Source: Arthrobacter burdickii (GTDB lineage: Bacteria > Actinomycetota > Actinomycetes > Actinomycetales > Micrococcaceae). Taken from it: 64,000 bases of DNA. Position 1 is the stretch's first letter. Every line of letters starts with the position of its first letter. Shown in pieces: positions 1 through 64,000 of this stretch. The notes under the pieces are model-generated. The model was not told the origin of the DNA. It saw only the letters and a list, made by a program, of their open reading frames with translations, and did no database searches. Location of the stretch: assembly GCF_030433645.1 (NCBI RefSeq), contig NZ_JAROCG010000001.1:930001-994000 (forward strand), in the 5' to 3' direction. The position numbers and the translations under genes are program-made.

Positions 1-1020
1 GGACGCCAGGACGTCGAGCAGTGCCGAGGAAATCTCCAGATTGGCTTCCGCGTTCTCGAAGCGGATCGGGTTGACCTTGTGGGGCATGGTGGACGAGCCC
101 GTCGCTCCCGCCACAGGAATCTGGGCGAAGTAGCCGATGGAGATGTAGCTCCAGACGTCGGTGCAGAAGTTGTGCAGGATCCGGTTGAACCGAGCGACGT
201 CCGAGTACAGCTCCGCCTGCCAGTCGTGCGACTCGATCTGCGTCGTGAGGGGGTTCCAGGTGAGCCCGAGACCCTCGACGAAGGACCGGGACACCTCCTG
301 CCAGTCGGCCTGCGGGACCGAGGCGTAGTGCGCGGCATAGGTGCCCGTTGCGCCGTTGATCTTGCCGAGGAACTCCGTCGAGGCGATGCGGTCCAGCTGC
401 CGGTTCAGGCGGTGCGCGACGACCGCCATCTCCTTGCCGAGCGTGGTGGGCGTCGCCGGCTGGCCGTGCGTGCGCGAGAGCATCGGGGTGTCCCTCGAGG
501 TCCTGGCCAGCTCCGCGATCGAGGCGACGAGGTCCCGCGCGGCAGGGAGCCAGATGTCCAGCACGGCACCCTTGATGCCGAGGGCATAGGACAGGTTGTT
601 GATGTCCTCCGAGGTGCAGCCGAAGTGGACCAGGGGCTTCAGTCGGCCGATGCCGATGCCCTCGAGGCGCCGTCCGATGTAGTACTCCACGGCCTTGACG
701 TCGTGGACGGTGACCTTCTCGATCTCGCCGAGTTCGGTGACCGAGTCCGCGTCGAAGGACGTGACGACGGCGCGGAGCCGGGCCTCCTGCTCCTCGGTGA
801 GCGGCTCCGTGCCGGGCAGCACGGCGGAGCGCGTGAGGTGGAGAAGCCATTCGACCTCGACGTGGACGCGGTCGCGGTTGAGGGCCGCTTCCGAGAGGAA
901 GTCGATGAGCGGGGCAACCGCTTCGCGGTACCGGCCGTCGAGCGGGCCGAGGGTCAGGGACGTCGCCTCCCCTCGGGACAGTGCAGCGAATTCAACCCGG
1001 GAGAGCGTGGAGTCAGCCAT
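1..1020 (-). CDS. purB: Adenylosuccinate lyase, 3' end cut by window
   Basis: Cytosolic enzyme of purine synthesis that releases fumarate from SAICAR and from adenylosuccinate. The visible 340 codons run from an ATG at 1018-1020 to the left edge of the window without a stop. The fumarase/aspartase superfamily signature (SSTMPHKVNP) lies at about residues 306-316, and the N-terminal half carries the family motifs TSEDINNLSY and SRTHGQPATP. Full-length relatives have about 450-480 residues, so roughly the last quarter is missing. No neighbour in the window shares its strand. The identification is very secure from the conserved motifs. Confidence 0.95.
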   Translation of the reverse strand, partial: MADSTLSRVEFAALSRGEATSLTLGPLDGRYREAVAPLIDFLSEAALNRDRVHVEVEWLLHLTRSAVLPGTEPLTEEQEARLRAVVTSFDADSVTELGEIEKVTVHDVKAVEYYIGRRLEGIGIGRLKPLVHFGCTSEDINNLSYALGIKGAVLDIWLPAARDLVASIAELARTSRDTPMLSRTHGQPATPTTLGKEMAVVAHRLNRQLDRIASTEFLGKINGATGTYAAHYASVPQADWQEVSRSFVEGLGLTWNPLTTQIESHDWQAELYSDVARFNRILHNFCTDVWSYISIGYFAQIPVAGATGSSTMPHKVNPIRFENAEANLEISSALLDVLAS

Positions 1021-1143
1021 TGCGCCATTCTTTCACGAGGCCGGCCCCGGAGTTCACGCTGCTGTCCACATACCTGCCGCCCTGCCGGACCGGCACCCTG
1101 CGTGCTCCTAGCGTGGGGGAACGGCCAGGAGAGGGGCAAGGCG

Positions 1144-1449
1144 ATGGAGCGGCTGGAGGCGGGTCCGGCGGTCGGACAGGGAGCGGCCGCGAGCACGGAC
1201 GTAGCCGCCCTGACGGCAGCCGTGCGGTGGCACGCCGGCAGGCTCGCCGGCATCCGGCGGCATGCACTGTCCGTCAGCGTGCGGTCCTGGGAATCCCCGG
1301 CAGGAGACAATTTCAGGTCCTACCTCGGCGAGCGCTGCCGGGAACTCTCCCGAACGATCGACCTGCTCGAGTCGGCAGCCCGCGACCTCGACGAGTACGG
1401 CCGGCTGGTCCTCGAGGCGGAAGCGCTCCGGCGGCAGGCAGGACCGTGA
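1144..1449 (+). CDS. WXG100-like small helical protein
   Basis: A 101-residue, mostly helical protein. Its central segment (SWESPAGDNFRSYL, about residues 48-61) resembles the turn of WXG100/ESX-type proteins, where a W-x-S/G turn is followed by an A-x-x-F-R helix. I start it at the ATG with an upstream GGAGAGG ribosome site; the frame is open further upstream but has no better start. It overlaps the next gene by 4 bp (GTGA), so the two are probably co-translated. WXG100 proteins are small type VII secretion substrates or chaperone-like partners. No secretion ATPase is visible here, so the link to type VII secretion is an inference. Confidence 0.6.
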   Translation: MERLEAGPAVGQGAAASTDVAALTAAVRWHAGRLAGIRRHALSVSVRSWESPAGDNFRSYLGERCRELSRTIDLLESAARDLDEYGRLVLEAEALRRQAGP

Positions 1450-2738
1450 CGGACGGGCTCCGCCCGGTGGAGGGCGACGACGGCCCCCTGTCCGTCCGCG
1501 GCGGTGTCGGTGGTATCCGTTTCCAGTGGGAGGAACTCGAGGAGGCCGCCCGCGTGCTCTCCCTCCTCGCACTGGAGGCAGGAGAGGTCGCCGTCTCCCT
1601 CGGGCGCCTCGATCGCGAGGTGTGCGACCTGCCCTGGCGGGTCCTGCACCTCCAGCCTCTTGGGGACGGCGCGGGGCTGCACTACCAGGGCGCACACTCG
1701 CAGCTCGACGGAGCGCGGACGATCGCCGTCGACAATGGGCGCTCCCTGGCCTCGACGGAGGAACGGCTCCGGGCGAGCCTGCAGGCCTACCGGGTGGCGG
1801 ACGGCGTGGCAGCAGCGGCCGCTGATGCGGCGCGGGCCGGGAGCGCGGCGACGGTCCGCGCAGTTGCCCGCGGAGCGATCAGCGGGGGAGCGCTGGAGGT
1901 CGGTCCGATCGCACTGCGCAATCGGGCGGCCGGCACTCCTGTGGCGTTCGACGGGACGGTCGAGGGCGTCGTCGGCCGGTTGGCCGCAGTGGAGGCCGAC
2001 GATCCGGGGACCTTCGAGGTTCTGCGGGCAGGCACCCCGGACAGCCCGGTCTACGTCGTCGTGCTGCCGGGAACGCAGCCGGGACCCGAGGGGGCGGCGG
2101 GCAGCAATCCGTTCGACATGGGCGGCATCGCGGAGGCGCTCGCAGAAGACAGCCGCTTCACCGAGGCGGCTGTCCTGGACGCCCTCGGGCGGGCCGGCGC
2201 CCACGCCGGTGATTCCCTGATCGTCGCGGGGTACAGCCAGGGTGGACTCCACGCCGTCAACCTCGCCGGCGCGATGGGCGGGCGGTACGACGTGCAACTC
2301 GTCCTGACGGTCGGTTCTCCGACCGGCTGGCACGAATCCGGCACCGGTGAGTACCTCCATCTGGAACACAGTGCGGATGCCGTCCCGGAACTCGATTCGA
2401 CCCTCAACAGCGATGACCGCCACCGCACCACCGTCACCCTGCACAATCCGGTGCCGGCCCTCGGGCGCAGGACGGACGGGTCGCCGGAGCCGTGGGGCCT
2501 GGGCCCGGCGCACAAGCTGGAGAACTACGCGGAGGGCGCCCGCCTCGTCGATGCGAGCGAAGCGCCGTCGCTTGCACCCGCGACGGCCCTCCTGGCCGCG
2601 GCCGGCGCCGGTGGAACCGCTCGCCGCTATTCCTTCACGGCGTTCCGGCGTCCCCGCCCGGGAGGGGCACCGGGGCCGCGCGTGCACGCGGGCCGCAGGG
2701 AAGCCGGTCTAGGCTATGGCCATGACGTCGATCGATGA
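1446..2738 (+). CDS. Putative alpha/beta hydrolase with WXG-like N-terminal region
   Basis: A 430-residue protein. The N-terminal third is helical and rich in Glu and Ala, like WXG/LXG-type proteins. The C-terminal half has an alpha/beta hydrolase look: a nucleophile elbow G-Y-S-Q-G in VAGYSQGGLHAVNLAG, preceded by a hydrophobic strand (VYVVVLPGTQ). A GTG start overlapping the stop of the WXG100-like gene is chosen because of the 4-bp overlap. Its 3' end overlaps the next gene by 23 bp. No signal peptide is seen. The pairing with a small WXG-like gene suggests an exported effector or cell-surface lipase/esterase, but the substrate is unknown. Confidence 0.6.
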   Translation: MTDGLRPVEGDDGPLSVRGGVGGIRFQWEELEEAARVLSLLALEAGEVAVSLGRLDREVCDLPWRVLHLQPLGDGAGLHYQGAHSQLDGARTIAVDNGRSLASTEERLRASLQAYRVADGVAAAAADAARAGSAATVRAVARGAISGGALEVGPIALRNRAAGTPVAFDGTVEGVVGRLAAVEADDPGTFEVLRAGTPDSPVYVVVLPGTQPGPEGAAGSNPFDMGGIAEALAEDSRFTEAAVLDALGRAGAHAGDSLIVAGYSQGGLHAVNLAGAMGGRYDVQLVLTVGSPTGWHESGTGEYLHLEHSADAVPELDSTLNSDDRHRTTVTLHNPVPALGRRTDGSPEPWGLGPAHKLENYAEGARLVDASEAPSLAPATALLAAAGAGGTARRYSFTAFRRPRPGGAPGPRVHAGRREAGLGYGHDVDR

Positions 2739-3894
2739 CCTGCCGGTAACGCCCTCCGATGAGCCGGGTGCTGGCAGCAGCCCAGCCGAAATCCGTCCCC
2801 GCGGTGTCCTCGGCAAGCTCCCCCGCTACGCGGCCGGCAAGCCTCCCGTCGTCGTCGAGGGGCTGGAGAGCTTCAAGCTCTCGTCGAACGAGAACCCCCT
2901 GCCGCCGCTGCCCGCCGTCCTCGAATCGATCGCGTCCGAGACGTCGATCAACCGGTACCCGGACCCGCTCACCACAGCCCTGCGGACTGAGCTGGCGGGC
3001 TACCTGGGTGTCCCGGCCACCGACATCGTGACCGGTGCGGGCAGCCTGGGCGCCCTCAACCAGATCCTCGCCACCTTCGCAGGGCAGAACGATTTCGACG
3101 CACCCGACGAGGTGGTCTACGCCTGGCGGTCGTTCGAGGCCTATCCCATCAGCGTCGGGCTCGCCGGTGCGGCCGGCGTCCAGGTGCCGGTCCGGGCGGA
3201 CGGCACGCATGACCTCGAGGCCATGGCCGCGGCGATCACCGACCGGACGCGTGTGGTCCTGCTCTGCACGCCCAACAACCCCACGGGCCCCATCCTCACC
3301 CGCCGGGAGGTCGTCGACTTCCTGGCGGAGGTGCCCCCGCACGTCGTGGTCGTGATCGACGAGGCGTACCAGGAGTTCGTCCGCCGCCCGGACGCCGTCA
3401 ACGGCATCGCCCTCTACCGGGAGCACCCGAATGTGATCGTGCTCCGCACCTTCTCCAAGGCCCACGGCCTCGCGGGGCTGCGGGTCGGGTACTCCGTCTC
3501 CCAGCAGGCGCTCACCGAGCACCTGAGGGTCAGCGCCGTCCCGTTCGCCGTGTCGCAGATCGCCGAACACGCCGCCGTCACCTCGCTGCGCCACATCGGG
3601 GAGGTCGAGGCCCGCGTGCAGTCGATCGTCGACGAGCGCATCCGTGTGGTGGAGGGGCTGCGCAGTCTCGGATGGACCGTGCCCGAAGCCGAGGGGAACT
3701 TCGTCTGGCTTGCGCTGGGCGAGCACAGCGAGGACTTCGCCGCGAAGGCAGGGGAACGGGCCCTGTCGGTACGGCCCTTCGGATCGGAGGGCGTGCGGGT
3801 CTCCATCGGCGAGGAGGCCGCGAATACGCGCTTCCTGGAACTGTGCAGAGGCTACACGCACCGGCCAGTCAGCGAAGGACGCGGTCTTAAATAG
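2716..3894 (+). CDS. HisC/Pat-type histidinol-phosphate or aromatic aminotransferase
   Basis: Fold-type I PLP aminotransferase of 392 residues. The segment FKLSSNENPLPP near the N-terminus and the PLP lysine (about K248) in TFSKAHGLAGLRVGY are classic for HisC and for the actinobacterial aromatic aminotransferase Pat. CTPNNPTGP and the DEAYQEF segment line the active site. HisC makes L-histidinol phosphate; Pat transaminates phenylpyruvate and related acids. The location outside a his operon and next to a 2-oxoacid dehydrogenase favours Pat, but motifs alone do not separate the two, so no symbol is given. The start overlaps the upstream hydrolase gene. Confidence 0.88.
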   Translation: MAMTSIDDLPVTPSDEPGAGSSPAEIRPRGVLGKLPRYAAGKPPVVVEGLESFKLSSNENPLPPLPAVLESIASETSINRYPDPLTTALRTELAGYLGVPATDIVTGAGSLGALNQILATFAGQNDFDAPDEVVYAWRSFEAYPISVGLAGAAGVQVPVRADGTHDLEAMAAAITDRTRVVLLCTPNNPTGPILTRREVVDFLAEVPPHVVVVIDEAYQEFVRRPDAVNGIALYREHPNVIVLRTFSKAHGLAGLRVGYSVSQQALTEHLRVSAVPFAVSQIAEHAAVTSLRHIGEVEARVQSIVDERIRVVEGLRSLGWTVPEAEGNFVWLALGEHSEDFAAKAGERALSVRPFGSEGVRVSIGEEAANTRFLELCRGYTHRPVSEGRGLK

Positions 3895-3971
3895 GCCCAC
3901 GGGCCCGCGCTGACTAGTCTTGATCAGTACGTCGCCGGGACATATGTTCTTCGGTGTATGGCTTACAGCAT

Positions 3972-3991
3972 ACATTCCTCGAAAGGAATGT
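3972..3991. promoter_or_regulatory. Perfect inverted repeat before the 2-oxoacid dehydrogenase operon
   Basis: An 8-bp perfect dyad (ACATTCCT, 4-base loop CGAA, AGGAATGT) lies 24 bp upstream of the E1-alpha start. The arms can be extended with AGC/GCT around a 1-base bulge. A second short inverted repeat (GTATG...CATAC) precedes it. It could be a repressor operator or a 5'-UTR stem; it has no U tract, so it is unlikely to be an intrinsic terminator for the gene upstream. Confidence 0.45.
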
Positions 3992-4014
3992 GCTGCGTCG
4001 GGTGAGGAGCAGGG

Positions 4015-5235
4015 ATGAACAGCAGCCGATTGCCGGCAGCGGAATTCGAGGTCGAGGAAGTCGGGCGTGCCGTGCACTCCCCCGACCTCGGCGCCCGGCA
4101 GGAGCCGGACGCCGGGATGCTGCAGATCCTCTCGGCCGATGGGACCATGGCCGGCGGGCTGACGGCGGAGATCGCCGGCAGGACCATCGACTTCTCCCCG
4201 TACCTCTCGGCCTCCGACGCAGCGCACCTGCGCTCGCTCTACCGGGACATGTTCCTGATCCGTCGCTTCGATCAGGAGTCCACGGCCCTGCAGCGCCAGG
4301 GCCAGCTCGCCCTCTGGGTGCCGCTCACCGGGCAGGAGGCCGCGCAGATCGGGTCCGGTCGTGCCCTCGAGCCGCAGGATTACGCCTTCCCCACCTACCG
4401 GGAGCACGGCGTTGCCCTGACGCGCGGTGTCGAACTCCCGGATATCCTCCGCCTGTTCAGGGGCGTGACCAACGGCGGCTGGGATCCGCGCGAGCGGAAC
4501 TTCCACCTCTACACGCTGGTGCTCGCGGCGCAGTCCCTGCACGCCGTCGGCTATGCGATGGGCATGCAGCGGGACCAGCTCGCCGACCCGTCCCTGCCGC
4601 CGGCGGCTTCCATCGCCTACTTCGGCGACGGGGCGAGCTCCGAGGGTGACATCCACGAGTCGATGGTGTTCGCGGCGTCCTTCAACGCCCCCGTCGTGTT
4701 CTTCTGCCAGAACAACCAGTGGGCCATCTCCGTCCCGTCCAGCGTCCAGACCCGGGTGCCCCTCGCCCAGCGGGCGGAGGGCTACGGGTTCCCGGGCATC
4801 CGCGTCGACGGCAACGACGTGGTCGCCGTCGAGGCCGCCACGCGCTGGGCCCTCGAGCATGCCCGGTCCGGACAGGGCCCGGTCCTGATCGAGGCCTACA
4901 CGTACCGCATGAGCGCCCACACGACCGCGGACGACCCGACCAAGTACAGGCTGTCACGCGACGAGCAGGAGTGGCAGCCGCGGGACCCCCTGGCACGGCT
5001 CGAGTCCTACCTCCGGTCGGCCGGGATGGCGGATGATGCATTCTTCGAGGAGCTCGGCGCGGAGGCCCGTGCCATGGCGACGGAGCTGCGCCAGGCCGTG
5101 CTGTCGATGACGTCGCCGGAACTCGCGGACCGTTTCGCCAGCGTGTACGCAGAACCGCATCCGCTCGTCCAGGAGGAGCTGCGGTTCTTCCAGGAATACG
5201 AGGCCGGGTTCGCCGATGAAGGGAAGCACGCCTGA
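4015..5235 (+). CDS. Branched-chain 2-oxoacid / pyruvate dehydrogenase E1 alpha subunit
   Basis: A 406-residue ThDP-dependent E1 alpha subunit, which decarboxylates a 2-oxoacid and transfers the acyl group to lipoate on E2. The ThDP-binding motif GDGASSEGD is at about residues 204-212 and the closing NNQW at about 233. YREHGVALTRG and the loop SAHTTADDPTKYR near 300 are typical of the heterotetrameric E1 family. It is the first gene of a tight operon: its stop overlaps the E1 beta start by 1 bp. Branched-chain acids are the likelier substrate in actinobacteria, because their pyruvate dehydrogenase is usually the homodimeric AceE type; that is inference. Confidence 0.9.
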   Translation: MNSSRLPAAEFEVEEVGRAVHSPDLGARQEPDAGMLQILSADGTMAGGLTAEIAGRTIDFSPYLSASDAAHLRSLYRDMFLIRRFDQESTALQRQGQLALWVPLTGQEAAQIGSGRALEPQDYAFPTYREHGVALTRGVELPDILRLFRGVTNGGWDPRERNFHLYTLVLAAQSLHAVGYAMGMQRDQLADPSLPPAASIAYFGDGASSEGDIHESMVFAASFNAPVVFFCQNNQWAISVPSSVQTRVPLAQRAEGYGFPGIRVDGNDVVAVEAATRWALEHARSGQGPVLIEAYTYRMSAHTTADDPTKYRLSRDEQEWQPRDPLARLESYLRSAGMADDAFFEELGAEARAMATELRQAVLSMTSPELADRFASVYAEPHPLVQEELRFFQEYEAGFADEGKHA

Positions 5236-6209
5236 TGGCGACGATGACGATCGCGAAGGCGATCAACGAGGGACTGCGGGCGTCGCTCGCATCGGATCCG
5301 AAGACCCTGCTGATGGGCGAGGACATCGGGGAGCTCGGGGGCGTGTACCGCGTGACGGACGGCCTGAAGAAGGACTTCGGGGCGCTGCGGGTGGTCGACT
5401 CGCCGCTGGCCGAGTCCGGCATCATCGGCACGGCCATCGGCCTGGCCCTGCGCGGGTACCGCCCCATCTGCGAGATCCAGTTCGACGGCTTCGTCTTCCC
5501 GGGCTTCAACCAGATCACCACCCAGCTCGCCAAGCTGCGGACCCGCAGCGACGGCATGCTCAGCGCTCCCGTCGTCATCCGCATCCCGTACGGCGGCGGC
5601 ATCGGCAGCGTCGAGCACCACTCGGAGTCCCCCGAGGCGCTCTTCGCGCACACGGCCGGACTGCGGATCATCACGCCGTCGAACCCCCAGGACGCCTACT
5701 GGATGATCCAGCAGGCCGTCACTTGCGAGGACCCCGTCATTGTCTTCGAGCCCAAGCGACGCTACTGGCTCAAGGGTGAGGTGGACACGTCCGCCCCCGC
5801 GGGGGACCCGTTCTCCGCCCATGTCCTGCGCCGGGGGACGGACGCGACCGTCGTCGCCTACGGGCCGCTCGTCCCCGTGGCCCTCGCGGCCGCCGCAGCT
5901 GCTGATGAGGACGGCCGGAGCATCGAGGTCATCGACCTCCGTTCCATCTCGCCGATCGACTTCGACACGGTCACGGAGTCGGTCACGCGCACCGGTCGGC
6001 TGATCGTCGCGCACGAGGCACCCACCTTCGGCGGCATCGGCGGCGAGATCGCCGCGCGGATCTCCGAGCGTGCCTTCCTGTCCCTCGAATCGCCTGTCAT
6101 CCGCGTGGGCGGCTTCCACATGCCCTACCCCGTGGCCCGTGTGGAGGAACAGTACCTGCCGGACATCGACCGCATCCTCGAGGCACTCGACCGTGCCTTC
6201 GCTTACTGA
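5235..6209 (+). CDS. Branched-chain 2-oxoacid / pyruvate dehydrogenase E1 beta subunit
   Basis: A 324-residue partner of E1 alpha. It has the transketolase-type pyrimidine-binding N-terminal domain (LLMGEDIGELGGVYRVT, then DSPLAESGIIGTAIGLAL) and a C-terminal domain with EAPTFGGIGGEIAARI. IRIPYGGGIGSVEHHSESPEA is the conserved substrate and ThDP region. It starts on the last base of the E1 alpha stop and is followed after 9 bp by E2, so the three subunits are translated in order. Length is normal for the family (about 325). Confidence 0.92.
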   Translation: MATMTIAKAINEGLRASLASDPKTLLMGEDIGELGGVYRVTDGLKKDFGALRVVDSPLAESGIIGTAIGLALRGYRPICEIQFDGFVFPGFNQITTQLAKLRTRSDGMLSAPVVIRIPYGGGIGSVEHHSESPEALFAHTAGLRIITPSNPQDAYWMIQQAVTCEDPVIVFEPKRRYWLKGEVDTSAPAGDPFSAHVLRRGTDATVVAYGPLVPVALAAAAAADEDGRSIEVIDLRSISPIDFDTVTESVTRTGRLIVAHEAPTFGGIGGEIAARISERAFLSLESPVIRVGGFHMPYPVARVEEQYLPDIDRILEALDRAFAY

Positions 6210-6218
6210 AGGACCATC

Positions 6219-7784
6219 ATGACGCTCAATACGTTCAACCTGCCCGACGTCGGTGAGGGCCTCACCGAGGCGGAGATCGTGCAGTGGAAGGTGGCTCCCG
6301 GAGCTACGGTGTCCGTGAACGACGTCATCTGCGAGATCGAGACCGCCAAGTCCCTCGTCGAGCTCTCCTCCCCCTACGCGGGGACCGTCGCCGAATTGCT
6401 CGTGGCCGAGGGGGAGACCATCGAGGTCGGCACGCCCATCATCTCCGTCGAGGACTCCGGGGACGCCACTCCCGACGCTGGAAGCGGGCAGGACGGCGTC
6501 GCGCGCGGGTCCCAGGACGGTGCGGAAGCACCCGGAAACGGGGTGCAGGGCGGCGTGGACCACCTGCCGCCGGCACAAGCCCACGTGCCGGACGGCGAGC
6601 TGCCGGTGCCCGGCATGCCCGGCGAGCTCGGAGGGCTGGAGGCGGGTCACCCGGCCGGCCCGGGAGACGACGCATCCGAACCGCCGGCAGCCGCACCCGA
6701 GACGGCCCCGGGTCCTCTCGTGGGCACCGGACCGAAGGCCGACGCGGTGAAGCGCCGGCCGCGGAAGGCGCCGGCAGCCGGTGCCGGCCCGGAGCTGCCG
6801 AGCCCTGCGGCGAATCCCCCGGCGAATCCTCCGGCAGCCACGTCCGCCGGACAGCCCGCGGAAGCGGACACGCCCGCGAGGAGCAATCCCCTCAACCAGC
6901 TGATCAACCGCGTCCTGGCGAAGCCCCCGGTCCGCAAGGCGGCGCGCGACCTCGGCATCAACCTCGCCGACGTCCCCGCCACGGGATCCGCGGGGGAGGT
7001 CACGAAGCAGGACCTCATGAGCTACCAGTCGCAGCGCGACGCGGAGCAGGACGGCGCCGATTCCTTCTGGGCGGACCGCAAGCTCCTCGGCGGCGGGCGG
7101 ATCGAGCGCATCCCGGTGAAGGGCGTCCGCAAGGCCACGGCGAAGGCCATGGTCCAGAGCGCCTTCACGGCGCCCCACGTCAGCATCTTCGTGGACGTCG
7201 ACGCCTCCCGGACCATGGAGTTCGTGAAGCGGCTCAAGGCATCCCGCGACTTCGAGGGCATTAGAGTCTCGCCCCTGCTCATCCTCTCCAAGGCCGTCAT
7301 CTGGGCCGCGGCACGCAACCCGTCGGTCAACGCCACCTGGGCCGAGGACGAAATCCATGTGAAGCACTTCATGAACCTCGGCATCGCCGCCGCCACCCCG
7401 CGCGGCCTCATGGTCCCGAACATCAAGGACGCGCAGGACCTGTCCCTGAAGGAACTGGCGCTGGCGCTGAACGACCTCGCGACGACGGCGAGGGCGGGCA
7501 AGACGCAGCCGGCCCAGATGCAGGGCGGCACGCTGACCATCACCAACATCGGAGCACTCGGCATCGACACCGGAACGCCGATCATCAACCCGGGCGAGGT
7601 GGCGATCGTTGCGTTCGGCACGATCAAGCAGAAGCCGTGGGTGCTCGACGGCGAGGTCATCCCCCGCTGGATCACGACCCTGGGCGGCTCGTTCGACCAC
7701 CGTGTGGTGGACGGCGACCTCAGTGCCCGTTTCATGGCCGACGTCGCCTCCATCCTCGAGGAGCCCGCACTGCTGCTCGACTAG
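6219..7784 (+). CDS. Dihydrolipoamide acyltransferase E2 of the 2-oxoacid dehydrogenase complex
   Basis: A 521-residue E2 core protein that moves the acyl group from E1 to CoA. An N-terminal lipoyl domain carries the lipoylated lysine at about K44 ([10 protein letters not shown]). A long linker rich in Pro, Ala and Gly (about residues 88-230) follows, then a peripheral-subunit binding domain (about 238-266, [18 protein letters not shown]). The C-terminal catalytic domain has the active-site His near residue 494 in [10 protein letters not shown]. The linker is unusually long for one lipoyl domain. No E3 (dihydrolipoamide dehydrogenase) gene is present, so the complex presumably uses E3 encoded elsewhere. 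Confidence 0.93.
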
Positions 7785-7793
7785 GGTGGGCGC

Positions 7794-8042
7794 ATGAACC
7801 AGCAGTTGCCCGGCGAGGGGACAGGCAAAGGGACAGGCGGAGGGCCGGGCCGCCGGCCCCGCGCGCGCTATCCCCTCAGCAGGCTCCTGCTCGTCCTGGT
7901 GATCGGCGTCGTCGCCTCCAGCATCCTGCAGCTGGTCCTCCCGGGGCTGGACGCGGTGGCGCGGCTGTCCATCCTCGTGATCGTCGCGGCCCTCATCTCC
8001 ATCGGGGTGACACTGCGCCAGCAGAAGCGGCCGCCCCGCTGA
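7794..8042 (+). CDS. Small two-helix membrane protein
   Basis: An 82-residue protein with a Gly/Arg-rich N-terminal tail of about 28 residues and two hydrophobic segments (about 30-50 and 58-75), ending in a basic tail. It begins 9 bp after the E2 stop with a GGTGGG ribosome site and may be co-transcribed with the dehydrogenase operon. I recognise no family. It ends just before a strong hairpin shared with the convergent aminotransferase gene. Confidence 0.65.
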   Translation: MNQQLPGEGTGKGTGGGPGRRPRARYPLSRLLLVLVIGVVASSILQLVLPGLDAVARLSILVIVAALISIGVTLRQQKRPPR

Positions 8043-8059
8043 GGCCGCGGCGGCAGGAC

Positions 8060-8087
8060 GGCCCGGCGGCGTCGCGCACGCCGGGCC
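8060..8087. terminator. Bidirectional hairpin terminator
   Basis: A perfect 9-bp GC stem (GGCCCGGCG / CGCCGGGCC) with a 10-base loop lies between two convergent genes ending at 8042 (+) and 8103 (-). It could stop transcription from both sides. There is no clear U tract, as is common in high-GC actinobacteria. Confidence 0.6.
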
Positions 8088-8102
8088 TCCGCTTCCCGCG
8101 AA

Positions 8103-9395
8103 TCAGGCCAGGTTCTCCTCGATCGCTGCCCGCAGGATCGGTGCGAGGCGCCGGACGCCCTCGACGATGTCCTCGGGCGCCACGGCACTGAAGGCGAGGC
8201 GCAGCTTGTTGGACGGCTCGTCCGACGGGGTGAAGGCGGCTCCGGGGATGAAGACCACGCCGGCGTCGATCGCCTTGTATAGCAGGGGATAGGTGTCGAT
8301 GCCCTCGGGAAGGGTGACCCAGACGAAGAATCCGCCGTCGGGCGTGGTCCAGTGGACCCCCTCCGGCAGTTCCTCGGCCAGGGCGCCGAGCATGGCGTCG
8401 CACCGCTCGCGGTACAGGCTGCGCATGGTGTGCAGGTGCCCGCGCCAGTCGTACTCGGTGAGGTAGGCGGTCACCAGCATCTGCGTGAGGGGGGACGGGC
8501 AGAGCACCACGGCCTCGCAGGCCAGGTAGAACCGGCGGTAGAGGTGCTTGGGCACCAGGGCCCAGCCGAGCCTCACGCCGGGCGCGAAGATCTTCGAGAA
8601 GGAGCCGAGGTAGATGACGTCGTGGGGGTTGTCCGCACGCATGGGCCTCAGCGGCTCGCCGTCGAAGCGCAGCATGCCGTAGGGGTTGTCCTCGAGGACG
8701 AGGATGTTGTGCGCGCGGCAGATGTCGACCACGCGCTGCCGGCGGTCCGCGGCCATGGTGATGCCGCTCGGGTTGTTGAAGCTGGGGATCGTGTAGAGCA
8801 CCTTGATCGCCCGTCCCTGCGCCTCGAGCGCCGTGATGGTGCGCTCGAGCTCGTCGGGGATCAGGCCGTCGTCGTCCATGGGGACCGCGACGACGTCCAC
8901 CTCGTACGCCTCGAAGGTGTTAAGCGCCCCCACATAGGTCGGGTCCTCGCAGAGGATGACGTCCCCCGGATTGCAGAAGACCTTGGCAGCGACGTCCTGG
9001 GCGGATTGCGACCCCGTGGTGATCACGATGTCGTCGGGGTCGGCCCCCTCGATGCCCTCTGCCGCCATGACCTCGCAGACGAGTTCACGGAGCTGCTCCA
9101 TGCCCTGCCCGCCGCCGTACTGCAGCGCCTCGAGGCCGTGCTCCGCAATGATCGTCTGGGCCGTGCGGCCGAGATCCTCGAGCGGCAGGGACTTCAGGTA
9201 CGGGCTGCCGCCTGCCAGGGAGACGAGCCCGGGGCGGATCGAGATGTCGAAGACGTCGCGGACGGCGGACTGCTTGATGTTCGCCGCCCGTACCGAGAAG
9301 AGCTGCTCGTGGCGGTTGTGCGAATCGACTGCCCGTTCGAGAGCTGCTTCGGTCTCGGCGGGCAGGAGGTCTGCGGAGGCTTCACTGGAGGACAT
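8103..9395 (-). CDS. PLP-dependent aminotransferase, fold type I (2-aminoadipate / aromatic type)
   Basis: A 430-residue cytosolic aminotransferase. The PLP lysine is at about K268 in LGSFSKIFAPGVRLGW, and the family motifs YGGGQGMEQLRE, TTGSQSAQDV and YTIPSFNNPSGIT are all present. This subgroup (LysN and MocR-catalytic-like) includes 2-aminoadipate, aromatic and branched-chain aminotransferases; the substrate cannot be read from the sequence. There is no GntR DNA-binding domain, so it is an enzyme and not a MocR regulator. The ATG lies 6 bp after a TAGAAT -10 box, which implies a leaderless transcript; a 12-bp palindrome overlaps the -35 box. Confidence 0.85.
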   Translation of the reverse strand: MSSSEASADLLPAETEAALERAVDSHNRHEQLFSVRAANIKQSAVRDVFDISIRPGLVSLAGGSPYLKSLPLEDLGRTAQTIIAEHGLEALQYGGGQGMEQLRELVCEVMAAEGIEGADPDDIVITTGSQSAQDVAAKVFCNPGDVILCEDPTYVGALNTFEAYEVDVVAVPMDDDGLIPDELERTITALEAQGRAIKVLYTIPSFNNPSGITMAADRRQRVVDICRAHNILVLEDNPYGMLRFDGEPLRPMRADNPHDVIYLGSFSKIFAPGVRLGWALVPKHLYRRFYLACEAVVLCPSPLTQMLVTAYLTEYDWRGHLHTMRSLYRERCDAMLGALAEELPEGVHWTTPDGGFFVWVTLPEGIDTYPLLYKAIDAGVVFIPGAAFTPSDEPSNKLRLAFSAVAPEDIVEGVRRLAPILRAAIEENLA

Positions 9396-9401
9396 CCCGC
9401 G

Positions 9402-9439
9402 ATTCTAGGCGCGGGTTCACCAACAGGCAACAGCTGTTG
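9402..9439 (-). promoter_or_regulatory. Leaderless promoter with palindromic operator
   Basis: On the minus strand, TTGCCT (9425-9430) and TAGAAT (9402-9407) are 17 bp apart. The start codon of the aminotransferase follows the -10 box by 6 bp, so transcription should begin at or near the A of ATG. The perfect 12-bp palindrome CAACAGCTGTTG (9428-9439) overlaps the -35 box, the expected place for a repressor. Confidence 0.6.
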
Positions 9440-9478
9440 ACTACGCGCGACAGGTCCGCCTCTCCGGGAAGCCCCCGC

Positions 9479-10447
9479 TCAGACCCAGCCCGCCTCGCGG
9501 GCCTTCAGGGCGGCCTGGAACCGGCTCTCCGCGCGGAGCGTCTCCAGCATCCAGGCGATGTGTCGGCGGCAGGTCCGCACGTTGATATCCAGGCGCCGGG
9601 CGATCGACTCGTCGGACAGGCCGTTGGCCAGGCCCTGGATGATCGAGCGCTGCAGGCTGCTCAGGGGCGACCCGACCTGGTCGGGAGCGAGGAAGGATTC
9701 GCTGAGCTCCCAGGCGATGTCGAACAGCTGCGTGAAGATGTTGATCAGGCTGTGGTCCCGAATGACCAGGGCTGCCTTGTCGTCCCGCGTCAGCTGGCGT
9801 GCCACCAGGGCCAGCTTGTCGTCGAAGATGAGCATGCGCAGGGGGATGAAGGGCAGGACGCCGAATTCGCCGCCCCCGGCCGCGATCGCCTCCACGGCCT
9901 TGCGGGTCGGCACGTGGTCCCGCGTGCTCGTGTCGTAGAGGGTGCGCCGTCGTACGCCGTTCTCCAGCAGTTCCAGGTCCTTGCGGACGCTCTCCTCGTG
10001 GACGTCCGCCGTCGAGCCCTGTCCCGGCTGGGCTATGTAGACCTTCTCCGTGACGTCCCGCCCGTAGTCGATGAGGACCCGGTGGATGAGGTGGGGGTCC
10101 TCGAGCGTCTCCACGGAGGTGCTGGCGAGCACGTTCTTCCGCGCTTCGAGGAACGTGGGCAGGAGGCTGGAGAGTTCACGCCGCTGGCCGCTGATGCGTG
10201 ACTTCAGTTCCTGCATGGCACGCTCGTCCGCGTCGACGAGGTCGGCGAGTGCGACGTCGGGGGACACCGCGACCAGTCCCGCCGCGCTGCCGGCCTGCGG
10301 GCTGAGCAGGCGGCGGTCGGAGAGGGCGGCGATGGCCTGGTCGATGCGGCGCAGGGTCAGGCCCAGCGCATCCGAGGCTTCGGAGCGGGTCCAGCCGGGG
10401 TGTCCGACGGCGTACCGGTAGACCTCGAGCGACGTCGCGTCCAGCAT
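9479..10447 (-). CDS. TrmB-like / LuxR-type transcriptional regulator
   Basis: A 322-residue regulator. The N-terminus (LEVYRYAVGHPGWTRSEASDALGLTLRRIDQAIAAL is the helix-turn-helix region, residues 7-42) resembles the TrmB winged helix. The middle is an effector-type domain without a recognised motif. The last 60 residues form a LuxR/GerE helix-turn-helix (LQRSIIQGLANGLSDESIA, then INVRTCRRHIAWML). I prefer the internal ATG at 10447 because AAGGA precedes it by 6 bp and the TrmB fold begins directly after; an ATG at 10489 is also open. It diverges from the peptide gene at 10815 and is its natural candidate regulator. Confidence 0.8.
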   Translation of the reverse strand: MLDATSLEVYRYAVGHPGWTRSEASDALGLTLRRIDQAIAALSDRRLLSPQAGSAAGLVAVSPDVALADLVDADERAMQELKSRISGQRRELSSLLPTFLEARKNVLASTSVETLEDPHLIHRVLIDYGRDVTEKVYIAQPGQGSTADVHEESVRKDLELLENGVRRRTLYDTSTRDHVPTRKAVEAIAAGGGEFGVLPFIPLRMLIFDDKLALVARQLTRDDKAALVIRDHSLINIFTQLFDIAWELSESFLAPDQVGSPLSSLQRSIIQGLANGLSDESIARRLDINVRTCRRHIAWMLETLRAESRFQAALKAREAGWV

Positions 10448-10501
10448 GGGCAGTCCTTGTCCGGGCCGCTGTGATGCCAGCGGCATCATTGCGCAGGAAA
10501 A

Positions 10502-10519
10502 AACATGACATGTCCAGTT
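10502..10519. promoter_or_regulatory. Dyad operator candidate upstream of the LuxR-type gene
   Basis: An 18-bp imperfect palindrome of the form AAC-NN-GACATGTC-NN-GTT lies 55 bp upstream of the preferred start of the LuxR-type gene. The half-site TGTCCA recurs at 10652-10657 and, inverted (TGGACA), at 10678-10683, on the side of the peptide gene. The spacing suggests that one regulator controls both divergent transcripts; this is inferred from the repeats only. Confidence 0.45.
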
Positions 10520-10814
10520 AATGACAGATCAGAGTGACAGGCAATTCCGGCAGGTCGCAAATCCTCATAATCCCCGCCGTTCGGCAGATTTCCGGGGCGG
10601 AAAGCGGTTCACCGCCGGCCCGGACAGCGGAGCCGAGTCCTCTTGACGCCATGTCCACAAACGGCCATCCGTACTGCTGGACACTACCTGCACGAGCCGG
10701 ACATTCTGGTGAAGCCGGTTCACAGGGAGGCACGAGAGGGGTCTCCCGCAGGATCCGGGCACTGCGGTGCAGGAGCAGCTCGACCGCCCGGAAAGCGGGC
10801 AGGAAAGGATCGCG

Positions 10815-10955
10815 ATGAAAAAGGTACTCGGCGCAACTGCGGGCCTGATGATCCTGGTCGGGGCTGTTGCGCCGGCGGGCCAGTCGATCAGCGCAACAAG
10901 CTGGGATTGGCCCAAGGGTGAGGTCGCAGCGAGTAGCTGGGACTGGCCCAAGTAA
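10815..10955 (+). CDS. Secreted peptide precursor with two SWDWPK repeats
   Basis: A 46-residue peptide preceded by a good ribosome site (GGAAAGGA). Residues 1-21 form a short Sec-type signal peptide: a KK pair, a hydrophobic core and an A-P-A cleavage motif. The predicted mature part (about 25 residues) consists of two near-identical 10-residue units, ISATSWDWPK (25-34) and VAASSWDWPK (37-46), separated by Gly-Glu, with the second unit ending exactly at the stop codon. The SWDWPK codons differ only at one silent position (GAT/GAC). This looks like a precursor of a repeated mature peptide, either a signal or a ribosomally made, modified peptide. Downstream lies a gene of lantibiotic/thiopeptide type. 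I know of no described family. Confidence 0.75.
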   Translation: MKKVLGATAGLMILVGAVAPAGQSISATSWDWPKGEVAASSWDWPK

Positions 10956-11038
10956 CAGGAGGCCCCGGACTAGAGCCCGGAGGCCCCACCCAGAGCCCGC
11001 CCCAGCGGGGGTAATCACAGACCCTGAAGGAGAGAGCC

Positions 11039-12040
11039 ATGAGCCAGTTGACCGCCGTTCGAACCGCCTCACGAATGGTCGTCAGCACTCAATGGTGGCA
11101 TCTCTCCCTCTCGACGGGTGGCTTCGATGTAGCGGACGGCATCATCGAAGAGCTGGTTACCCCGCTGGTGGCGCAGGCCCAGGCACTCGGCGCCAAGCGC
11201 TGGTATTTCACCCGGATGGACGACGCGCCCACCGGCCAGGTTCGGCTCAGCATCCACGCACACCCCCGTGTCCTCGAACGGCTACAGGCCTTCCAGCGGG
11301 CACTCCAGGCAAGCAGCGGAGGGAAATTCCCCCTGCTGGCGGTCCGCCAGCAGTTCACGGCCCCGGTGAGCAACACCTATTACTCCGGCGGCCAGGAGAT
11401 GGCTGATCCGCAGCTCGAGGCGGACCTCGTCAAGTACGGCGGCGTGGAGGGCCTGCACCTCGCCGAGGAAGTCTTCGAACTCAGTTCGGAACTCGCGCTG
11501 TGGGCCACCGCGCGCTTTCCCCGTATGCAGAGCCGCTCCGCCCTCGGTGCGCTTCTCCTGTTCGACGCCGCGGACAGCATGATGCGCGGACCGCACTCGG
11601 CCACGTGGCCCGACCGCCACCGGCTCTCCTGGGATGCCTACTGGGACGGCCACCTCCGGACCTGCACCGCCGACGTCGGCCCCCGCGCCTCGGGCGTCCG
11701 CGAGGCGATGACCCTGCGGGTCGCCACCAAGTCGACAGGCTTCCACGCCCTGATGGCCGCGACGGCCGCGGAGTCCACCGTGCACAACTGGCGGCGCCGG
11801 TGGGTCCGGTCCCTCGACACCTACCTGTACCGCGCGGACAAGGTCCACGTCAGCCGCAGTGCTCAGCATCTCACCGTGTACCAGGCGCACATGGCACTCA
11901 ACCGGCTCGGTTTCGTCGCCCGGGAGGAAGCTGCCCTGGGGCTCTACGCACGGACCTGGCAACCGCAGACCGAGCTCGCCAGACCACGTACCGCTCCATC
12001 GGCCCGTCGAAACCTCTCGAGCGAAAGGACTGCACCATGA
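11039..12040 (+). CDS. Stand-alone SpaB_C / thiopeptide-type bacteriocin biosynthesis protein
   Basis: A 333-residue protein made of the domain found at the C-terminus of lantibiotic dehydratases and in thiopeptide pyridine synthases. Diagnostic segments are RWYFTRMDD (54-62) followed by VRLSIHA (68-74), equal to the family's wFFiRy-D...HLRLR, and DLVKYGGVEG...LAEEVFELSS (129-150), equal to the E-RYGG...E-vF--S segment. In lanthipeptide synthesis this domain eliminates glutamate; in thiopeptides it forms the central ring. The large glutamylation domain that normally works with it is absent here, and no LanB, YcaO or radical-SAM gene lies nearby. It has a GGAGAG ribosome site and overlaps the next gene by 4 bp (ATGA). 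Confidence 0.85.
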   Translation: MSQLTAVRTASRMVVSTQWWHLSLSTGGFDVADGIIEELVTPLVAQAQALGAKRWYFTRMDDAPTGQVRLSIHAHPRVLERLQAFQRALQASSGGKFPLLAVRQQFTAPVSNTYYSGGQEMADPQLEADLVKYGGVEGLHLAEEVFELSSELALWATARFPRMQSRSALGALLLFDAADSMMRGPHSATWPDRHRLSWDAYWDGHLRTCTADVGPRASGVREAMTLRVATKSTGFHALMAATAAESTVHNWRRRWVRSLDTYLYRADKVHVSRSAQHLTVYQAHMALNRLGFVAREEAALGLYARTWQPQTELARPRTAPSARRNLSSERTAP

Positions 12041-12228
12041 ACTCCAGGAACACCATCGTGCTGGCACTTGACGATGCCGACCTCTCGGACGCCCTCGGGT
12101 GTTCCTCGGAGGCCGTCGAATCCATGCAGAACGACGGCGTCCTCGAGTCCCAGGGCCAGCTCTGGGAGATCGGCCCGGCCAGGGACTACCTGCGCGACGC
12201 CGCCTGGGCCGACAGCCTCTGGCACTGA
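12037..12228 (+). CDS. Small winged-helix-like protein of the peptide locus
   Basis: A 63-residue acidic protein translationally coupled to the SpaB_C gene (ATGA overlap). Residues 14-52 (DADLSDALGCSSEAVESMQ, then GQLWEIGPARDYL) fit a small winged helix of the excisionase/MerR type: helix, turn, recognition helix, short wing, closing helix. It lacks the basic residues expected of a DNA binder, so it may instead bind a peptide, in the way RiPP recognition elements use the same fold. The function is unknown; the call rests on pattern and position. Confidence 0.55.
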   Translation: MNSRNTIVLALDDADLSDALGCSSEAVESMQNDGVLESQGQLWEIGPARDYLRDAAWADSLWH

Positions 12229-12281
12229 CCGGACCGCAACAGCAGGCAGGAAGAAGCACAGGAGACGGACGGGCACCAGAA

Positions 12282-12322
12282 ACGACAGGACGCCGGCGCG
12301 GGATGCGCCGGCGTCCTGTCGT
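12282..12322. terminator. Strong hairpin terminator of the peptide locus
   Basis: A perfect 18-bp stem (starting ACGACAGGACGCC) with a 5-base loop (GGGAT) lies 53 bp after the 63-residue gene and 51 bp before the convergent FMN reductase end. It has no U tract but the stem is very stable, so it should terminate transcription from both sides. Confidence 0.75.
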
Positions 12323-12373
12323 GTGGTCCTGCTGCGGGAGTCCTGCCGCGTCAGCCCTGTCGGGGAACGTGGA

Positions 12374-12934
12374 TCAGGCCGCGACGGGTGCGGTTGCCCC
12401 GGCGAGGGCGGAGAGCACCTCGGTCACCTGGCCGGCGACCTCCGAGTCGTCCTTCGGGTGCAGTTCGGCGAAGCGCGTGATGGAACCGCCGATGGACAGC
12501 TTGGCGTCCTCGACGACCGAGGCACCGGCGACCGCCAGGGCGCGGCGGGCCTCGTCGTGGGCCCAGACTCCGCCGTACTGGCCGAAGGCCGAACCGATGA
12601 CGGCCGCGGGCTTGCTCGAGATGGCACCGGCTCCGTACGGGCGGGACAGCCAGTCGATGGCGTTCTTCAGGACGGCGGGCATGGTGCCGTTGTACTCGGG
12701 GGAGACGAGCAGGAGGGCGTCGGCGCCGGCAGCGGCGGCGCGGAGATCGTCGGCCGCCTTCGGGCGGTCGGCGTCGTTGTCGATGTCCTCGTTGTAGAAC
12801 GGGACCTCGCTGAGGGCGTCGAAGGTGACGACGTCGACGGCGTCGGGAGCGTGCTCCGCCGCCGCTTCGGCGAGCTGGCGGTTGATGGAGCCCTCGCGCA
12901 GGCTGCCGACGAGGGTCAGGATCGTGGTGGACAT
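12374..12934 (-). CDS. NADPH-dependent FMN reductase (flavodoxin-like)
   Basis: A 186-residue flavodoxin-fold reductase of the AzoR/ChrR/SsuE superfamily. GSLREGSINRQLAE (10-23) is the FMN phosphate loop and SPEYNGTMPAVLKN (78-91) the conserved flavin and dimer region. Such enzymes reduce quinones, azo compounds or chromate with NADPH and FMN. It diverges from a TetR gene, and the shared control region has a perfect 20-bp palindrome, so it is probably repressed by that TetR protein and induced by a small electrophile or quinone. Normal length for the family. Confidence 0.85.
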   Translation of the reverse strand: MSTTILTLVGSLREGSINRQLAEAAAEHAPDAVDVVTFDALSEVPFYNEDIDNDADRPKAADDLRAAAAGADALLLVSPEYNGTMPAVLKNAIDWLSRPYGAGAISSKPAAVIGSAFGQYGGVWAHDEARRALAVAGASVVEDAKLSIGGSITRFAELHPKDDSEVAGQVTEVLSALAGATAPVAA

Positions 12935-13005
12935 CTGTACTCCCAGGGGTATGTGACCTCGCGGTCAGGCTGAAGGGGAACGCAGCTGAGGCGTCTGTAC
13001 CGTAC

Positions 13006-13042
13006 AAGCGGACCGCGGTCCGCTTTATTCCGTGGCTATAGT
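13006..13042. promoter_or_regulatory. TetR operator and leaderless promoter
   Basis: A perfect 20-bp palindrome (AAGCGGACCGCGGTCCGCTT, 13006-13025) sits between the divergent FMN reductase and TetR genes. A -10 box TATAGT (13037-13042) is followed after 6 bp by the TetR ATG at 13049, so the TetR transcript is probably leaderless, with the palindrome over its -35 region. Confidence 0.7.
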
Positions 13043-13048
13043 TGCGGC

Positions 13049-13654
13049 ATGCAGGGCGGGGAGATGATCCGGATTCCGGGAGACGACGGGGAGCGCATGG
13101 ATGCGGCGCGCAACCGCCGTCTCCTCCTCGACGCCGCGGCCGAGATCGTCGCCACCTGCGGCCCGGACAAGCTGACCACCGACGCGGTGGCGCGTCGTGC
13201 GGGTGTCGGCAAGGGGACCGTGTACCGGCGGTTCGGCAATCGGGCGGGCCTGCTGCACGCCCTCGCCGACGAGGCCGGCCGCTCCTTCCAGACTGCGTTC
13301 ATGGCCGGTCCGCCTCCTCTGGGTCCCGGTGCGCCGCCGCTCGATCGCCTCATCGCCTTCGGTGAGGCGAGCATCGGGAGGATGCGCCTGGACGGGCAGA
13401 TCCTCCGGGCGGCCGAGCAGCGGGGCGGTCCGGACCTCGAGCACCCGACGCAGCGGCTCACCCGGCTGCACCTGTCCATGCTGCTGCGGGAGGCCGGTGT
13501 GCAGGATCCGGAGCTTGCCGCGTACCAGCTGGCTGCCTTCCTCAATGCCGGACTCCTGCTGCACCTGCAGGAGAACCGCGGCATGACCAACGCCCGCCTC
13601 ACTGCCTCGTGGAGCGTCCTCGTCACCGCGCTCGCAACGGCCGCCCGGCGGTAG
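13049..13654 (+). CDS. TetR family transcriptional regulator
   Basis: A 201-residue one-component repressor. The N-terminal helix-turn-helix is clear (ILDAAAE-type first helix, then LTTDAVARRAGVGKGTVYRRFGNRAGLL at about 47-74), and a divergent ligand-binding domain follows. The start is set by the -10 box only 6 bp upstream (leaderless). A 20-bp perfect palindrome covers its own promoter, and the divergent FMN reductase is the likely target. The ligand is unknown. Confidence 0.9.
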   Translation: MQGGEMIRIPGDDGERMDAARNRRLLLDAAAEIVATCGPDKLTTDAVARRAGVGKGTVYRRFGNRAGLLHALADEAGRSFQTAFMAGPPPLGPGAPPLDRLIAFGEASIGRMRLDGQILRAAEQRGGPDLEHPTQRLTRLHLSMLLREAGVQDPELAAYQLAAFLNAGLLLHLQENRGMTNARLTASWSVLVTALATAARR

Positions 13655-13723
13655 GGGCCAGGCGCCCTTGTACACTCGGGGCGGCCCGGGAGAACCTCCG
13701 GCGGTGGAGCGAGGTGGACGACG

Positions 13724-14785
13724 ATGACGGCGCATGACAGGCCCATCAGGACCGTACTGGTGGGATTCGGGCACGGCGGCCGCGTCTTCCACGCTCCGCT
13801 CATCGAGCACGATCCGCGCTTCGACCTCGCCGTCGTCGTGACTCCCAGTCCGGACCGACGGCAGGCCGCCCGGGCGGCCTATCCGCACGCGGTCGTCGTC
13901 GGAACCCTGCACGAAGCGCTACAGGCGGTGCCGGACCTGGACCTGGCCGTTCTCAGCACGCCCAACCCGACCCACGCACCGCTGGCCGGAGAGGCGATCG
14001 GCAGGGGGCTGCACGTCGTGGCCGACAAGCCCTTCGTGGTGCGGTCCGACGACGGCGAGCGCCTGATCTCCGCGGCGCGTGCGGCGGACCGCCTCCTCGT
14101 GCCGTTCCACAACCGGCGGTGGGACGGGGACTTCCTGGCCGTGCGGTCGATGGTGGAGCCGGGCTCCCTGGGCAGGATCCGGATCTTCGAATCCGCCCTG
14201 GAATCCTGGAAGCCGTCCATCACGAAGCAGTGGAAGCGGGAGGCGGGGGCCGGGGACGGCGGGGGAGTCCTCTACGACCTCGGCCCGCACCTGATCGACC
14301 AGGCCCTCACCCTGTTCGGCCCCGCCGTCCCGGTGTTCGCCGACCTCCGGATGGACCGCGAGGGCGCCCGGGCCGACGACGCCTTCTTCCTCGTGCTCCA
14401 GCATCGCGACGGGATCACGAGCCACCTCCATGCGGGGACCCTCGTCCCCCTGGCCCGCCCCCGCTTCCGGGTAACGGGCGAGGCCGCAGCACTGACCGTC
14501 ACCGGCACCGATCCGCAGGAAGAACTCCTCGCGGCAGGGGTGCTGCCGGGCGATATCCCGGGCAGGGCCGCGGATGATGCGGACCTCGCGCGCGGGCTCC
14601 TGGTGCGGAACGGGCACGCCGAGCCGTTCGCCGTCGGGCCGGGCACCTACACCGGGTTCTACGCCGGTGTTGCCGCGGCCATCCGGGGATCCGGCCCGGC
14701 GCCGGTGTCGACGGAGGATGCGCTCGCGGTCGTGCGCATCATCGAACAGGTCCACACGGCCTTCCCCGCGCGCAGGACGCGGTGA
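13724..14785 (+). CDS. Gfo/Idh/MocA family oxidoreductase
   Basis: A 353-residue NAD(P)-dependent dehydrogenase, typically acting on sugars or inositols. The N-terminal Rossmann fold starts with VLVGFGHGGRVFHAPLI (11-27). STPNPTHAPLA and the catalytic ADKPF segment (about residues 102-106, with the conserved EKP/DKP lysine) are in place. GGGVLYDLGPHLIDQAL gives the D-x-G-x-H-x-x-D motif of the C-terminal domain. A GAGCGAGG ribosome site precedes it. It stands alone and ends 7 bp from the convergent alanine dehydrogenase gene; the substrate cannot be assigned. Confidence 0.9.
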   Translation: MTAHDRPIRTVLVGFGHGGRVFHAPLIEHDPRFDLAVVVTPSPDRRQAARAAYPHAVVVGTLHEALQAVPDLDLAVLSTPNPTHAPLAGEAIGRGLHVVADKPFVVRSDDGERLISAARAADRLLVPFHNRRWDGDFLAVRSMVEPGSLGRIRIFESALESWKPSITKQWKREAGAGDGGGVLYDLGPHLIDQALTLFGPAVPVFADLRMDREGARADDAFFLVLQHRDGITSHLHAGTLVPLARPRFRVTGEAAALTVTGTDPQEELLAAGVLPGDIPGRAADDADLARGLLVRNGHAEPFAVGPGTYTGFYAGVAAAIRGSGPAPVSTEDALAVVRIIEQVHTAFPARRTR

Positions 14786-14792
14786 GGCGGCG

Positions 14793-15905
14793 CTAGACCA
14801 GCGCCCGCCAGTCCTCGACCAGGTCGAGGCCGTGCGCCTCCGATACGGAGTGGTGCGCGACCGTGCCCGACGCGACGTTCAGTCCACGGGCGAGCGCCGG
14901 GTCGGCCTCGAAGGCGCCGCGGACACCCTTGTCCGCGAGCGCGACGGCGTAGCGGAGGGTCACGTTGGTCAGGGCGTAGGTCGAGGTGTTGGGAACGGCC
15001 CCCGGCATGTTGCCCACACAGTAGAACAGTGACCCGTGCACGGTGAAGGTGGGGTCCTCATGCGTGGTGACGCGGGAGTCCTCGAAGCATCCGCCCTGGT
15101 CCACCGCGATGTCCACGAGCACGCTGCCGGGCTTCATGCGGGCCACGAGCGCGTTGGTCACGAGCTTCGGCGCCCGTGCTCCCGGGATGAGGACGGAACC
15201 GATGACGAGGTCGGCCTCGAGCACGGACTTCTCGATCTCGAGGGAGTTCGATGCGACGGTCTTGATGCGGCCCGAGTACAGGGCATCGAGCTCGCGGAGC
15301 CGCGCGATGTTGATGTCGAGGATCGTGACCTCCGCGCCCGTGCCGACGGCCATCGCGGTCGCGTTGGTGCCGGCGACGCCGGCTCCGAGCACGACCACCT
15401 TGGCGGGGCGGACACCTGCGACGCCGCCGAGCAGCAGTCCGGGACCACCGGCGGGGGCGGTCATCACCTGGGCGCCCACCTGCACGGAGAGCCGGCCGGC
15501 CACCTCGGACATCGGGGCGAGCAGCGGCAGCGTCCGTCCGTCCTGGACGGTCTCGTAGGCGATGGCCGTCACCCCGGCATCGAGCAGCGCCCGGGTCAGC
15601 GCGGGCTCCGCTGCCAGGTGGAGGTAGGTGAAGAGGATGAGCCCCTTCCGGAACCGGTGGTACTCGGCGGCGACGGGCTCCTTGACCTTCAGGACCATGT
15701 GCGCGCGCGCCCAGACGTCATCGGCGGCGTCGACGATCTCCGCGCCCGCGGCCTCGTACTCCGCGTCGGTGATGGTGGAGCCGACGCCTGCTCCCCGCTC
15801 GACCAGCACGGTGTGCCCGTGCGCGGTGAACTCGTGGACGCCGGATGCGGTGATGGCGACGCGGAACTCGTTGTTCTTCACTTCTTTGGGGACGCCGATG
15901 ATCAT
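14793..15905 (-). CDS. ald: Alanine dehydrogenase
   Basis: A 370-residue enzyme interconverting L-alanine and pyruvate plus ammonia with NAD. The N-terminus MIIGVPKEVKNNEFRVA and the lysine-containing segment MVLKVKEPVAAEYH are typical. The NAD-binding motif is VVLGAGVAGTNAT, and HGSLFYCVGNMPGAVPNTSTYAL near residue 275 is diagnostic. The start at the MIIG methionine is chosen by family alignment; the frame is open for 59 more codons upstream but that stretch is not conserved. The divergent PucR-type gene at 16169 is the likely regulator. Confidence 0.95.
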   Translation of the reverse strand: MIIGVPKEVKNNEFRVAITASGVHEFTAHGHTVLVERGAGVGSTITDAEYEAAGAEIVDAADDVWARAHMVLKVKEPVAAEYHRFRKGLILFTYLHLAAEPALTRALLDAGVTAIAYETVQDGRTLPLLAPMSEVAGRLSVQVGAQVMTAPAGGPGLLLGGVAGVRPAKVVVLGAGVAGTNATAMAVGTGAEVTILDINIARLRELDALYSGRIKTVASNSLEIEKSVLEADLVIGSVLIPGARAPKLVTNALVARMKPGSVLVDIAVDQGGCFEDSRVTTHEDPTFTVHGSLFYCVGNMPGAVPNTSTYALTNVTLRYAVALADKGVRGAFEADPALARGLNVASGTVAHHSVSEAHGLDLVEDWRALV

Positions 15906-16168
15906 TGGGTTCTCCACGGGATCGGGATGGGCGGGGTAGGTCCAGAATAGGGACAGGACCTCAAGCCCGCGGCGGTTCCCCGACGAACGAGCGGCACCCT
16001 TGCGCAGGCCCTGCCTGGTTCCACGGAAGCTTGTGCCCGTCATTCCGCGACCCTCGTACCCTGTGAGCTGGACCACTAGCACCCGTTCCCTCCCGCCGCT
16101 ATCGACAGATGTCGAGTTCGGGAGCGGCAGATGTCGTCCGGATCGTGCCGCCCGTCTACTGTGGGGCT

Positions 16169-17491
16169 GTGCAGAACCAGGCCATCGAGGACGTCGTCGA
16201 ATCGATCGCGCAGAAGCTCGGGCGCGGACTCTCCCTCGAGGACCCCGACGGCGCGCTCCTCGCCTACAGCAGCCACCAGACCTCGGCCGACCGCGTGAGG
16301 GTCAATTTCCTGCTGAGCAAGAAGGTCCCCGCGGACGTGAGCGAATGGCAGCTCCGCCACGGGATCGCGCGGGCCGTCCGCGCCGTAGCCGTACCGGCGA
16401 ACGAGGAGCTCGGGATGCTGGGGCGCGTGTGCGTCCCACTGCTGGTGCGCGGTTTCCGGGTGGGCTACCTGTGGGTACAGCAGCAATCCGACGACGATCC
16501 GGCGTCCGGCATCCTGGCGGCCCTGCCGGCGGTCCGGCCGACTATCGACCGCCTCGCCGAACTGCTCCTCGAGACGGACACCGCGTCCTCCGAGCGGCGG
16601 ACGCAGCGTGAGGCCACGTTCCTGGCGGCCTGCCGCGGTGTCGCTGCTGCCGTCGAGGAACTGCGGGGCTGGCGTGAACTCGGCGGCGGGCCCTGGCGCG
16701 TGGCGGTGGTGCACGAGCTGACCGGTGCGGGGCCGGATAGGCCGACGACGGCGGCGCCAGGAGGAACGACCAGGGGGTCCGCGCCCGGCTCCCGGGTGGA
16801 AAGGGCGACCCCCGGGCGGACGGAGCCGGCGGGGGGCGAGGGCTACGATCCGCACGAGGCCGCCCTCCTTCAGCGGACCCTCGCGCTCCAGGCGACCGTC
16901 GGCGTCGCACCCGTCCTGTTCAGCGCCGGAGCCTCCACCTTCGCCGTCCTGCTGTGCAGCCCGGACATCGGGCGGAGGGCCCTGCAGGAGGTCCTCGACA
17001 GGTACCGCGACGAGGTGTCCAAGCGGGCGGGGCGTCCCGCCGGGCGCGTGGTGCTCGGGCTCGGCGAACCCGCAGCTGATCTCCGGGGCCTTGCCGATAC
17101 CTTCTCCCAGGCGCAGCACACCGTGCAGGCGGCTGCGGTGGACCCGCAGCTCGGCGACGTGTCCTCCTATGCGGAGATCGGCGTCTACCAGTTCCTCGGC
17201 TCCGTGGGCTGGCAGGCGCCCGCGCAGGGCAGCGTGCACTTCGGGGAGTTGAGCGACGCCGACCGCGTGGGCGAGCTCCTGCCGGTCCTCGAACTGCTGT
17301 ACGACAAGAACGGCTCGGTGCAGGATGTCGCGGTGCAGCTCCACCTGCACCGCAGCTCCGTGTACAACCGGCTGGCGCGGATCCGGTCGCTCATCGGCGC
17401 CGATCCGCTCGGCGGCATGGTGCGGCTGGAACTGCACCTCGCGCTGAAGGCCCGGCGCTGGCGGTCCCGCCCGCGCTTCGAGCAGTCCTAG
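16169..17491 (+). CDS. PucR-type transcriptional regulator
   Basis: A regulator of about 440 residues with an N-terminal sensory region (QNQAIEDVVESIAQKLGRG, LLAYSSHQT) and a C-terminal PucR helix-turn-helix (QDVAVQLHLHRSSVYNRLARI, about 20 residues from 390). The middle has a Pro/Gly/Arg-rich low-complexity insert (about 195-225). A GTG at 16169 is preferred because the conserved region begins there; an ATG at 16109 is also open. It diverges from ald, so an alanine or nitrogen-responsive activator of ald is a reasonable inference. Its end overlaps the convergent gene by 4 bp. Confidence 0.85.
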   Translation: MQNQAIEDVVESIAQKLGRGLSLEDPDGALLAYSSHQTSADRVRVNFLLSKKVPADVSEWQLRHGIARAVRAVAVPANEELGMLGRVCVPLLVRGFRVGYLWVQQQSDDDPASGILAALPAVRPTIDRLAELLLETDTASSERRTQREATFLAACRGVAAAVEELRGWRELGGGPWRVAVVHELTGAGPDRPTTAAPGGTTRGSAPGSRVERATPGRTEPAGGEGYDPHEAALLQRTLALQATVGVAPVLFSAGASTFAVLLCSPDIGRRALQEVLDRYRDEVSKRAGRPAGRVVLGLGEPAADLRGLADTFSQAQHTVQAAAVDPQLGDVSSYAEIGVYQFLGSVGWQAPAQGSVHFGELSDADRVGELLPVLELLYDKNGSVQDVAVQLHLHRSSVYNRLARIRSLIGADPLGGMVRLELHLALKARRWRSRPRFEQS

Positions 17492-17910
17492 GACGCGGCC
17501 GGATCCTCCGGCTCCCGGGCAGCGGGTGGGGCGGACGGATCGGTGCGCCGCAACTGGCTGCGGAGCCACTCCTCGACGTCCGACCTCCGCAGACGCCGGT
17601 GCGAGCCGCGGTATTCGACGGGGAGGGTGCCTGCATCCGTGAGCTTGCGCAGGTAGCTGTGCGAGATCCCGGCGAGTTCGGCCGCCTGGGATGTCGTCAG
17701 CAGCTCGGCCACCGAGGTCACCTGGATGGCGTCTCCGTCGGACAACCGGGCGAGGAGGTCGACGACGGCGGCCTGCGCCTCGGGGGGAAGCCGGTGGGCG
17801 GTGCCGTCCACGAAGACCGTCACGTCGGCACTGTCGGTGAGGGCACGCCGCAGGGGGCCCGCCTGCTCGGGTGGGAGTGCTGCTGCGGATCTCGGGGCCC
17901 TGGCCGTCAT
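17488..17910 (-). CDS. Excisionase-type helix-turn-helix protein
   Basis: A 140-residue protein. The C-terminal half has the MerR/excisionase winged helix common in actinobacteria (LTTSQAAELAGISHSYLRKL, then GTLPVEYRGSHRRLRRSDVEEWL). The N-terminal half (VTVFVDGTAHRLPPEAQAAVVDLLARLSDGDAIQV) resembles the regulatory part of antitoxin-like proteins that autoregulate. No toxin gene (for example PIN or Fic) follows it; downstream lies the convergent PucR gene. It is probably a small transcription factor, perhaps acting on the divergent zinc-ribbon gene. Confidence 0.75.
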   Translation of the reverse strand: MTARAPRSAAALPPEQAGPLRRALTDSADVTVFVDGTAHRLPPEAQAAVVDLLARLSDGDAIQVTSVAELLTTSQAAELAGISHSYLRKLTDAGTLPVEYRGSHRRLRRSDVEEWLRSQLRRTDPSAPPAAREPEDPAAS

Positions 17911-18000
17911 AGGGACATTGTGCCAGCCGGCGGGCGCGGCATCCCCAGGGGCAGCACGGGGCCTTCGCTTCCGAGAAACGGGCGGCTATATTCTTGGATA

Positions 18001-18019
18001 CAAGTACCCTTACTACTTG
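18001..18019. promoter_or_regulatory. Inverted repeat between divergent regulator and zinc-ribbon genes
   Basis: CAAGTA and TACTTG are separated by 7 bp. The site lies in the 147-bp gap between the excisionase-type gene and the zinc-ribbon gene, next to a TATATT element at 17987-17992. It could be the operator of the small regulator; no experimental or comparative support is available here. Confidence 0.35.
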
Positions 18020-18057
18020 CTTCCAGCGTCGGTTGCAAGACTGAAACGGTGAGTGTC

Positions 18058-18321
18058 ATGACAACAATCGATTCCGGGCGGAGCCTGCGCACGAGCGGCT
18101 CCTCCTTCCTCCAGATGGATACGGGTGAGGCACCATCCTGCCCCCGGTGCGGAACCGACGAGTACCTGATCTTCGAGGAATTCGTCCCCGCACGGCAGGC
18201 GGACCACTCCAGCGACCTGATCGCGGCAAGCGCGAGCTACACCTGTTCCGAGTGCGGCACCTTCAATGCCCATACGGTTCCGGCATCATGGCGCCCGCCC
18301 CAGTGGTTCTGGTACAGCTGA
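18058..18321 (+). CDS. Small zinc-ribbon protein
   Basis: An 87-residue protein with two Cys pairs, CPRCG at 28-32 and CSECG at about 64-68, forming a likely four-cysteine zinc ribbon. The C-terminus is aromatic (WRPPQWFWYS). The ATG at 18058 follows a weak GGTGAG; a GTG three codons upstream is also possible. I do not recognise a named family; similar small zinc ribbons are common and mostly uncharacterised in Arthrobacter-like genomes. Confidence 0.7.
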   Translation: MTTIDSGRSLRTSGSSFLQMDTGEAPSCPRCGTDEYLIFEEFVPARQADHSSDLIAASASYTCSECGTFNAHTVPASWRPPQWFWYS

Positions 18322-18484
18322 GCCCCTGGCCGATCGGTAGCAGGAATTCACTCCAGGTCCACCGGCGCAAGCCCGCGGATGGGATACCCGCGTCCCCGCG
18401 TGCTCTCCTATGCTTGAGCAACTACCGCGGCGACCGTCCTCGCGAGGAACGGCGCCTGGACGACGGCACCGGGAGGATGACGCA

Positions 18485-19327
18485 GTGACGACGGACAGCA
18501 GCGCGGACCCGCAGAGCCTGCCGAGCCGGGCCGCGGACGTCATCGAGCAGGTCTCCGACACGCGTGCGCTCGATGTCACGGCGCGGCTGGGGTTCGCGGC
18601 GCTCGCACTGGTGCACGTCCTGATCGGCGCCATCGCACTGCGCCTCGCTTTCGGCGGCAACGGTGAGGCCGAGCCGACAGGCGCGCTCGAGGAGGTCGCC
18701 GAGGGCCAGTTCGGAACACCGATCCTGTGGGTCTCCGCGATCGGCTGCGCCGGCCTGGCGCTGTGGCAGTTCAGTGAAGCGACACTGCGCGCGCGGCATC
18801 TCCCCACCGGGAAGCGGATCGGCAAGCACATCTCCTCCGGTTCGCTCGTCCTCATCTACGGGTCCATGGCCGGCACGTTCGCGCGCTTCGCACTCGGCGA
18901 CGGCCCCGACTCCTCGGAGTCCACCGTCGACTTCACAAGGTCCCTCATGACCTCGAACTTCGGGGCCCTCCTCGTGTTCGTCGCGGCAGGCGTCGTCCTC
19001 GGGATCGGGGTGCACTTCGTGGTCAAGGGCATGCGCCGCGGCTTCCGGCCCGAACTCAGGAAGTTCGAGGACACGCACCGGGGGCGGGTCATCGAGGTCA
19101 TCGGCGTCGTGGGGCACGTGGCCAAGGGGCTCGCGCTGCTCCTCGTGGGCAGCCTGTTCGTTCTTGCCGGACTGGACCGCAATCCGCAGGAATCGACCGG
19201 GCTGGACGGCAGCCTCAAGGCGCTCCAGTACCACCCGATGGGCGTCTACGTCCTGACGGCGATCGCGGTCGGCCTGATCTGCTACGGGATCTTCGCGGTG
19301 ATCCGCTCCATCTTCGGCCGCATGTGA
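18485..19327 (+). CDS. DUF1206 integral membrane protein
   Basis: A 280-residue polytopic protein with about six hydrophobic segments arranged as three repeats of two helices, the usual DUF1206 layout. The repeats show the R-x-G-f/h--x-G-l/A pattern (TARLGFAALALVHVLIGAIAL near the N-terminus; VIGVVGHVAKGLALLLVGSLF near 205-225). A GTG start with GGGAGG upstream is preferred over in-frame starts further 5'. The function of the family is unknown. A hairpin follows the stop. Confidence 0.85.
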   Translation: MTTDSSADPQSLPSRAADVIEQVSDTRALDVTARLGFAALALVHVLIGAIALRLAFGGNGEAEPTGALEEVAEGQFGTPILWVSAIGCAGLALWQFSEATLRARHLPTGKRIGKHISSGSLVLIYGSMAGTFARFALGDGPDSSESTVDFTRSLMTSNFGALLVFVAAGVVLGIGVHFVVKGMRRGFRPELRKFEDTHRGRVIEVIGVVGHVAKGLALLLVGSLFVLAGLDRNPQESTGLDGSLKALQYHPMGVYVLTAIAVGLICYGIFAVIRSIFGRM

Positions 19328-19333
19328 CGCCGC

Positions 19334-19377
19334 GCGGCCGCACGCGAGACCCCCTGAAAGGTCTCACCCGCGGCCGC
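19334..19377 (+). terminator. Hairpin after the DUF1206 gene
   Basis: A stem of GCGGCCGC plus GAGACC, with a small internal mismatch, and an 8-base loop (CCCTGAAA), placed 6 bp after the stop. It separates the gene from the convergent rhaB. Confidence 0.6.
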
Positions 19378-19398
19378 TTCACGCCGCACGTTACGCGG

Positions 19399-20859
19399 TT
19401 ACCTCGCTGGGGACAGTGCCGCGTCCGCGGGCTCGTACCGCACGGTCCGGGCCGCAGCCCGCGCCGCTGCCCGGATCCCGGCAAGGCCAGGACCGGCAGC
19501 CAGGAGCCCGGCTGCACGTGCCTGGACGAGGATGTTGCCGAGCGCGGTCGCTTCCACGGGGCCCGCGAGGACGGGCAGGCCGGTCCGGTCCGCGGTCAGC
19601 TGGCACAGCAGGGCGTTCTGCGACCCGCCGCCGACCACGTGGATGACGTCGATGCGGTGACCGGACAGCCGGGCGGCGTCGTGCAGGGTGCGGGCGTAGG
19701 CATCCGCGAGGCTGTCCAGGATGCACCGGACCACCGCTTCCCGCGATGACGGTGCCGCATGCCCTGCAGCTTCGGCTGCCCGGCGGATCCTGCCCGGCAT
19801 CCCGTCCGGGGCGAGGAAGTCGTTGCTGTCCGCGTCGATGGTCGGTCCGCCGGCCGGTAGCGTCGCGGCGGCCGCGAGCAGCCCGACGAGGTCCGGCTCG
19901 GGCCCCTCGATGCTCCACTCCCGCAGGCATTCCTGCAGGAGCCAGAGGCCGCCCGTGTTGCGGAGGTAGCGGATGGTCCCGTCGACGCCGCGCTCGTTCG
20001 TGAAGTTCGCCGCGCGGCTCTCGTCCGTGAGGATCGGCGCGTCGAGTTCGACGCCGACGAGCGACCAGGTACCGGACGAGATGTAGGCGAAGTGGGGCGA
20101 GTCGGCGGGGACGGCGGCGACGGCGGAGGCGGTGTCGTGGGAACCGACGGCGACGACGGCGGTGGACGCGGGGAGTCCCGCCGCCGCGGCGACCGCGGGC
20201 AGCAGCCGGCCGACCACCGTGCCCGGTTCCACGAGCGGCGGGAACAGGTCGGGTGCCAGCCCGAGCGGGGCGAAGAGGTCCTCCGCCCACGTGCCCGTCC
20301 CGGCGTCGAGCAGCCCCGTGGTGGACGCGTTGGTGGCCTCGGTGCAGCGCGCGCCGGTCAGCCGGTAGGCGAGCAGGTCCGGGATGAGCAGTGCCTGCAC
20401 CCCGGCCAGCGACCGCTCCGCCGCCAGCTGGTACAGCGTGTTGAAGGGCAGGAACTGCAGCCCGGTGCGCGCGTACAGCCGTTCCGGCGGCAGGGCGGCG
20501 TGCACCACGCCGATGGTCGCCTCGGTGCGGGCGTCGCGGTAGCTGAACGGCAGGTGCCGGAGCGTGCCGGAGGCGTCGACCAGCCCGTAGTCCACCGCCC
20601 AGGTGTCGATCCCGATGCTCGTGACGGTGTCCCCGGCCCGCGCCGCCGTGTCCGCGGCGGTCGCGAGTCCGGCGACCACCTCGGTGAACAGTGCCTCGAC
20701 GTCCCAGCGCAGGGCACCCCCGAGGAACTGCGCGCCGTTGGGGAAGCGGTGCACCGTCACCAGTTCGGGACCGTCGTCCGTCAGCTTCCCGAGGATCACG
20801 CGTCCGGAGGATGCCCCGATGTCGACGGCGGCGAAGACGGCTCCAGAACCAACGCCCAT
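19399..20859 (-). CDS. rhaB: Rhamnulokinase
   Basis: A 486-residue FGGY-family sugar kinase that phosphorylates L-rhamnulose to L-rhamnulose 1-phosphate. The N-terminal phosphate motif AAVDIGASSGRVILG, the segment GIDTWAVDYGLVD, SHDTASAVAAVP and SSGTWSLVGVE are the RhaB pattern. The C-terminal ATP-binding segment is VIHVVGGGSQNALLCQL. It is the last gene of the rhaI-aldolase-rhaB operon, with only one base between the previous stop and its ATG. Length matches the family (about 485-490). Confidence 0.95.
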   Translation of the reverse strand: MGVGSGAVFAAVDIGASSGRVILGKLTDDGPELVTVHRFPNGAQFLGGALRWDVEALFTEVVAGLATAADTAARAGDTVTSIGIDTWAVDYGLVDASGTLRHLPFSYRDARTEATIGVVHAALPPERLYARTGLQFLPFNTLYQLAAERSLAGVQALLIPDLLAYRLTGARCTEATNASTTGLLDAGTGTWAEDLFAPLGLAPDLFPPLVEPGTVVGRLLPAVAAAAGLPASTAVVAVGSHDTASAVAAVPADSPHFAYISSGTWSLVGVELDAPILTDESRAANFTNERGVDGTIRYLRNTGGLWLLQECLREWSIEGPEPDLVGLLAAAATLPAGGPTIDADSNDFLAPDGMPGRIRRAAEAAGHAAPSSREAVVRCILDSLADAYARTLHDAARLSGHRIDVIHVVGGGSQNALLCQLTADRTGLPVLAGPVEATALGNILVQARAAGLLAAGPGLAGIRAAARAAARTVRYEPADAALSPAR

Positions 20860-20860
20860 G

Positions 20861-22987
20861 TCAGCGCAGGAACGCCGCGGCCACGCCCGCGTCCACGGGG
20901 ATGTGCAGGCCCGTGGTGTGCGAGAGTTCGGCGGACGTCAGGACGGCGACGGCGTTCGCGACGTTCTCCGGGAGCACCTCGCGCTTGAGCAGGGTGCGCT
21001 GCGCGTAGTACTCGCCCAGCTTCTCCTCCTCCACGCCGTAGACGGCGGCCCGCTTGGCGCCCCAGCCGCCGGCGAAGATGCCGGAGCCGCGGACGACGCC
21101 GTCGGGGTTGATGCCGTTGACGCGGACACCGTATTCGCCCAGTTCCGCGGCGAGCAGGCGTACCTGGTGTGCCTGGTCGGCCTTGGTGGCGCTGTAGGCG
21201 ATGTTGTTGGGGCCCGCGAACACGGAGTTCTTGGAGGAGATGTAGATGATGTCCCCGCCCATGTCCTGCTCGATCAGGACCTTCGCGGCGGCCTGCGACA
21301 TGAGGAAGGAGCCCTTCGCCATGACGTTGTGCTGCAGGTCCCAGTCCTTCTCGGTGGTCTCGAGGAGGGGCTTGGAGATGGACAGTCCCGCGTTGTTCAC
21401 CACGAGGTCGAGTCCACCGAAGGCCAGCACGGCTGCCTGCACGGCTTCCTGCACCTGGGCCGGGTCCGTGACGTCCGCCTGCACGCCGAGGGCGACGTCG
21501 GGGCCGCCGAGCTCCTCCGCCACGGCGCCGGCGCTGTCGATGTTGAGGTCCGCGATGACCACGCAGGCGCCTTCGGCGGCGAGCCGCGTGGCGATGGCCT
21601 TGCCGATGCCCGACGCCGCTCCCGTCACCAGGGCGATGCGCCCGGCGTGGGACTTCGGCTTCGGCATCCGCGCGAGCTTGGCCTCCTCGAGGGCCCAGTA
21701 CTCGATGCGGAACTTCTCGCTCTCCTCGATGGGGGAGTAGGTCGAGATGGCCTCGGCGCCGCGCATCACGTTGATGGCGTTCAGGTAGAACTCCCCGGCG
21801 ACGCGGGCGGTCTGCTTGTTCGCCCCGAAGGAGAACATGCCCACGCCGGGTACCAGCACGATCGCCGGGTCCGCGCCGCGCATGGCAGGGGACTCCGGTG
21901 TCGCGTGGCGCTCGTAGTACGCGGCGTAGTCCGTCCGGTACTCGGCGTGCAGTTCGCGCAGGCGCAGCAGGCAGCTCTCGATGTCGGCTTCCGCCGGGAG
22001 GTCGAGGATGAGCGGCTTGACCTTGGTGCGCAGGAAGTGGTCCGGGCAGCTCGTCCCGAGCGCGCCGAGGCGCGGGTGCGCGGAGGAGGCCAGGAAATCG
22101 AGGACGCGGGGGTCGTCGGTGAAGTGGCCCACCTGGGCCTTGTCCGTGGAGGCGAGCCCGCGGATGGTCGGGGCGAGGGCAGCGGCCTTGGCCCGGCGCT
22201 CCTGCTCGGGCAGTGCCGCGTAGCCCTCGAGGGCGGGGCCGAAGGGCTCGGCCTTGCCGTGCTCGGCGATGTAGCGTTCGGCCGTCTCGATGATCTCCAG
22301 CGAGTTCGCCTCGGCCTCGGCGGAGGTGTCACCCCACGCGGTGATGCCGTGGCCGCCGAGGATCGTGCCGATGGCCTGCGGGTTGGCTTCCTTGATGGCG
22401 GCGATGTCGAGTCCGAGCTGGAAACCGGGCCGGCGCCAGGGCACCCAGACGACCTTCGAGCCGAAGATCGTGGAGGTCAGTGCCTCGCCGTCCGCGGCCG
22501 TCGCGATCGCGATGCCCGAGTCGGGGTGCAGGTGGTCGACGTGGGCGGCATCGACGAGGCCGTGCATGGCCGTGTCGATGGACGGCGCTGCACCGCCCTT
22601 GCCGTGCAGTGTGTAGTCGAAGGCCGCGACCATCTCGTCCTCACGCTCCACCCCCGGGTAGACGGAGCGGAGGGCCTTCATGCGGTCGAGCCGCAGGACG
22701 GCGAGCCCGGACTCCTTCAGGGTCCCGAGGTCACCACCGGAGCCCTTGACCCAGAGGAGTTCCACGTCCTCGCCGGTGGCCGGGTCGAAGCCGGTGCCCT
22801 TCGCCGAGGTGTTGCCGCCGGCGTAGTTCGTGTTGCGCTTGTCGGCTCCGAGCCGGTTGGAGCGCCCGATGAGGTCCTGCACGGTCTGATTGACCGTCGG
22901 GTTCGTCGGGCCGTTCGTCGGGCCGTTCGTTGGGGTGCTGGTCGCGGGCCCTATCGTCGTGGTGTTTCCTGCCGTGGTCACTGTCAT
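20861..22987 (-). CDS. Bifunctional rhamnulose-1-phosphate aldolase / lactaldehyde dehydrogenase
   Basis: A 708-residue fusion, known in Bacillus as RhaEW. The N-terminal class II aldolase domain (to about residue 420) cleaves L-rhamnulose 1-phosphate to DHAP and L-lactaldehyde; it has the metal-site pattern HLHPDSGIA and GGHGITAWG. The C-terminal short-chain dehydrogenase domain (about 430-708) has TGAASGIGKAIA and the catalytic YSATK, and oxidises lactaldehyde to lactate. The start is set at 22987 because it forms a 4-bp ATGA overlap with rhaI; an ATG at 22996 is also in frame. The first 40 residues contain an NGPT repeat. Confidence 0.93.
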   Translation of the reverse strand: MTVTTAGNTTTIGPATSTPTNGPTNGPTNPTVNQTVQDLIGRSNRLGADKRNTNYAGGNTSAKGTGFDPATGEDVELLWVKGSGGDLGTLKESGLAVLRLDRMKALRSVYPGVEREDEMVAAFDYTLHGKGGAAPSIDTAMHGLVDAAHVDHLHPDSGIAIATAADGEALTSTIFGSKVVWVPWRRPGFQLGLDIAAIKEANPQAIGTILGGHGITAWGDTSAEAEANSLEIIETAERYIAEHGKAEPFGPALEGYAALPEQERRAKAAALAPTIRGLASTDKAQVGHFTDDPRVLDFLASSAHPRLGALGTSCPDHFLRTKVKPLILDLPAEADIESCLLRLRELHAEYRTDYAAYYERHATPESPAMRGADPAIVLVPGVGMFSFGANKQTARVAGEFYLNAINVMRGAEAISTYSPIEESEKFRIEYWALEEAKLARMPKPKSHAGRIALVTGAASGIGKAIATRLAAEGACVVIADLNIDSAGAVAEELGGPDVALGVQADVTDPAQVQEAVQAAVLAFGGLDLVVNNAGLSISKPLLETTEKDWDLQHNVMAKGSFLMSQAAAKVLIEQDMGGDIIYISSKNSVFAGPNNIAYSATKADQAHQVRLLAAELGEYGVRVNGINPDGVVRGSGIFAGGWGAKRAAVYGVEEEKLGEYYAQRTLLKREVLPENVANAVAVLTSAELSHTTGLHIPVDAGVAAAFLR

Positions 22988-24150
22988 GCTCCCCATCCGG
23001 CCTGCTGGCCGCCCTGTCGTTCGCTGTTGATCCGGTCCTGGTAGCCGCTGGCCCGGTACTCGGCCAGCGGATCCGCCGGGAGGCCCTTGGACTCACGCCA
23101 CTGCGCGAGTCCGGGCCGGACATCGGTGTAGAAGGCATCCATCAGGATGGCGTTGGCGCCCAGCACGTCGCCGGACTCCTGCGCCGCGGTCAGCGCGGCA
23201 CGGTCGATGAGCAGGGCCCGCGCCGTCATCTCCTGCACGTTCAGCACGGAGCGGATCTGGCCGGGGATCTTCTCCTCCAGGTTGTGGCACTGGTCGAGCA
23301 TGAGTGCGATGCCGCTGGACGGGTCGAGGCCGCCGCCGCGGACCACCTCGGCCATGATCCGGAACAGCTGGAACGGATCCGCGGCACCGACGATGAGGTC
23401 GTCGTCGGCGTAGAAGCGCGAGTTGAAGTCGAAGGAGCCGAGCTTCCCGAGCCGGATCAGCTGCGCCACGATGAACTCGATGTTCGTTCCGGGTGCGTGG
23501 TGTCCGGTGTCGAGGCAGACGAGGGCCTTCTCGCCGAGCTGCAGGCAGTGGGCGTAGGAGGTGCCCCAGTCGGGGACGTCCGTGTGGTAGAACGCCGGCT
23601 CGAAGAACTTGTACTCGAGGACCAGGCGCTGGTCCTCGCCGAGGCGGTCGTACACCTTCCGCAGGGAGTCCTGCAGCCAGTCCTGGCGGGAGCGCATGTC
23701 GGCCTGGCCCGGGTAGTTGGAGCCGTCCGCGAGCCAGATCTTCAGGTCACGTGAACCGGTGACGTTCATGACCTCGATGCATTCGTACATGTGGTCGATG
23801 GCCTTGTTCCGCACCGCGGCGTCGCTGTGCGTCAGGCTGCCGAACTTGTAGTCGTCGTCCTGGAACGTGTTGCTGTTGATGGTGCCGAGCTTCATGCCGT
23901 GCTCACCCGCGAAGGACGCCAGGTTCCCGTAGTCGTCCACCTTGTCCCACGGGATGTGGAGGGCCACGCTGGGAGCGAGGCCCGTCAGTTTGTTGACCAT
24001 GGCCGCATCAGCGATCTTCTCCTCGACCGTGCGGGGCGTGCCAGGGGTCGCGAAGACCTTGAAGCGTGTTCCGGAATTTCCGTAGGCCCAGGAGGGCACC
24101 TCGATGGCGAGCTGATCCAGCTCCGCAGCGATGTCGTCGATGACAGTCAT
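22984..24150 (-). CDS. rhaI: L-rhamnose isomerase
   Basis: A 388-residue TIM-barrel isomerase of the Pseudomonas stutzeri RhaI type, converting L-rhamnose to L-rhamnulose with a divalent metal. VALHIPWDKVDDY, LGTINSNTFQDDDYKFGSLTH, LEYKFFEPAFYHTDVPDWGT and LVCLDTGHHAPGTNIE contain the metal and substrate residues. GGAGAGAGTAC precedes the ATG. It is the first gene of the catabolic operon. Its promoter (TTGACA-N18-TAACTT on the minus strand) is followed directly by a LacI-type operator. Confidence 0.95.
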   Translation of the reverse strand: MTVIDDIAAELDQLAIEVPSWAYGNSGTRFKVFATPGTPRTVEEKIADAAMVNKLTGLAPSVALHIPWDKVDDYGNLASFAGEHGMKLGTINSNTFQDDDYKFGSLTHSDAAVRNKAIDHMYECIEVMNVTGSRDLKIWLADGSNYPGQADMRSRQDWLQDSLRKVYDRLGEDQRLVLEYKFFEPAFYHTDVPDWGTSYAHCLQLGEKALVCLDTGHHAPGTNIEFIVAQLIRLGKLGSFDFNSRFYADDDLIVGAADPFQLFRIMAEVVRGGGLDPSSGIALMLDQCHNLEEKIPGQIRSVLNVQEMTARALLIDRAALTAAQESGDVLGANAILMDAFYTDVRPGLAQWRESKGLPADPLAEYRASGYQDRINSERQGGQQAGWGA

Positions 24151-24264
24151 GTACTCTCTCCAGCGTGGTGGCGACCGGGTGCTTCCACTCCGGGCGGGGG
24201 TTTCTCAGCGGACTTCCTGTGCCCCGGCGGAACCCGGGAGGAGGGCGCAGAACTGGTGCGCCTT

Positions 24265-24319
24265 TGAATCGTTTCATTGGCACGTTTCAAAGTTATCCTT
24301 GCAGAAGACCGAGTGTCAA
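24265..24319 (-). promoter_or_regulatory. rhaI promoter and LacI-type operator
   Basis: Minus-strand TTGACA (24314-24319) and TAACTT (24290-24295) are 18 bp apart. The operator TGAAACGATTCA (minus strand, 24265-24276) lies just downstream of the -10 box. A second half-site TGAAACG lies directly beside it (24282-24288). The identical 12-mer recurs at 25499-25510 in front of the ABC transporter operon, so one LacI protein should control both. Confidence 0.75.
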
Positions 24320-24370
24320 CAGTCCTGCCGCCGGCCCCGTCCGGCGCCGGACACGAGCTTCGAGGTACCG

Positions 24371-25402
24371 ATGGAGAGTCGACCAGTCAGCATCAAGGAC
24401 GTTGCGGACCGGGCGGGTGTGGCGATCGGCACGGTGTCCAACGTGCTGAACCACCCCGCACGCGTCTCCGCCGCCACCCGGGAGCGCGTGCAGGGTGCGA
24501 TCGACGCGCTCGGCTTCGTCCGCAACGATGCCGCCCGTCAACTGAGGGCGGGCCAGAGCCGCACGATCGGCCTGATCGTGCTCGACGTCGGCAACCCGTT
24601 CTTCTCCTCCCTCGCCAGGGCGGCGGAGGACTGCGCCGCCGAGAACGGCAGCACCGTGGTGCTCGGGGACAGCGGCCAGGATCCTGAACGCGAAGCGAGG
24701 TACATCGACGTCTTCGAGCAGCAGCGAGTGCAGGGCATGCTGATCTCGCCCGTCGGGGACGTGGGGCCCCGTGTCGAGGCGCTGCGCAAGCGCGGCATGC
24801 CCGTGGTGCTGGTCGACCGCGTCGACCCGCAGCGCCGCTGCAGTTCCGTGTCCGTGGACGACGTCGCGGGCGGCTACATGGCCGTGCGGCATCTGCTCGA
24901 GGCAGGGCGCCGGCGGATCGTGTTCGTCGGGACCCGGGCGGACTACCGCCAGGTGGCGGACCGGCTGGCGGGTGCCCGGCAGGCGGTCGACGAACACGAC
25001 GGCGCGGTGCTCGAAGTGGTCGAGGCCGATGCCATGACCGTCCTCGCGGGCAGGGACGTGGGGGAAGCGATTGCGCAGCGCCGGCCGGGTGCACTCCCCG
25101 ACGGCATCTTCTGTGCCAACGACCTCCTCGCGATCGGTGTCATGCAGGCGGTCCTGCTGATCCGGGGACTCCGGATCCCCGAGGACCTGGCCCTCATCGG
25201 CTACGACGACATCGATTTCTCCGCCTCGGCCGTGGTGCCCCTGACGAGCGTCCGCAAGCCGACCGAACTCATGGGACGCACTGCCGTCGAACTCCTCCTC
25301 GAGGAGATCGAGGGTCCGGCCTCACGGCGACGGCAGGTCATCTTCGACCCGGAACTCGTGGAGCGCGGCAGTACGACGGCGCCGATCCGCGCTGTCGGCT
25401 AA
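24371..25402 (+). CDS. LacI family regulator of rhamnose use
   Basis: A 343-residue LacI-type repressor. The N-terminal helix-turn-helix is VSIKDVADRAGVAIGTVSNVLNHP (7-30) with the hinge helix ending AARQLRAGQSRTIGL. The periplasmic-binding-like core has FCANDLLAIGVM and LIGYDDIDFSA. It diverges from rhaI and precedes the ABC operon; two identical 12-bp operators flank its gene. The expected effector is L-rhamnose or an early intermediate. GAGG lies 5 bp before the ATG. Confidence 0.9.
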   Translation: MESRPVSIKDVADRAGVAIGTVSNVLNHPARVSAATRERVQGAIDALGFVRNDAARQLRAGQSRTIGLIVLDVGNPFFSSLARAAEDCAAENGSTVVLGDSGQDPEREARYIDVFEQQRVQGMLISPVGDVGPRVEALRKRGMPVVLVDRVDPQRRCSSVSVDDVAGGYMAVRHLLEAGRRRIVFVGTRADYRQVADRLAGARQAVDEHDGAVLEVVEADAMTVLAGRDVGEAIAQRRPGALPDGIFCANDLLAIGVMQAVLLIRGLRIPEDLALIGYDDIDFSASAVVPLTSVRKPTELMGRTAVELLLEEIEGPASRRRQVIFDPELVERGSTTAPIRAVG

Positions 25403-25451
25403 GGACTTTGACTGCTCCGGCAGCCGAGGTAACAACTCGATCTCGGCCTGT

Positions 25452-25510
25452 TGACGGTGATGGAGGTCACGCCTAGTATTCGGAATGGATCGTAGCTCTG
25501 AAACGATTCA
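25452..25510 (+). promoter_or_regulatory. Promoter and operator of the rhamnose ABC operon
   Basis: TTGACG (25452-25457) and TAGTAT (25475-25480) are 17 bp apart. The operator TGAAACGATTCA (25499-25510) lies 18 bp downstream of the -10 box, where a bound LacI protein would block transcription. The ribosome site GAGGAG and the GTG start at 25530 follow. Confidence 0.8.
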
Positions 25511-25529
25511 TTTCTCCTGAGGAGTTGCA

Positions 25530-27083
25530 GTGACGCACTTTGATGGTCGTGGCAGTGAGGCCGCCGACCCGGCCATACCGGCAAGGACTCCCGTGCTGAC
25601 CCTGCGGGGGGCCCTGAAGACGTTCGGCCCGGTCGTCGCCCTCGCGGACGGGACCATCGACCTCGCGGCCGGCGAGGTCCACGCCCTGGTGGGGGAGAAC
25701 GGCGCCGGGAAATCCACGCTGGTGAAGATCCTCGCCGGCGTGCACCAGCCCGACGCCGGCGAATTCCTCGTCGCAGGGCAGCCCGTCAGCTTCCGCAACG
25801 TCGCCGAAAGCAAGGCTGCCGGCATCTCGGTCATCTACCAGGAGCCCACGCTCTTCCCAGACCTCACGGTCGCCGAGAACATCTTCATCGGACGCCAGCC
25901 CAAGGGCCGGTTCGGCCTCATCAGCCGCGTGGAGATGCGCCGCCGGGCGAAGGAGCTCTTCGATCAGCTCGGCGTCCCCATCGATCCCGACCGCGTGGCG
26001 GAGGGACTGTCGATCGCCGACCAGCAGATCATCGAGATCGCCAAGGCCATCTCGCTGGACGCCCGCGTCTTGGTGATGGACGAGCCCACCGCCGCCCTCA
26101 GCGGCGTCGAGGTGGACCGCCTGTTCGCCGTCGCCCGCCGCCTGCGCGATGCCGGCAGCGGCATCCTCTTCATCTCGCACCGCTTCGACGAGGTCTTCGG
26201 CCTGTGCGACCGCATCACCGTCATGCGCGACGGCACGTACATCGCCACCCACGAGACGGGGGCGACGTCGGTCGAGGCGATCGTCCGCGAGATGGTGGGC
26301 CGGGACATCGACGCCCTGTTCCCCAAGAGCGAGACGGACGTCGGCGACGTCGTCCTGAAGGTGAGCGGGCTGACGCGGCCGGGCGTGTTCCACGACATCG
26401 ACTTCGAGGTGCGGGCCGGCGAGATCGTCGCGCTGTCCGGGCTCGTGGGCGCGGGCCGCACCGAAGTGGCACGCGCCGTCTTCGGCATCGACCGGTACGA
26501 GTCGGGCACCGTCGAGATGTTCGGGCAGCGGCTGCGCGGGAAGGACCCCCGGGCGGCGATCGACGCCGGCATCGGCTTCGTCCCCGAGGACCGCCGCAAG
26601 CAGGGCCTCGTCATGGAGCTCTCCGTGGAACGCAACGCGGCCCTGACCCTGCGGCATTCGCTCGCGCGGTTCGGACTCATCAGCGGCAGGGCCGAGCGCG
26701 ACGCTGCCCAGACCTGGGGCAAGCGGCTGCAGGTGAAGGCGGGCTCGCCCGAGCACGCCGTCTCCACCCTGTCGGGCGGCAACCAGCAGAAGGTGGTCCT
26801 CGCGAAGTGGCTCGCCACGGACCCGAAGCTCCTCATCATCGACGAGCCCACGCGCGGCATCGACGTCGGCACCAAGAGCGAGGTCCACCGCCTGATCTCC
26901 GAACTCGCCGGGCGGGGGATCGCGATCCTGATGATCTCCTCCGAGCTGCCCGAGGTGCTCGGCATGGCCGACCGCGTCCTGGTCATGCGCGAGGGCCGCA
27001 TCACGGGCAGGCTGGACCGCTCGGACGCCACGGCCGAAACCGTCATGCACGCCGCAACCGCATCCCTGGAGACAACGCGATGA
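25530..27083 (+). CDS. rhaT: Rhamnose ABC importer, ATP-binding protein
   Basis: A 517-residue double ATPase of the ribose/rhamnose importer class. Domain 1 has Walker [15 protein letters not shown] (about 57-70) and [10 protein letters not shown] as Walker B; domain 2 has the ABC signature [15 protein letters not shown] and [17 protein letters not shown]. As is usual in this class, the second Walker A is degenerate ([15 protein letters not shown]). It energises uptake through the two permeases that follow. GTG start with GAGGAG upstream. The rhaT name follows the Rhizobium rhaSTPQ nomenclature and is distinct from the E. coli symporter. Confidence 0.9.
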
Positions 27084-28126
27084 GCCTCGACAGCAAGAGT
27101 GCGGCCCCCGCACATACCCCGTCCGAGCACGCACGGCCCTCGGCGCTCGCGTCTCTGATGAAGTTCCGCGAACTCCCCGTGATCTTCGCCCTCGTGGTGC
27201 TGGTCGCGGTGACCTGGGCGCTCAACCCGCTCTTCCTCAGCGAGCAGGGCATCAAGGACCTGCTGCTGAACGCGACCATCCTCATGATCCTCGCCGTCGG
27301 CCAGACCCTCGTGATCATCACGCGGAACATCGACCTCTCCGTCGGTTCGATCCTCGGACTCGTGGCGTTCGGGACGGGCAGCATCTTCGTGGCCGCACCG
27401 GACCTGCCGATCGTCGCCGTGTTCCTGCTGGGCATGCTCTTCGGCGCGGCCCTCGGGGCCCTCAACGGCCTGCTCATCACCATCGCGAAGGTTCCGGCCC
27501 TCGTCATCACGCTCGGGACCCTCTACATCTTCCGCGGCATCAGCAACGCCTGGGCCGGCGGCACGCAGTACTTCGCCGGTGACCGGCCCGAGGCCTTCGG
27601 CAACCTCTCCGTCGACACGGTCCTCGGGTTCCCGGTCATCACGCTGATCGCGGTGGTCGTCGTCGCGATCGTCGCCGTGTACATGCTCGGCACCCGCCCG
27701 GGACGCGACCTGTACGCCATCGGGTCCGAGCCCGACGCGGCCCGGCTGTTCGGCATCCCCGTCCAGCGCCGCGTCCTGCTCGCCTTCGTGGTGAACGGGC
27801 TCCTGGCCGGGCTCGCCGGCGTGCTGTACGCCAGCCGCTTCAACTCGGTGGGCGCGACGACGGGGTCGGGTCTCGAGCTCGACGTCGTCGCCGCCGCGGT
27901 GGTGGGCGGCGTCGCGATCTTCGGCGGCAGCGGCACGGTCTTCGGGGCCGCCGTCGGCGCCCTGCTCCTGACCACCATCACGAGTGCACTGACGGCGCTG
28001 CGCGTCGACAAGTTCTGGCAGCAGGCCATCGTGGGCATCCTCATCCTCGCCGCCGTCGTCATCGACCGCATCGCCAGCGTTCGGTCGGCCAGGAAACTCC
28101 GGATCGCGGAGGCCCGCAATGTCTGA
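27080..28126 (+). CDS. rhaP: Rhamnose ABC importer permease 1
   Basis: A 348-residue membrane subunit of the BPD_transp_2 (RbsC) family with about 8-10 hydrophobic segments. Typical motifs are [39 protein letters not shown] and [17 protein letters not shown]. The ATG overlaps the stop of the ATPase gene (ATGA), so the frame is fixed by coupling; the frame is open further upstream but that lies inside rhaT. It forms the channel together with the next permease. Confidence 0.9.
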
Positions 28127-29303
28127 TCCCTCAGGCGCCCCAACCATCCTCCCGCCCGAAGGGCACCGGCCGGACAACGGCTCCCCAGCGAAAGGCAGGC
28201 ACATGGCAGGAACACCTGGAAGCACCAGCCAGGGGGTCGAGAAGCGCCCGAAGCAGGCACGACCGGGCGCGGGCAAGACCGACACCTCGAAGGTGCTGGC
28301 CGTACCCAAGGGCCGCACGGGTGCCGCGCGGATCCTGCTCGGGCGCGACGCCGTCATGATCTACGTGCTGCTCGTCGTCGTGATCTACGCGAGCATCGTG
28401 ATCCCGCGCTTCGCCTCCCCGGTCACGGTCGGGTTCCTCCTCCTCGACGTGATCCCCACCCTGCTCATCGCACTGCCGATGACGCTCGTCATCATCTCGG
28501 GGGAGATCGACCTCTCGGTCGCCAGCATCGCGGGCCTCACGAGCGCCCTCATGGGAGTCCTCTGGCAGGGAGGCATGAACATCGGCCTCGTCCTGGTGAT
28601 CTGCGTGCTGGCCGGCCTCGTCGCCGGCGCCTTCAACGGGGTGCTCATCGCCTACCTCGGCCTACCGTCCCTCGCCGTCACCATCGGCACGCTGGCGCTC
28701 TTCCGCGGCCTCGCCCTCGTGGTCATCGGCGACAACGCGGTAGCGAACTTCCCGCCGGGCCTCACGGCCTTCTTCACCTCGAAGATCGGCGGAACAGGCA
28801 TCCCCACGGTCATGGTCGGCGTCGTCCTGCTCATCATCGCCTTCGCCGTCGTCCTGCACTTCACCCCGTTCGGCCGCGGGCTCTTCGCCCTCGGCTACAG
28901 CAAGGAAGCGGCGACGTTCGTCGGCATCGACGTCGCCCGCTCCAAGTTCCTGCTGTACCTGGCCACCGGCACCGTGTCCGCGCTCGCCGGCATCTACTGG
29001 ACCCTCCGCTACTCCAGTGCCCGCAGCGACAACGCGAGCGGCCTCGAACTCGCCGTCATCGCGGCGGTGCTGCTCGGGGGCGTCTCGATCTTCGGCGGCA
29101 AGGGCTCCATCCCGGGCGTCCTCGCCGGGGTGCTGCTGATCGGCACCATCAACTACGCCCTCAAACTGGACCGCGTCTCCGAAGTGGTCCTCATCATCGT
29201 GACGGGCTCGCTGCTCATCATCTCGGTGGTGGCGCCGAACATCGCGTCCGCCATCAAGCAGGCCCGCCACTCCCGGCGTGTCCGCACTGCTCCACTTCCC
29301 TAG
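28119..29303 (+). CDS. rhaQ: Rhamnose ABC importer permease 2
   Basis: A 394-residue BPD_transp_2 permease, the partner of the previous subunit. The N-terminal 80 residues are hydrophilic and rich in Pro, Gly and Lys, longer than usual; an internal ATG at 28203 is an alternative start. Membrane motifs include PMTLVIISGEIDLSVASIAGL and VLLGGVSIFGGKGSIPGVLAG. It overlaps the previous gene by 8 bp. About eight membrane segments are visible. Confidence 0.9.
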   Translation: MSDPSGAPTILPPEGHRPDNGSPAKGRHMAGTPGSTSQGVEKRPKQARPGAGKTDTSKVLAVPKGRTGAARILLGRDAVMIYVLLVVVIYASIVIPRFASPVTVGFLLLDVIPTLLIALPMTLVIISGEIDLSVASIAGLTSALMGVLWQGGMNIGLVLVICVLAGLVAGAFNGVLIAYLGLPSLAVTIGTLALFRGLALVVIGDNAVANFPPGLTAFFTSKIGGTGIPTVMVGVVLLIIAFAVVLHFTPFGRGLFALGYSKEAATFVGIDVARSKFLLYLATGTVSALAGIYWTLRYSSARSDNASGLELAVIAAVLLGGVSIFGGKGSIPGVLAGVLLIGTINYALKLDRVSEVVLIIVTGSLLIISVVAPNIASAIKQARHSRRVRTAPLP

Positions 29304-29364
29304 GCCGTCCTCCTAGGGTTGCACCCGGCGCCGGGTCCCCAGCGCCCATCGAAAGGAAGAAACA

Positions 29365-30429
29365 ATGAGGTTCATCCATTCCGGATCCACCGGACGACGG
29401 GCGGCATTCGCAGCCCTCGCAACCAGCGCAGCCCTGATCCTCAGCGCCTGCGGCGGCGGTGCGGCCACCGAAGGCAGCGGCAGCGAGTCCGGCAGCGGGT
29501 CCGAGGGCGACCAGACCATCACCTTCATCCCCAAGCAGCTCAACAACCCCTACACCGACGTGGTACTGGGCGGCGGCGAGGACGGCGCGAAGGAAGCGGG
29601 CTTCGCCTCCTCGGAGGTCGTCGGGCCGCTGGACGCCAGCGCCTCGAGCCAGGTGTCCTTCATCAACGCCGAGACCCAGCGCGGCACCAACGTGATCGTC
29701 ATCGCCGCGAACGACCCCGACGCCGTCGGCCCCGCCCTCGAGGAAGCCCGCGCGGCGGGCGCGAAGATCGTGGCGTTCGACTCGGACACCAACCCCGACT
29801 ATCGCGACCTCTTCGTCAGCCAGGTCAACGCCAAGGACGTGGCCCTGATCCAGCTCGAGCTGATCTCGGAGCAGATCGGTGGAAAGGGCGAGATCGCCAT
29901 CCTCTCGGCCACGGCCAACGCCACCAACCAGAACGAGTGGATCAAGTTCATGGAGGAGGAACTGGAGTCCAACCCGGACTACGCGGACATCGAGCTCGTG
30001 GCGAAGGTGTACGGCGACGACGACGACACAAAGTCCTTCCAGGAAGCACAGGGACTCCTGCAGGCCTACCCGGACCTGAAGGGCATCATCTCGCCCACCA
30101 CGGTCGGCATCGCGGCCACCGCCCGCTACCTCTCCACCTCGGAGTACAAGGGCAAGGTCGCCCTCACGGGCCTGGGCCTGCCGAACGAGATGCGCCCGTT
30201 CGTCAAGGACGGCACCGTCACCGAGTTCGCGCTCTGGGATCCGGCACAGCTCGGATACGTTGCGGCATTCGCCGGCAAGGCACTGGCCGACGGCGACATC
30301 ACCGGCGAGACCGGTGACACCTTCGAAGCCGGGGAACTCGGCGAGCGTGAGGTCGGCGACGGCGGGATCGTCCTGGTCGGTCCGCCCACGCAGTTCAACG
30401 CGGACAACATCGACGACTACGACTTCTAG
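29365..30429 (+). CDS. rhaS: Rhamnose-binding lipoprotein
   Basis: A 354-residue periplasmic-binding-type lipoprotein that captures sugar outside the membrane. A basic N-terminus and hydrophobic core end in the lipobox LSAC (cysteine at about 30), followed by a Gly/Ser/Glu linker. The Peripla_BP_4 domain starts with ITFIPKQLNNPYTDVV. It is in the importer operon with GAAAGGAAG upstream. A GC hairpin with a TTT tail follows, which would lower expression of the downstream genes relative to this one. Confidence 0.92.
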   Translation: MRFIHSGSTGRRAAFAALATSAALILSACGGGAATEGSGSESGSGSEGDQTITFIPKQLNNPYTDVVLGGGEDGAKEAGFASSEVVGPLDASASSQVSFINAETQRGTNVIVIAANDPDAVGPALEEARAAGAKIVAFDSDTNPDYRDLFVSQVNAKDVALIQLELISEQIGGKGEIAILSATANATNQNEWIKFMEEELESNPDYADIELVAKVYGDDDDTKSFQEAQGLLQAYPDLKGIISPTTVGIAATARYLSTSEYKGKVALTGLGLPNEMRPFVKDGTVTEFALWDPAQLGYVAAFAGKALADGDITGETGDTFEAGELGEREVGDGGIVLVGPPTQFNADNIDDYDF

Positions 30430-30438
30430 TCGTCCCAG

Positions 30439-30466
30439 GGGCGGGGCGCCCTCAGGCGTCCCGCCC
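30439..30466 (+). terminator. Hairpin with U tract after rhaS
   Basis: A 12-bp stem (GGGCGGGGCGCC / GGCGTCCCGCCC, one G-U pair) with a CTCA loop is followed by TTT. It probably acts as a partial terminator between the abundant binding protein and the enzyme genes downstream. Confidence 0.7.
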
Positions 30467-30525
30467 TTTCCGCTTGTCTTCCACCTGTTCCATCCGTCGT
30501 CGCACCTGTTGTTCGAGGAGCATCC

Positions 30526-31992
30526 ATGACCACCGATCCTCCCGCCGGGTCCGCCCCGCCGGCCCTGTCCGGCCTGCTCGAGCCGATCCGCCGCCGGCCC
30601 ACCCGCCTCGGGCTCGTCTCGGGCGGCCTCGGCGCCTACTGGCCCCAGTTCCCCGACCTCCTTCCGCAGCTGCAGGAGTCGGCCCGCTATGTGACGGAAC
30701 GGTTCAACCGGCTCGACGCCGAGGTGACCGACGTCGGGTTCGTGTCCGATGCCCGCGAGGCGGCCTCCGCGGCGGAGGAGCTCCGCCGCGCGGACTGCGA
30801 CCTGATCGTCATCTTCCTCACCACGTACCTGACATCCTCGATGGTGCTGCCGATCGCCCAGCGGTCGCAGACGCCGGTCCTCGTGATCGACCTCCAGCCC
30901 ACCGAGGCCATGGACCACGCGAACTTCGACACCGGCAAATGGCTCGCCTACTGCGGCCAGTGCCCGGTGCCCGAGGTAGCCAACGTCTTCCAGCGGGCCG
31001 GCATCCCGTTCCGCTCCGTGTCCGGCCACCTGAAGCAGGAATCGGCCTGGGAGCGCATCAACACGTGGGTCCACGCGGCAGGGGTCCGCGGCAGGCTGCG
31101 GCACGCACGCCACGGGCTCATGGGCCACGTGTATCCCGGCATGCTCGATGTCTCCACCGACCTCACCACGGTGTCGACGACGTTCGGCTCCCACGTCGAG
31201 GTCCTCGAATTCGACGACCTGCGCGAGTTCGTGGGCGAGGTGACGGAGGAGCAGGTGCGCGAGCGCGTGGCCCTCGCCCGGAACCTCTTCACCGTGGACG
31301 AGTCGGTGAACGACGAGGACTTCGCCTGGGGCGCCCAGGTCTCCGTGGGGCTCGACCGGCTCGTGGCGGAATTCGACCTCGATTCCCTCGCCTACTACCA
31401 CCGCGGGCTCGCGGGCGAGCAGCATGAGCGTCTCGGGGCGGGCATGATCCTCGGCGCCTCGATCCTCACCGCGCGCGGCGTGCCGATGGCCGGCGAGTAC
31501 GAGCTGCGGACGTCGATCGCCATGCTGGCGGCGCAGGCCATGGGAGCGGGTGGGTCCTTCACCGAGATCCAGGCACTGAACTTCTTCGACAACGTGGTGG
31601 AGATGGGCCACGACGGCCCGGCCCACCTCGCCGTCAGCGCCGCCGACCCGCTGCTGCGCGGACTCGGGGTGTATCACGGCAAGCGCGGCTGGGGCGTCTC
31701 GGTCGAGTTCGACGTGCGGCACGGGCCGGTCACGACCTTCGGCATCGGACAGGACCCGGACGGCTCCTACGTCTTCATCACGTCCGAGGGGACCGTGGTC
31801 CCCGGTCCGCTGCTGGCCATCGGCAACACGACGTCGCGCGTGGACTTCGGGGGAGACCCCGGCCTGTGGGTGGACGCCTGGAGCCAGACCGGCATCGGCC
31901 ACCACTGGGCGCTCTGTGTGGGGCACCGCGCCGCCGACGTGAAGGCGGCAGCGTCCCTCCTCGGCGTCGAACACCGCCACGTCAGCCTCTGA
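30526..31992 (+). CDS. L-fucose/L-arabinose isomerase family protein
   Basis: A 488-residue member of the L-fucose/L-arabinose isomerase superfamily, which interconverts aldoses and ketoses with manganese. An N-terminal Rossmann-like region (RLGLVSGGLGAYWPQFPDLLP) leads into VIFLTTYLTSSMVLPIAQRS, PVLVIDLQPTEAMDHANFDTG and GRLRHARHGLMGHVYPGM. Likely metal ligands occur in AGEYELRTSIAMLAAQAMG and NVVEMGHDGPAHL. Its place in the rhamnose operon beside the mutarotase suggests a second isomerase for fucose, arabinose or another deoxysugar taken up by the same importer; the substrate is not known. Confidence 0.8.
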   Translation: MTTDPPAGSAPPALSGLLEPIRRRPTRLGLVSGGLGAYWPQFPDLLPQLQESARYVTERFNRLDAEVTDVGFVSDAREAASAAEELRRADCDLIVIFLTTYLTSSMVLPIAQRSQTPVLVIDLQPTEAMDHANFDTGKWLAYCGQCPVPEVANVFQRAGIPFRSVSGHLKQESAWERINTWVHAAGVRGRLRHARHGLMGHVYPGMLDVSTDLTTVSTTFGSHVEVLEFDDLREFVGEVTEEQVRERVALARNLFTVDESVNDEDFAWGAQVSVGLDRLVAEFDLDSLAYYHRGLAGEQHERLGAGMILGASILTARGVPMAGEYELRTSIAMLAAQAMGAGGSFTEIQALNFFDNVVEMGHDGPAHLAVSAADPLLRGLGVYHGKRGWGVSVEFDVRHGPVTTFGIGQDPDGSYVFITSEGTVVPGPLLAIGNTTSRVDFGGDPGLWVDAWSQTGIGHHWALCVGHRAADVKAAASLLGVEHRHVSL

Positions 31993-32046
31993 TACCACCC
32001 CTCTGACATCACCCTCCGACATCACCCCTCCGGCATCACCCCTCCG
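31992..32046 (+). repeat. Four imperfect 14-bp tandem repeats before rhaM
   Basis: Four copies of about ACATCACCCCTCCG (one 13 bp, one starting with ATACC) fill the gap between the isomerase stop and the mutarotase ribosome site. The copies begin at 31992, 32006, 32019 and 32033. Slipped-strand duplication could vary the spacer length. Confidence 0.75.
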
Positions 32047-32062
32047 AAAGGAACGACAATCG

Positions 32063-32389
32063 ATGGAACGCGTGTGTTTCCAGCTGCAGGTCCGGCCCGA
32101 GCGGATCCCCGAGTACCGCGAGCGCCACGCCGCGATCTGGCCGGACATGGCGCGGGCGCTCAAGGAGACGGGATGGAACAACTACTCGCTGTTCCTGCGT
32201 CCGGACGGCCTGCTGATCGGCTACGTGGAGTGCGAGGACTTCGCCGCCTCCCAGGCAGCCATGGCCGGGACCGAGGTCAATGCGCGGTGGCAGGCGGACA
32301 TGGCGCCGTTCTTCGTCGCGCTCGACGGTCGGCCCGACGAGGGTTTCCTCCGGCTCGAGGAGGTCTTCCACCTCGAGGACCAGCTGTAG
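32063..32389 (+). CDS. rhaM: L-rhamnose mutarotase
   Basis: A 108-residue dimeric ferredoxin-like fold protein that interconverts the alpha and beta anomers of L-rhamnose. ERVCFQLQVRPERIPEYRERHAAIWPDM near the N-terminus (catalytic His in RHAAIWP) and GWNNYSLFLRPDGLLIGYVE are the family signature. It is the last gene of the rhamnose operon, behind AAGGAA. The family is typically about 104-110 residues. Confidence 0.93.
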   Translation: MERVCFQLQVRPERIPEYRERHAAIWPDMARALKETGWNNYSLFLRPDGLLIGYVECEDFAASQAAMAGTEVNARWQADMAPFFVALDGRPDEGFLRLEEVFHLEDQL

Positions 32390-32392
32390 GGG

Positions 32393-32797
32393 TTATGCCC
32401 GGTCCGGCAGGTTCCGGGCCACGCGCAGCAGGGTAAATGCGAGCGCCCCTGCAACGGGTGTCCACAGCAGGCGTTCGACGCGGGACCGCGAGGCCAGGTT
32501 CATCACCGTGCCCACCCCCATCAGGCCCGCGGAGCCATTGAGGATCCGGCGCTTCGCCGTCGTCCCCGGGCGCCCGCCCACCGTGACGAGGGCGAGGGCG
32601 AGGTAGGCCAGCGACGAGGCAGCGCTGCTCGCCCGGAACCTGGCCGGCAGTGTGCCGCGGTGGTAGCCGCCGTAGGCGGCCGAGCCCCACGGCGCTCCTC
32701 CCGCCAGTGCCGCCTGGAACGCAGAGACCACCCCCAGCAGGAGGGCCGCGACTCCGGCCGTTCGTCGGAGGGATCGGGTGCCGGAGGATCGTGTCAT
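32393..32797 (-). CDS. Small hypothetical membrane protein
   Basis: A 134-residue protein with about three or four hydrophobic segments (near 13-32, 58-76, 90-104 and 113-126) and a basic N-terminus. GAPWGSAAYGGYHRGTLPAR after the first segment is a motif seen in small actinobacterial membrane proteins of unknown function. It converges on rhaM with a 3-bp gap. Confidence 0.65.
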   Translation of the reverse strand: MTRSSGTRSLRRTAGVAALLLGVVSAFQAALAGGAPWGSAAYGGYHRGTLPARFRASSAASSLAYLALALVTVGGRPGTTAKRRILNGSAGLMGVGTVMNLASRSRVERLLWTPVAGALAFTLLRVARNLPDRA

Positions 32798-32895
32798 GAG
32801 TGGAGCCTAGCGGGAGGGGAGCTTCGCACCACGACGGCGATGCGCCCCGGTGACGAGCCACCCGCGGCATCGGCCGAGCCGGGGCCGATCCTCGT

Positions 32896-33702
32896 TCAGG
32901 GCGTCCGGATCAGCTGGCGGTCGCCGTCGATCGCCCATACGTCGACGCCGAACCGTTCCGCGAGGTCCCGGATGCTGCCGGAGCCTCCGGCACAGATAGC
33001 GGTGGCGAGCACGTCGGCGGTGAGGATGTCGGCTGCGGCGACGGTGACCTGGTCGAGGGGCGCTCCCGCCTCCCGGCGCGTTCGGGGCCAGATGTGTTGT
33101 CCGCGTTCGCTGGTCCCGGAGGTGGCGATCGCCCTGCGGGTAGGTGAGGTCGCCACCGTGGCGACCAGGGCCGTGCGATCGGCGGGGTCGGCGATGCCGA
33201 TGGTCCATGGGACTCCGGGGGACTGGAGGCCGCTGCACAGGATGTCGCCGCCGCAGTTCAGCGACCAGTCCGTCACCCCCTGCTGCTCCAGGAACATCCC
33301 GGCGCGGTGGATCGCGTCGGCCTTGACGACGCCGTTGAGGTCCAGCCGGCCGTCCGGCGCGTTCGGTTGGAACAGGCTCCCGGTGGCGTTGCGCCATTCC
33401 ACCGCAAGGGCGTACATGTCCCGGAGCTCTTCCGAGCTGCGGGACAGCGCGAGGTGGCCTGCGGCGACCCTGCTCAGTTCGGAGTCGGGCCGGTACAGGC
33501 TGAAGCGCTCGTCGTGCTCCCGGAAGACCTGCTGGAGGTCTGCCGTGAAGGCGGCCCGCACCGCCAGGGGGGCGCGGAAACTCACGACCGTGCCCATCGT
33601 CCGGAAGACGGCGGCGGGTCCGGCGGCTGGGCTGTCGGCCGGACTGTCAGCCGGACTGTCAGAAGGACTGCCGGCGGGGGTCTCCGGGGTCGCGGCCGTC
33701 AT
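32896..33702 (-). CDS. apbE: FAD:protein FMN transferase
   Basis: A 268-residue ApbE-type enzyme that attaches FMN to a threonine of extracytoplasmic proteins, using FAD and magnesium. FRTMGTVVSFRAPL, DERFSLYRPDSELSRV, LDLNGVVKADAI and LNCGGDILCSG are the family motifs. Unlike many ApbE proteins it has no clear signal peptide; the first 30 residues are a Ser/Pro/Asp-rich repeat (SPADSPADSPAAGP). It overlaps the FMN-binding protein gene upstream by 4 bp (ATGA), and both FMN-binding proteins encoded nearby are its probable substrates. Confidence 0.9.
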   Translation of the reverse strand: MTAATPETPAGSPSDSPADSPADSPAAGPAAVFRTMGTVVSFRAPLAVRAAFTADLQQVFREHDERFSLYRPDSELSRVAAGHLALSRSSEELRDMYALAVEWRNATGSLFQPNAPDGRLDLNGVVKADAIHRAGMFLEQQGVTDWSLNCGGDILCSGLQSPGVPWTIGIADPADRTALVATVATSPTRRAIATSGTSERGQHIWPRTRREAGAPLDQVTVAAADILTADVLATAICAGGSGSIRDLAERFGVDVWAIDGDRQLIRTP

Positions 33703-34223
33703 GGTGTGGCCTGGTCGAGGGCGGCCTGCAGCGAGGCGGCGTACGCCTCGGACGTGTAGGTCGCCCCGCTGATCATGGTGATGTCGCTGGTCTGCGTGGT
33801 GAGGACGGCGTTCCGGAGCAGGGGTGCCACCTGCCCGTTGATGTCCCGCGATACCGGATTCTGGGCGACGAGTGAGGCCTCGACGTCGGTGATGACGCCG
33901 TCCGCTACTGTGACTCCGACCTCCACCGACCCGCGGGGGTAGGGGATCGGGGGGCCAAAGAAGGTGCCGTCCGAGGCGTCGAGGGCGGTGGAGGGAGCTG
34001 GGGTGGCGGCAGCCTCGAAACGCGCTCCGCGCCCATCCCCGCCCGCACGCCCGGGGCGGCCGGAGCGGTCGGCGAAGGCCTGGGACATGCGTCCTTCAGC
34101 GCGCCCGTCGCGGTCCTGGGCCGTCGTCGCCGTCGCATCACTGGTCGAAGTGCCGAGCTGCCAGCCGACGATGAGGATGCAGGTGGTGATGGTGACTGCC
34201 GAAGCGAAGGCCCGGAGTCTCAT
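33699..34223 (-). CDS. Extracytoplasmic FMN-binding domain protein
   Basis: A 174-residue exported protein: one N-terminal hydrophobic segment (about 5-24), a Gly/Arg/Ala-rich linker and an FMN-binding domain. The flavinylation site is the threonine in MISGATYTSEAY (about residues 151-162), fitting the S/D-G-A-T-x-S/T-S pattern recognised by ApbE. It overlaps apbE by 4 bp. The membrane-tethered FMN would carry electrons from the membrane flavoprotein to an external acceptor. Confidence 0.88.
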   Translation of the reverse strand: MRLRAFASAVTITTCILIVGWQLGTSTSDATATTAQDRDGRAEGRMSQAFADRSGRPGRAGGDGRGARFEAAATPAPSTALDASDGTFFGPPIPYPRGSVEVGVTVADGVITDVEASLVAQNPVSRDINGQVAPLLRNAVLTTQTSDITMISGATYTSEAYAASLQAALDQATP

Positions 34224-34334
34224 GGTTCGTCCTTTCGGGGGAAGGTGGAGCCCTGTCGCGCAGGAGGTCCAGGGGTGGTTCTGCAGGAGGGCTTGGAGGC
34301 GTGGCTGGAGGCGTTGCGGGGCAGCGCCGTCCTG

Positions 34335-34778
34335 TCACAGGCCTGCCTGATCGAGTGCCGATTGCAGCGAGGAGAGGTAGCCCTCGGACGTGTACGTGGC
34401 CCCGCTGACCATGCTCACGTCCGCCGACTGCGCCGTGAGCACCTCGCTGCGCAGGAGGGGAACCGCGCGTGCGCTGATGCTCCTGGACCGTCCGTCGTCG
34501 GCGCTCACCTCGGCGGTGGCATCGGTGAGCGTTCCGTCCTCGACGGTGATCGATACGGTGATCGAGCCGTACCGGGACGTGCTGGTGGTGCCCGTGTAGG
34601 AGGCGGCCGCCCCCGTGTCCAGCGCACTACTGGCAGGCGACCCATCATCGGTGCCGGTGCCGGTGGGTGGGCTCGTGGTGCTGCCAGCGACAGTGGCAGG
34701 CTGTCCGCCGAGCTGCCAGCCCAGGACGAGGATCGACAGGGAGGCGGCAGCCGATCCGAGGATGGCCCGGGCCCTCAT
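34335..34778 (-). CDS. Second extracytoplasmic FMN-binding domain protein
   Basis: A 147-residue paralogue of the preceding FMN-binding protein: N-terminal hydrophobic anchor (about 5-23 ending GWQLGG), a Ser/Thr/Gly linker and an FMN-binding domain with VSGATYTSEGY near residues 124-134. Both paralogues share the segment GWQLG after the anchor. The ATG overlaps the stop of the ferric-reductase-like gene (ATGA). The longer open frame upstream is only the shadow of that gene. Confidence 0.88.
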   Translation of the reverse strand: MRARAILGSAAASLSILVLGWQLGGQPATVAGSTTSPPTGTGTDDGSPASSALDTGAAASYTGTTSTSRYGSITVSITVEDGTLTDATAEVSADDGRSRSISARAVPLLRSEVLTAQSADVSMVSGATYTSEGYLSSLQSALDQAGL

Positions 34779-36238
34779 AGTGCGAACTTCTCCGCGTGGA
34801 TGCTCCCGGCCGGGATCCCGGCGTCGAGGGCGTCCTGCCGTACGAGGTCGGTCCAGGGCAGGGGACCGCAGACGTACACGTCCGGAACCTGCCCCGCCGG
34901 CAGGTAGGAGGCGAGGGTGTAGCCCGCTCCCACCGCCGTCGCCGGCAGCCAGGACGAGTGCCCGGTTGCCCGCCGGCCGGTCAGGACGAAGAGGCGCGCG
35001 CCCCGGTACTCGCACAGGGCGCTGATCTCGTCGAGGAGGTACACCTCGGCAGGACTGGATGCACGGAGGATCACCGTTGCGTCCCCGGGAAGGAAGGTCA
35101 GGCCCTCGAGGAGCCCGCGGATCGGGGCGTTGCCGATGCCCGAGCCCACCAGGAGCACGTGGCGCGAGGTGCGGGCGGCTTCGGTGAAGATGCCGTACGG
35201 GCCTTCGATCGCCACCCTCGTCCCGGGGCGGATGTCCATCAGCCTGGCGGTGCCGGCTCCGAGGTTCCGGACCGTGATGCGCAGGGACGTCCGCGTCGGA
35301 GGAGCCGAGACGGAGAACGGGTGGGGCTGCCACCAGAGTTCCGGAGTGAGGAAACGCCAGATGAAGAACTGTCCTGCCTGGGCATGCAATCGTTCGAGGT
35401 CCCGGCCCGTCATGTCGATGGTGACCACGCCCGGGGCAACGCCGGTGACCCGGGTGATGCGCACCTGGTGACGCAGGGAGCGGGTGAGCGGTACCAGCAC
35501 CCGATAGGCCAGGACGGCTGCGCCGGTCAGGATCATCAGTGTCAGCCAGTACCACCGCTGGAGGGTGCCGGGCGAGAAGAGTCCGCTGAGGCTGAACTGG
35601 TGCGGGATGGAGAGGGCCACCGCAGCGTAGGTCAGCAGGTGGATAGCATGCCAGACCTCCTGGTCGAGCCGGCGCTTGACGGCCACCAGGGAGGTGACGG
35701 CGACGAGGGTGAACAGGCCCAGGGAGACCACCGCCCACTGCAGGTTTCGGCCGCTCGCCCAGAGCGAGAATGCTTCGGTGATCGGACTGATGCCCTCGGT
35801 GGCGGCATACCCCAGGAGCAGCAGCGCACCATGCGCGGCCAGCAGGTAGAGGATGGGTTTGCCCAGCGCCCCGTGGAGCGCGAGGGCCTTGTCCTGCCCG
35901 ATCGTCCTGTCGATGGCCGGTACCCTCGCCGACAGCAGGAACATGACCAGCACCAGGTCCATGGCGGCGAGGCCCGCGACCACTCCCAGGGACGTCAGGA
36001 ATCCCGACGGCGTCCCGAAGCCCGATGCTCCGCCGTCGCTGAGGTAGAGGGCAACAGCAACAGCGACGGACGCGGCCAGGACGACGGTGAGGGCGTCGGT
36101 CGCCTGCAACCGCCTACGTGCCCTCTGCCGGTAGGCGGAGAGGGGCAGGCCCAGGGTCGGCGGTACGACGGGCGCCGGCGGCAACAGCCGGCGCGGAGTG
36201 ACGGGAGGGACCTGGGTCGAAGGGTCGTGGAGGGTCAT
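34775..36238 (-). CDS. Ferric-reductase-like membrane flavoprotein
   Basis: A 487-residue protein with about six membrane segments in the N-terminal half (ferric reductase-like domain; likely haem histidines in ALHGALGKPILYLLAAHG and WHAIHLLTYAAVALSIPHQF). The C-terminal half is an oxidoreductase module: FAD loop HPFSVSAPP, NAD(P) loop LLVGSGIGNAPIRGL, and the terminal FAL. It would pass electrons from cytosolic NAD(P)H across the membrane. Its coupling to two FMN-binding proteins and ApbE points to FMN carriers outside the membrane as acceptors. Confidence 0.88.
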   Translation of the reverse strand: MTLHDPSTQVPPVTPRRLLPPAPVVPPTLGLPLSAYRQRARRRLQATDALTVVLAASVAVAVALYLSDGGASGFGTPSGFLTSLGVVAGLAAMDLVLVMFLLSARVPAIDRTIGQDKALALHGALGKPILYLLAAHGALLLLGYAATEGISPITEAFSLWASGRNLQWAVVSLGLFTLVAVTSLVAVKRRLDQEVWHAIHLLTYAAVALSIPHQFSLSGLFSPGTLQRWYWLTLMILTGAAVLAYRVLVPLTRSLRHQVRITRVTGVAPGVVTIDMTGRDLERLHAQAGQFFIWRFLTPELWWQPHPFSVSAPPTRTSLRITVRNLGAGTARLMDIRPGTRVAIEGPYGIFTEAARTSRHVLLVGSGIGNAPIRGLLEGLTFLPGDATVILRASSPAEVYLLDEISALCEYRGARLFVLTGRRATGHSSWLPATAVGAGYTLASYLPAGQVPDVYVCGPLPWTDLVRQDALDAGIPAGSIHAEKFAL

Positions 36239-36374
36239 ACATCAGTTCTACGAACCCACCCTGTGCGCAGTCTTGGTGACCGTTAGCACCGGGCTGTGAC
36301 CACCGGAACCGATATCTGTAGCCGCTGGGCGGCCCGTCCACCTGCAGGCTCCGGCTTGCTGCCGCTGGAAGGTC

Positions 36375-37058
36375 CTAGCGGTCGGCGCCGGAGTGTGCCA
36401 GGTAGGCGTCGAGGGTTGCACCGCGGTGGAGGCGGGCGGCCCGCTCGATCGCGTCGGCGTCCGCACCGGTCTCGATGAGCTGGAGGAGCGCCTCGTGTTC
36501 CTCGACCGATTCCCGGGCGCGGCCGGGAACGAAACGGAAGGTCGAGGACCGCAGGGATGCCAGGCGGTTCCAGCCCCGGTGCACCAGGTCGAGGATGTGG
36601 GGATTGGGGCACTGCTCGAAGAGGATGGCGTGGAAGTCCTGGTTCAGCCGGGTGAAGCGCAGCGGGTCGAAGTGCTGCAGGCATGCCCGCATCTCCTCAT
36701 TGACCGCGCGCGCGCGGGTGATGTCCCCGGGGCCGATGAGGGGAGCGGACAGCGCTGTGGCCGCGCCCTCGACGAGGCTCAGGGTCTGCATCGTATAGAG
36801 GTACTCGGTGGGATCGATGCCCGCGACCGTCGCTCCCACATTGCGCGTGAAGGTGACCAGGCCCTCGGCTTCGAGGCGGCGGATCGCCTCACGCACGGGC
36901 ACCACGCTCACGCCGAGGTCATGGGCGATCTTCGCGAGCACGAGGCGGTGCCCGGGCGGGTAGGTGCCGTCCACAATCCGCGCCGTGACTGCGGCGTACG
37001 CCTGCTGGGACTTGCTGCCCACGGCAGCCCGTTCGGATGCTCCTGCCAGCTCGGTCAT
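36375..37058 (-). CDS. GntR family regulator, FadR (FCD) subfamily
   Basis: A 227-residue regulator. The N-terminal winged helix (LVLAKIAHDLGVSVVPVREAIRRLEAEGLV) is followed by an all-helical FCD domain with likely metal ligands in RLNQDFHAILFEQC and VEEHEALLQLIE. An ATG at 37058 with a strong AGGAGGGA site is preferred to an ATG at 37085. FCD regulators usually sense carboxylic acids. A TCGTATACGA palindrome of the kind bound by this subfamily lies at 42564, between the MFS and CitE-like genes, which makes those candidate targets. Confidence 0.88.
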   Translation of the reverse strand: MTELAGASERAAVGSKSQQAYAAVTARIVDGTYPPGHRLVLAKIAHDLGVSVVPVREAIRRLEAEGLVTFTRNVGATVAGIDPTEYLYTMQTLSLVEGAATALSAPLIGPGDITRARAVNEEMRACLQHFDPLRFTRLNQDFHAILFEQCPNPHILDLVHRGWNRLASLRSSTFRFVPGRARESVEEHEALLQLIETGADADAIERAARLHRGATLDAYLAHSGADR

Positions 37059-37095
37059 CGGACCGTCCCTCCTGCTCTTCCCCATACCAGGTCCG

Positions 37096-38139
37096 TCATG
37101 TCGGTCCGAACAGCCAGCGCCACCACCGCGACGGCTCGGGTTCCGGTTCGGGTTCCGGCGCAGGTCCCTCGCCCAGGGCTCGTGCAGCCTCGACGATGTC
37201 GTCCGTCGTGAGCGTCATGACGTCGTCGCGATCGAGCGCGTCGAGGTCCCGGTCCTCGTCGAGGGACAGCCTCAGTGCCTGGCGGTTGAGCGCCTGCTCG
37301 AACAGTGTGCGGGCGAACCGCGCGTTGCCGGAGTCCTCTCCGGCGTGAAGGCCGGCGAGGACGCGGCGCAGCATCTGCTCCGCGCCGGGCTCCAGCGTGT
37401 ACTCGTGCTGGACCAGCATCTGGGTGAAGATCGTCTGGAGCGCGTCGACGGAGTAGTCCGGGAAGGTGATCTCGCGGGCGAACCGGGAGCGCAAGCCGGG
37501 GTTGGAGAGCAGGAACGACTCCATCAGCCGCGGATAGCCGGCCACGATCACGACCAGACGGTGGCGGTGATCCTCCATCCGCTTGAGCAGGACCTCGATC
37601 GCCTCGGGGCCGAAGTCCGTCCGGCCGTCCTCCGGGGTCAGGGCGTAGGCCTCATCGATGAACAGGACGCCGTCCAGCGCCCGCCGGATCACCCGGTCCG
37701 TCTTGATGGCGGTCGCACCGACGTACTGTCCCACCAGGCCCGACCGGTCGACCTCGACCAGGTGGCCTTTCTGCAGCAGTCCGACCGCGCGGTACATCTC
37801 GGCCAGGAGCCGAGCCACCGTGGTCTTACCGGTGCCCGGGTTTCCGAGGAATACCAGGTGCTGTGATGTCGCCACCTCCGGCAGCCCGTGCGCCTTGCGG
37901 CGCGCCTGGACCTGCAGTAGTGCAACGAGCGCCCGCACCTGTTCCTTCACGGTTTCCAGCCCGACCAGCGCGTCGAGCTCGGCCTGCACCTCGGAGAGCG
38001 GCCGGGCCGGCCCGGGCCGGGTACCGATGAGATCACCCATCAGGTCATCCACCCGCTCCGAACCGGGAAGCTTCAGCTGATCGGCCAGATGCCCGATCGT
38101 TTCGCGCAGGTCCTCGAGCGGATTGCGGCTGGCAGCCAT
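37096..38139 (-). CDS. CbxX/CfxQ-type AAA ATPase
   Basis: A 347-residue AAA protein of the CbxX/CfxQ/SpoVK family. Walker A is FLGNPGTGKTTVARLLAEMY, Walker B is GVLFIDEAYAL, and FPDYSVDALQTIF with a C-terminal arginine-finger region is typical. Family members remodel enzymes (rubisco activase CbbX) or serve in type VII secretion (EccA); here there is no rubisco or ESX gene nearby, so the client is unknown. The C-terminus has an EPEPEPEP stretch. About 250 bp without a gene lie upstream. Confidence 0.88.
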   Translation of the reverse strand: MAASRNPLEDLRETIGHLADQLKLPGSERVDDLMGDLIGTRPGPARPLSEVQAELDALVGLETVKEQVRALVALLQVQARRKAHGLPEVATSQHLVFLGNPGTGKTTVARLLAEMYRAVGLLQKGHLVEVDRSGLVGQYVGATAIKTDRVIRRALDGVLFIDEAYALTPEDGRTDFGPEAIEVLLKRMEDHRHRLVVIVAGYPRLMESFLLSNPGLRSRFAREITFPDYSVDALQTIFTQMLVQHEYTLEPGAEQMLRRVLAGLHAGEDSGNARFARTLFEQALNRQALRLSLDEDRDLDALDRDDVMTLTTDDIVEAARALGEGPAPEPEPEPEPSRWWRWLFGPT

Positions 38140-38380
38140 GCGGTTCTCCTGTGGCGACTGATGGGCCGCGAGTGGAAGGTCCGCGGTATTTCACTGTAGT
38201 ACTCCCTTCTCCCGTGAGGTGGGCGCTGTCCCTCCTGTTCCTTCCCGAAAACCTCCACCCGCGGCATGGTGGTGGACCTCGGGCCGTGGTGGAATGGGCA
38301 CCCGAAGGATCCGCCCGCCCGCACCGGGAACGACGCTCCACCCCGCTTCCGGTGCACAGGCTCCGACGTGGGAGACGCCC

Positions 38381-38497
38381 ATGGCTGACCGCGCAGCACC
38401 TACCGGGACAACACCAACAAGGGCACGGTGGGCCGCCGTCATAGCGATCAACTTCTTCGGTCCGATCCTGTACTTCTGGAAAGGGATCCGGCGCTGA
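38381..38497 (+). CDS. 38-residue single-helix peptide like the PLDc_N tail
   Basis: A short frame with GGGAGA upstream encodes one hydrophobic segment ending in NFFGPILYFWKGIRR. This matches the second membrane helix of the PLDc N-terminal family (N--GPI-YF--GR), but the first helix is missing. It may be a real membrane micropeptide or a fragment. Too short for domain tools to call with certainty. Confidence 0.5.
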   Translation: MADRAAPTGTTPTRARWAAVIAINFFGPILYFWKGIRR

Positions 38498-38587
38498 TGA
38501 CGGAGCCTGGCGTGGAAGTACAGCCGCAGCCCGACCGGACGCGGGTGCAAGGGGCTGAGTCCTGACCTACCACGGAGGAGAGAACTG

Positions 38588-39154
38588 ATGCGCACTGTGA
38601 CCTATTCGATGGGGGTCTCCCTGGACGGCTACATCGTCGGTCCGGATGGGGGATTCGACTTTACGACACCGGATGAGGAGGTCTTCCGGTCAGCCATCGA
38701 CGAGATCCGCACGATCGGTGTCCACCTGCTGGGCCGCCGACTCTACGAGACGATGCTGTACTGGGAGACCGCCGACCAGGAGCCGTCGATCGGTGAGGCG
38801 GACCGCGAGTGGACCGCGCTCTGGAAACCACTCCCGAAGGTGGTGTTCTCCCACTCGCTCACTGCAGTCCGCGGAAGCAACACCCGCCTGGCGTCGGGCA
38901 GCCTGTTACAGGAGATCGAGCGCCTGCGAGCGGAGCCGGCGGAGGGAGATATCGCGATCGGGGGCGCCGCGCTCGCCGAGGAGGCGGCGGCACTGGGCCT
39001 CATCGACGAGTACCGGGTCAGGGTCCACCCCGTGCTGGTCGGTGGCGGGCGCCCGTTCTTCCCGCGCCACCAGCGCCGGACGGACCTCGAACTCGTCGGG
39101 AGCCATGTCTTCGGCTCGGGCGTCGTCACCTCCCGCTACCGTGTGCGGCGCTGA
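38588..39154 (+). CDS. Dihydrofolate reductase family protein (RibD C-terminal type)
   Basis: A 188-residue protein of the DHFR-like/RibD_C family. TYSMGVSLDGYIVGPDGG at the N-terminus, LLGRRLYETMLYW, and DIAIGGAALAEEAAALGLIDEYRVRVHPVLVGGG give the usual pattern for NADPH-dependent reductases of this group. The physiological substrate is generally unknown. GGAGGAGAG precedes the ATG, and it converges on the ThDP enzyme gene. Confidence 0.88.
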   Translation: MRTVTYSMGVSLDGYIVGPDGGFDFTTPDEEVFRSAIDEIRTIGVHLLGRRLYETMLYWETADQEPSIGEADREWTALWKPLPKVVFSHSLTAVRGSNTRLASGSLLQEIERLRAEPAEGDIAIGGAALAEEAAALGLIDEYRVRVHPVLVGGGRPFFPRHQRRTDLELVGSHVFGSGVVTSRYRVRR

Positions 39155-39156
39155 CC

Positions 39157-40806
39157 TCAGCGGGCGCCGGTAGCAGCAGCGACGATCTCCTGCATATAGG
39201 GCGCGACGACCTGCTGTGAGACCTTGCAGTCGAGCAGCAGCACGCCGTCGTCGTCGGACGCCAGCCAGCCCTCCAGTTCGGCGAGGTCATCGAGGGAACC
39301 GATGGTCCTGCCCCTGGCGCCGAGTGCAGTGGCGAGCGCAGCGAAGTCGACCTCCTCGATCATCATGGGCCCGGCATTGATGCCACGCACGGCATACTGG
39401 TGGATCTCGGCCCCGTAGGCGGCGTCATTGAAGACCACGATGACCGCGCGGCGCGCTGAGCGGATGACGGTGTCGAGGTCAGCGAGGGCCATCAGGGCCC
39501 CGCCGTCTCCGGTGCAGAGGACAATCGTCGAGCCGGGCAGGGCGCGGGCGGCACCGACGGCACTCGGAAACCCGAGGCCGATGGTCTGGTACGCCGTGCC
39601 GACCATGATCATGCGGTTCGGTGCCGGAACGTGCAGATAGCCGGGCGCCCAGCCGATGAAGTGGCCGCCGTCCTGCACGATGGTGCGGTCCGCAGGTAGC
39701 AGCCGGTCGAGCAGGCGGCACAGGCTCCGCGGGTCCAGGCGGCCGTCGGGGGCGGTCGGCTCCCCGTCGTCGCGCTCGTCGTGGGCGTGCAGCGCCTGCC
39801 GGGCGGCGGCGTTCCGCCAGCGGCGGTCCGCAGGCGTTTCCTCCACGGTTTCGAGGAGGACCTGCGCCACCGCCCGGGCGTCCCCGCGGATGAAGTCGGT
39901 GACGGCGGAGGAGGTCGGGCCCACTGCGAGGTCGACCTGGATGACGCGTGCGGTGGGGTTGAAGGAGTGGCCGAAGCGCATCGTGAACTGGTTGAGGCGC
40001 GCACCGAGGACCAGGACGACGTCGGCCTGTTCGATGAGGTCCGCCGTGCGGGCGGACGCGAAGCCTCCTGCCACGCCGAGGTCCGAAGGGTGCTCCTGGA
40101 AGAATCCGGCGGCGAAGGCGGATGTCGCCGTGAGGGCTCCGATACGCTCCGCGAGCCTCGCGGCCGCGTCCTGTGCGCTGCTCAGCCAGGCTCCCCGGCC
40201 GGCGAGCACCAGGGGTCGCTGTGCCGAGGACAGGAGGTCGGCGATGCGCCGGATGTCGCCGTCGGCCGGGGTGGGGAGGGGATCCGCAGGCGTTGTGGTG
40301 CGTGCTTCCTCCTCCGCGGCCTCGACGCCGGCGAGGTCGTAGGGGATGGCGAGGACCACCGCTTCCCGGTGTTGGAGTGCGTGGTCGAGGGCTGCTGTCG
40401 TCACCTCCCCGGGGCGGGTCGCCGACACGGTGAAGGTGGTGACGCCGAGCCCCTTCGCGATTTGGGACTGGTCCACGTCCCACGGACGCAGGCCCGTGGT
40501 CGGAGCGTCGCCGACGACCAGGACGAGCGGGATATCGGCCCGCACGGCTTCGGCAAGCGGCGTCAGGGCATTGGTGAACCCGGCCCCGTAGGTGGTCGTG
40601 GCGACGGCGAGGTTCCCGCTGGCTCGATAGTAGGCGTCAGCGGCAGCGACGGCGCCCGCCTCGTGGCGCACGGCGGTGTAGTGCAGGGAGTCGGAGGACG
40701 CCATCACGGCGTCCAGGAAGTGGGCGTTTCCGTTCCCCATGACACCGAAGACCTCGGTGACGGCGGGTCGGAGGGCGGACACGATGCGGGCTGAGACTGA
40801 GGTCAT
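39157..40806 (-). CDS. ThDP-dependent enzyme of the acetolactate synthase / decarboxylase family
   Basis: A 549-residue ThDP enzyme with the three-domain IlvB/benzoylformate-decarboxylase layout. The N-terminal Glu that activates ThDP is in AVRHEAGAVAAADAYYRASG; the central domain is near residues 190-330; the C-terminal ThDP motif is CTGDGGALMALADLDTV followed by VVFNDAAYGAE. ASGNLAVATTTYGAGFTNAL is typical. The lack of a small regulatory subunit gene argues against acetolactate synthase in branched-chain biosynthesis; a 2-oxoacid decarboxylase or catabolic lyase is likelier. Confidence 0.85.
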   Translation of the reverse strand: MTSVSARIVSALRPAVTEVFGVMGNGNAHFLDAVMASSDSLHYTAVRHEAGAVAAADAYYRASGNLAVATTTYGAGFTNALTPLAEAVRADIPLVLVVGDAPTTGLRPWDVDQSQIAKGLGVTTFTVSATRPGEVTTAALDHALQHREAVVLAIPYDLAGVEAAEEEARTTTPADPLPTPADGDIRRIADLLSSAQRPLVLAGRGAWLSSAQDAAARLAERIGALTATSAFAAGFFQEHPSDLGVAGGFASARTADLIEQADVVLVLGARLNQFTMRFGHSFNPTARVIQVDLAVGPTSSAVTDFIRGDARAVAQVLLETVEETPADRRWRNAAARQALHAHDERDDGEPTAPDGRLDPRSLCRLLDRLLPADRTIVQDGGHFIGWAPGYLHVPAPNRMIMVGTAYQTIGLGFPSAVGAARALPGSTIVLCTGDGGALMALADLDTVIRSARRAVIVVFNDAAYGAEIHQYAVRGINAGPMMIEEVDFAALATALGARGRTIGSLDDLAELEGWLASDDDGVLLLDCKVSQQVVAPYMQEIVAAATGAR

Positions 40807-41001
40807 CAGGAATCTTTTCGGGACGAACGTCCTCCGGGCAGCGGCGAGTGACGCACACGGTCACCCGGACGACGTTGGTGGGTGATTTCCGTATGTGCCT
40901 CGGGCCGCTTCGCCCTTATTGCCTCTTTTTCAGGCACGGCGCGTTCGGCGCCCGACGATCGCCACTATAGCGGACCGGCGGCCCGGTCAGGCGTGGCACC
41001 T

Positions 41002-41039
41002 GGCAGGCGGCGGAAGGGAGTCCCCTGCCGCCGCCTGCC
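41002..41039 (-). terminator. Hairpin terminator after the MFS gene
   Basis: A perfect 12-bp stem (GGCAGGCGGCGG / CCGCCGCCTGCC) begins 8 bp beyond the stop of the minus-strand MFS gene. It separates that gene from the ThDP enzyme gene on the same strand. Confidence 0.7.
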
Positions 41040-41047
41040 GGGCTCTC

Positions 41048-42409
41048 CTAGCGGGTGGTGCCCTCAGCGTCCGCGGAGCTCCTGTCCGCTTCGAGGGGCG
41101 CACCCCTGGTCTCCTTCACCAGGCTCGCCCCGATGAACGAGATGGCGCACAGGGCCATGATGTACAGCCCGATGGACCCCGACCATCCGGTGCTGCCGAG
41201 CAGGGCCTGGGCGATCAGGGGAGCGAAGGCACCGCCCAGAATGGCGCCCAGGGCATAGCCGATGCCGATGCCGGAGTAGCGGACGTTCGCGGGGAACATC
41301 TCCGCGTACATGGCTGACATGGGTCCGTAGGAGAGGCCGAGACCGATGGTGAGGATGAAGATGGCGATGCCGTAGGCCCAGATGTTCCGTGTGTCGATCA
41401 TCAGGAACATCGGGATCATCCAGACGAAGATGAGCGCGTAACCGATCTGGAAGGTACGGACGCGGCCGATCCTGTCCGAGAGGATGCCTCCGTACAGCGT
41501 GAAGATGAGCCAGCCGAACGAGGCCAGAAGGGTTGCCAGGAGGACGGGCGCAGCGGGCATGCCCAGGCTCTTCTGCGCGTACGAGGAGAGGAAGGCGATC
41601 ACGAGGTAACCGGCGGCATTATTGCCGATGAAGATGACGGCGGAGAGGATCACCTGGCGCTTGTTGGTCCTGAGGAGACTGCGCAGCGGGGTGGCGGTGT
41701 CCCGCTTGCGCTCGATCATGCGCTTGAAGACGGGGCTCTCGGCAACGGCGGCGCGGATGAAGTAGCCGATGACGATCAGGACGACGGACAGCAGGAACGG
41801 GATGCGCCAACCCCAGGCGAGGAACGCCTCCGGGCTCATGGAGCTGCGCAGCACGAACAGGACGAGCGTTGCCAGGATCATGCCGACCGGCACGCCGATC
41901 TGCGGGTAGGCGCCCCAGAAGCCGCGTTTGTCCACCGGTGCGTGCTCGACGGCCATCAGGGCCGCGCCGCCCCACTCCCCGCCGGCGGAGAAGCCTTGGA
42001 GGATGCGCAGCAGCATGAGCAGAACCGGAGCCCAGACGCCGATCTGGGCGTAGGTGGGCAGCAGGCCGATGAGGGCGGTGGCGGAACCCATCATGACCAG
42101 GGTGAACACCAGCATCGCCTTGCGTCCGATCCGGTCGCCGAGACGCCCGGCGACGACAGCGCCCAGGGGCCGGAAGAAGAAGCTGATGCCGATCGTCGCC
42201 CAGGAGACGAGTTGGGCGAGGCCCGGGCTCTCGCCCTCGAGGGGCCCGAAATACAGGCTCGCGAACACGAGGCCTGCAGCCTGGGCGAAGATGAAGAAGT
42301 CGTACCACTCGATGGTGGTACCGACCATCGTTCCGGCCAGGACCTTGCGGTCCGCAGCGCTCATACGGGTTCCGTTGCCGGGGTCGGTATGTTCGGACGC
42401 GAGTGCCAT
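41048..42409 (-). CDS. MFS transporter, metabolite:H+ symporter type
   Basis: A 453-residue, 12-helix transporter of the ProP/ShiA (MHS) family, which takes up carboxylates, betaines or aromatic acids with protons. GTTIEWYDFFIF in helix 1, GRLGDRIGRKAML (the loop 2-3 motif), LRILQGFSAGGEWGGAAL and the second-half motif GGILSDRIGRVRTF are present. The ATG at 42409 follows GGGAG; an in-frame ATG 16 codons upstream has no ribosome site. It diverges from the CitE-like gene, and a GntR-type palindrome lies between them. Confidence 0.88.
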   Translation of the reverse strand: MALASEHTDPGNGTRMSAADRKVLAGTMVGTTIEWYDFFIFAQAAGLVFASLYFGPLEGESPGLAQLVSWATIGISFFFRPLGAVVAGRLGDRIGRKAMLVFTLVMMGSATALIGLLPTYAQIGVWAPVLLMLLRILQGFSAGGEWGGAALMAVEHAPVDKRGFWGAYPQIGVPVGMILATLVLFVLRSSMSPEAFLAWGWRIPFLLSVVLIVIGYFIRAAVAESPVFKRMIERKRDTATPLRSLLRTNKRQVILSAVIFIGNNAAGYLVIAFLSSYAQKSLGMPAAPVLLATLLASFGWLIFTLYGGILSDRIGRVRTFQIGYALIFVWMIPMFLMIDTRNIWAYGIAIFILTIGLGLSYGPMSAMYAEMFPANVRYSGIGIGYALGAILGGAFAPLIAQALLGSTGWSGSIGLYIMALCAISFIGASLVKETRGAPLEADRSSADAEGTTR

Positions 42410-42563
42410 GAAAAACTCCCTTGTTTTCTGACGACGGCTGGTGCTGCGGGTGGGCATCGGATGTCACTCCGACGCATATGGGGGCGGGCAGAGGCGACGA
42501 GCACTCCCGCGAGGGGCCCCCCAGAAGGCGGCCCGACCCGAGTGCTCCACGCCGAGTACGAAA

Positions 42564-42573
42564 TCGTATACGA
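42564..42573. promoter_or_regulatory. GntR-type operator candidate
   Basis: The perfect palindrome TCGTATACGA has the GTATAC core favoured by FadR/FCD-type GntR proteins. It sits in the 302-bp gap between the divergent MFS and CitE-like genes. The only GntR gene in the window is at 36375-37058. Confidence 0.5.
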
Positions 42574-42711
42574 ATGGTAGGCCCGACCCTTCGGCGGGTC
42601 AAGGTGCGAGGCGTGTCCCTCCCGACGGGCAGCCCGTTTTGGTCGTAGTGTTCACGAGGTGCGGGGCGTCTCCGTTGGATAATGCGCGGCAGTCCTCAGT
42701 ACTGTTTGAGG

Positions 42712-43557
42712 ATGGCTTCCCTCAGAAACAGCCGCGCCGCCGCGCTTCCCGCCAAGCTCTCCCGATCCTGGCTCCTGGCCTCCGCTGCTTCAGAGGACAA
42801 CTTCATCCCTGCCCTCACCTCGGAGGCGGATTCGGTGGTGTTCGACATCGAGGATGCGGTCCCCGCTGCGGGCAAGGCCGAGGCCCGCGAGCGCGTGGTC
42901 GAGGCGCTGTCCACCGGCATGACCGCGTGGGTGCGCGTCAACGGCATCGAGACCGAGTACTGGGCGGACGACCTCGCTGCCCTGTCCAAGGCGCCCGGCC
43001 TGCGCGGGGTCATGCTCGCCATGACGGAGAAGCCCGAGCAGGTCACCCACACCGCCATGCGCCTGCAGGCGGGGACGCCCGTCCTCGCCCTGGTCGAATC
43101 CGCCCTCGGCATCGAGAACGCGACGGCGATCGCCAGCGCTCCCGGCACGTTCCGCCTCGCCTTCGGCGTCGGCGATTTCCGGCGTGACACGGGGGCATCG
43201 GACGAGCCGATGGCGCTCGCCTACGCGCGCTCCAAGCTCGTCGTCGCATCACGTGTCGGGCAGCTCCCCGGCCCGATCGACGGTCCGACCGTCGGAGCCC
43301 TGGGCGACGAACTGCTCGACGCCTGCAAGGTCACGGCCTCGATGGGCATGACGGGCAAGCTGTGCCTGCGGCCCGAGGCCGCTGACACGATCAACCGCGG
43401 GCTGTCGCCGAGTGAGTCCGAGATCAGCTGGGCCGCCGAACTCCTGCGTGAGCATGCCGCGGGCGCCGTCGTCGGCGACGGGTCCTACCTGCCGCGTCTT
43501 GCGCGCGCACAGAAGATCTCCTCGCTCGCTGATTCCTACGGCCTCTGGAACGCCTGA
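42712..43557 (+). CDS. CitE-like CoA ester lyase (HpcH/HpaI family)
   Basis: A 281-residue TIM-barrel lyase. SRSWLLASAASEDNFIPALTSEADSVVFDIEDAVP carries the magnesium-binding segment; the conserved Arg is in AWVRVNGIETEYW, and the second acidic ligand in LALVESALGIENATAIA. MTGKLCLRPEAADTIN is the typical G-K-x-x-(I/L)-H/R-P region. Relatives cleave citramalyl-, malyl- or hydroxymethylglutaryl-type CoA esters. An ATG at 42682 is an alternative start. It diverges from the carboxylate-type transporter, which may supply its substrate precursor. Confidence 0.85.
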   Translation: MASLRNSRAAALPAKLSRSWLLASAASEDNFIPALTSEADSVVFDIEDAVPAAGKAEARERVVEALSTGMTAWVRVNGIETEYWADDLAALSKAPGLRGVMLAMTEKPEQVTHTAMRLQAGTPVLALVESALGIENATAIASAPGTFRLAFGVGDFRRDTGASDEPMALAYARSKLVVASRVGQLPGPIDGPTVGALGDELLDACKVTASMGMTGKLCLRPEAADTINRGLSPSESEISWAAELLREHAAGAVVGDGSYLPRLARAQKISSLADSYGLWNA

Positions 43558-43658
43558 CCAAAAAATTTCCAGCTCCTTGCATCCAAATCGCCGCTCATCC
43601 GGGTAGTACCGGATGTCAGCGAAAAGTCCCAGCCACGGGACCACACCAAGGAGTAGTC

Positions 43659-44477
43659 ATGCAAAGAAGCTTGTTTGCCATTGGAGCCGTAGCAGCCCTG
43701 GGAGCGGCGTCCGTCGCTGCCCCGGCAACTGCCGCCGAAGCCCCGGCCGGTGCAACCCTGTCGGTCCTCCATGGAGTGCCCGATCTCACCGTGGACGTCT
43801 ATGTGAACGGCACCCTCACGCTGGACGATTTCGCCCCGGGCACGCTGGCGGGTCCGCTCGACCTGCCGGCCGGGGACTACCAGCTGGCCATCACGGCGGC
43901 CGATGCCGCCGACGCCAGCGCGCCGGTGATCGGCCCGGTGGACGTGAAGCTCGAGGCCGGCGGGAATTACACCGCGACGGCGAACCTCGACGCCGCAGGG
44001 CAGCCCACGGCGAACTTCTTCACCAATGACGTCTCGACCATCGAGGCAGGCAAGACGCGGCTGACGGTCCGCCATGTTGCGGCCGCCCCGGCTGTCGACG
44101 TCCTGGCCGGGGGTGCGGCGATCGTCCAGAACCTCGCCAATCCCGCCGAAGCCTCCCTGACCACGGATCCAGGTATGGTGTCGGCGGCAGTCGCGGCCAC
44201 CGGTACCACCGCCCCCGTGATCGGCCCTGCCGACCTGAACCTCCCCGAAGGCACCTCGACGATCGTGTACGCCTGGGGAAGCCTGGAGGCCGGCAACCTC
44301 GCGCTCGCCACACAGACGATCGAGGGCCTCCACTCGTCTCCCGGCGCCGTTCCCGGGGGCCAGTCCGGCCTCGCAGCGCAGGACGACGACGGGGCAGCCG
44401 TCGGGATGGGTGCAGCCCTCCTGGTTCTGCTCGCCGGTGCCGTAGCCGCGGCACGTCGTCGGACCGTGCGGGCCTGA
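43659..44477 (+). CDS. DUF4397 secreted or surface protein
   Basis: A 272-residue exported protein. Signal peptide about 1-26 (core AIGAVAALGAASVAAPATAAEA). Two DUF4397 repeats follow: ATLSVLHGVPDLTVDVYVNG (about 32-51) and RLTVRHVAAAPAVDVLAGGA (about 129-148), each a beta-sandwich-like unit. The C-terminus has a hydrophobic helix and an RRRTVRA tail, so it may stay in the membrane. AAGGAG precedes the ATG. It heads the cassette with the class F sortase and the ECF sigma/anti-sigma pair; no LPXTG motif is seen. Confidence 0.88.
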   Translation: MQRSLFAIGAVAALGAASVAAPATAAEAPAGATLSVLHGVPDLTVDVYVNGTLTLDDFAPGTLAGPLDLPAGDYQLAITAADAADASAPVIGPVDVKLEAGGNYTATANLDAAGQPTANFFTNDVSTIEAGKTRLTVRHVAAAPAVDVLAGGAAIVQNLANPAEASLTTDPGMVSAAVAATGTTAPVIGPADLNLPEGTSTIVYAWGSLEAGNLALATQTIEGLHSSPGAVPGGQSGLAAQDDDGAAVGMGAALLVLLAGAVAAARRRTVRA

Positions 44478-44486
44478 AACCGCAGC

Positions 44487-44526
44487 GCCGGGCGGGGAGG
44501 CTGTTCGACTCTCCTCCCCGCCCGGC
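44487..44526 (+). terminator. Hairpin after the DUF4397 gene
   Basis: A perfect 14-bp GC stem (GCCGGGCGGGGAGG / CCTCCCCGCCCGGC) with a 12-base loop lies 10 bp after the stop and 23 bp before the sortase GTG. It would reduce readthrough into the sortase gene. Confidence 0.75.
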
Positions 44527-44548
44527 CCTCACAGGGAAGTCCGACACC

Positions 44549-45283
44549 GTGCATTCCAGACCATCAGCGATCGCAGTGGCAGTCCTTGCCTCCGTCCTCC
44601 TCACGGGATGTGCGCGAGGCGACGATCCGTCGTCGGCGGACCCGGTGCCCGTGTTCACCGCGCCCCCCTCTGCGCGGCCGGGCCCCGAGGATGGCGCCGC
44701 AGCCACCACGACCGACACCGCCCCGACGACCGACACCGCCCCGACGACCGACACCGCCCCGACGACCGACGCCGCCGCGACGCCGCAGGCGGTCGCACCG
44801 GTGCCCATCCAGCAGGCGGACGGCGCGCTCCAGCCTCCCGACCCGGCCCCGGTGACCCTCGACATCGCCGGCACGGACATCTCCGTGAACGTCGTGGACG
44901 TCGGGATCGAGGAGAACGGCGCCATGGAGATCCCGGACAGCTTCTATGAAGCGGGGTGGTACCGGTACGGTCCTGCACCCGGAGCGGAGGCCGGGAATGC
45001 GGTGATCGCCGCCCACGTCGACAGCCTCACGGAGGTGATGCCGTTCGCCCAGCTGAAGGACGTGCCGATCGGGACCACCGTCACTGTCGGGCTGGAGGAC
45101 GGCCGGTCGTTGACCTACGCCGTCTCGGACGTGCGGAACGTCCCGAAGGCCACGTTGGACGGATCGGAGATCTTCAAGCGCGGCGGTGACCATGAACTGA
45201 AAATCATCACGTGCGGGGGTGAATGGCTGTCGGAGATAGGAGACTATGAGGATAATGTGGTGCTCACAGCCTTACCGCTCTGA
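44549..45283 (+). CDS. Class F sortase
   Basis: A 244-residue transpeptidase. The N-terminus looks like a lipoprotein signal (ASVLLTGCARG), then comes a low-complexity linker with three TDTAPT repeats (18-bp DNA repeats, about 44706-44770). The sortase barrel holds the catalytic His in VIAAHVDSLTE and the Cys in IITCGGEWLSEIGDYEDNVV. Class F sortases are single-domain actinobacterial enzymes. GTG start after AGGGAAG. The usual membrane anchor is here replaced by a possible lipid anchor, which is unusual. Its substrate is not obvious; the DUF4397 protein beside it is a candidate partner. Confidence 0.88.
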   Translation: MHSRPSAIAVAVLASVLLTGCARGDDPSSADPVPVFTAPPSARPGPEDGAAATTTDTAPTTDTAPTTDTAPTTDAAATPQAVAPVPIQQADGALQPPDPAPVTLDIAGTDISVNVVDVGIEENGAMEIPDSFYEAGWYRYGPAPGAEAGNAVIAAHVDSLTEVMPFAQLKDVPIGTTVTVGLEDGRSLTYAVSDVRNVPKATLDGSEIFKRGGDHELKIITCGGEWLSEIGDYEDNVVLTALPL

Positions 45284-45358
45284 GTCTCGTGGGACAGGAG
45301 CCAAGGATCGCAGGACGTCGCATCGGTGCGGCACCGGCCCCGGCTTGAGGAGTGACAC

Positions 45359-45922
45359 ATGGCAGCTCCTGGCCCTGAGTGGACGAGGCAACTCGACCTG
45401 CAGTTCTCCGCGGGGGACGAGCGCGCAATGGCCACCGCTTACGGGTGCTTCTCCCCGCTCGTCTACACCATCGCCCTCCGGTCCCTGCGGGACAGTGGGG
45501 CGGCGGCCGACATCACCCAGGACGTCTTCGTCAGGGCGTGGCGATCCCGGGACAGCTTCGATCCGCAGTCGGGTCCTCTGCCGGCGTGGATCGTGGGGAT
45601 CTGCCGGAACGTCATCCTCGATCATCTGTCGGCCAGGAGCAGGCAGGAGCGCCTGGTGGTACGGGCGGGATTCGCGCCCGAAACCGGCGCGGCACTCGAT
45701 GCCAGCGTGGACACCATCGCCGATCGCGTGGTCCTCGCATCGGAGCTCGAACGGCTCGGAGAGCCCCAGGGTTCCATCCTCAGGCTGGCCTTCTACGAAG
45801 ACCTCACCCACCAGCAGATCTCTGCGAGGATGAATCTTCCGCTAGGAACCGTCAAGAGCCACATCCGAAGGAGTCTCGTGCACCTACGCAATCGATTGGA
45901 GGAGTGGGATGCAGCATCTTGA
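45359..45922 (+). CDS. ECF sigma factor (SigK-like)
   Basis: A 187-residue RNA polymerase sigma factor. Region 2 is PLVYTIALRSLRDSGAAADITQDVFVRAWRS (about 33-63), and region 4 is RLAFYEDLTHQQISARMNLPLGTVKSHIRRSLVHLRNRL (about 142-180). The start has no strong alternative. It overlaps the anti-sigma gene by 14 bp, a common arrangement that couples the two products. It probably controls its own cassette of DUF4397 and sortase genes in response to envelope stress. Confidence 0.92.
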   Translation: MAAPGPEWTRQLDLQFSAGDERAMATAYGCFSPLVYTIALRSLRDSGAAADITQDVFVRAWRSRDSFDPQSGPLPAWIVGICRNVILDHLSARSRQERLVVRAGFAPETGAALDASVDTIADRVVLASELERLGEPQGSILRLAFYEDLTHQQISARMNLPLGTVKSHIRRSLVHLRNRLEEWDAAS

Positions 45923-46667
45923 CCCGGACGCCGTCGGTCTGGCTGCGCTGGGTGAGCCACTCGACCTCCGGTCGCAGGAGCACCTGGGGAAGTGCGGCAC
46001 CTGTTCCGCCGAGGTGGACGCACTTCGCCGTGTCGTCACCACCGCGAAGGCCGAGGGGCCGCTGACCGTCCTCGAACGTCCGAGCCCGGCAGTTTGGGAC
46101 GCGATCAAGACCGAACTCGGCCTACCCGCCGAGCTGGGGGTGGACGGCGCAGCATCGGCCTCCGAACCGTCGGGGAACGTACGCCCCCTAAATGCAGCCA
46201 GGGACACGGCCGGCGGGAGGAGGCGGCAGTTCTCCGCCCGATGGCTCGCGGTTGCCGCCGGCGTCGGGATCCTCGTGGGCGGCGGAGCGTTGTGGGGGCT
46301 GGAATCGCTGCGCGCGGACGAGGACGGCGTCGTGCTGGCCCAGGCCGAGCTGGACCCCCTGCCCGGCTTCTCGGGGTCTGGGGAAGCGACCGTCTCCCGC
46401 TCCGACGACGGCACCCTAAGCCTCGACGTCGACCTGACGGGGGCCACTCCGGAGGGGTACAGGCAGGTGTGGCTGATAGCCCCCGACCTGCAGGAGATGT
46501 ACAGCGTCGGCCTCATGGACGCGGATCACGCCAGCTTCGCCGTGCCCGCGGACATCGACCTGGCGAGGTATCCCATCGTCGACATCTCGGACGAGCCCCT
46601 CGACGGCAACCCCGCCCATTCCAGCATCAGCATGGTCAGGGGCACCATTCACGCCGCGAGCAGCTGA
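45909..46667 (+). CDS. Anti-sigma factor (RskA-like)
   Basis: A 252-residue membrane protein. The N-terminal anti-sigma domain (about 1-80) includes HLGKCGTCSAEV, close to the zinc anti-sigma HxxxCxxC pattern. A single membrane segment follows (about 112-130, LAVAAGVGILVGGGALWGL), then an external RskA-type domain (GEATVSRSDDGTLSLDVDLTGATPEGYRQVWLI). It would hold the ECF sigma factor inactive until a signal outside releases it. Overlaps the sigma gene by 14 bp. Confidence 0.9.
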   Translation: MQHLDPDAVGLAALGEPLDLRSQEHLGKCGTCSAEVDALRRVVTTAKAEGPLTVLERPSPAVWDAIKTELGLPAELGVDGAASASEPSGNVRPLNAARDTAGGRRRQFSARWLAVAAGVGILVGGGALWGLESLRADEDGVVLAQAELDPLPGFSGSGEATVSRSDDGTLSLDVDLTGATPEGYRQVWLIAPDLQEMYSVGLMDADHASFAVPADIDLARYPIVDISDEPLDGNPAHSSISMVRGTIHAASS

Positions 46668-46676
46668 GGGACAGGG

Positions 46677-46907
46677 TCAGTAGGCGAGGGCGCGCTGCTC
46701 CGAGCCGCTGATCCTCGAGGTGCCGCCGCAGTTCGTGCAGACCTGCAGGCGTGTCTTCTTGAGGGTGAGGAGCGGGATGAAGAACACCGAGAGCTTCGTC
46801 TTGCGCTGGATCACCTGCTGGGGTGCGTGCATCCCGCAGTAACGGCAGGTGGCTGAGCGTGTGAACTGGAGGTGCTCACGCGTGGTGAGGCCGAAGAGGA
46901 AGAACAT
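46677..46907 (-). CDS. Small zinc-ribbon protein
   Basis: A 76-residue protein with an N-terminal MFFLFGLTTRE and two Cys pairs, CRYCG (22-26) and CTNCGG (57-62), forming a probable zinc ribbon. Between them is a hydrophobic stretch, LSVFFIPLLTL. Short zinc-ribbon proteins with this N-terminus occur widely in actinobacteria; the function is not known. Converges on the anti-sigma gene. Confidence 0.75.
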   Translation of the reverse strand: MFFLFGLTTREHLQFTRSATCRYCGMHAPQQVIQRKTKLSVFFIPLLTLKKTRLQVCTNCGGTSRISGSEQRALAY

Positions 46908-46981
46908 TCATCCACCGTAACGGGTTGGGGGCGCAGTAGAAAGCACCCTTAGTATTCCTGCCACAGCGTCCCGCGTGGTAC

Positions 46982-48064
46982 CTAGGGCCGTCGGAAGCGG
47001 TTGACCAGAGGGCAGTCGAAGGGATCGCGTGCGGCGAGGCCGACGCGGTTAAGGTAGGACACCACGGCTCCGTAGGAGGCTGCGACGCCCACCTCGGTGT
47101 AGGGCACGCGGAGCCGCTCGCAGTGCTCCCGGACGATGACGGCCGCGCGGCGGAGGTGCGGGCGCGGCATGTCCGGGAAGAGGTGGTGCTCGATCTGGAA
47201 GTTCAGCCCGCCGAAGGCATTGTTGACGAAGGACCCGCCGCGGATGTTGCGCGAGGTGAGGACCTGCTTCTGGAAGAAGTCCAGCTTGCTGTCCCGCGGC
47301 ACCACGGGCATGCCCTTGTGGTTCGGTGCGAAGCTCGCGCCCATGTAGATGCCGAACACAGCCAGCTGGACGCCCAGGAAGGCAAAGGCCAGGCCGATGG
47401 GGAGGAACCAGAACAGGATGCCGAGGTAGGCGCCGAACCGTGCCCCGAGCAGCGCCAGTTCCACCCAACGGCCCTTGATGGTGCGGCGGGAGAACAGGGT
47501 GCTGATGGAACGGGCGTGCAGATTGATGCCCTCCAGGGTCAGGAGGGGGAAGAAGAGGTAGCCCTGGCGGCGCGTGACCCACGCCTGGAGGCCGCGGGCG
47601 TTCGCGGCGTCCTCCTCGAGGAACGAGATGGTGTCCACCTCGATGTCCGGGTCCTTGCCCCTGGTGTTGGGGTCGTTGTGGTGGCGGGTGTGCTTGTCCA
47701 TCCACCAGGCGTAACTGATGCCGACGACGCCGGCGGCGAGGATGCGTCCGGACCAGTCATTGGCGCCCCGGGTGCTGAAGATCTGGCGGTGCGACGCCTC
47801 ATGGGCCAGGAAGGCGACCTGCGTGAGGACCACGCCGAGCACGGCCGCGACCAGGAGCTGGAACCACGTGTCGCCCAGGAGTGCGAACCCCGTCCAGGCC
47901 GCGCCCATGGCCAGGGCCAGGACCGCGAACACCGAGATGTAGAACCGCCGACGGCGGTTCAGGAGGCCCTCCTTGCGGACCTGCTTGAGCAGGACGGAGT
48001 AGGAGGCGACGATGTCGTTCGGCTTGGAGATGCGGACGGTGCGCGGGGCGGCGGTAACGCTCAT
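46982..48064 (-). CDS. Membrane fatty acid desaturase
   Basis: A 360-residue di-iron desaturase that introduces a double bond into an acyl chain. Three histidine boxes are visible: HEASH (about 108), HTRHH (about 144-148) and IEHHLFPDMP (about 294-303). Four hydrophobic segments surround them (for example FYISVFAVLALAMGAAWTGFALL). Box spacing is that of the actinobacterial DesA/acyl-lipid group. It is probably used to keep the membrane fluid in the cold; no regulator gene or electron carrier is adjacent. Confidence 0.9.
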   Translation of the reverse strand: MSVTAAPRTVRISKPNDIVASYSVLLKQVRKEGLLNRRRRFYISVFAVLALAMGAAWTGFALLGDTWFQLLVAAVLGVVLTQVAFLAHEASHRQIFSTRGANDWSGRILAAGVVGISYAWWMDKHTRHHNDPNTRGKDPDIEVDTISFLEEDAANARGLQAWVTRRQGYLFFPLLTLEGINLHARSISTLFSRRTIKGRWVELALLGARFGAYLGILFWFLPIGLAFAFLGVQLAVFGIYMGASFAPNHKGMPVVPRDSKLDFFQKQVLTSRNIRGGSFVNNAFGGLNFQIEHHLFPDMPRPHLRRAAVIVREHCERLRVPYTEVGVAASYGAVVSYLNRVGLAARDPFDCPLVNRFRRP

Positions 48065-48175
48065 GGGGGTCCCTGGGGGTCGCGGTAGGCTTCCCAGCCG
48101 GGGTGGGGTGCTAACCCGCAGATTCCTCCACTCTACGGGAGCATCCTGGGCGGCCCCTGGTCCCGGGCCGTCCGG

Positions 48176-48811
48176 TCAATGCGTACCGGCTCCTCCGGGT
48201 GCATCGTAGTGACCCGGCCATTCCCCGACGGGGATGCGGGAGATCGTGCGGATCCTGCCCGCGGTTCCCCACTCGTTCCTGCCGAGCCTCGAGAGCGGCT
48301 TCAGGGCGTCGATGGCCGGCAGGTCGCCGTCGAGCACGTCTTCGGACACCACGGCGTGCAGCACCTCACCGAAGACGAGCGTGCAGTCGCCCATGTCCTG
48401 GATCAGGTGCAGCCGGCACTCGAGGGCCACAGGCGATTCGAGGACGCGCGGCGGGCGCACGGTGGCACTGGGCTCCCGGGTGAGGCCGACGGCGTCGAAC
48501 TCACTGACGTCGGGCGGGAAATTGGTGCCGGTCGCGTTGACGGCCTCGAACAGGTCCTCGGGCGTGAAACCGACCACGAACTCGCCCGTGGCTTCGATGT
48601 TGCGGACGGAATCCTTGCGGCCCACGGAGGTGAACTGGATGATCGGCGGATTGACCGACGCGACCGTGAAGAACGAATGCGGCGCGAGGTTGTCCACCCC
48701 GTCCGCGGACGTCGACGAGACCCATGCGATGGGGCGCGGGACGACGACGGAGGTGAGGAATCTGTAGAAGGTCCGGCTTGCTTCCGGGTCCGGCACGACG
48801 TCCCTGCGCAT
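48176..48811 (-). CDS. Flavin reductase-like (FMN-binding split barrel) protein
   Basis: A 211-residue protein of the flavin reductase / FMN-binding split barrel family. VVPRPIAWVSSTSADGVDNLAPHSFF (about 23-48) is the flavin-binding signature, and GEFVVGFTPEDLFEAVNAT and CRLHLIQDMGDCTLVFGEV follow. Family members reduce flavin with NAD(P)H or supply it to monooxygenases. It lies 2 bp after the NmrA-like gene on the same strand, so the two are probably co-transcribed. Confidence 0.87.
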   Translation of the reverse strand: MRRDVVPDPEASRTFYRFLTSVVVPRPIAWVSSTSADGVDNLAPHSFFTVASVNPPIIQFTSVGRKDSVRNIEATGEFVVGFTPEDLFEAVNATGTNFPPDVSEFDAVGLTREPSATVRPPRVLESPVALECRLHLIQDMGDCTLVFGEVLHAVVSEDVLDGDLPAIDALKPLSRLGRNEWGTAGRIRTISRIPVGEWPGHYDAPGGAGTH

Positions 48812-48813
48812 GC

Positions 48814-49653
48814 CTAGGACTTCGCCGTGAGGAGGTCCCGGAGGCTGAGCGGCCGGCGTCCCGTGAGGCGTTCGACGTCGGGTGTCACCCCGGCCATCTC
48901 GCCGCGGGCGATGGCCGTGTAGGTGCTGACCCAGGCCTCCACCAGCCAGCGGGGGGCACCGTGGTGGGCGCGGGACGCGAGGGCCTCCTCGTAGGTCTCG
49001 TCCTCGAACCGGACGGTGGCGGGCGTGAGCTCGGTGATGAGTGCCGCGGCCTCGGCCAGGGTGAAGGCTTCCGGTCCGGTGAGGTGGTACGCCGTGCCGA
49101 CATGCGCGTCGGGTGCCCGCAGGACCGCCGCGGCGGAACGGGCGACGTCGGCCTGGGCGACGGCGGACAGCAGTCCGTTCCCGGCCGGTCCGCGGATGAC
49201 GCCGTCTTCCGCGAGGGCGGGCACCACATCGAGGTACAGGTTGTCACGGAGGAACGTCCACGACATGCCGGATCTGCGGATGTGCTCCTCCGTGTACCAG
49301 TGGTCGCGTCCGAGGAGGAACGTCGCGTCGGGAGCGGCGCCCAGGAAGGAGGTGTAGACGATGTGCCGGACACCTGCTTCCTTCGCCGCATCGATGAAGG
49401 TGCGGTGGGTGGCGACGCGGTCCGCTTCCTCGGCGGCCGACACCATGAACAGGAGGTCGACGCCGGCGAGCGCCTCGGCGGACGCGTCGAAGTCCGCGTA
49501 GGTGGTCTGGCGAACGATCGACTCGGGCAGATGCTGCGCGCGGTCCGGCGACCGGACCGGCAGGATCAACGGCACCCCTTCCGCTGCGAGGATGCGGGCG
49601 ACCTGGCCACCCACGGTGCCGGTTGAACCTGTGACTGCGATGCGCTGCTCCAT
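48814..49653 (-). CDS. NmrA-like NAD(P)-binding protein
   Basis: A 279-residue atypical short-chain dehydrogenase of the NmrA/quinone oxidoreductase group. The N-terminal dinucleotide loop is VTGSTGTVGGQVARIL, followed by GVDLLFMVSAAEEADRV and GVRHIVYTSFLGAAPDATF. There is no YxxxK, as expected for NmrA proteins, which act as redox sensors or as quinone reductases (QorB type). The ATG at 49653 (MEQRIAV) is preferred over one five codons upstream. Neighbouring flavin reductase gene suggests a shared redox role. Confidence 0.85.
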   Translation of the reverse strand: MEQRIAVTGSTGTVGGQVARILAAEGVPLILPVRSPDRAQHLPESIVRQTTYADFDASAEALAGVDLLFMVSAAEEADRVATHRTFIDAAKEAGVRHIVYTSFLGAAPDATFLLGRDHWYTEEHIRRSGMSWTFLRDNLYLDVVPALAEDGVIRGPAGNGLLSAVAQADVARSAAAVLRAPDAHVGTAYHLTGPEAFTLAEAAALITELTPATVRFEDETYEEALASRAHHGAPRWLVEAWVSTYTAIARGEMAGVTPDVERLTGRRPLSLRDLLTAKS

Positions 49654-49804
49654 GTCCCTTCCAGCCACGGGGAGGCAGAGATTATTTCCGTCCGCCCGGG
49701 GAAGGCGACGGCCGGAACGGTGTCATCCGCCGCCGCCGCGGCGTCGACAGGCGGTTCAGCCGGTTTCGTGAGTGGTCATCACCGAGGCGGCCAGGGATGT
49801 GTAG

Positions 49805-49899
49805 CGAGTAGTTTCTTTTCGTTCTTCGAGTAGTCAACAGTCGATTGATGGGTAGTAACGGCTTGTTTTTCCGATGAGCCTGGCGATTTACGAGTAGTT
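49805..49899. promoter_or_regulatory. Phased direct repeats CGAGTAGT upstream of the surface protein gene
   Basis: CGAGTAGT occurs at 49805, 49827 and 49891, and a variant TGGGTAGT at 49849. Spacings are 22, 22 and 42 bp, close to two or four helical turns. The stretch (49790-49930) is clearly more AT-rich than its surroundings. The rest of the 572-bp gap (49654-50225) holds no gene that I can support. Stacked sites on one face of the helix suggest a regulator or nucleoid protein. Confidence 0.5.
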
Positions 49900-50225
49900 G
49901 CCACTCCTGTTTCCTCCTCCCAGGGTTCATAGATTGAGTGTTGTACTTCGCGCGAGGGGACCGCGCCTTCTGCATGCACTTGGAAAGTGTCCGCAGTATT
50001 CGCAGCTCCTGAACGTGGCACTGGGTGACGCGAAAGTCCGGAACGACTGGACGGTTCAGAAGTCAGGTCATACCACGCTTCACGGAGTGCCGCGGGGCCA
50101 TGCCACCGGTTCCGCACAAATACCCGTCGTCGCAATCGACGTCGACCTCAACGGACACGGCGAGGCGGGCGCGACCTACGCGCCTATTCACGCCCGAACT
50201 CAACCAACAGAAACAACAGGTAAAA

Positions 50226-52025
50226 ATGAACAAGCGCACAGGGCTACTCGCCCTCGCCGTCACTGCCGGTCTCAGCACGTTTTCTGTTGCCCCGGCGTTC
50301 GCAACAGGCCATCTGGCGGAACCTGTCGACCAGGTGTGTGGCGAAGGTACGAGCGGCAAGCAGGACGTTACGGAGTCAGGACTCACCCAGATCTCCATTA
50401 CTGCCCCGCAGGGTCAGCTCATTGCGAGTTACTGCGTCAAGGCCGGTTCCTCCAACCAGGGCAACGGTCCCGAGACCGTGGTTCTGTCTCCCCCCCAGTC
50501 CCAGGTGACGATCAGCCACTCCAGCGGGAAGGACATCTCTCACTACTCCTACGTGTTGGTTCCCGCGCCTGTCGTCGTCGCTCCCATCCCGGAGGGCCCC
50601 GAGGTCCCCGAAACCCCGACCCCGGAGACTCCCGCGGTGCCTACCCCGGAGACTCCTGCGGTGCCTACCCCGGAGACTCCTGCGGTGCCTACCCCGGAGA
50701 CTCCTGCGGTGCCTACCCCGGAGACTCCTGCGGTGCCTACCCCGGAGACTCCTGCGGTGCCTACCCCGGAGACTCCTGCGGTGCCTACCCCGGAGACTCC
50801 TGCGGTGCCTACCCCGGAGACTCCTGCGGTGCCTACCCCGGAGACTCCTGCGGTGCCTACCCCGGAGACTCCTGCGGTGCCTACCCCGGAGACTCCTGCG
50901 GTGCCTACCCCGGAAGCTCCTGCGGTGCCTACCCCTGAGACTCCTGCGGTGCCTACCCCGGAGACTCCTGCGGTGCCTACCCCGGAGACTCCTGCGGTGC
51001 CTACCCCTGAGACTCCTGCGGTGCCTACCCCTGAGACTCCTGCGGTGCCTACCCCGGAGACTCCTGCGGTGCCTACCCCGGAGACTCCTGCGGTGCCTAC
51101 CCCTGAGACTCCTGCGGTGCCTACCCCTGAGACTCCTGCGGTGCCTACCCCGGAAGCTCCCGCGGTGCCTACCCCGGAGACTCCTGCGGTGCCTACCCCG
51201 GAGACTCCTGCGGTGCCTACCCCGGAGACTCCTGCGGTGCCTACCCCGGAGACCCCCGCGGTGCCTACCCCGGAGACTCCCGCGGTGCCTACCCCGGAAG
51301 CTCCCGCGGTGCCTACCCCGGAGACCCCCGCGGTGCCTACCCCGGAGACTCCCGCGGTGCCTACCCCGGAGACCCCCGCGGTGCCTACCCCGGAGACTCC
51401 CGCGGTGCCTACCCCGGAAACCCCGGAGGGGCCGAGTCCCGAGCTTCCCGCTGAGGAGACCCCTGCTGAGGAAATCCCCGCCGGCGAGGCACCCGTCGAA
51501 GAAGTCCCCGCAGAGGAGACCCCTGCCGAAGAGGTCCCCGTTGCGGAGACTCCCGTCGTCGTTGTGCCTGTCGAGGTAGAGGTCCCCGTAATCGTGGAAG
51601 TGCCCACTACGCCGGTTGTCGTCGTGGACACCCCCGACAACGTTCTCCCGGTGCTCGACCATGCAGCGGTCGGTGTCTATTACGAGAATTGCGCCGAGGT
51701 CCGGGACGCACTGGGCCGCTCCATACTCATGGGTGAAGAGGGCTTCCGTGCCGGTCTCGACCGGGACAGCGACGGTATCGGCTGTGAGCTGGATACCGAA
51801 GGAAACCGCACCGAGGGGGGCGCCGGGAACAACACCGGCAACGGTGGAGTCCTCGTGACCAACGATGACAACGGGGCCACTGACAGCACAGGACAGCTTG
51901 CCTACACGGGCACCGACGACAGCATGAAAATTGCCGGGAGCATCGGTGCCGGTTTCCTGGCTCTCGGTGCCGGGTTGATCCGTGCGGGCCGTGGCCGTCA
52001 CCGCGCGGTCAAGGCACAGCAGTAG
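50226..52025 (+). CDS. Cell-wall surface protein with PTPETPAV repeats, Excalibur domain and LAYTG anchor
   Basis: A 599-residue exported protein. Signal peptide about 1-27 ([22 protein letters not shown]). A 75-residue folded domain with two Cys follows, then 33 octapeptides PTPE(T/A)PAV (about 131-394), a Glu/Pro/Val-rich stalk, an Excalibur calcium-binding domain ([13 protein letters not shown]...[10 protein letters not shown], about 478-518), and a sorting signal LAYTG with a hydrophobic helix and [11 protein letters not shown] tail. LAxTG is the motif known for class E sortases. The ATG at 50226 begins the signal peptide; the frame is open 67 codons further upstream without a leader. The repeats likely span the cell wall. 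Confidence 0.88.
50616..51407 (+). repeat. 33 tandem 24-bp repeats encoding PTPE(T/A)PAV
   Basis: The period is exactly 24 bp through the array; a 34th degenerate unit (PTPETPEG) follows to 51431. Three units (starting 50904, 51144, 51288) read PTPEAPAV. The first unit and those from about 51240 on favour CCC or ACCCCC codons where the inner ones use CCT, which suggests repeated unequal crossing over of the inner block. Because the period is a multiple of three, length change keeps the frame. Confidence 0.95.
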
Positions 52026-52034
52026 CGCACAGGT

Positions 52035-52062
52035 AGGGGCCGGTTCTGACGAACCGGCCCCT
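52035..52062 (+). terminator. Hairpin terminator after the surface protein gene
   Basis: A perfect 12-bp stem (AGGGGCCGGTTC / GAACCGGCCCCT) with a TGAC loop, 9 bp after the stop. The remaining 494 bp up to the LacI gene end (52557) contain no gene I can support; a 62-codon open frame there lacks a ribosome site and any family look. Confidence 0.8.
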
Positions 52063-52556
52063 CTCGAACTCGATGTGCTCGACTCTCCCCGGGCAGGAGG
52101 ACCAAGTGATTGCTGCGGGCCGCAGTCTTCACAGGAAACCTCACGCCGCTAGCCATTGAGATTACTGTCAACTTTCAGCAGGCCGAACACTCCGGACACT
52201 CCGAATGGTCGGCTGACGGCACCGGCTCCGAAGCGCCTTTTAACCCTTCCTGCCTGGACAGCCCCGCCGCGAACCGGGGGCTAGCTGGCAAGTTCTGAGC
52301 CCGAAAATTCTGGGGTAAATCCCCGGCCAGCTGCCGGGCACAACCCCTTTTGCGGGCACTCTCCCGCCAGTTTTGAAAGGCCGGTGATGAACCTTTTGTC
52401 AGGTGGGTGAAGGACCTCGGGTCACCCTCCACGCCCGTCATGAATCGGCTTGATAGAAGGATGCCGGATCTCGACGGGCGGCTGGCCGTGTGTGTCTGCT
52501 TCGCGGTCTGCAGGCTCTCCTCGGTTCCAGTCGACCAATTGCGCCCTTGGCTCCAG

Positions 52557-53588
52557 CTACTCTTTCGCATGAGGCGTGTTTCGTGACGGTGGGGGTCCGG
52601 TTGTTGCGCGCACGATCAGCTGTACCGGTTCCCGGTGATCCGCAGTGGTCGTTCCCGTAAGGCGGGCATAGATTTCGCGCCCCAGTTGGCGGCGATCCAC
52701 TCGCAGGGTTGTCATGGGTGGATCGAAGAGGCGGGACGTGTCCAGGTCGTCGTGGCCTACAAGGGACAGGTCCCGCCCCAGGGCCAGGCCAAGCTTCCGT
52801 GCAACTACGTAAACGTATTGGGCGGAGAAGTCGGAATTGGTGATGATCGCGGTAGGGGGTTCAGGCTTGGACAACGCCTGCTCGATGTTGTGGGCGATTC
52901 CTCCCGCTTCCAGCGGGGTGAAGATGGCACATGGGGCAACCCTGTGGGCTTTGCAGAGTTCCTCGTATGCGAAGTACCGGTCAGCGTCGGACATGATTCC
53001 CGGCGGGGCGGAAAGAAAAGCGATCCGTTCGTGGCCGAACTCCCGCAGATGTTCGAAAGCCTGTGTGACCGCGGAGACAGCATCGGGTGACACATGAGCG
53101 ACACTTGATTCCGATTCGATCGAGGAATTAACCAGGACGAGACGTGAATGAGGGGTTGACTTGGACCAGGGCAGGACAGATTCTGCTGCGCCGACGGGTG
53201 CGATCGCGAGATTGGTGATGCGGCGCGATGACAACTTGCGGATATGGCTGATTTCACGGTCCTGGGAGTAGTGCGAGTCCATGGCGATGATTGTGATGTC
53301 ATCTTGGACAGCTGCCTCCTGCATCCCGGTGAGTACGTCGTTGAAGAAGGGATTGGCGAAGTTGCGGACGATGAATCCGAACATCTGCGCTTTGCCCGTC
53401 CGCAACTCCCTAGCCAGGGGATCAGGTTGGTAGCCCAGTTCTCCTGCTATGCGCAGGATTTCAGCGCGGTTCTTTGGGGAGACGCCCGCCTTGTCGTTGA
53501 GGGCGAAACTGGCCAGTGTCGGGGATACGCCGGCGGCTGAGGCCACCATTTTCAGGGTCACCCGCGACTTCCCGTTCCGGTCCTTCAT
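52557..53588 (-). CDS. LacI family transcriptional regulator
   Basis: A 343-residue LacI-type regulator. The N-terminal helix-turn-helix is VTLKMVASAAGVSPTLASFALNDKAGVS (10-37), followed by the hinge ARELRTGKAQMFGFIV. The sugar-binding core has AIITNSDFSAQYVY and LVGHDDLDTSRLF. A site TCATACGTTTCA (53599-53610), 11 bp upstream of the start, looks like a LacI operator with a central CG, so autoregulation is likely. The targets may include the glycosidase and MFS genes to the right; this is inference. Confidence 0.88.
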   Translation of the reverse strand: MKDRNGKSRVTLKMVASAAGVSPTLASFALNDKAGVSPKNRAEILRIAGELGYQPDPLARELRTGKAQMFGFIVRNFANPFFNDVLTGMQEAAVQDDITIIAMDSHYSQDREISHIRKLSSRRITNLAIAPVGAAESVLPWSKSTPHSRLVLVNSSIESESSVAHVSPDAVSAVTQAFEHLREFGHERIAFLSAPPGIMSDADRYFAYEELCKAHRVAPCAIFTPLEAGGIAHNIEQALSKPEPPTAIITNSDFSAQYVYVVARKLGLALGRDLSLVGHDDLDTSRLFDPPMTTLRVDRRQLGREIYARLTGTTTADHREPVQLIVRATTGPPPSRNTPHAKE

Positions 53589-53653
53589 GGTTCCACCGTC
53601 ATACGTTTCATTCTGCCGTAGACCTAATCGTGTTGAGGTATCGCTCCCGTGCC

Positions 53654-54385
53654 TCAGGCGTTTCCGTATTCCTGCTCGGAGTCTCTGGTGCTCGACCCCC
53701 TGACCGCCACGCTCTCCACCCCCGAAAGTTCCATCAGAGGCGGGATCAGGTTGTGCAGGGGGTGCTTGCCGAGGAAACGAACTTCCATCAGGACCAGCGG
53801 CTTCTCCTCCCCGATGCGCCGGCTTCGCAACACCGCGGAAGTGAACCCCATAGATGAGGCTACTGCGAGTACTTGGCGAAGAACCCCATGGCCGTCCTCA
53901 TAGGTGATGCGCAGGGTGCGCTTCCTGTCCGCTGTCGGAATCTTGCGCACAAGCGGGGCCACGAAGAACAGCGTGAACAGATGGATGACGGTGAGGGCGA
54001 TACCGAGGGACACCATGCCTGCTCCGCACGCCACACCTACAGCGGCTGCCTCCCAGACCGTTGCCGCCGTCGTCAGGCCGCGGACCACGTCCCGTCCCTT
54101 GAATATGACGCCGGCACCAAGAAATCCGATGCCACTGACGATTTGCGCAGCTATCCGGGAGGGATCCAAGTTCACCTCGGAACCAAGGACGCCTGCAAAC
54201 CCATAGGCAGACACCAGAGTGAATGCGCAGGAGCCGAGGCCGACCAGGACATGAGTTCTGTATCCGGCGCTCTTTTGCCAGATCTGCCGTTCGATGCCGA
54301 TGAGGGAACACAGGATAAAGGTCGAGACGAGAAGTGCTATTTCTACGTCAGTCGTGCCGCTGAACAAACCGATGCGTGGGTCCAT
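53654..54385 (-). CDS. MgtC/SapB family membrane protein
   Basis: A 243-residue protein with about five membrane segments in the N-terminal 140 residues and a cytosolic ACT-like C-terminus. The MgtC core is complete: ILCSLIGIERQIWQKSAGYRTHVLVGLGS, then ASQ-type region RIAAQIVSGIGFLGAGVIFKG and TTAATVWEAAAVGVACGAG. MgtC relatives affect magnesium and acid adaptation. It is on the same strand as the metallophosphoesterase and MFS genes, 29 bp from the former, so it may be the last gene of that operon. Confidence 0.9.
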   Translation of the reverse strand: MDPRIGLFSGTTDVEIALLVSTFILCSLIGIERQIWQKSAGYRTHVLVGLGSCAFTLVSAYGFAGVLGSEVNLDPSRIAAQIVSGIGFLGAGVIFKGRDVVRGLTTAATVWEAAAVGVACGAGMVSLGIALTVIHLFTLFFVAPLVRKIPTADRKRTLRITYEDGHGVLRQVLAVASSMGFTSAVLRSRRIGEEKPLVLMEVRFLGKHPLHNLIPPLMELSGVESVAVRGSSTRDSEQEYGNA

Positions 54386-54414
54386 GGTCGCGATACCTCG
54401 TGCTTCCTACGGCT

Positions 54415-56136
54415 TCACTGGTTGGTGCCCAGAGACAACTCGGGTAAGCGGATAAGCCCGGCGAGGCCGTTGAGGGTCGACGATGGCAAGGGGACCAGGA
54501 GATCGGCGTTCCTGTCTGCGGGCTTGCCCTCGGCTTCCAGGCCTCCCACCGAGCCTGCGTCATTGGCTGCGGCTTCCCGGTGCAGTGACGCAAGGTCATG
54601 GAGGTCTGTTCCCCCGGTGGGAGTGACGGGGACGGCGGAATCGATCATGGTGGTGCGGATCCGCACTCCCGCGTTCTTCACAACCGTGAAGTGAACGGTG
54701 CGGAGCTGCACTGGCCATTCGGCCACCGAGCTGGTGGACACCTCCCAAAATCCTCCTCCACCCGTGCGCGGGCGCGGTGTTATGCGGTTCACGTGCGTGT
54801 GTCCGGAGAGCCAAAGCACCACGTTGGGGAAGCGGTGGAGCAGGCGTTCCACATCGGGCGCCAGATACAGGTGCTCACCGTCCGGGTGAGGGGTGTCGTT
54901 GGTCATCGTGGACAGCCCGTGGTGGGAGCAGATCATCACGAGACGGTCCTCGTTGCCGGTACTGACCTCTGTGCCGTCGCCGGCAAGATATGTCGAATGC
55001 ACTTCCTGAAGGCGGTCCTCCAGCCAGCGGTACTGCTTTTCGTTGACACAGCCGTCGACATTGCCCGCAGGGTTGGTGGTGTCGAGGCTGATGACCCGAA
55101 GCCCGGGGACGCCGTCGTAGGCGTAGTAGGCCGTTCCGGTGCTGATGTTCTCGGCCGTGAAGCCATGGCCTTCGGGTACTCCAGTGGTTTCGAAGTGGCG
55201 TTCGATGTATTCCTTCTTGCTGACCATCCGTCGTTCAGGGCTGGCTTCGATGGACATGCTGGGCCCCTGGGATACCCACAGCGGGTCCTCGCAGTAATCG
55301 TTCAACGCATCCGCGCCGTTGTAAGGCCTCGCCGGGAGTGCCACTGGTTTGCGGTTGGCAGTCAGGAAATCGTCATACCCAGCCTGTGCTCGGGCCCGTC
55401 CCTGCACCAGGCAGTCGTGGTTGCCGAAGCAGGTCAGCCAGGGAGCTCCCAGGCCGGCGCCGGTGAACTTCTTGGCGGCGGCCGCGACGGCGCCGGGGTA
55501 GTCGGGATAGCCGTACTCCTGCTTCCAGGTGTCCGCCGAGGCGGGTTCAGGGTTCCAGTACGCGGGGTCACCCGAGCACGTGACAGTTTCCGCCAGTCCG
55601 CCGTTGTCGTGTCCGGGGTCGATGTCGCCGCCGTTCATCAGGGTCAGGTACGTAGCGAGTTCGTTCTCCTGGGCCGAGTCCGTGTTGTCGCCGGTGGTGA
55701 CGACGAAGTCGACGCGCCCTTCTTCACTTTCCCGCCGGACCGTTCGCACAACGGCTTCTACTGCCTGCGTCAACATGAATTCCTGCGGCCTGTATGCCGG
55801 AAGCATCCTGCGCCAGGCGGGTTGTCCTGTGAGGCGCTGCAAGAACTCGACCCGGCTCGGTGAGGCGAGGTCTGCTAACTGGAAGTCAGTGATGTGGATA
55901 AGTCGGGCCAGCGTCTCGCCGTGCCCGGACCACTTTCCGTCGGCGTCCTTGTCTGTCAATTCGTGGCGTCCGACGTGGGGTTCGCCGGGGCCAGGCTCGA
56001 GCCTGCGGTAGCCGCGCTCCTGGGGCGGTGACTTCACGATGGTCGCTTCGGTCGTGTCATTGGCCGGCAGACCACCGCGCTGATCATCATGGGGGTTAGA
56101 CAAGGGAGGACTCGCTTTCGATGTTGATTTCTTCAA
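54415..56136 (-). CDS. Metallophosphoesterase (TIGR03767-like)
   Basis: A protein of up to 573 residues with a calcineurin-like phosphoesterase core. The metal motifs are present in order: IHITDFQLAD, VVTTGDNTDSA, CFGNHDCLVQG, ICSHHGLS and LSGHTHVNR. This matches the actinobacterial family TIGR03767. The start is uncertain: the frame opens with a TTG at 56136, inside the MFS gene, and a GTG at 56037 would give 540 residues. No signal peptide is seen with either start. The tight link to a transporter hints at release or recovery of phosphate or an organophosphate. Confidence 0.82.
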   Translation of the reverse strand: MKKSTSKASPPLSNPHDDQRGGLPANDTTEATIVKSPPQERGYRRLEPGPGEPHVGRHELTDKDADGKWSGHGETLARLIHITDFQLADLASPSRVEFLQRLTGQPAWRRMLPAYRPQEFMLTQAVEAVVRTVRRESEEGRVDFVVTTGDNTDSAQENELATYLTLMNGGDIDPGHDNGGLAETVTCSGDPAYWNPEPASADTWKQEYGYPDYPGAVAAAAKKFTGAGLGAPWLTCFGNHDCLVQGRARAQAGYDDFLTANRKPVALPARPYNGADALNDYCEDPLWVSQGPSMSIEASPERRMVSKKEYIERHFETTGVPEGHGFTAENISTGTAYYAYDGVPGLRVISLDTTNPAGNVDGCVNEKQYRWLEDRLQEVHSTYLAGDGTEVSTGNEDRLVMICSHHGLSTMTNDTPHPDGEHLYLAPDVERLLHRFPNVVLWLSGHTHVNRITPRPRTGGGGFWEVSTSSVAEWPVQLRTVHFTVVKNAGVRIRTTMIDSAVPVTPTGGTDLHDLASLHREAAANDAGSVGGLEAEGKPADRNADLLVPLPSSTLNGLAGLIRLPELSLGTNQ

Positions 56137-57433
56137 GGCTCTTGTTCTTGGTTTCCGGCGCCAGTGTCAGGCAGATCACCAGGCCGCAGAGGCCCACCGC
56201 AGCGAAGAACCAGAGCGCGGCGTTGTTGCCCCAGGCGGCGACGAAGTTCGGGAAAACCAGGACGCCCAGGATGGAACCGATACGGCTGACCGACGTGGCC
56301 AGGCCGGCTCCGGTGGCCCGGACGGATGTGGGAAAGAGCTCCGTGGGATACACGAAGTTCAGAATGCCGCCACCGGAGTTCGCGAAGAGGACTGCGATGC
56401 TGAACAGGCTCACCAGGAAAACGAGCGTCGGCTGCTGGGCGAGGGCCAGGACCACCAGCGCGGCTGTCAGGCCGGAGAACGACATAATGATCAAGGGCCG
56501 GCGACCCCACCGGTCCACGAGATTCATGCCGATGATCGCACCCGTCAGGCCCAGCAGCGCAACACATCCGGAGCCGACGATGATGATCGTCCGGTTGCCG
56601 TTGGCCAGTGGCGCCAGGATGGTGGGCGTGTACATCGAAATGCCGTAGTAGGCAGTGGCATAGCAGAACCAGAAGCCGCACACGAAGAAAGTTCGCTTCC
56701 GCAGGGACGTGGAGAACAGTACCTTGGCCCGGACTTTTGGCGCAGGGACGACGCGGAGGTCCTCGTCGTCGGGCTCTTCGCCGGTGATCGCCCTGAGCAC
56801 TGCCCGTGCGTCATCGGTCCTGCCCTTCGACATCAACCAGCGCGGTGATTCGGGCAGCTTGGAGCGGAGGACGAACACAACGAGGGCGAAGGCGGCACCC
56901 GTCAGAAGGAGTGCGCGCCATGCCCAGTCGCCCAGAGGCGCGACGGCCAGGCCGATGACGTATGCGGCGACGGCACCGACGAACCACATCGCCCCGAGGG
57001 ACGTGCTGTGCATTCCCCGGCGCTTGGTGGAGGCGAACTCCGACACGAGCGTTGCGGAGATGGGGTAGTCGGCGCCGATGCCGACTCCGAGGAGGAACCG
57101 CAGGACGATCAGTTGCCAGACGTCCTGGCTGAAGGCGGTGAGGGCTGCAAAGACGACGAAGGCGAGCAGGTCGATCACGTACATCGCCTTGCGCCCGAAC
57201 CTGTCGGTGAGATTGCCGAGCCAGCTCGCTCCGACGAAGGAACCGATGATGGCGGATGACACTACCAGGCTCTTCTCCAGCGCACTGATGTCCCAGTGCT
57301 GGGCGATCAGTGGAAGCGCCACGGCAATGACGGTCAGGTCGAAGCCGTCAAGGAACGTGCCGCCCGCGGACAGCAGGGTGACTTTACGCTGGAACTTCTT
57401 CACGCGGGGGCTGTCGGATGTAGCAAGCGACAT
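56096..57433 (-). CDS. MFS transporter (sugar porter / aromatic acid type)
   Basis: A 445-residue, 12-helix transporter. GGTFLDGFDLTVIAVALPL in helix 1 resembles the aromatic acid:H+ symporter group; GNLTDRFGRKAMYVIDLLAF and ESPRWLMSKGR are sugar-porter-type motifs, and VDRWGRRPLI marks the second half. GAGAGG precedes the ATG. Two LacI-type palindromic sites lie upstream (57477-57488 and 57512-57523), so it is probably repressed by a LacI protein. The 3' end overlaps the metallophosphoesterase frame. Confidence 0.88.
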   Translation of the reverse strand: MSLATSDSPRVKKFQRKVTLLSAGGTFLDGFDLTVIAVALPLIAQHWDISALEKSLVVSSAIIGSFVGASWLGNLTDRFGRKAMYVIDLLAFVVFAALTAFSQDVWQLIVLRFLLGVGIGADYPISATLVSEFASTKRRGMHSTSLGAMWFVGAVAAYVIGLAVAPLGDWAWRALLLTGAAFALVVFVLRSKLPESPRWLMSKGRTDDARAVLRAITGEEPDDEDLRVVPAPKVRAKVLFSTSLRKRTFFVCGFWFCYATAYYGISMYTPTILAPLANGNRTIIIVGSGCVALLGLTGAIIGMNLVDRWGRRPLIIMSFSGLTAALVVLALAQQPTLVFLVSLFSIAVLFANSGGGILNFVYPTELFPTSVRATGAGLATSVSRIGSILGVLVFPNFVAAWGNNAALWFFAAVGLCGLVICLTLAPETKNKSLEEINIESESSLV

Positions 57434-57476
57434 TTCCAGTACCTCTCTGTAGGTGGAAATCTGTGAAAGTGATGCC

Positions 57477-57523
57477 TACATCGATTTAGGTCGACCGTTA
57501 GAGGTTAGGATTAAATCGATTTA
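57477..57523. promoter_or_regulatory. Two LacI-type operator sites upstream of the MFS gene
   Basis: The perfect palindrome TAAATCGATTTA (57512-57523) and the variant TACATCGATTTA (57477-57488) are 35 bp apart, in the gap between the divergent MFS and histidine phosphatase genes. The central CG and 12-bp length fit LacI-family operators. The sequence differs from the rhamnose operator, so a different LacI protein is implied. Confidence 0.6.
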
Positions 57524-57563
57524 GACGTCAAGGGTGCCATGACATCGAAAGAGGTTGCGGGAG

Positions 57564-58250
57564 ATGCGGCGGATGGGCTACGAACAAGAAGCCAGGGACC
57601 GGGGATGGCGCAACTGCTACATGGTCATGCGCCACGGAGAGAGCTTCGCCAACCTTCGCGGCATCATCGCCAGCAGCATCGAAGCCGATACCCAGCACGA
57701 GGCAGGACTAACCGAAAGAGGCAAGAGACAGGTTCAGGCAGCTGCAGAGACCTCCGGCCTGGGAGCCGACGTCCTGCTGATCTGTTCGGATTTCATTCGG
57801 GCTCGCCAGAGCGCGGACATCCTGGCAGGAGTCCTCGGGTGTGGGACCACAACGATTGATCCACGCTTGCGTGAGCGACACTTCGGGAAATTCGACGGCA
57901 CCGGAGTCGAAAACTACGCGCGGGTCTGGGCCGCCGACTCCAGGGGCGAGCTCACTGCAAGCGTAGAGAGCGTGGAAAGCGTACGCAGCAGGGTTCTGAG
58001 CCTCCTAGCCGAGATCGAGGCCCTTCACTCGGGCCGGGCAGTAATACTGGTTGCGCACGGTGACACACTCCAGATTCTGGAAACGGTCTTTGCCGGCATC
58101 CCACCCAGAGAGCACCGTAGCCTGCAGCCATTGCTCAACGCCGAACTTCGCCAACTTAACTCATGTCGATCGTTCCGGCACCAATCGAACAGCGAAGGGA
58201 GGCTCCGGCCCCAGGACGACCCCGATGAACAGATTCGGCAGGAGCATTGA
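57564..58250 (+). CDS. Histidine phosphatase family protein
   Basis: A 228-residue phosphoglycerate-mutase-like phosphatase. The catalytic motif is VMRHGESFANLRG (about 21-33), with CSDFIRARQSADIL, the acidic ERHFG and the second histidine in VILVAHGDTLQILETV. The frame continues upstream to a TTG at 57555, but the ATG at 57564 (or 57573, with GGGAG 9 bp upstream) is likelier. It diverges from the MFS/metallophosphoesterase operon and shares its control region, so a common phosphometabolite pathway is possible. Confidence 0.87.
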   Translation: MRRMGYEQEARDRGWRNCYMVMRHGESFANLRGIIASSIEADTQHEAGLTERGKRQVQAAAETSGLGADVLLICSDFIRARQSADILAGVLGCGTTTIDPRLRERHFGKFDGTGVENYARVWAADSRGELTASVESVESVRSRVLSLLAEIEALHSGRAVILVAHGDTLQILETVFAGIPPREHRSLQPLLNAELRQLNSCRSFRHQSNSEGRLRPQDDPDEQIRQEH

Positions 58251-58516
58251 ATCACCACGAGGTACAGAAACGCCGAGCAGCTACCGGATATCCTTCACAG
58301 GGGTTGGCGCAACGGCTTCCAATCATCCCTCTTATGCCACCAGAGCGGATCGCCGATAACTACTCTTTTGTCAGGTAGCGGTCAGGTCGAGCCCGGCGAA
58401 ATGGCTGATGAAGGGTGTGATAACGGCGCCAAGCGCCGCATATCTCGTTGCTGTGCCTTCCATTTGAAGACGTATGAGTCGAGGTTGACGGTAGGTGGGC
58501 GTGGGGCTCCGCTGGA

Positions 58517-58813
58517 TCAGCTCACGGCCGAGGTTGCGTGCACCAGGCTGACGAGTTTGGCTCTACGACCCGAGCGAGTAGTGAGAGAGCACATGACCTC
58601 GCTGCCGTCTTCGAGTTGGTTGACGAGGTTTGAGACGGTAGCCGGGGACAAGCCTGTTTCGTGGGCGATTTCGATCTGCGTCATCGGCCCCTTGCTGCGG
58701 AGGACTTGACGGATGAGTTCGCAGTTTCGAGCGCGGAGAGCTGTTTGTGACCCCTGTCCCGGTTGGCGTTGCCTGCTCAAGGCTATGTCGACGTTGCTCA
58801 CGCTGGAGTTCAC
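58517..58813 (-). pseudogene. Truncated ROK-type regulator, DNA-binding domain only
   Basis: A 98-residue frame containing the MarR-like winged helix of ROK regulators: ALRARNCELIRQVLRSKGPMTQIEIAHETGLSPATVSNLVNQLE (26-69) and TTRSGRRAKLVSLV. ROK regulators are about 380-400 residues, with a sugar kinase-like domain after this point; here a stop follows at once and I see no kinase motif (DxGxT) in any frame in the next 260 bp. It is either a degraded regulator or a surviving stand-alone repressor. The adjoining GH3 gene on the same strand is a natural former target. Confidence 0.65.
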
Positions 58814-58888
58814 TCCTTCAGGACAGGCGCGTTCGATGTGACGTGCTGACCGTTGCTGGCCCAGCGGATGGGCGGGCCAACCACGGAT

Positions 58889-60739
58889 TCAGATGGAGAG
58901 CCCGAAGTGAACCGGGTACATCGGATCTTCGGTGTCGGAGGGCACGTCTTCCCGGGACGCACGCACGGCGTCCATCGATCGGGGAATCTCGACCGGGAGC
59001 TTTCCTACCGGCGTGACATCACCGGTGAGAGCCGCGAGCACCGCCCGGTCTGAACTGCCGTAGTCCACCGCGAGGGCGGATACGAAGGGCACCAGGGGTG
59101 TGACGATCGCGGGCCGGTCGAAGTTGATGATGACGATGAGCGGACAGTGGTCAGAGATACGGCGGAGGCGATGAACGAGGCCGGGAGGGAACTCCAAAGA
59201 TCCCTGATGGAACCATGCTTCCAGGAACAGGTCAGCTCGGGGCTCGAAGGGCGCTTCCAACCGGATGATCGCGAGGTCAGCGGTCTCCGGTGAATCAGCA
59301 GGGTGAGCCCAGTCCGAGTAAGCCTCCGTCTTAATGTTTTCGCTGTAGATGGCGGGGGCGTTCGAGAAATGGGTGAGCGGCAGGATGGGCGCACCCTGGT
59401 GTTCCTTGTTCTCGAGGACGGTGATGGATGTTGCCTGTGCCGCAAATCCCTGCGCCTGGAAGTCCTCGCGCCCGACGAGGGCTTCTGCTGCGTCTTCGTC
59501 CACATACGGGTCGTCGAAAAGACCAAGACGGAACTTGACGAGCAGCAGACGCCGGACGGAAGCGTCGATGCGCGCCTCGTCAACGCGACCTTCAGCCAGC
59601 AGGTCCAGAAGGAGGTCGACGCATTCCTCGCCGCCGAACTGATCCGCGCCCGCTTCGAGGATGCGCTCGATACGCTCTTTCGGTGTCAGGTCCTCAACGC
59701 CCCAGGCCCGCGCGGGCAGCACCTGATCCCCGACGTGGTTATCGTTGACGAGTTCCCAGTCCGTGACGACGACGCCGTCGAAGCCGAGCTCGCCGCGGAG
59801 AAGGTCCGTGATGATCTGCTTGTTGAACCCGAAGCCGACTTCCTCGATGGTTTCACCGTTGCGGACCAGGTTCTGGGGCATCCCGTAGTAGGGCATCATC
59901 CCCGCCGTGCCGTGCTCGATGGCGGTAATGAATGGTTTGAGGTGGTAGTCGAACATCCCACCGGGGTAGACCTGCTCGCGTCCGTAGGGGAAGTGTGCGT
60001 CTTCTCCGTCTTTCTGAGGCCCGCCGCCGGGGAAGTGCTTGGTGATGCACGCGACGCTGTCGGGTCCAAGGACATCGCCCTGGAACCCCTGGATGTAGGC
60101 GGCGGTGAACTCCGCGACCCTGTTCGCGTCGTGTCCGAGGCTTTGGGCTTGGCGCCCCCATCGAGGTTCCGTGGCGAGGTCGATCTGGGGGTGAAGCGCT
60201 GACCGAATGCCGACTGCACGGTACTCCTGGCGGGCCACCTCAGCGAAGGACCGTATTGCCTCCACATCATTCAGGGCGGCGAGTCCGAGGGCTTCGGGCC
60301 ACTGCGAGAAGGGGCCGGCGGGAAAGGCCACCCCGGCGTTCTCGGTGAAGGCGTGCCGGGGGTCAGTGCTGATGGTGACAGGAACCCCATGCGGGGTTGT
60401 TTCCGCGAGTGCCTGCAGCGCATTGTTCCACCGTGCTACCTGGCGGGCGGTGCGGATCTGGTGCACGTTGAAGTGCGTCATGCATTTGCCGACGATGACT
60501 TCGGTTGTCGGGGATTTCGAGATGAACCCGGGCTGTTCGAGGAGATCTCCATCGGGCCCGACCTCGATGACAGTCTGGAACATCAGACCGACTTTTTCCT
60601 TCAGCGTGAGCCGGGTAAGGAGGTCCTCGGTGCGATCCTCAGGAGAAAGACGCGGATCCTCGTACGGTTCCATCGTGCCGTTGTGGTTGAGATCGCGGAA
60701 CTCGGTTCCGTCGGGTGAGGTCAGTGTGCGGAGCGACAT
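58889..60739 (-). CDS. Glycoside hydrolase family 3 enzyme
   Basis: A 616-residue exo-acting beta-glycosidase. The N-terminal barrel shows PVTISTDPRHAF, the family's KHFPGGG (CITKHFPGGGPQKDG, about 230), and the nucleophile Asp in GFDGVVVTDWELV (about 325). A C-terminal sandwich domain follows (IIVINFDRP). No signal peptide, so it acts in the cytosol on imported oligosaccharides. GAAGGAGA lies just before the ATG at 60739; an ATG eight codons upstream has a poorer site. It is part of the glycosidase block with the GH43 and GH78 genes. Confidence 0.9.
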   Translation of the reverse strand: MSLRTLTSPDGTEFRDLNHNGTMEPYEDPRLSPEDRTEDLLTRLTLKEKVGLMFQTVIEVGPDGDLLEQPGFISKSPTTEVIVGKCMTHFNVHQIRTARQVARWNNALQALAETTPHGVPVTISTDPRHAFTENAGVAFPAGPFSQWPEALGLAALNDVEAIRSFAEVARQEYRAVGIRSALHPQIDLATEPRWGRQAQSLGHDANRVAEFTAAYIQGFQGDVLGPDSVACITKHFPGGGPQKDGEDAHFPYGREQVYPGGMFDYHLKPFITAIEHGTAGMMPYYGMPQNLVRNGETIEEVGFGFNKQIITDLLRGELGFDGVVVTDWELVNDNHVGDQVLPARAWGVEDLTPKERIERILEAGADQFGGEECVDLLLDLLAEGRVDEARIDASVRRLLLVKFRLGLFDDPYVDEDAAEALVGREDFQAQGFAAQATSITVLENKEHQGAPILPLTHFSNAPAIYSENIKTEAYSDWAHPADSPETADLAIIRLEAPFEPRADLFLEAWFHQGSLEFPPGLVHRLRRISDHCPLIVIINFDRPAIVTPLVPFVSALAVDYGSSDRAVLAALTGDVTPVGKLPVEIPRSMDAVRASREDVPSDTEDPMYPVHFGLSI

Positions 60740-60881
60740 AGTGTCTCCTTCAGCTTGGTTCATGGAGGCGGGGTTGGCCGCCGTCGTGGTGCATCAGTTG
60801 AGGGGCGGTAACCGGGACGCACAACCCATCGGGCCCCGAGGCGTACCTGGTGGTCCGTCCCATTGAGGGACTGGTTGTGGG

Positions 60882-62450
60882 TTACTGAGGGCGCGTGGTG
60901 TCGGTGCGGTACTCGAAGGATGTGAGGTGCACAGCGGAGCGATCAGCGCGAATTCCGATGACGCGTCCGGTAAACCCGCCCGCGACTTCCGAGGAAAGGT
61001 ACCTGCCGTCCAGCCGTGCCAGTTCGAGGGGTGCACCGTGATCGATGTAGCCGAGTGCTACGAGGTCGGGTCCGCTCGGGGCGCCCGGGTGGGCGCGTGG
61101 TGCTTCGTGGGTTTGGATGTAGAGGCTCGTGACCCCAGACGTGCTGGCGGAGGCCACTTCCGCGGCGAGTGGTCCGATAGTGGCGGTGACCCTTATGGTG
61201 CCGCTGTCGGCCGAGACCGTGTACCGGTGGTCGTCGTCGATGGCGAGGACGAGACTGGCGGCACCGTCATGGCCGAGGTCGAAGGAGGCGGTCGCGGTCC
61301 ATTGTTCATCGCGGGGCCGGACCGCAAGCATCGCGCGGGGATCAGAGGCCGGCTCGAGGACGAGGCCTCCGGTCTCTCCCGGACGGGTGAAGTCGGACGC
61401 TGGTTCACGCGGCGACACCCAGCGGGGCGCCAGGGCGGGATGGTCGAAGGTGTCGGTGAAGGAGTGGTCGATCAGGGGAACGTTGTAGTGCTCCTCCAGG
61501 ACGACGGGCCAGTCATCGACCCAGGTGATGCCGGCGAGGAAGCTTTCACGACCGTTGACATGGAAGCCGGACCCTCGGGGTCGGGTTCCGAGGTATGCCA
61601 TCGCCCATCCGCCGTCGGCGAGTTCGACGAAGTCCGCGTGCCCGGTGCTTTGGACCGGGTGGTCGAGGCCGCTGTGGGTGAGGATCGGGTTTTGGGGGCA
61701 CCCCTCGAAAGGCCCTTGCACAGTGCGGGACCGGGAGATGCTTACGGCATGGCCGTGTTCGGTGCCACCTTCGGCGATGACCATGTACCACCAGTCACCG
61801 CGACGGAAGATATGGGGAGCTTCCGGGCTTGCCAGGCCTGTCCCGGACCAGAGTTGTTGCGTGGGCCCGGTGAACGCGCCGGTGTCGAGGTCGACCGGTG
61901 CCTGAACGATGCCGAAGCAGGTCGGGTCGAAGGACGTCCACGTGACGAAGCATTGTCCCTGCTCGTCCCACACCAGATCAGGGTCGATACCGATGGTGCC
62001 GCCGATATGGGTAGGAGCGGACCAGGGGCCCTCGGGGGAACTGGCCGTTACGACGATGTGGCCGCGCATCATCTCAGCCTGGTTCGTCGTGATCAGGTAG
62101 AACGTACCGTCATGGTGGCGGAGTGTCGGCGCACAGATCCCGGCAGACGCTGGACTTGTGCGCACGTTGAGTTGTTCCTCGCGGGTGAGCGCGTTGCCGA
62201 CCTGCTGCCAGGTGAGCAGATCGGTGCTGTGAAAGAGGGGAACCCCCGGAAAATACTCGAAGGATGAGGCCGCGAGGTAGTAATCGGGTCCGACCCGGCA
62301 GATGGACGGATCGGGGAAAAAACCCGCCACGATCGGGGTGAAGGGGGACGCAGGAGTGTTCGCGGTGGGCGCGGACTCCTGTTGGGGCTCAGTGTCGTGC
62401 TCCGACGGGTCGTGTAGGGCGCTTTGCAGGGTGGCCTCACCGTGCTTCAT
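60882..62450 (-). CDS. Glycoside hydrolase family 43 enzyme
   Basis: A 522-residue GH43 enzyme, the beta-xylosidase / alpha-L-arabinofuranosidase family. The five-bladed propeller carries the general base Asp in GFFPDPSICRVGPDYYLAASSFEYFPGVPLF, the pKa-modulating Asp in GIDPDLVWDEQG and the acid Glu in SPEAPHIFRRGDWWY. A C-terminal beta-sandwich (about 330-522) is typical of the xylosidase subgroup. No signal peptide is present. The ATG at 62450 follows GAGGAGAACC; the open frame further upstream is not part of the gene. Confidence 0.9.
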   Translation of the reverse strand: MKHGEATLQSALHDPSEHDTEPQQESAPTANTPASPFTPIVAGFFPDPSICRVGPDYYLAASSFEYFPGVPLFHSTDLLTWQQVGNALTREEQLNVRTSPASAGICAPTLRHHDGTFYLITTNQAEMMRGHIVVTASSPEGPWSAPTHIGGTIGIDPDLVWDEQGQCFVTWTSFDPTCFGIVQAPVDLDTGAFTGPTQQLWSGTGLASPEAPHIFRRGDWWYMVIAEGGTEHGHAVSISRSRTVQGPFEGCPQNPILTHSGLDHPVQSTGHADFVELADGGWAMAYLGTRPRGSGFHVNGRESFLAGITWVDDWPVVLEEHYNVPLIDHSFTDTFDHPALAPRWVSPREPASDFTRPGETGGLVLEPASDPRAMLAVRPRDEQWTATASFDLGHDGAASLVLAIDDDHRYTVSADSGTIRVTATIGPLAAEVASASTSGVTSLYIQTHEAPRAHPGAPSGPDLVALGYIDHGAPLELARLDGRYLSSEVAGGFTGRVIGIRADRSAVHLTSFEYRTDTTRPQ

Positions 62451-62565
62451 GGTTCTCCTCAAATTCGGGTCGTTGTCGCTGCGTCGGCCTGCGGCCGAGA
62501 TGTACTGTGCTGGTCCCGCTGGCCGTGATGACGCCGATGCCGCGGAGGCGAGCTTCGATGTGGAT

Positions 62566-64000
62566 CTAGAAATGAAGCGCTGGGGTCTTGAAGGTGTGAT
62601 GCCCTGGGAGGATGACCCGCCGGGCTTCGGTGGGCAGATCGACTTCGGCGGTCGTCCCTTCCGGCACGGAGACGGTGAGTTCCATGTCGCCGTCCGGAAA
62701 AACACGCCATTCGCTGCGGATAGTGCCGTGGGCGGTTACAAGACTGGTGCGTGCCCACTCGATTCCGGGTGCGGGTCTCGGAGCAAACAGGATCTTCGAG
62801 TAGCCGGGCTCGAGGGGCCGGATGCCTCCGACGACCTTGTGGAGCCAGTCTGCGACCGCGCCGAGGGCATAGTGATTGAAGCTGGTCATCTCACCGGGGT
62901 TGATGGTGCCGTCGGGCAGCATCGAGTCCCATCGTTCCCAAACCGTCGTCGCCCCCATGGTCACGGGGTAAAGCCAGGACGGGCAGTGTTCCTCCAGCAG
63001 CAACTTGTACGCGTCCTCGACGTAACCGGCCTCGGACAGGGCCCAGGTGATGAACGGTGTGCCGGCGAATCCGGTGGAGACCCGATACCCGTTCTGGGCG
63101 ACGAGCTGGGCCAGACGGCGCCCAGCGAACAGGCGTTTCTTCTCGTCATCGAGGACTTCAAAAGCAAGGGCGAGGGCGTAGACAGTGGTGCAGTCGCTGA
63201 GGATCGTGCCCTGTGCGGTGACGTAGTGCTCGTTGAACGCCTCCCGCACCCTGTCCGCCAACTCGGTGAAGTGTTCAGCGTCATCAGCATGACCGAGGAT
63301 GGATGCGGTCTGGGCCATGATGCCGGCCGTCCTGTAGAGGCAGGCTGTGGCGACGACACCGTTGTCGGCCTTGGAGATCCAGGGCTGGTCGGGTGGGCCA
63401 TCCGGGTCGAGCCAGTCACCGAACTGGAACCCCTGATCCCACAGATCGGTGGGGGAGAGGAGACTTTCGACGCGCCGGGCGTGCGCTGCCATGGACTCGT
63501 ACTGCTGCTCGAGCACGGACCGGTCTGCGTAGGCTTCCCATAATGCCCAGGGAACCCATACTGCGGCATCTCCCCAGATCGCTGCTGATTCGGGTGCGGG
63601 AAAGTACGGCGGCCGTTCCTCGTACTTCAGGATGTCCGGGACGGTGAAGGGGACGGTGCCGTCAGCGGCCTTCTGCTCGACGGCGACATCCAGTAGCCAG
63701 TCCTGAAGGAAGTCCTTTACGTCATAAAGGAATGCGGCTGTGGGCGTGAATACGGAAATGTCCCCGGTCCAGCCGAGTCGCTCGTTGCGCTGCGGGCAAT
63801 CGGTCGGCAGGTCAAGGAAATTACCTTTCAGCCCCCACACGACGTTTTCGTGCAGTTTGTTCACCAGCGGGTTGGAGCACTCGAACCAGCCCGTCCGTTC
63901 CAGTGCGGTGTGGACGACGACCGCTTCCAGCGACTCCGCAGTCAGGTCACCGGGCCAACCGGTCACCTCGACATAGCGGAATCCATGGAAGGTTTTGGTC
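62566..64000 (-). CDS. Alpha-L-rhamnosidase (GH78), 5' end cut by window
   Basis: The C-terminal 478 residues of a GH78 enzyme; the frame continues past the right edge. FLDLPTDCPQRNERLGWTGD carries the conserved acidic residues of the six-hairpin catalytic domain, and GATTVWERWDSM with SFNHYALGAVADWL is the C-terminal catalytic region. It ends in the beta-sandwich (GTIRSEWRVFPDGDMEL). It releases terminal L-rhamnose from plant glycosides or rhamnogalacturonan fragments. It fits with the rhamnose locus 38 kb away. The N-terminal domains lie outside the window. Confidence 0.93.
   Translation of the reverse strand, partial: TKTFHGFRYVEVTGWPGDLTAESLEAVVVHTALERTGWFECSNPLVNKLHENVVWGLKGNFLDLPTDCPQRNERLGWTGDISVFTPTAAFLYDVKDFLQDWLLDVAVEQKAADGTVPFTVPDILKYEERPPYFPAPESAAIWGDAAVWVPWALWEAYADRSVLEQQYESMAAHARRVESLLSPTDLWDQGFQFGDWLDPDGPPDQPWISKADNGVVATACLYRTAGIMAQTASILGHADDAEHFTELADRVREAFNEHYVTAQGTILSDCTTVYALALAFEVLDDEKKRLFAGRRLAQLVAQNGYRVSTGFAGTPFITWALSEAGYVEDAYKLLLEEHCPSWLYPVTMGATTVWERWDSMLPDGTINPGEMTSFNHYALGAVADWLHKVVGGIRPLEPGYSKILFAPRPAPGIEWARTSLVTAHGTIRSEWRVFPDGDMELTVSVPEGTTAEVDLPTEARRVILPGHHTFKTPALHF

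Follow-up and report, generated by a model that had tools for sequence, protein, structure and literature searches.

A candidate tryptophan-peptide signalling cassette with a stand-alone SpaB_C protein in Arthrobacter and related actinobacteria

Why is a stand-alone SpaB_C protein, a domain of RiPP enzymes, encoded directly behind a small Sec-type peptide and opposite a divergent regulator gene? The locus lies in a 64,000-nucleotide stretch of the Arthrobacter burdickii genome (the window), for which a preliminary description had offered two answers, a pheromone circuit in which the regulator senses the peptide, or a small RiPP pathway with unusual chemistry. On the strength of sequence comparisons, we consider it fairly probable that the peptide is exported and acts as a signal which the regulator senses, that the SpaB_C protein was repurposed in Micrococcaceae to bind or modify this peptide, and that the peptide-regulator pair is the older part of the system.

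Layout of the cassette and constraint on the peptide

The regulator gene (9479..10489, reverse strand) diverges from a forward-strand unit of three genes encoding a 46-aa peptide precursor (10815..10955), a 333-aa SpaB_C (Lant_dehydr_C) protein (11039..12040) and a 63-aa partner protein (12037..12228) whose gene overlaps that of SpaB_C by ATGA; the ORF coordinates agree with the arrangement first described. The unit is followed by a perfect 18-bp inverted repeat read from the sequence (12282..12322, arms 12282-12299 and 12305-12322). It had been taken for the hairpin that ends the operon, and the stem is indeed perfect, but a T run is absent and the repeat is therefore not a canonical intrinsic terminator; it is a possible transcript end of the operon.

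Relatives of SpaB_C occur in 38/38 genomes of the window genus, and 70 cassettes were collected from seven genus groups. SpaB_C is preceded by an ORF with W-x-W (once Y-x-W) in 69 of these 70, the divergent TrmB/LuxR-type regulator is present in 68, and a small RDAAWA-bearing protein in 67. The expectation that peptide and regulator would accompany SpaB_C homologues is thereby borne out. The cassette would have been a relic if SpaB_C relatives lacked both or always sat with LanB or YcaO genes; instead, a regulator-linked SpaB_C nearly always has the peptide. Extra SpaB_C copies elsewhere were kept out of the set because no regulator is nearby, and at 17 distinct places (18 rows, with one place represented twice and one partial match), which are part of the extra copies known, neither the W-x-W ORF (0/17) nor the partner (0/17) accompanies them. 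The loci L076, L077 and f24 also lie outside the 70-cassette set. The genus member L015 has a single SWDWPK and an altered end, and its partner was not found; in L027, L105 and L113, SpaB_C is split into several pieces.

The precursor in the window carries two copies of SWDWPK, at residues 29-34 after SISA-T (10899..10916, forward strand) and at residues 41-46 after EVAA-S (10935..10952, forward strand). Over both copies in 14 members, 91 comparisons gave no amino-acid change while the codons drift (pN 0, pS 0.365), and the spacer is freer (pN/pS 0.72). This constraint, together with the near-universal W-x-W or Y-x-W ORF, is why we regard the cassette as more than a chance arrangement. Neither the peptide ORF nor the 63-aa protein matches a Pfam family at E up to 1.

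Could the small ORF instead be a leader peptide, a Trp-sensing translational attenuator of SpaB_C with the conserved hairpins as its switch? Such a device would explain very short ORFs rich in Trp, for example MKSWDWF in g32, and a short conserved hairpin (CCCGC-CCCA-GCGGG, 10996..11009, forward strand) does lie downstream of the peptide gene, ahead of the ribosome-binding site of SpaB_C. We nevertheless judge it very improbable: Ser, Asp, Pro and Lys of the motif are as fixed as Trp in the 14 members, many members have a Sec-type N-terminus, a peptide holds from one to six motif copies, and similar peptides adjoin regulators that have no SpaB_C. Of 14 pairs in the intercistronic hairpins, 1 shows two-sided change, so that no structural claim is made for them; Rfam gave no match.

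The Sec-type character of the N-terminus was judged by charge and hydrophobicity. It is seen in 4/7 genus groups and in viral loci, and in the window genus a small-x-Ala site resembling a signal-peptidase site stands ahead of each motif copy. A recognisable export signal is absent from the peptides of g32, g9 and g14 and of the genus member L017, and repeats are not found everywhere; the Sec-signal tandem-repeat peptide first described thus holds for the window and many members but is not universal. The groups g32, g9 and g14 are what would be expected if the peptide stayed in the cell and there inhibited the regulator or bound it as a co-ligand, the Sec-like N-terminus being a membrane anchor in some genera, and it would fit as well that, in 18 regulators searched, the only domains matched are DNA-binding and TrmB-type ones besides one family of unknown function. 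The small-x-Ala sites before the repeats and the spread of Sec-type peptides over genus groups and viruses make this explanation improbable, and we retain the exported signal as the preferred reading.

A SpaB_C protein outside its usual setting

The SpaB_C label is secure (PF14028, 4.6e-18) and the protein matches MibB (2.1e-5). The missing LanB and YcaO partners noted earlier are confirmed: the LanB N-terminal domain (Lant_dehydr_N) was not found in the window's own genome and is present in 1/38 genus genomes, and YcaO was not found in the own genome, to which that search was confined. According to PMC4979651 and PMC4341554, glutamate elimination in NisB involves R786, R826 and H961. In the window protein the first two positions are Ser71 and Lys132, and across the 62 of 70 cassettes taken into this comparison the R,R,H set is complete in 3. 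The R786 position is S, H or N in 38/38 members of the window genus and Arg in several other groups, and the His at the H961 position is retained in all 38; the R826 position is Lys in 6/6 LanB-type rows too, which makes that site less telling. The idea of a lanthipeptide or thiopeptide pathway that has lost its partner genes was therefore rejected. A mobile-element origin was likewise rejected, since no plasmid relative of SpaB_C was found and the 43 pattern matches of the regulator profile A2 in viral contigs were in no case confirmed.

The distant relatives L076, L077 and L091, the three LanB-linked loci tested with Pfam, lie directly after Lant_dehydr_N genes, and at L077 a regulator of the cassette's family is also nearby. 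SpaB_C probably stems from a split-LanB dehydratase and, now repurposed, probably modifies or binds a peptide. It is homologous to the split LanB glutamate-elimination proteins of the thiopeptide and class I lanthipeptide type but differs in setting, in that a glutamylating partner was not found in the own genome and the R786 position is non-Arg throughout the genus; the cassette peptides, moreover, have no Cys, and no Ser or Thr of the motif is common to all groups.

The same ancestry could also point to a RiPP product of small size, such as an antimicrobial, whose W-x-W core SpaB_C would modify, the regulator having no role beyond control of the cluster. The enzyme domain itself and the relatives behind Lant_dehydr_N genes, one with a related regulator, speak for this. 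The absent LanB and YcaO partners speak against it, as do the gene content of the cassette, whose four genes include none for immunity or export, the presence of SpaB_C in every genus genome, unlike a patchy bacteriocin, and the peptide-regulator pairs that exist without SpaB_C in the stretches examined. We regard a RiPP product as unlikely.

The regulator, its putative sites and its relatives

The LuxR part of the TrmB/LuxR-type label was upheld by Pfam (GerE, 3.7e-8), and the TrmB match is weak (0.041). The C-terminal GerE helix-turn-helix was found in 18/18 aligned regulators and Pfam TrmB in 5/18 (best 4.2e-4); positions 6-260 of the regulator profile match TrmBL2 chains (1.9e-5). We read the layout as a wHTH-like N-terminal region, a TrmB-like sensor region that we take to be PLD-like, and a C-terminal LuxR (GerE) HTH. 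At E up to 0.01, Pfam found neither TPR nor an AHL-type N-terminal autoinducer-binding domain in the 18 members. PMC9659744 deals with luxR-like genes of strain UMCV2, in which a cassette of this kind is present (L033); its regulator may be one of them.

Two operator-like sites conserved in the 14-member alignment, and also found by pattern search, lie between the regulator and peptide genes, TGTC-N8-GACA (10511..10526) and TGTC-N8-GCCA (10652..10667). The pattern TGKC-N8-GMCA occurs between regulator and SpaB_C in 60 cassettes vs 3.5 expected, counted over 67 of the 70 (L053 and L054 have no regulator match in the stretch, and L015 no C-terminal W-x-W ORF), and in 13/14 from groups outside its derivation set (g5, g8, g9, g14). 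Both of its occurrences in the own genome are at the cassette; in the 38 genus genomes 33 of its matches lie at the cassette and 14 at other places, vs 16 for a reversed control pattern, and a wider regulon was accordingly rejected. At regulator loci outside the family the count is 11/69 vs 2.6 expected, with one locus counted twice, and at viral loci 0/3. Thus, of the two answers first offered, the pheromone circuit is the one that gains support: the peptide, the regulator and the operator-like sites recur as a set in different genera, and related regulators outside often adjoin analogous Sec-like peptides without SpaB_C in the stretches examined. The regulator is a probable receptor and autoregulator.

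Related regulators were matched in 136/296 sampled genomes. At 21/69 regulator loci outside Micrococcaceae, a Sec-like ORF with Trp in its C-terminal half lies divergent to the regulator gene; such an ORF was met in 118/3000 random stretches. The same class occurs upstream co-directional (1), downstream forward (3) and downstream convergent (8). Judged by eye, 26/68 distinct outside regulators adjoin a Sec-like peptide with a D-x-x-W motif, namely 16 of the divergent ORFs (L156, L176, L187 and L208 being judged chance ORFs, and L163 and L188 one locus), 7/8 downstream convergent, 2/3 downstream forward, and L165. No W peptide was recognised by eye beside the other 42/68, and SpaB_C was found in 0/73 outside regulator loci, phage loci included, in the stretches examined. 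DPGWG occurs twice in a Streptomyces phage and in two viral contigs related to it (L121/L222, L223, L224). Streptomyces phage Chymera, whose recorded host is S. venezuelae, combines the regulator and a DPGWG-repeat Sec-like peptide with an integrase nearby. We take peptide and regulator to be the older core, since the two are found together with no SpaB_C next to them in other families of actinobacteria and in a Streptomyces phage.

These relatives point to a family of peptide signalling systems, so far little known, that is shared by actinobacteria and some of the phages infecting them. In a tree of 50 regulators, the outside ones mostly picked for having a peptide, the SpaB_C-linked regulators form one clade (100/99) with a LanB-linked regulator at its unresolved base; the branches of L075, L172 and L175 are long. 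That the motif, labelled by eye, follows the regulator clade could be plain co-inheritance. More tentatively, there might be an actinobacterium-wide superfamily of exported, often tandem Trp peptides (D-x-x-W, W-D/E-W-P) with TrmB/LuxR-type sensors, present as several paralogues per large genome and arbitrium-like in actinophages, of which the Micrococcaceae branch recruited SpaB_C to tailor W-D-W.

Proposed circuit and comparison with known systems

In the circuit that we propose, the precursor would be exported by its predicted Sec signal, and cleavage would free each short Trp motif copy. The mature peptide would be taken up and bind the TrmB/PLD-like region of the regulator, which would alter its hold on both TGTC-N8-GNCA sites and so change transcription of the regulator gene and the operon. 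In Micrococcaceae, the operon would provide SpaB_C, whose most likely role is to bind or modify the W-D/E-W peptide, and also the 63-aa accessory protein. No transporter, protease or importer is encoded among the cassette's four genes.

The RRNPP systems Rap/Phr, Rgg/SHP, PlcR/PapR and arbitrium AimR/AimP, whose receptors are of the TPR type and bind peptides that are secreted and re-imported, similarly have a regulator gene next to a small propeptide gene, on phages too. The present cassette differs in its putative receptor, which is TrmB-like with a LuxR HTH, its tandem Trp motif, its SpaB_C partner and its occurrence in Actinomycetota rather than Firmicutes; since a TPR match is absent and GerE is found in all 18 regulators, it is not filed as RRNPP. 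In arbitrium-type communication, a phage carries propeptide and regulator beside lysogeny genes; in Chymera, the regulator, the candidate propeptide and the nearby integrase might form such a circuit for the control of lysogeny. ComX of ComQXPA is a short peptide with a key Trp that a dedicated enzyme prenylates, and its sensor is a membrane kinase; here, the short Trp peptide goes with SpaB_C and a regulator bearing DNA-binding domains. Of the archaeal regulators TrmB and TrmBL2, the latter is matched by positions 6-260 of the regulator; the extra C-terminal LuxR HTH and the peptide neighbour set the cassette apart, and the Pfam TrmB score is weak. The yeast alpha-factor precursor, with a signal and tandem short Trp-containing peptides separated by spacers, is cited as an analogy, and no homology is claimed.

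Firmicutes provide the best-known cases of intracellular regulators that respond to signal peptides (PMC10075063). If correct, our reading would add a widespread actinobacterial counterpart, hint at the class of signal to which a large set of orphan LuxR-type regulators responds, given their spread over the sampled genomes, and assign a new activity to an orphan RiPP domain. The predicted signals, of about 5-8 residues, would be cheap synthetic ligands with which to ask whether development, metabolite clusters and phage lysogeny can be controlled. No description of the cassette was found among the literature matches listed, with preprints and most subscription journals outside the scope, so that we do not claim priority.

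The partner protein had been described as winged-helix-like, for which no support emerged: HTH_17 matched 2/16 members (best 0.15), with no convincing match. No PDB relative was convincing either, and derivation as a copy of the regulator HTH was rejected, as no support was found. Its hallmark is a conserved C-terminus, YLRDAAWADSLWH; the g8 orthologues have another N-terminal half and retain this C-terminal motif.

Gene layout and conservation of the cassette

The regulator gene (9479–10489, minus strand) diverges from a three-gene operon on the plus strand, in which open reading frames (ORFs) specify a 46-residue peptide (10815–10955) and the 333-residue SpaB_C protein (11039–12040), followed by the 63-residue partner (12037–12228), whose gene overlaps that of SpaB_C by 4 bp. 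By our own reading of the translations, the cassette is flanked by an aminotransferase-like and a reductase-like gene. The window covers 930001–994000 of contig C1 in a source genome of 3.95 Mb; of the named relatives found, Arthrobacter agilis strain 4041 is the nearest (its SpaB_C is 94% identical). A hairpin, CCCGC-CCCA-GCGGG (10996–11009, plus strand), lies 5′ of the SpaB_C ribosome-binding site. Most of its sequence is kept across the window genus and two other Micrococcaceae genus groups (g26 and g32); it shows little covariation, and an Rfam search gave no match.

SpaB_C relatives are present in all 38 genomes of the window genus, in 50 of the 245 sampled family genomes (10 of 32 genera) and in 15 of the 394 sampled class genomes, the own genus being counted in both samples. 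The preliminary description had put forward regulator, peptide, SpaB_C and partner as a possible system, and a homologue search with listing of neighbors shows them to be conserved together. Among 70 cassettes scored (38 from the window genus, 16 from g32, 10 from g8, two each from g26 and g5, and one each from g9 and g14), a divergent regulator is found in 68, a W-x-W ORF (Y-x-W in g9) 5′ of SpaB_C in 69, and a partner with the RDAAWA motif in 67. Extra SpaB_C copies (18 rows, 17 distinct places), set aside earlier since no regulator is nearby, have neither a W-x-W ORF nor a partner at any of the 17 places; the peptide thus tracks the regulator, not SpaB_C itself. In g32 genomes (loci L079–L089, L108 and L109), as many as seven rows per genome match SpaB_C, pieces counted. 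In the g8 partner orthologues, located 3′ of SpaB_C (L073, L074, L115–L119), the N-terminal half differs and the C-terminal DYxRDAAWADxxW is kept, pointing to the C-terminus as the putative working part.

The window peptide reads MKKVLGATAGLMILVGAVAPAGQSISA-TSWDWPK-GEVAAS-SWDWPK. Compared over the 91 pairs formed by 14 members of 46 codons each, SWDWPK shows a pN of 0.000 and a pS of 0.365, and pN/pS is 0.72 in the spacer and 0.40 in the signal region; judged from its coding pattern, the peptide is genuine, with the motif as its constrained part. Elsewhere the motif occurs in tandem as NWEWPK (two or three copies) or VWDWPQQ (four or six), as IWDW or AWDW at the extreme C-terminus, and as IWGWPQKT, GIYDWPTVA or RRIWAWPESW. 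The Sec-type signal described initially holds for four of the seven genus groups, but by the same assessment of charge and hydrophobicity it is absent from g32, g9, g14 and the genus member L017. The g32 peptides are short ORFs, e.g., MKSWDWF and MEKATGSTVSIKSWEWF. In the window genus, a small-x-Ala site precedes the repeats (SISA-T, EVAA-S and similar, read from the alignment), which suggests that a signal-peptidase-like cut may free them as released peptides.

Relationship of SpaB_C to LanB proteins

The SpaB_C protein matches Lant_dehydr_C in Pfam (4.6e-18) and, used as a profile, MibB (2.1e-5). Excerpts of PMC4979651 describe the NisB mutants R786A, R826A and H961A as competent in glutamylation and not in elimination; H961 is also covered in excerpts of PMC4341554. 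Mapped via NisB/MibB alignments, these positions correspond to Ser71, Lys132 and His284 of the window protein. All 38 genus members have S, H or N in place of R786, but several other groups have Arg there; the His is conserved throughout the 38, and R, R and H occur jointly in three of 62 cassette rows. At the R826 position, Lys is found even in six LanB-type rows, which makes this site less telling. Searches of the window genome found neither Lant_dehydr_N nor YcaO, in agreement with the lack of a LanB or YcaO partner noted before, and Lant_dehydr_N was found in one of the 38 genus genomes. The window protein is homologous to LanB elimination domains, but without their defining partners and residues.

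At the three distant SpaB_C loci tested (L076, L077 and L091), the preceding gene is Lant_dehydr_N above the Pfam cut-off. SpaB_C-linked regulators form a single clade in the regulator tree (100/99), whose unresolved base also includes the LanB-linked L077. We infer that SpaB_C descends from a split-LanB RiPP cluster and that its function changed later. Genes for Lant_dehydr_N, SpaB_C and a same-family regulator are consecutive in L077 (3849–8964), possibly an evolutionary intermediate between a RiPP cluster and a signaling cassette.

Operator-like sites

Operator-like sites are located at 10511–10526 (TGTC-N8-GACA) and 10652–10667 (TGTC-N8-GCCA). Fourteen aligned intergenic regions contain two conserved blocks, TGTCCAGTTAATGACA and TGTCCACAAACGGCCA, and the shared pattern occurs at these two places only in the window genome. 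Across the 38 genus genomes the pattern matches 33 times at the cassette and 14 times elsewhere; a reversed control pattern gives 16, close to the off-cassette number, and no additional target is thus indicated. Two nearly identical off-cassette matches recur (genomes G003, G005, G006, G019 and G022; G016, G017, G023 and G028).

The window genus and g32 served to derive the pattern TGKC-N8-GMCA. Of 67 cassettes, 60 have it between the regulator and SpaB_C genes, where a first-order Markov model predicts 3.5; in groups outside its derivation (g5, g8, g9 and g14), 13 of 14 cassettes have it. Half-sites co-change to TGGC...GCCA in 8 of 14 g32 members, a paired change as would be expected for a dyad bound by a dimer. 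Outside Micrococcaceae the pattern is enriched yet weaker (11 of 69 loci, one locus twice, versus 2.6 expected), and it is absent from the three phage/viral loci searched.

Regulator–peptide pairs beyond Micrococcaceae and in phages

With a regulator profile at E ≤ 1e-20, 136 of the 296 class genomes sampled gave a match, at most seven candidates being scored per genome. At 69 regulator loci outside Micrococcaceae, 29 from this search and 40 more, we looked for ORFs that combine a ribosome-binding site with a Sec-like N-terminus and have Trp in the C-terminal half. Qualifying ORFs lay divergent from the regulator at 21 loci, upstream and co-directional at 1, downstream in the forward orientation at 3 and downstream convergent at 8; the identical scan of random stretches gave 118 of 3000. 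When D-x-x-W or W-x-W was required, 12 of 69 divergent positions qualified versus 16 of 3000 random stretches. By our own judgement, 26 of 68 distinct outside regulators have a convincing peptide, judged-spurious matches and one duplicate having been removed and L165, spotted by eye, added; no peptide was recognised at the other 42. No SpaB_C gene was found at 73 loci (these 69 and four viral), in stretches mostly of ~4 kb.

The outside peptides carry, for example, tandem DSGWN-type (five copies), DSGWT (five), DTSWG (two), DTGW (three) or DLPWT (two) motifs, or C-terminal ends such as SGDNIWM, TTDSLWD, PNDMIWG and LDPIWG. Single or tandem D-x-x-W motifs are found in Sec-like peptides beside TrmB/LuxR-type regulators across actinobacterial families (L180, L199, L200, L213, L215, L216, L218, L196, L182, L163 and others). 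None of a sample of ten outside peptides reached the cut-off in Pfam or NCBIfam; their best matches (0.0021 to 0.01) are to the signal region, one of them to the Phr N-terminal family.

The sequences show that co-occurrence of the genes is conserved, that the motif is under coding constraint and amplified in tandem, and that dyad sites lie between the divergent genes; peptide–regulator pairs without nearby SpaB_C are seen as well. The best-fitting reading, which we favor with moderate confidence, is a peptide signal that is exported and then sensed by the regulator. The peptide would be exported, matured and re-imported, and would then bind the TrmB-like region of the regulator, which may autoregulate; SpaB_C would modify or bind the peptide. 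The pheromone circuit, one of two options in the preliminary description, gains from the peptide tracking the regulator, but the peptides of g32, g9 and g14 that lack a signal and the regulators without a visible peptide speak against it, as do a degraded-looking cassette (L015), SpaB_C in pieces (L027, L105 and L113), and the fact that no dedicated transporter or protease and no further operator targets were found. The cassette would operate like RRNPP systems, but 18 regulators compared with Pfam gave no TPR match at E up to 0.01, and for this reason it is not filed as RRNPP. Nothing describing it was present among the literature matches listed, which does not establish priority.

In a tblastn search of phage records, Streptomyces phage Chymera matched the regulator (28% over residues 145–318, 3e-9). 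In this phage (KU958700.1; locus L121, 1825–3100), a regulator of this type is encoded by gene 29, close to the integrase gene; the divergent gene 30 codes for a Sec-like peptide in which ADPGWG follows the signal and NDPGWG forms the end. Three viral contigs carry the Chymera-type regulator at 100, 88 and 68%, each with a divergent peptide in which DPGWG occurs twice and signal and linker vary. Such a pair could represent an arbitrium-like circuit in actinophages. The Sec-like peptide with two DPGWG motifs, divergent from a TrmB/LuxR-type regulator, is seen at L121, L222, L223 and L224.
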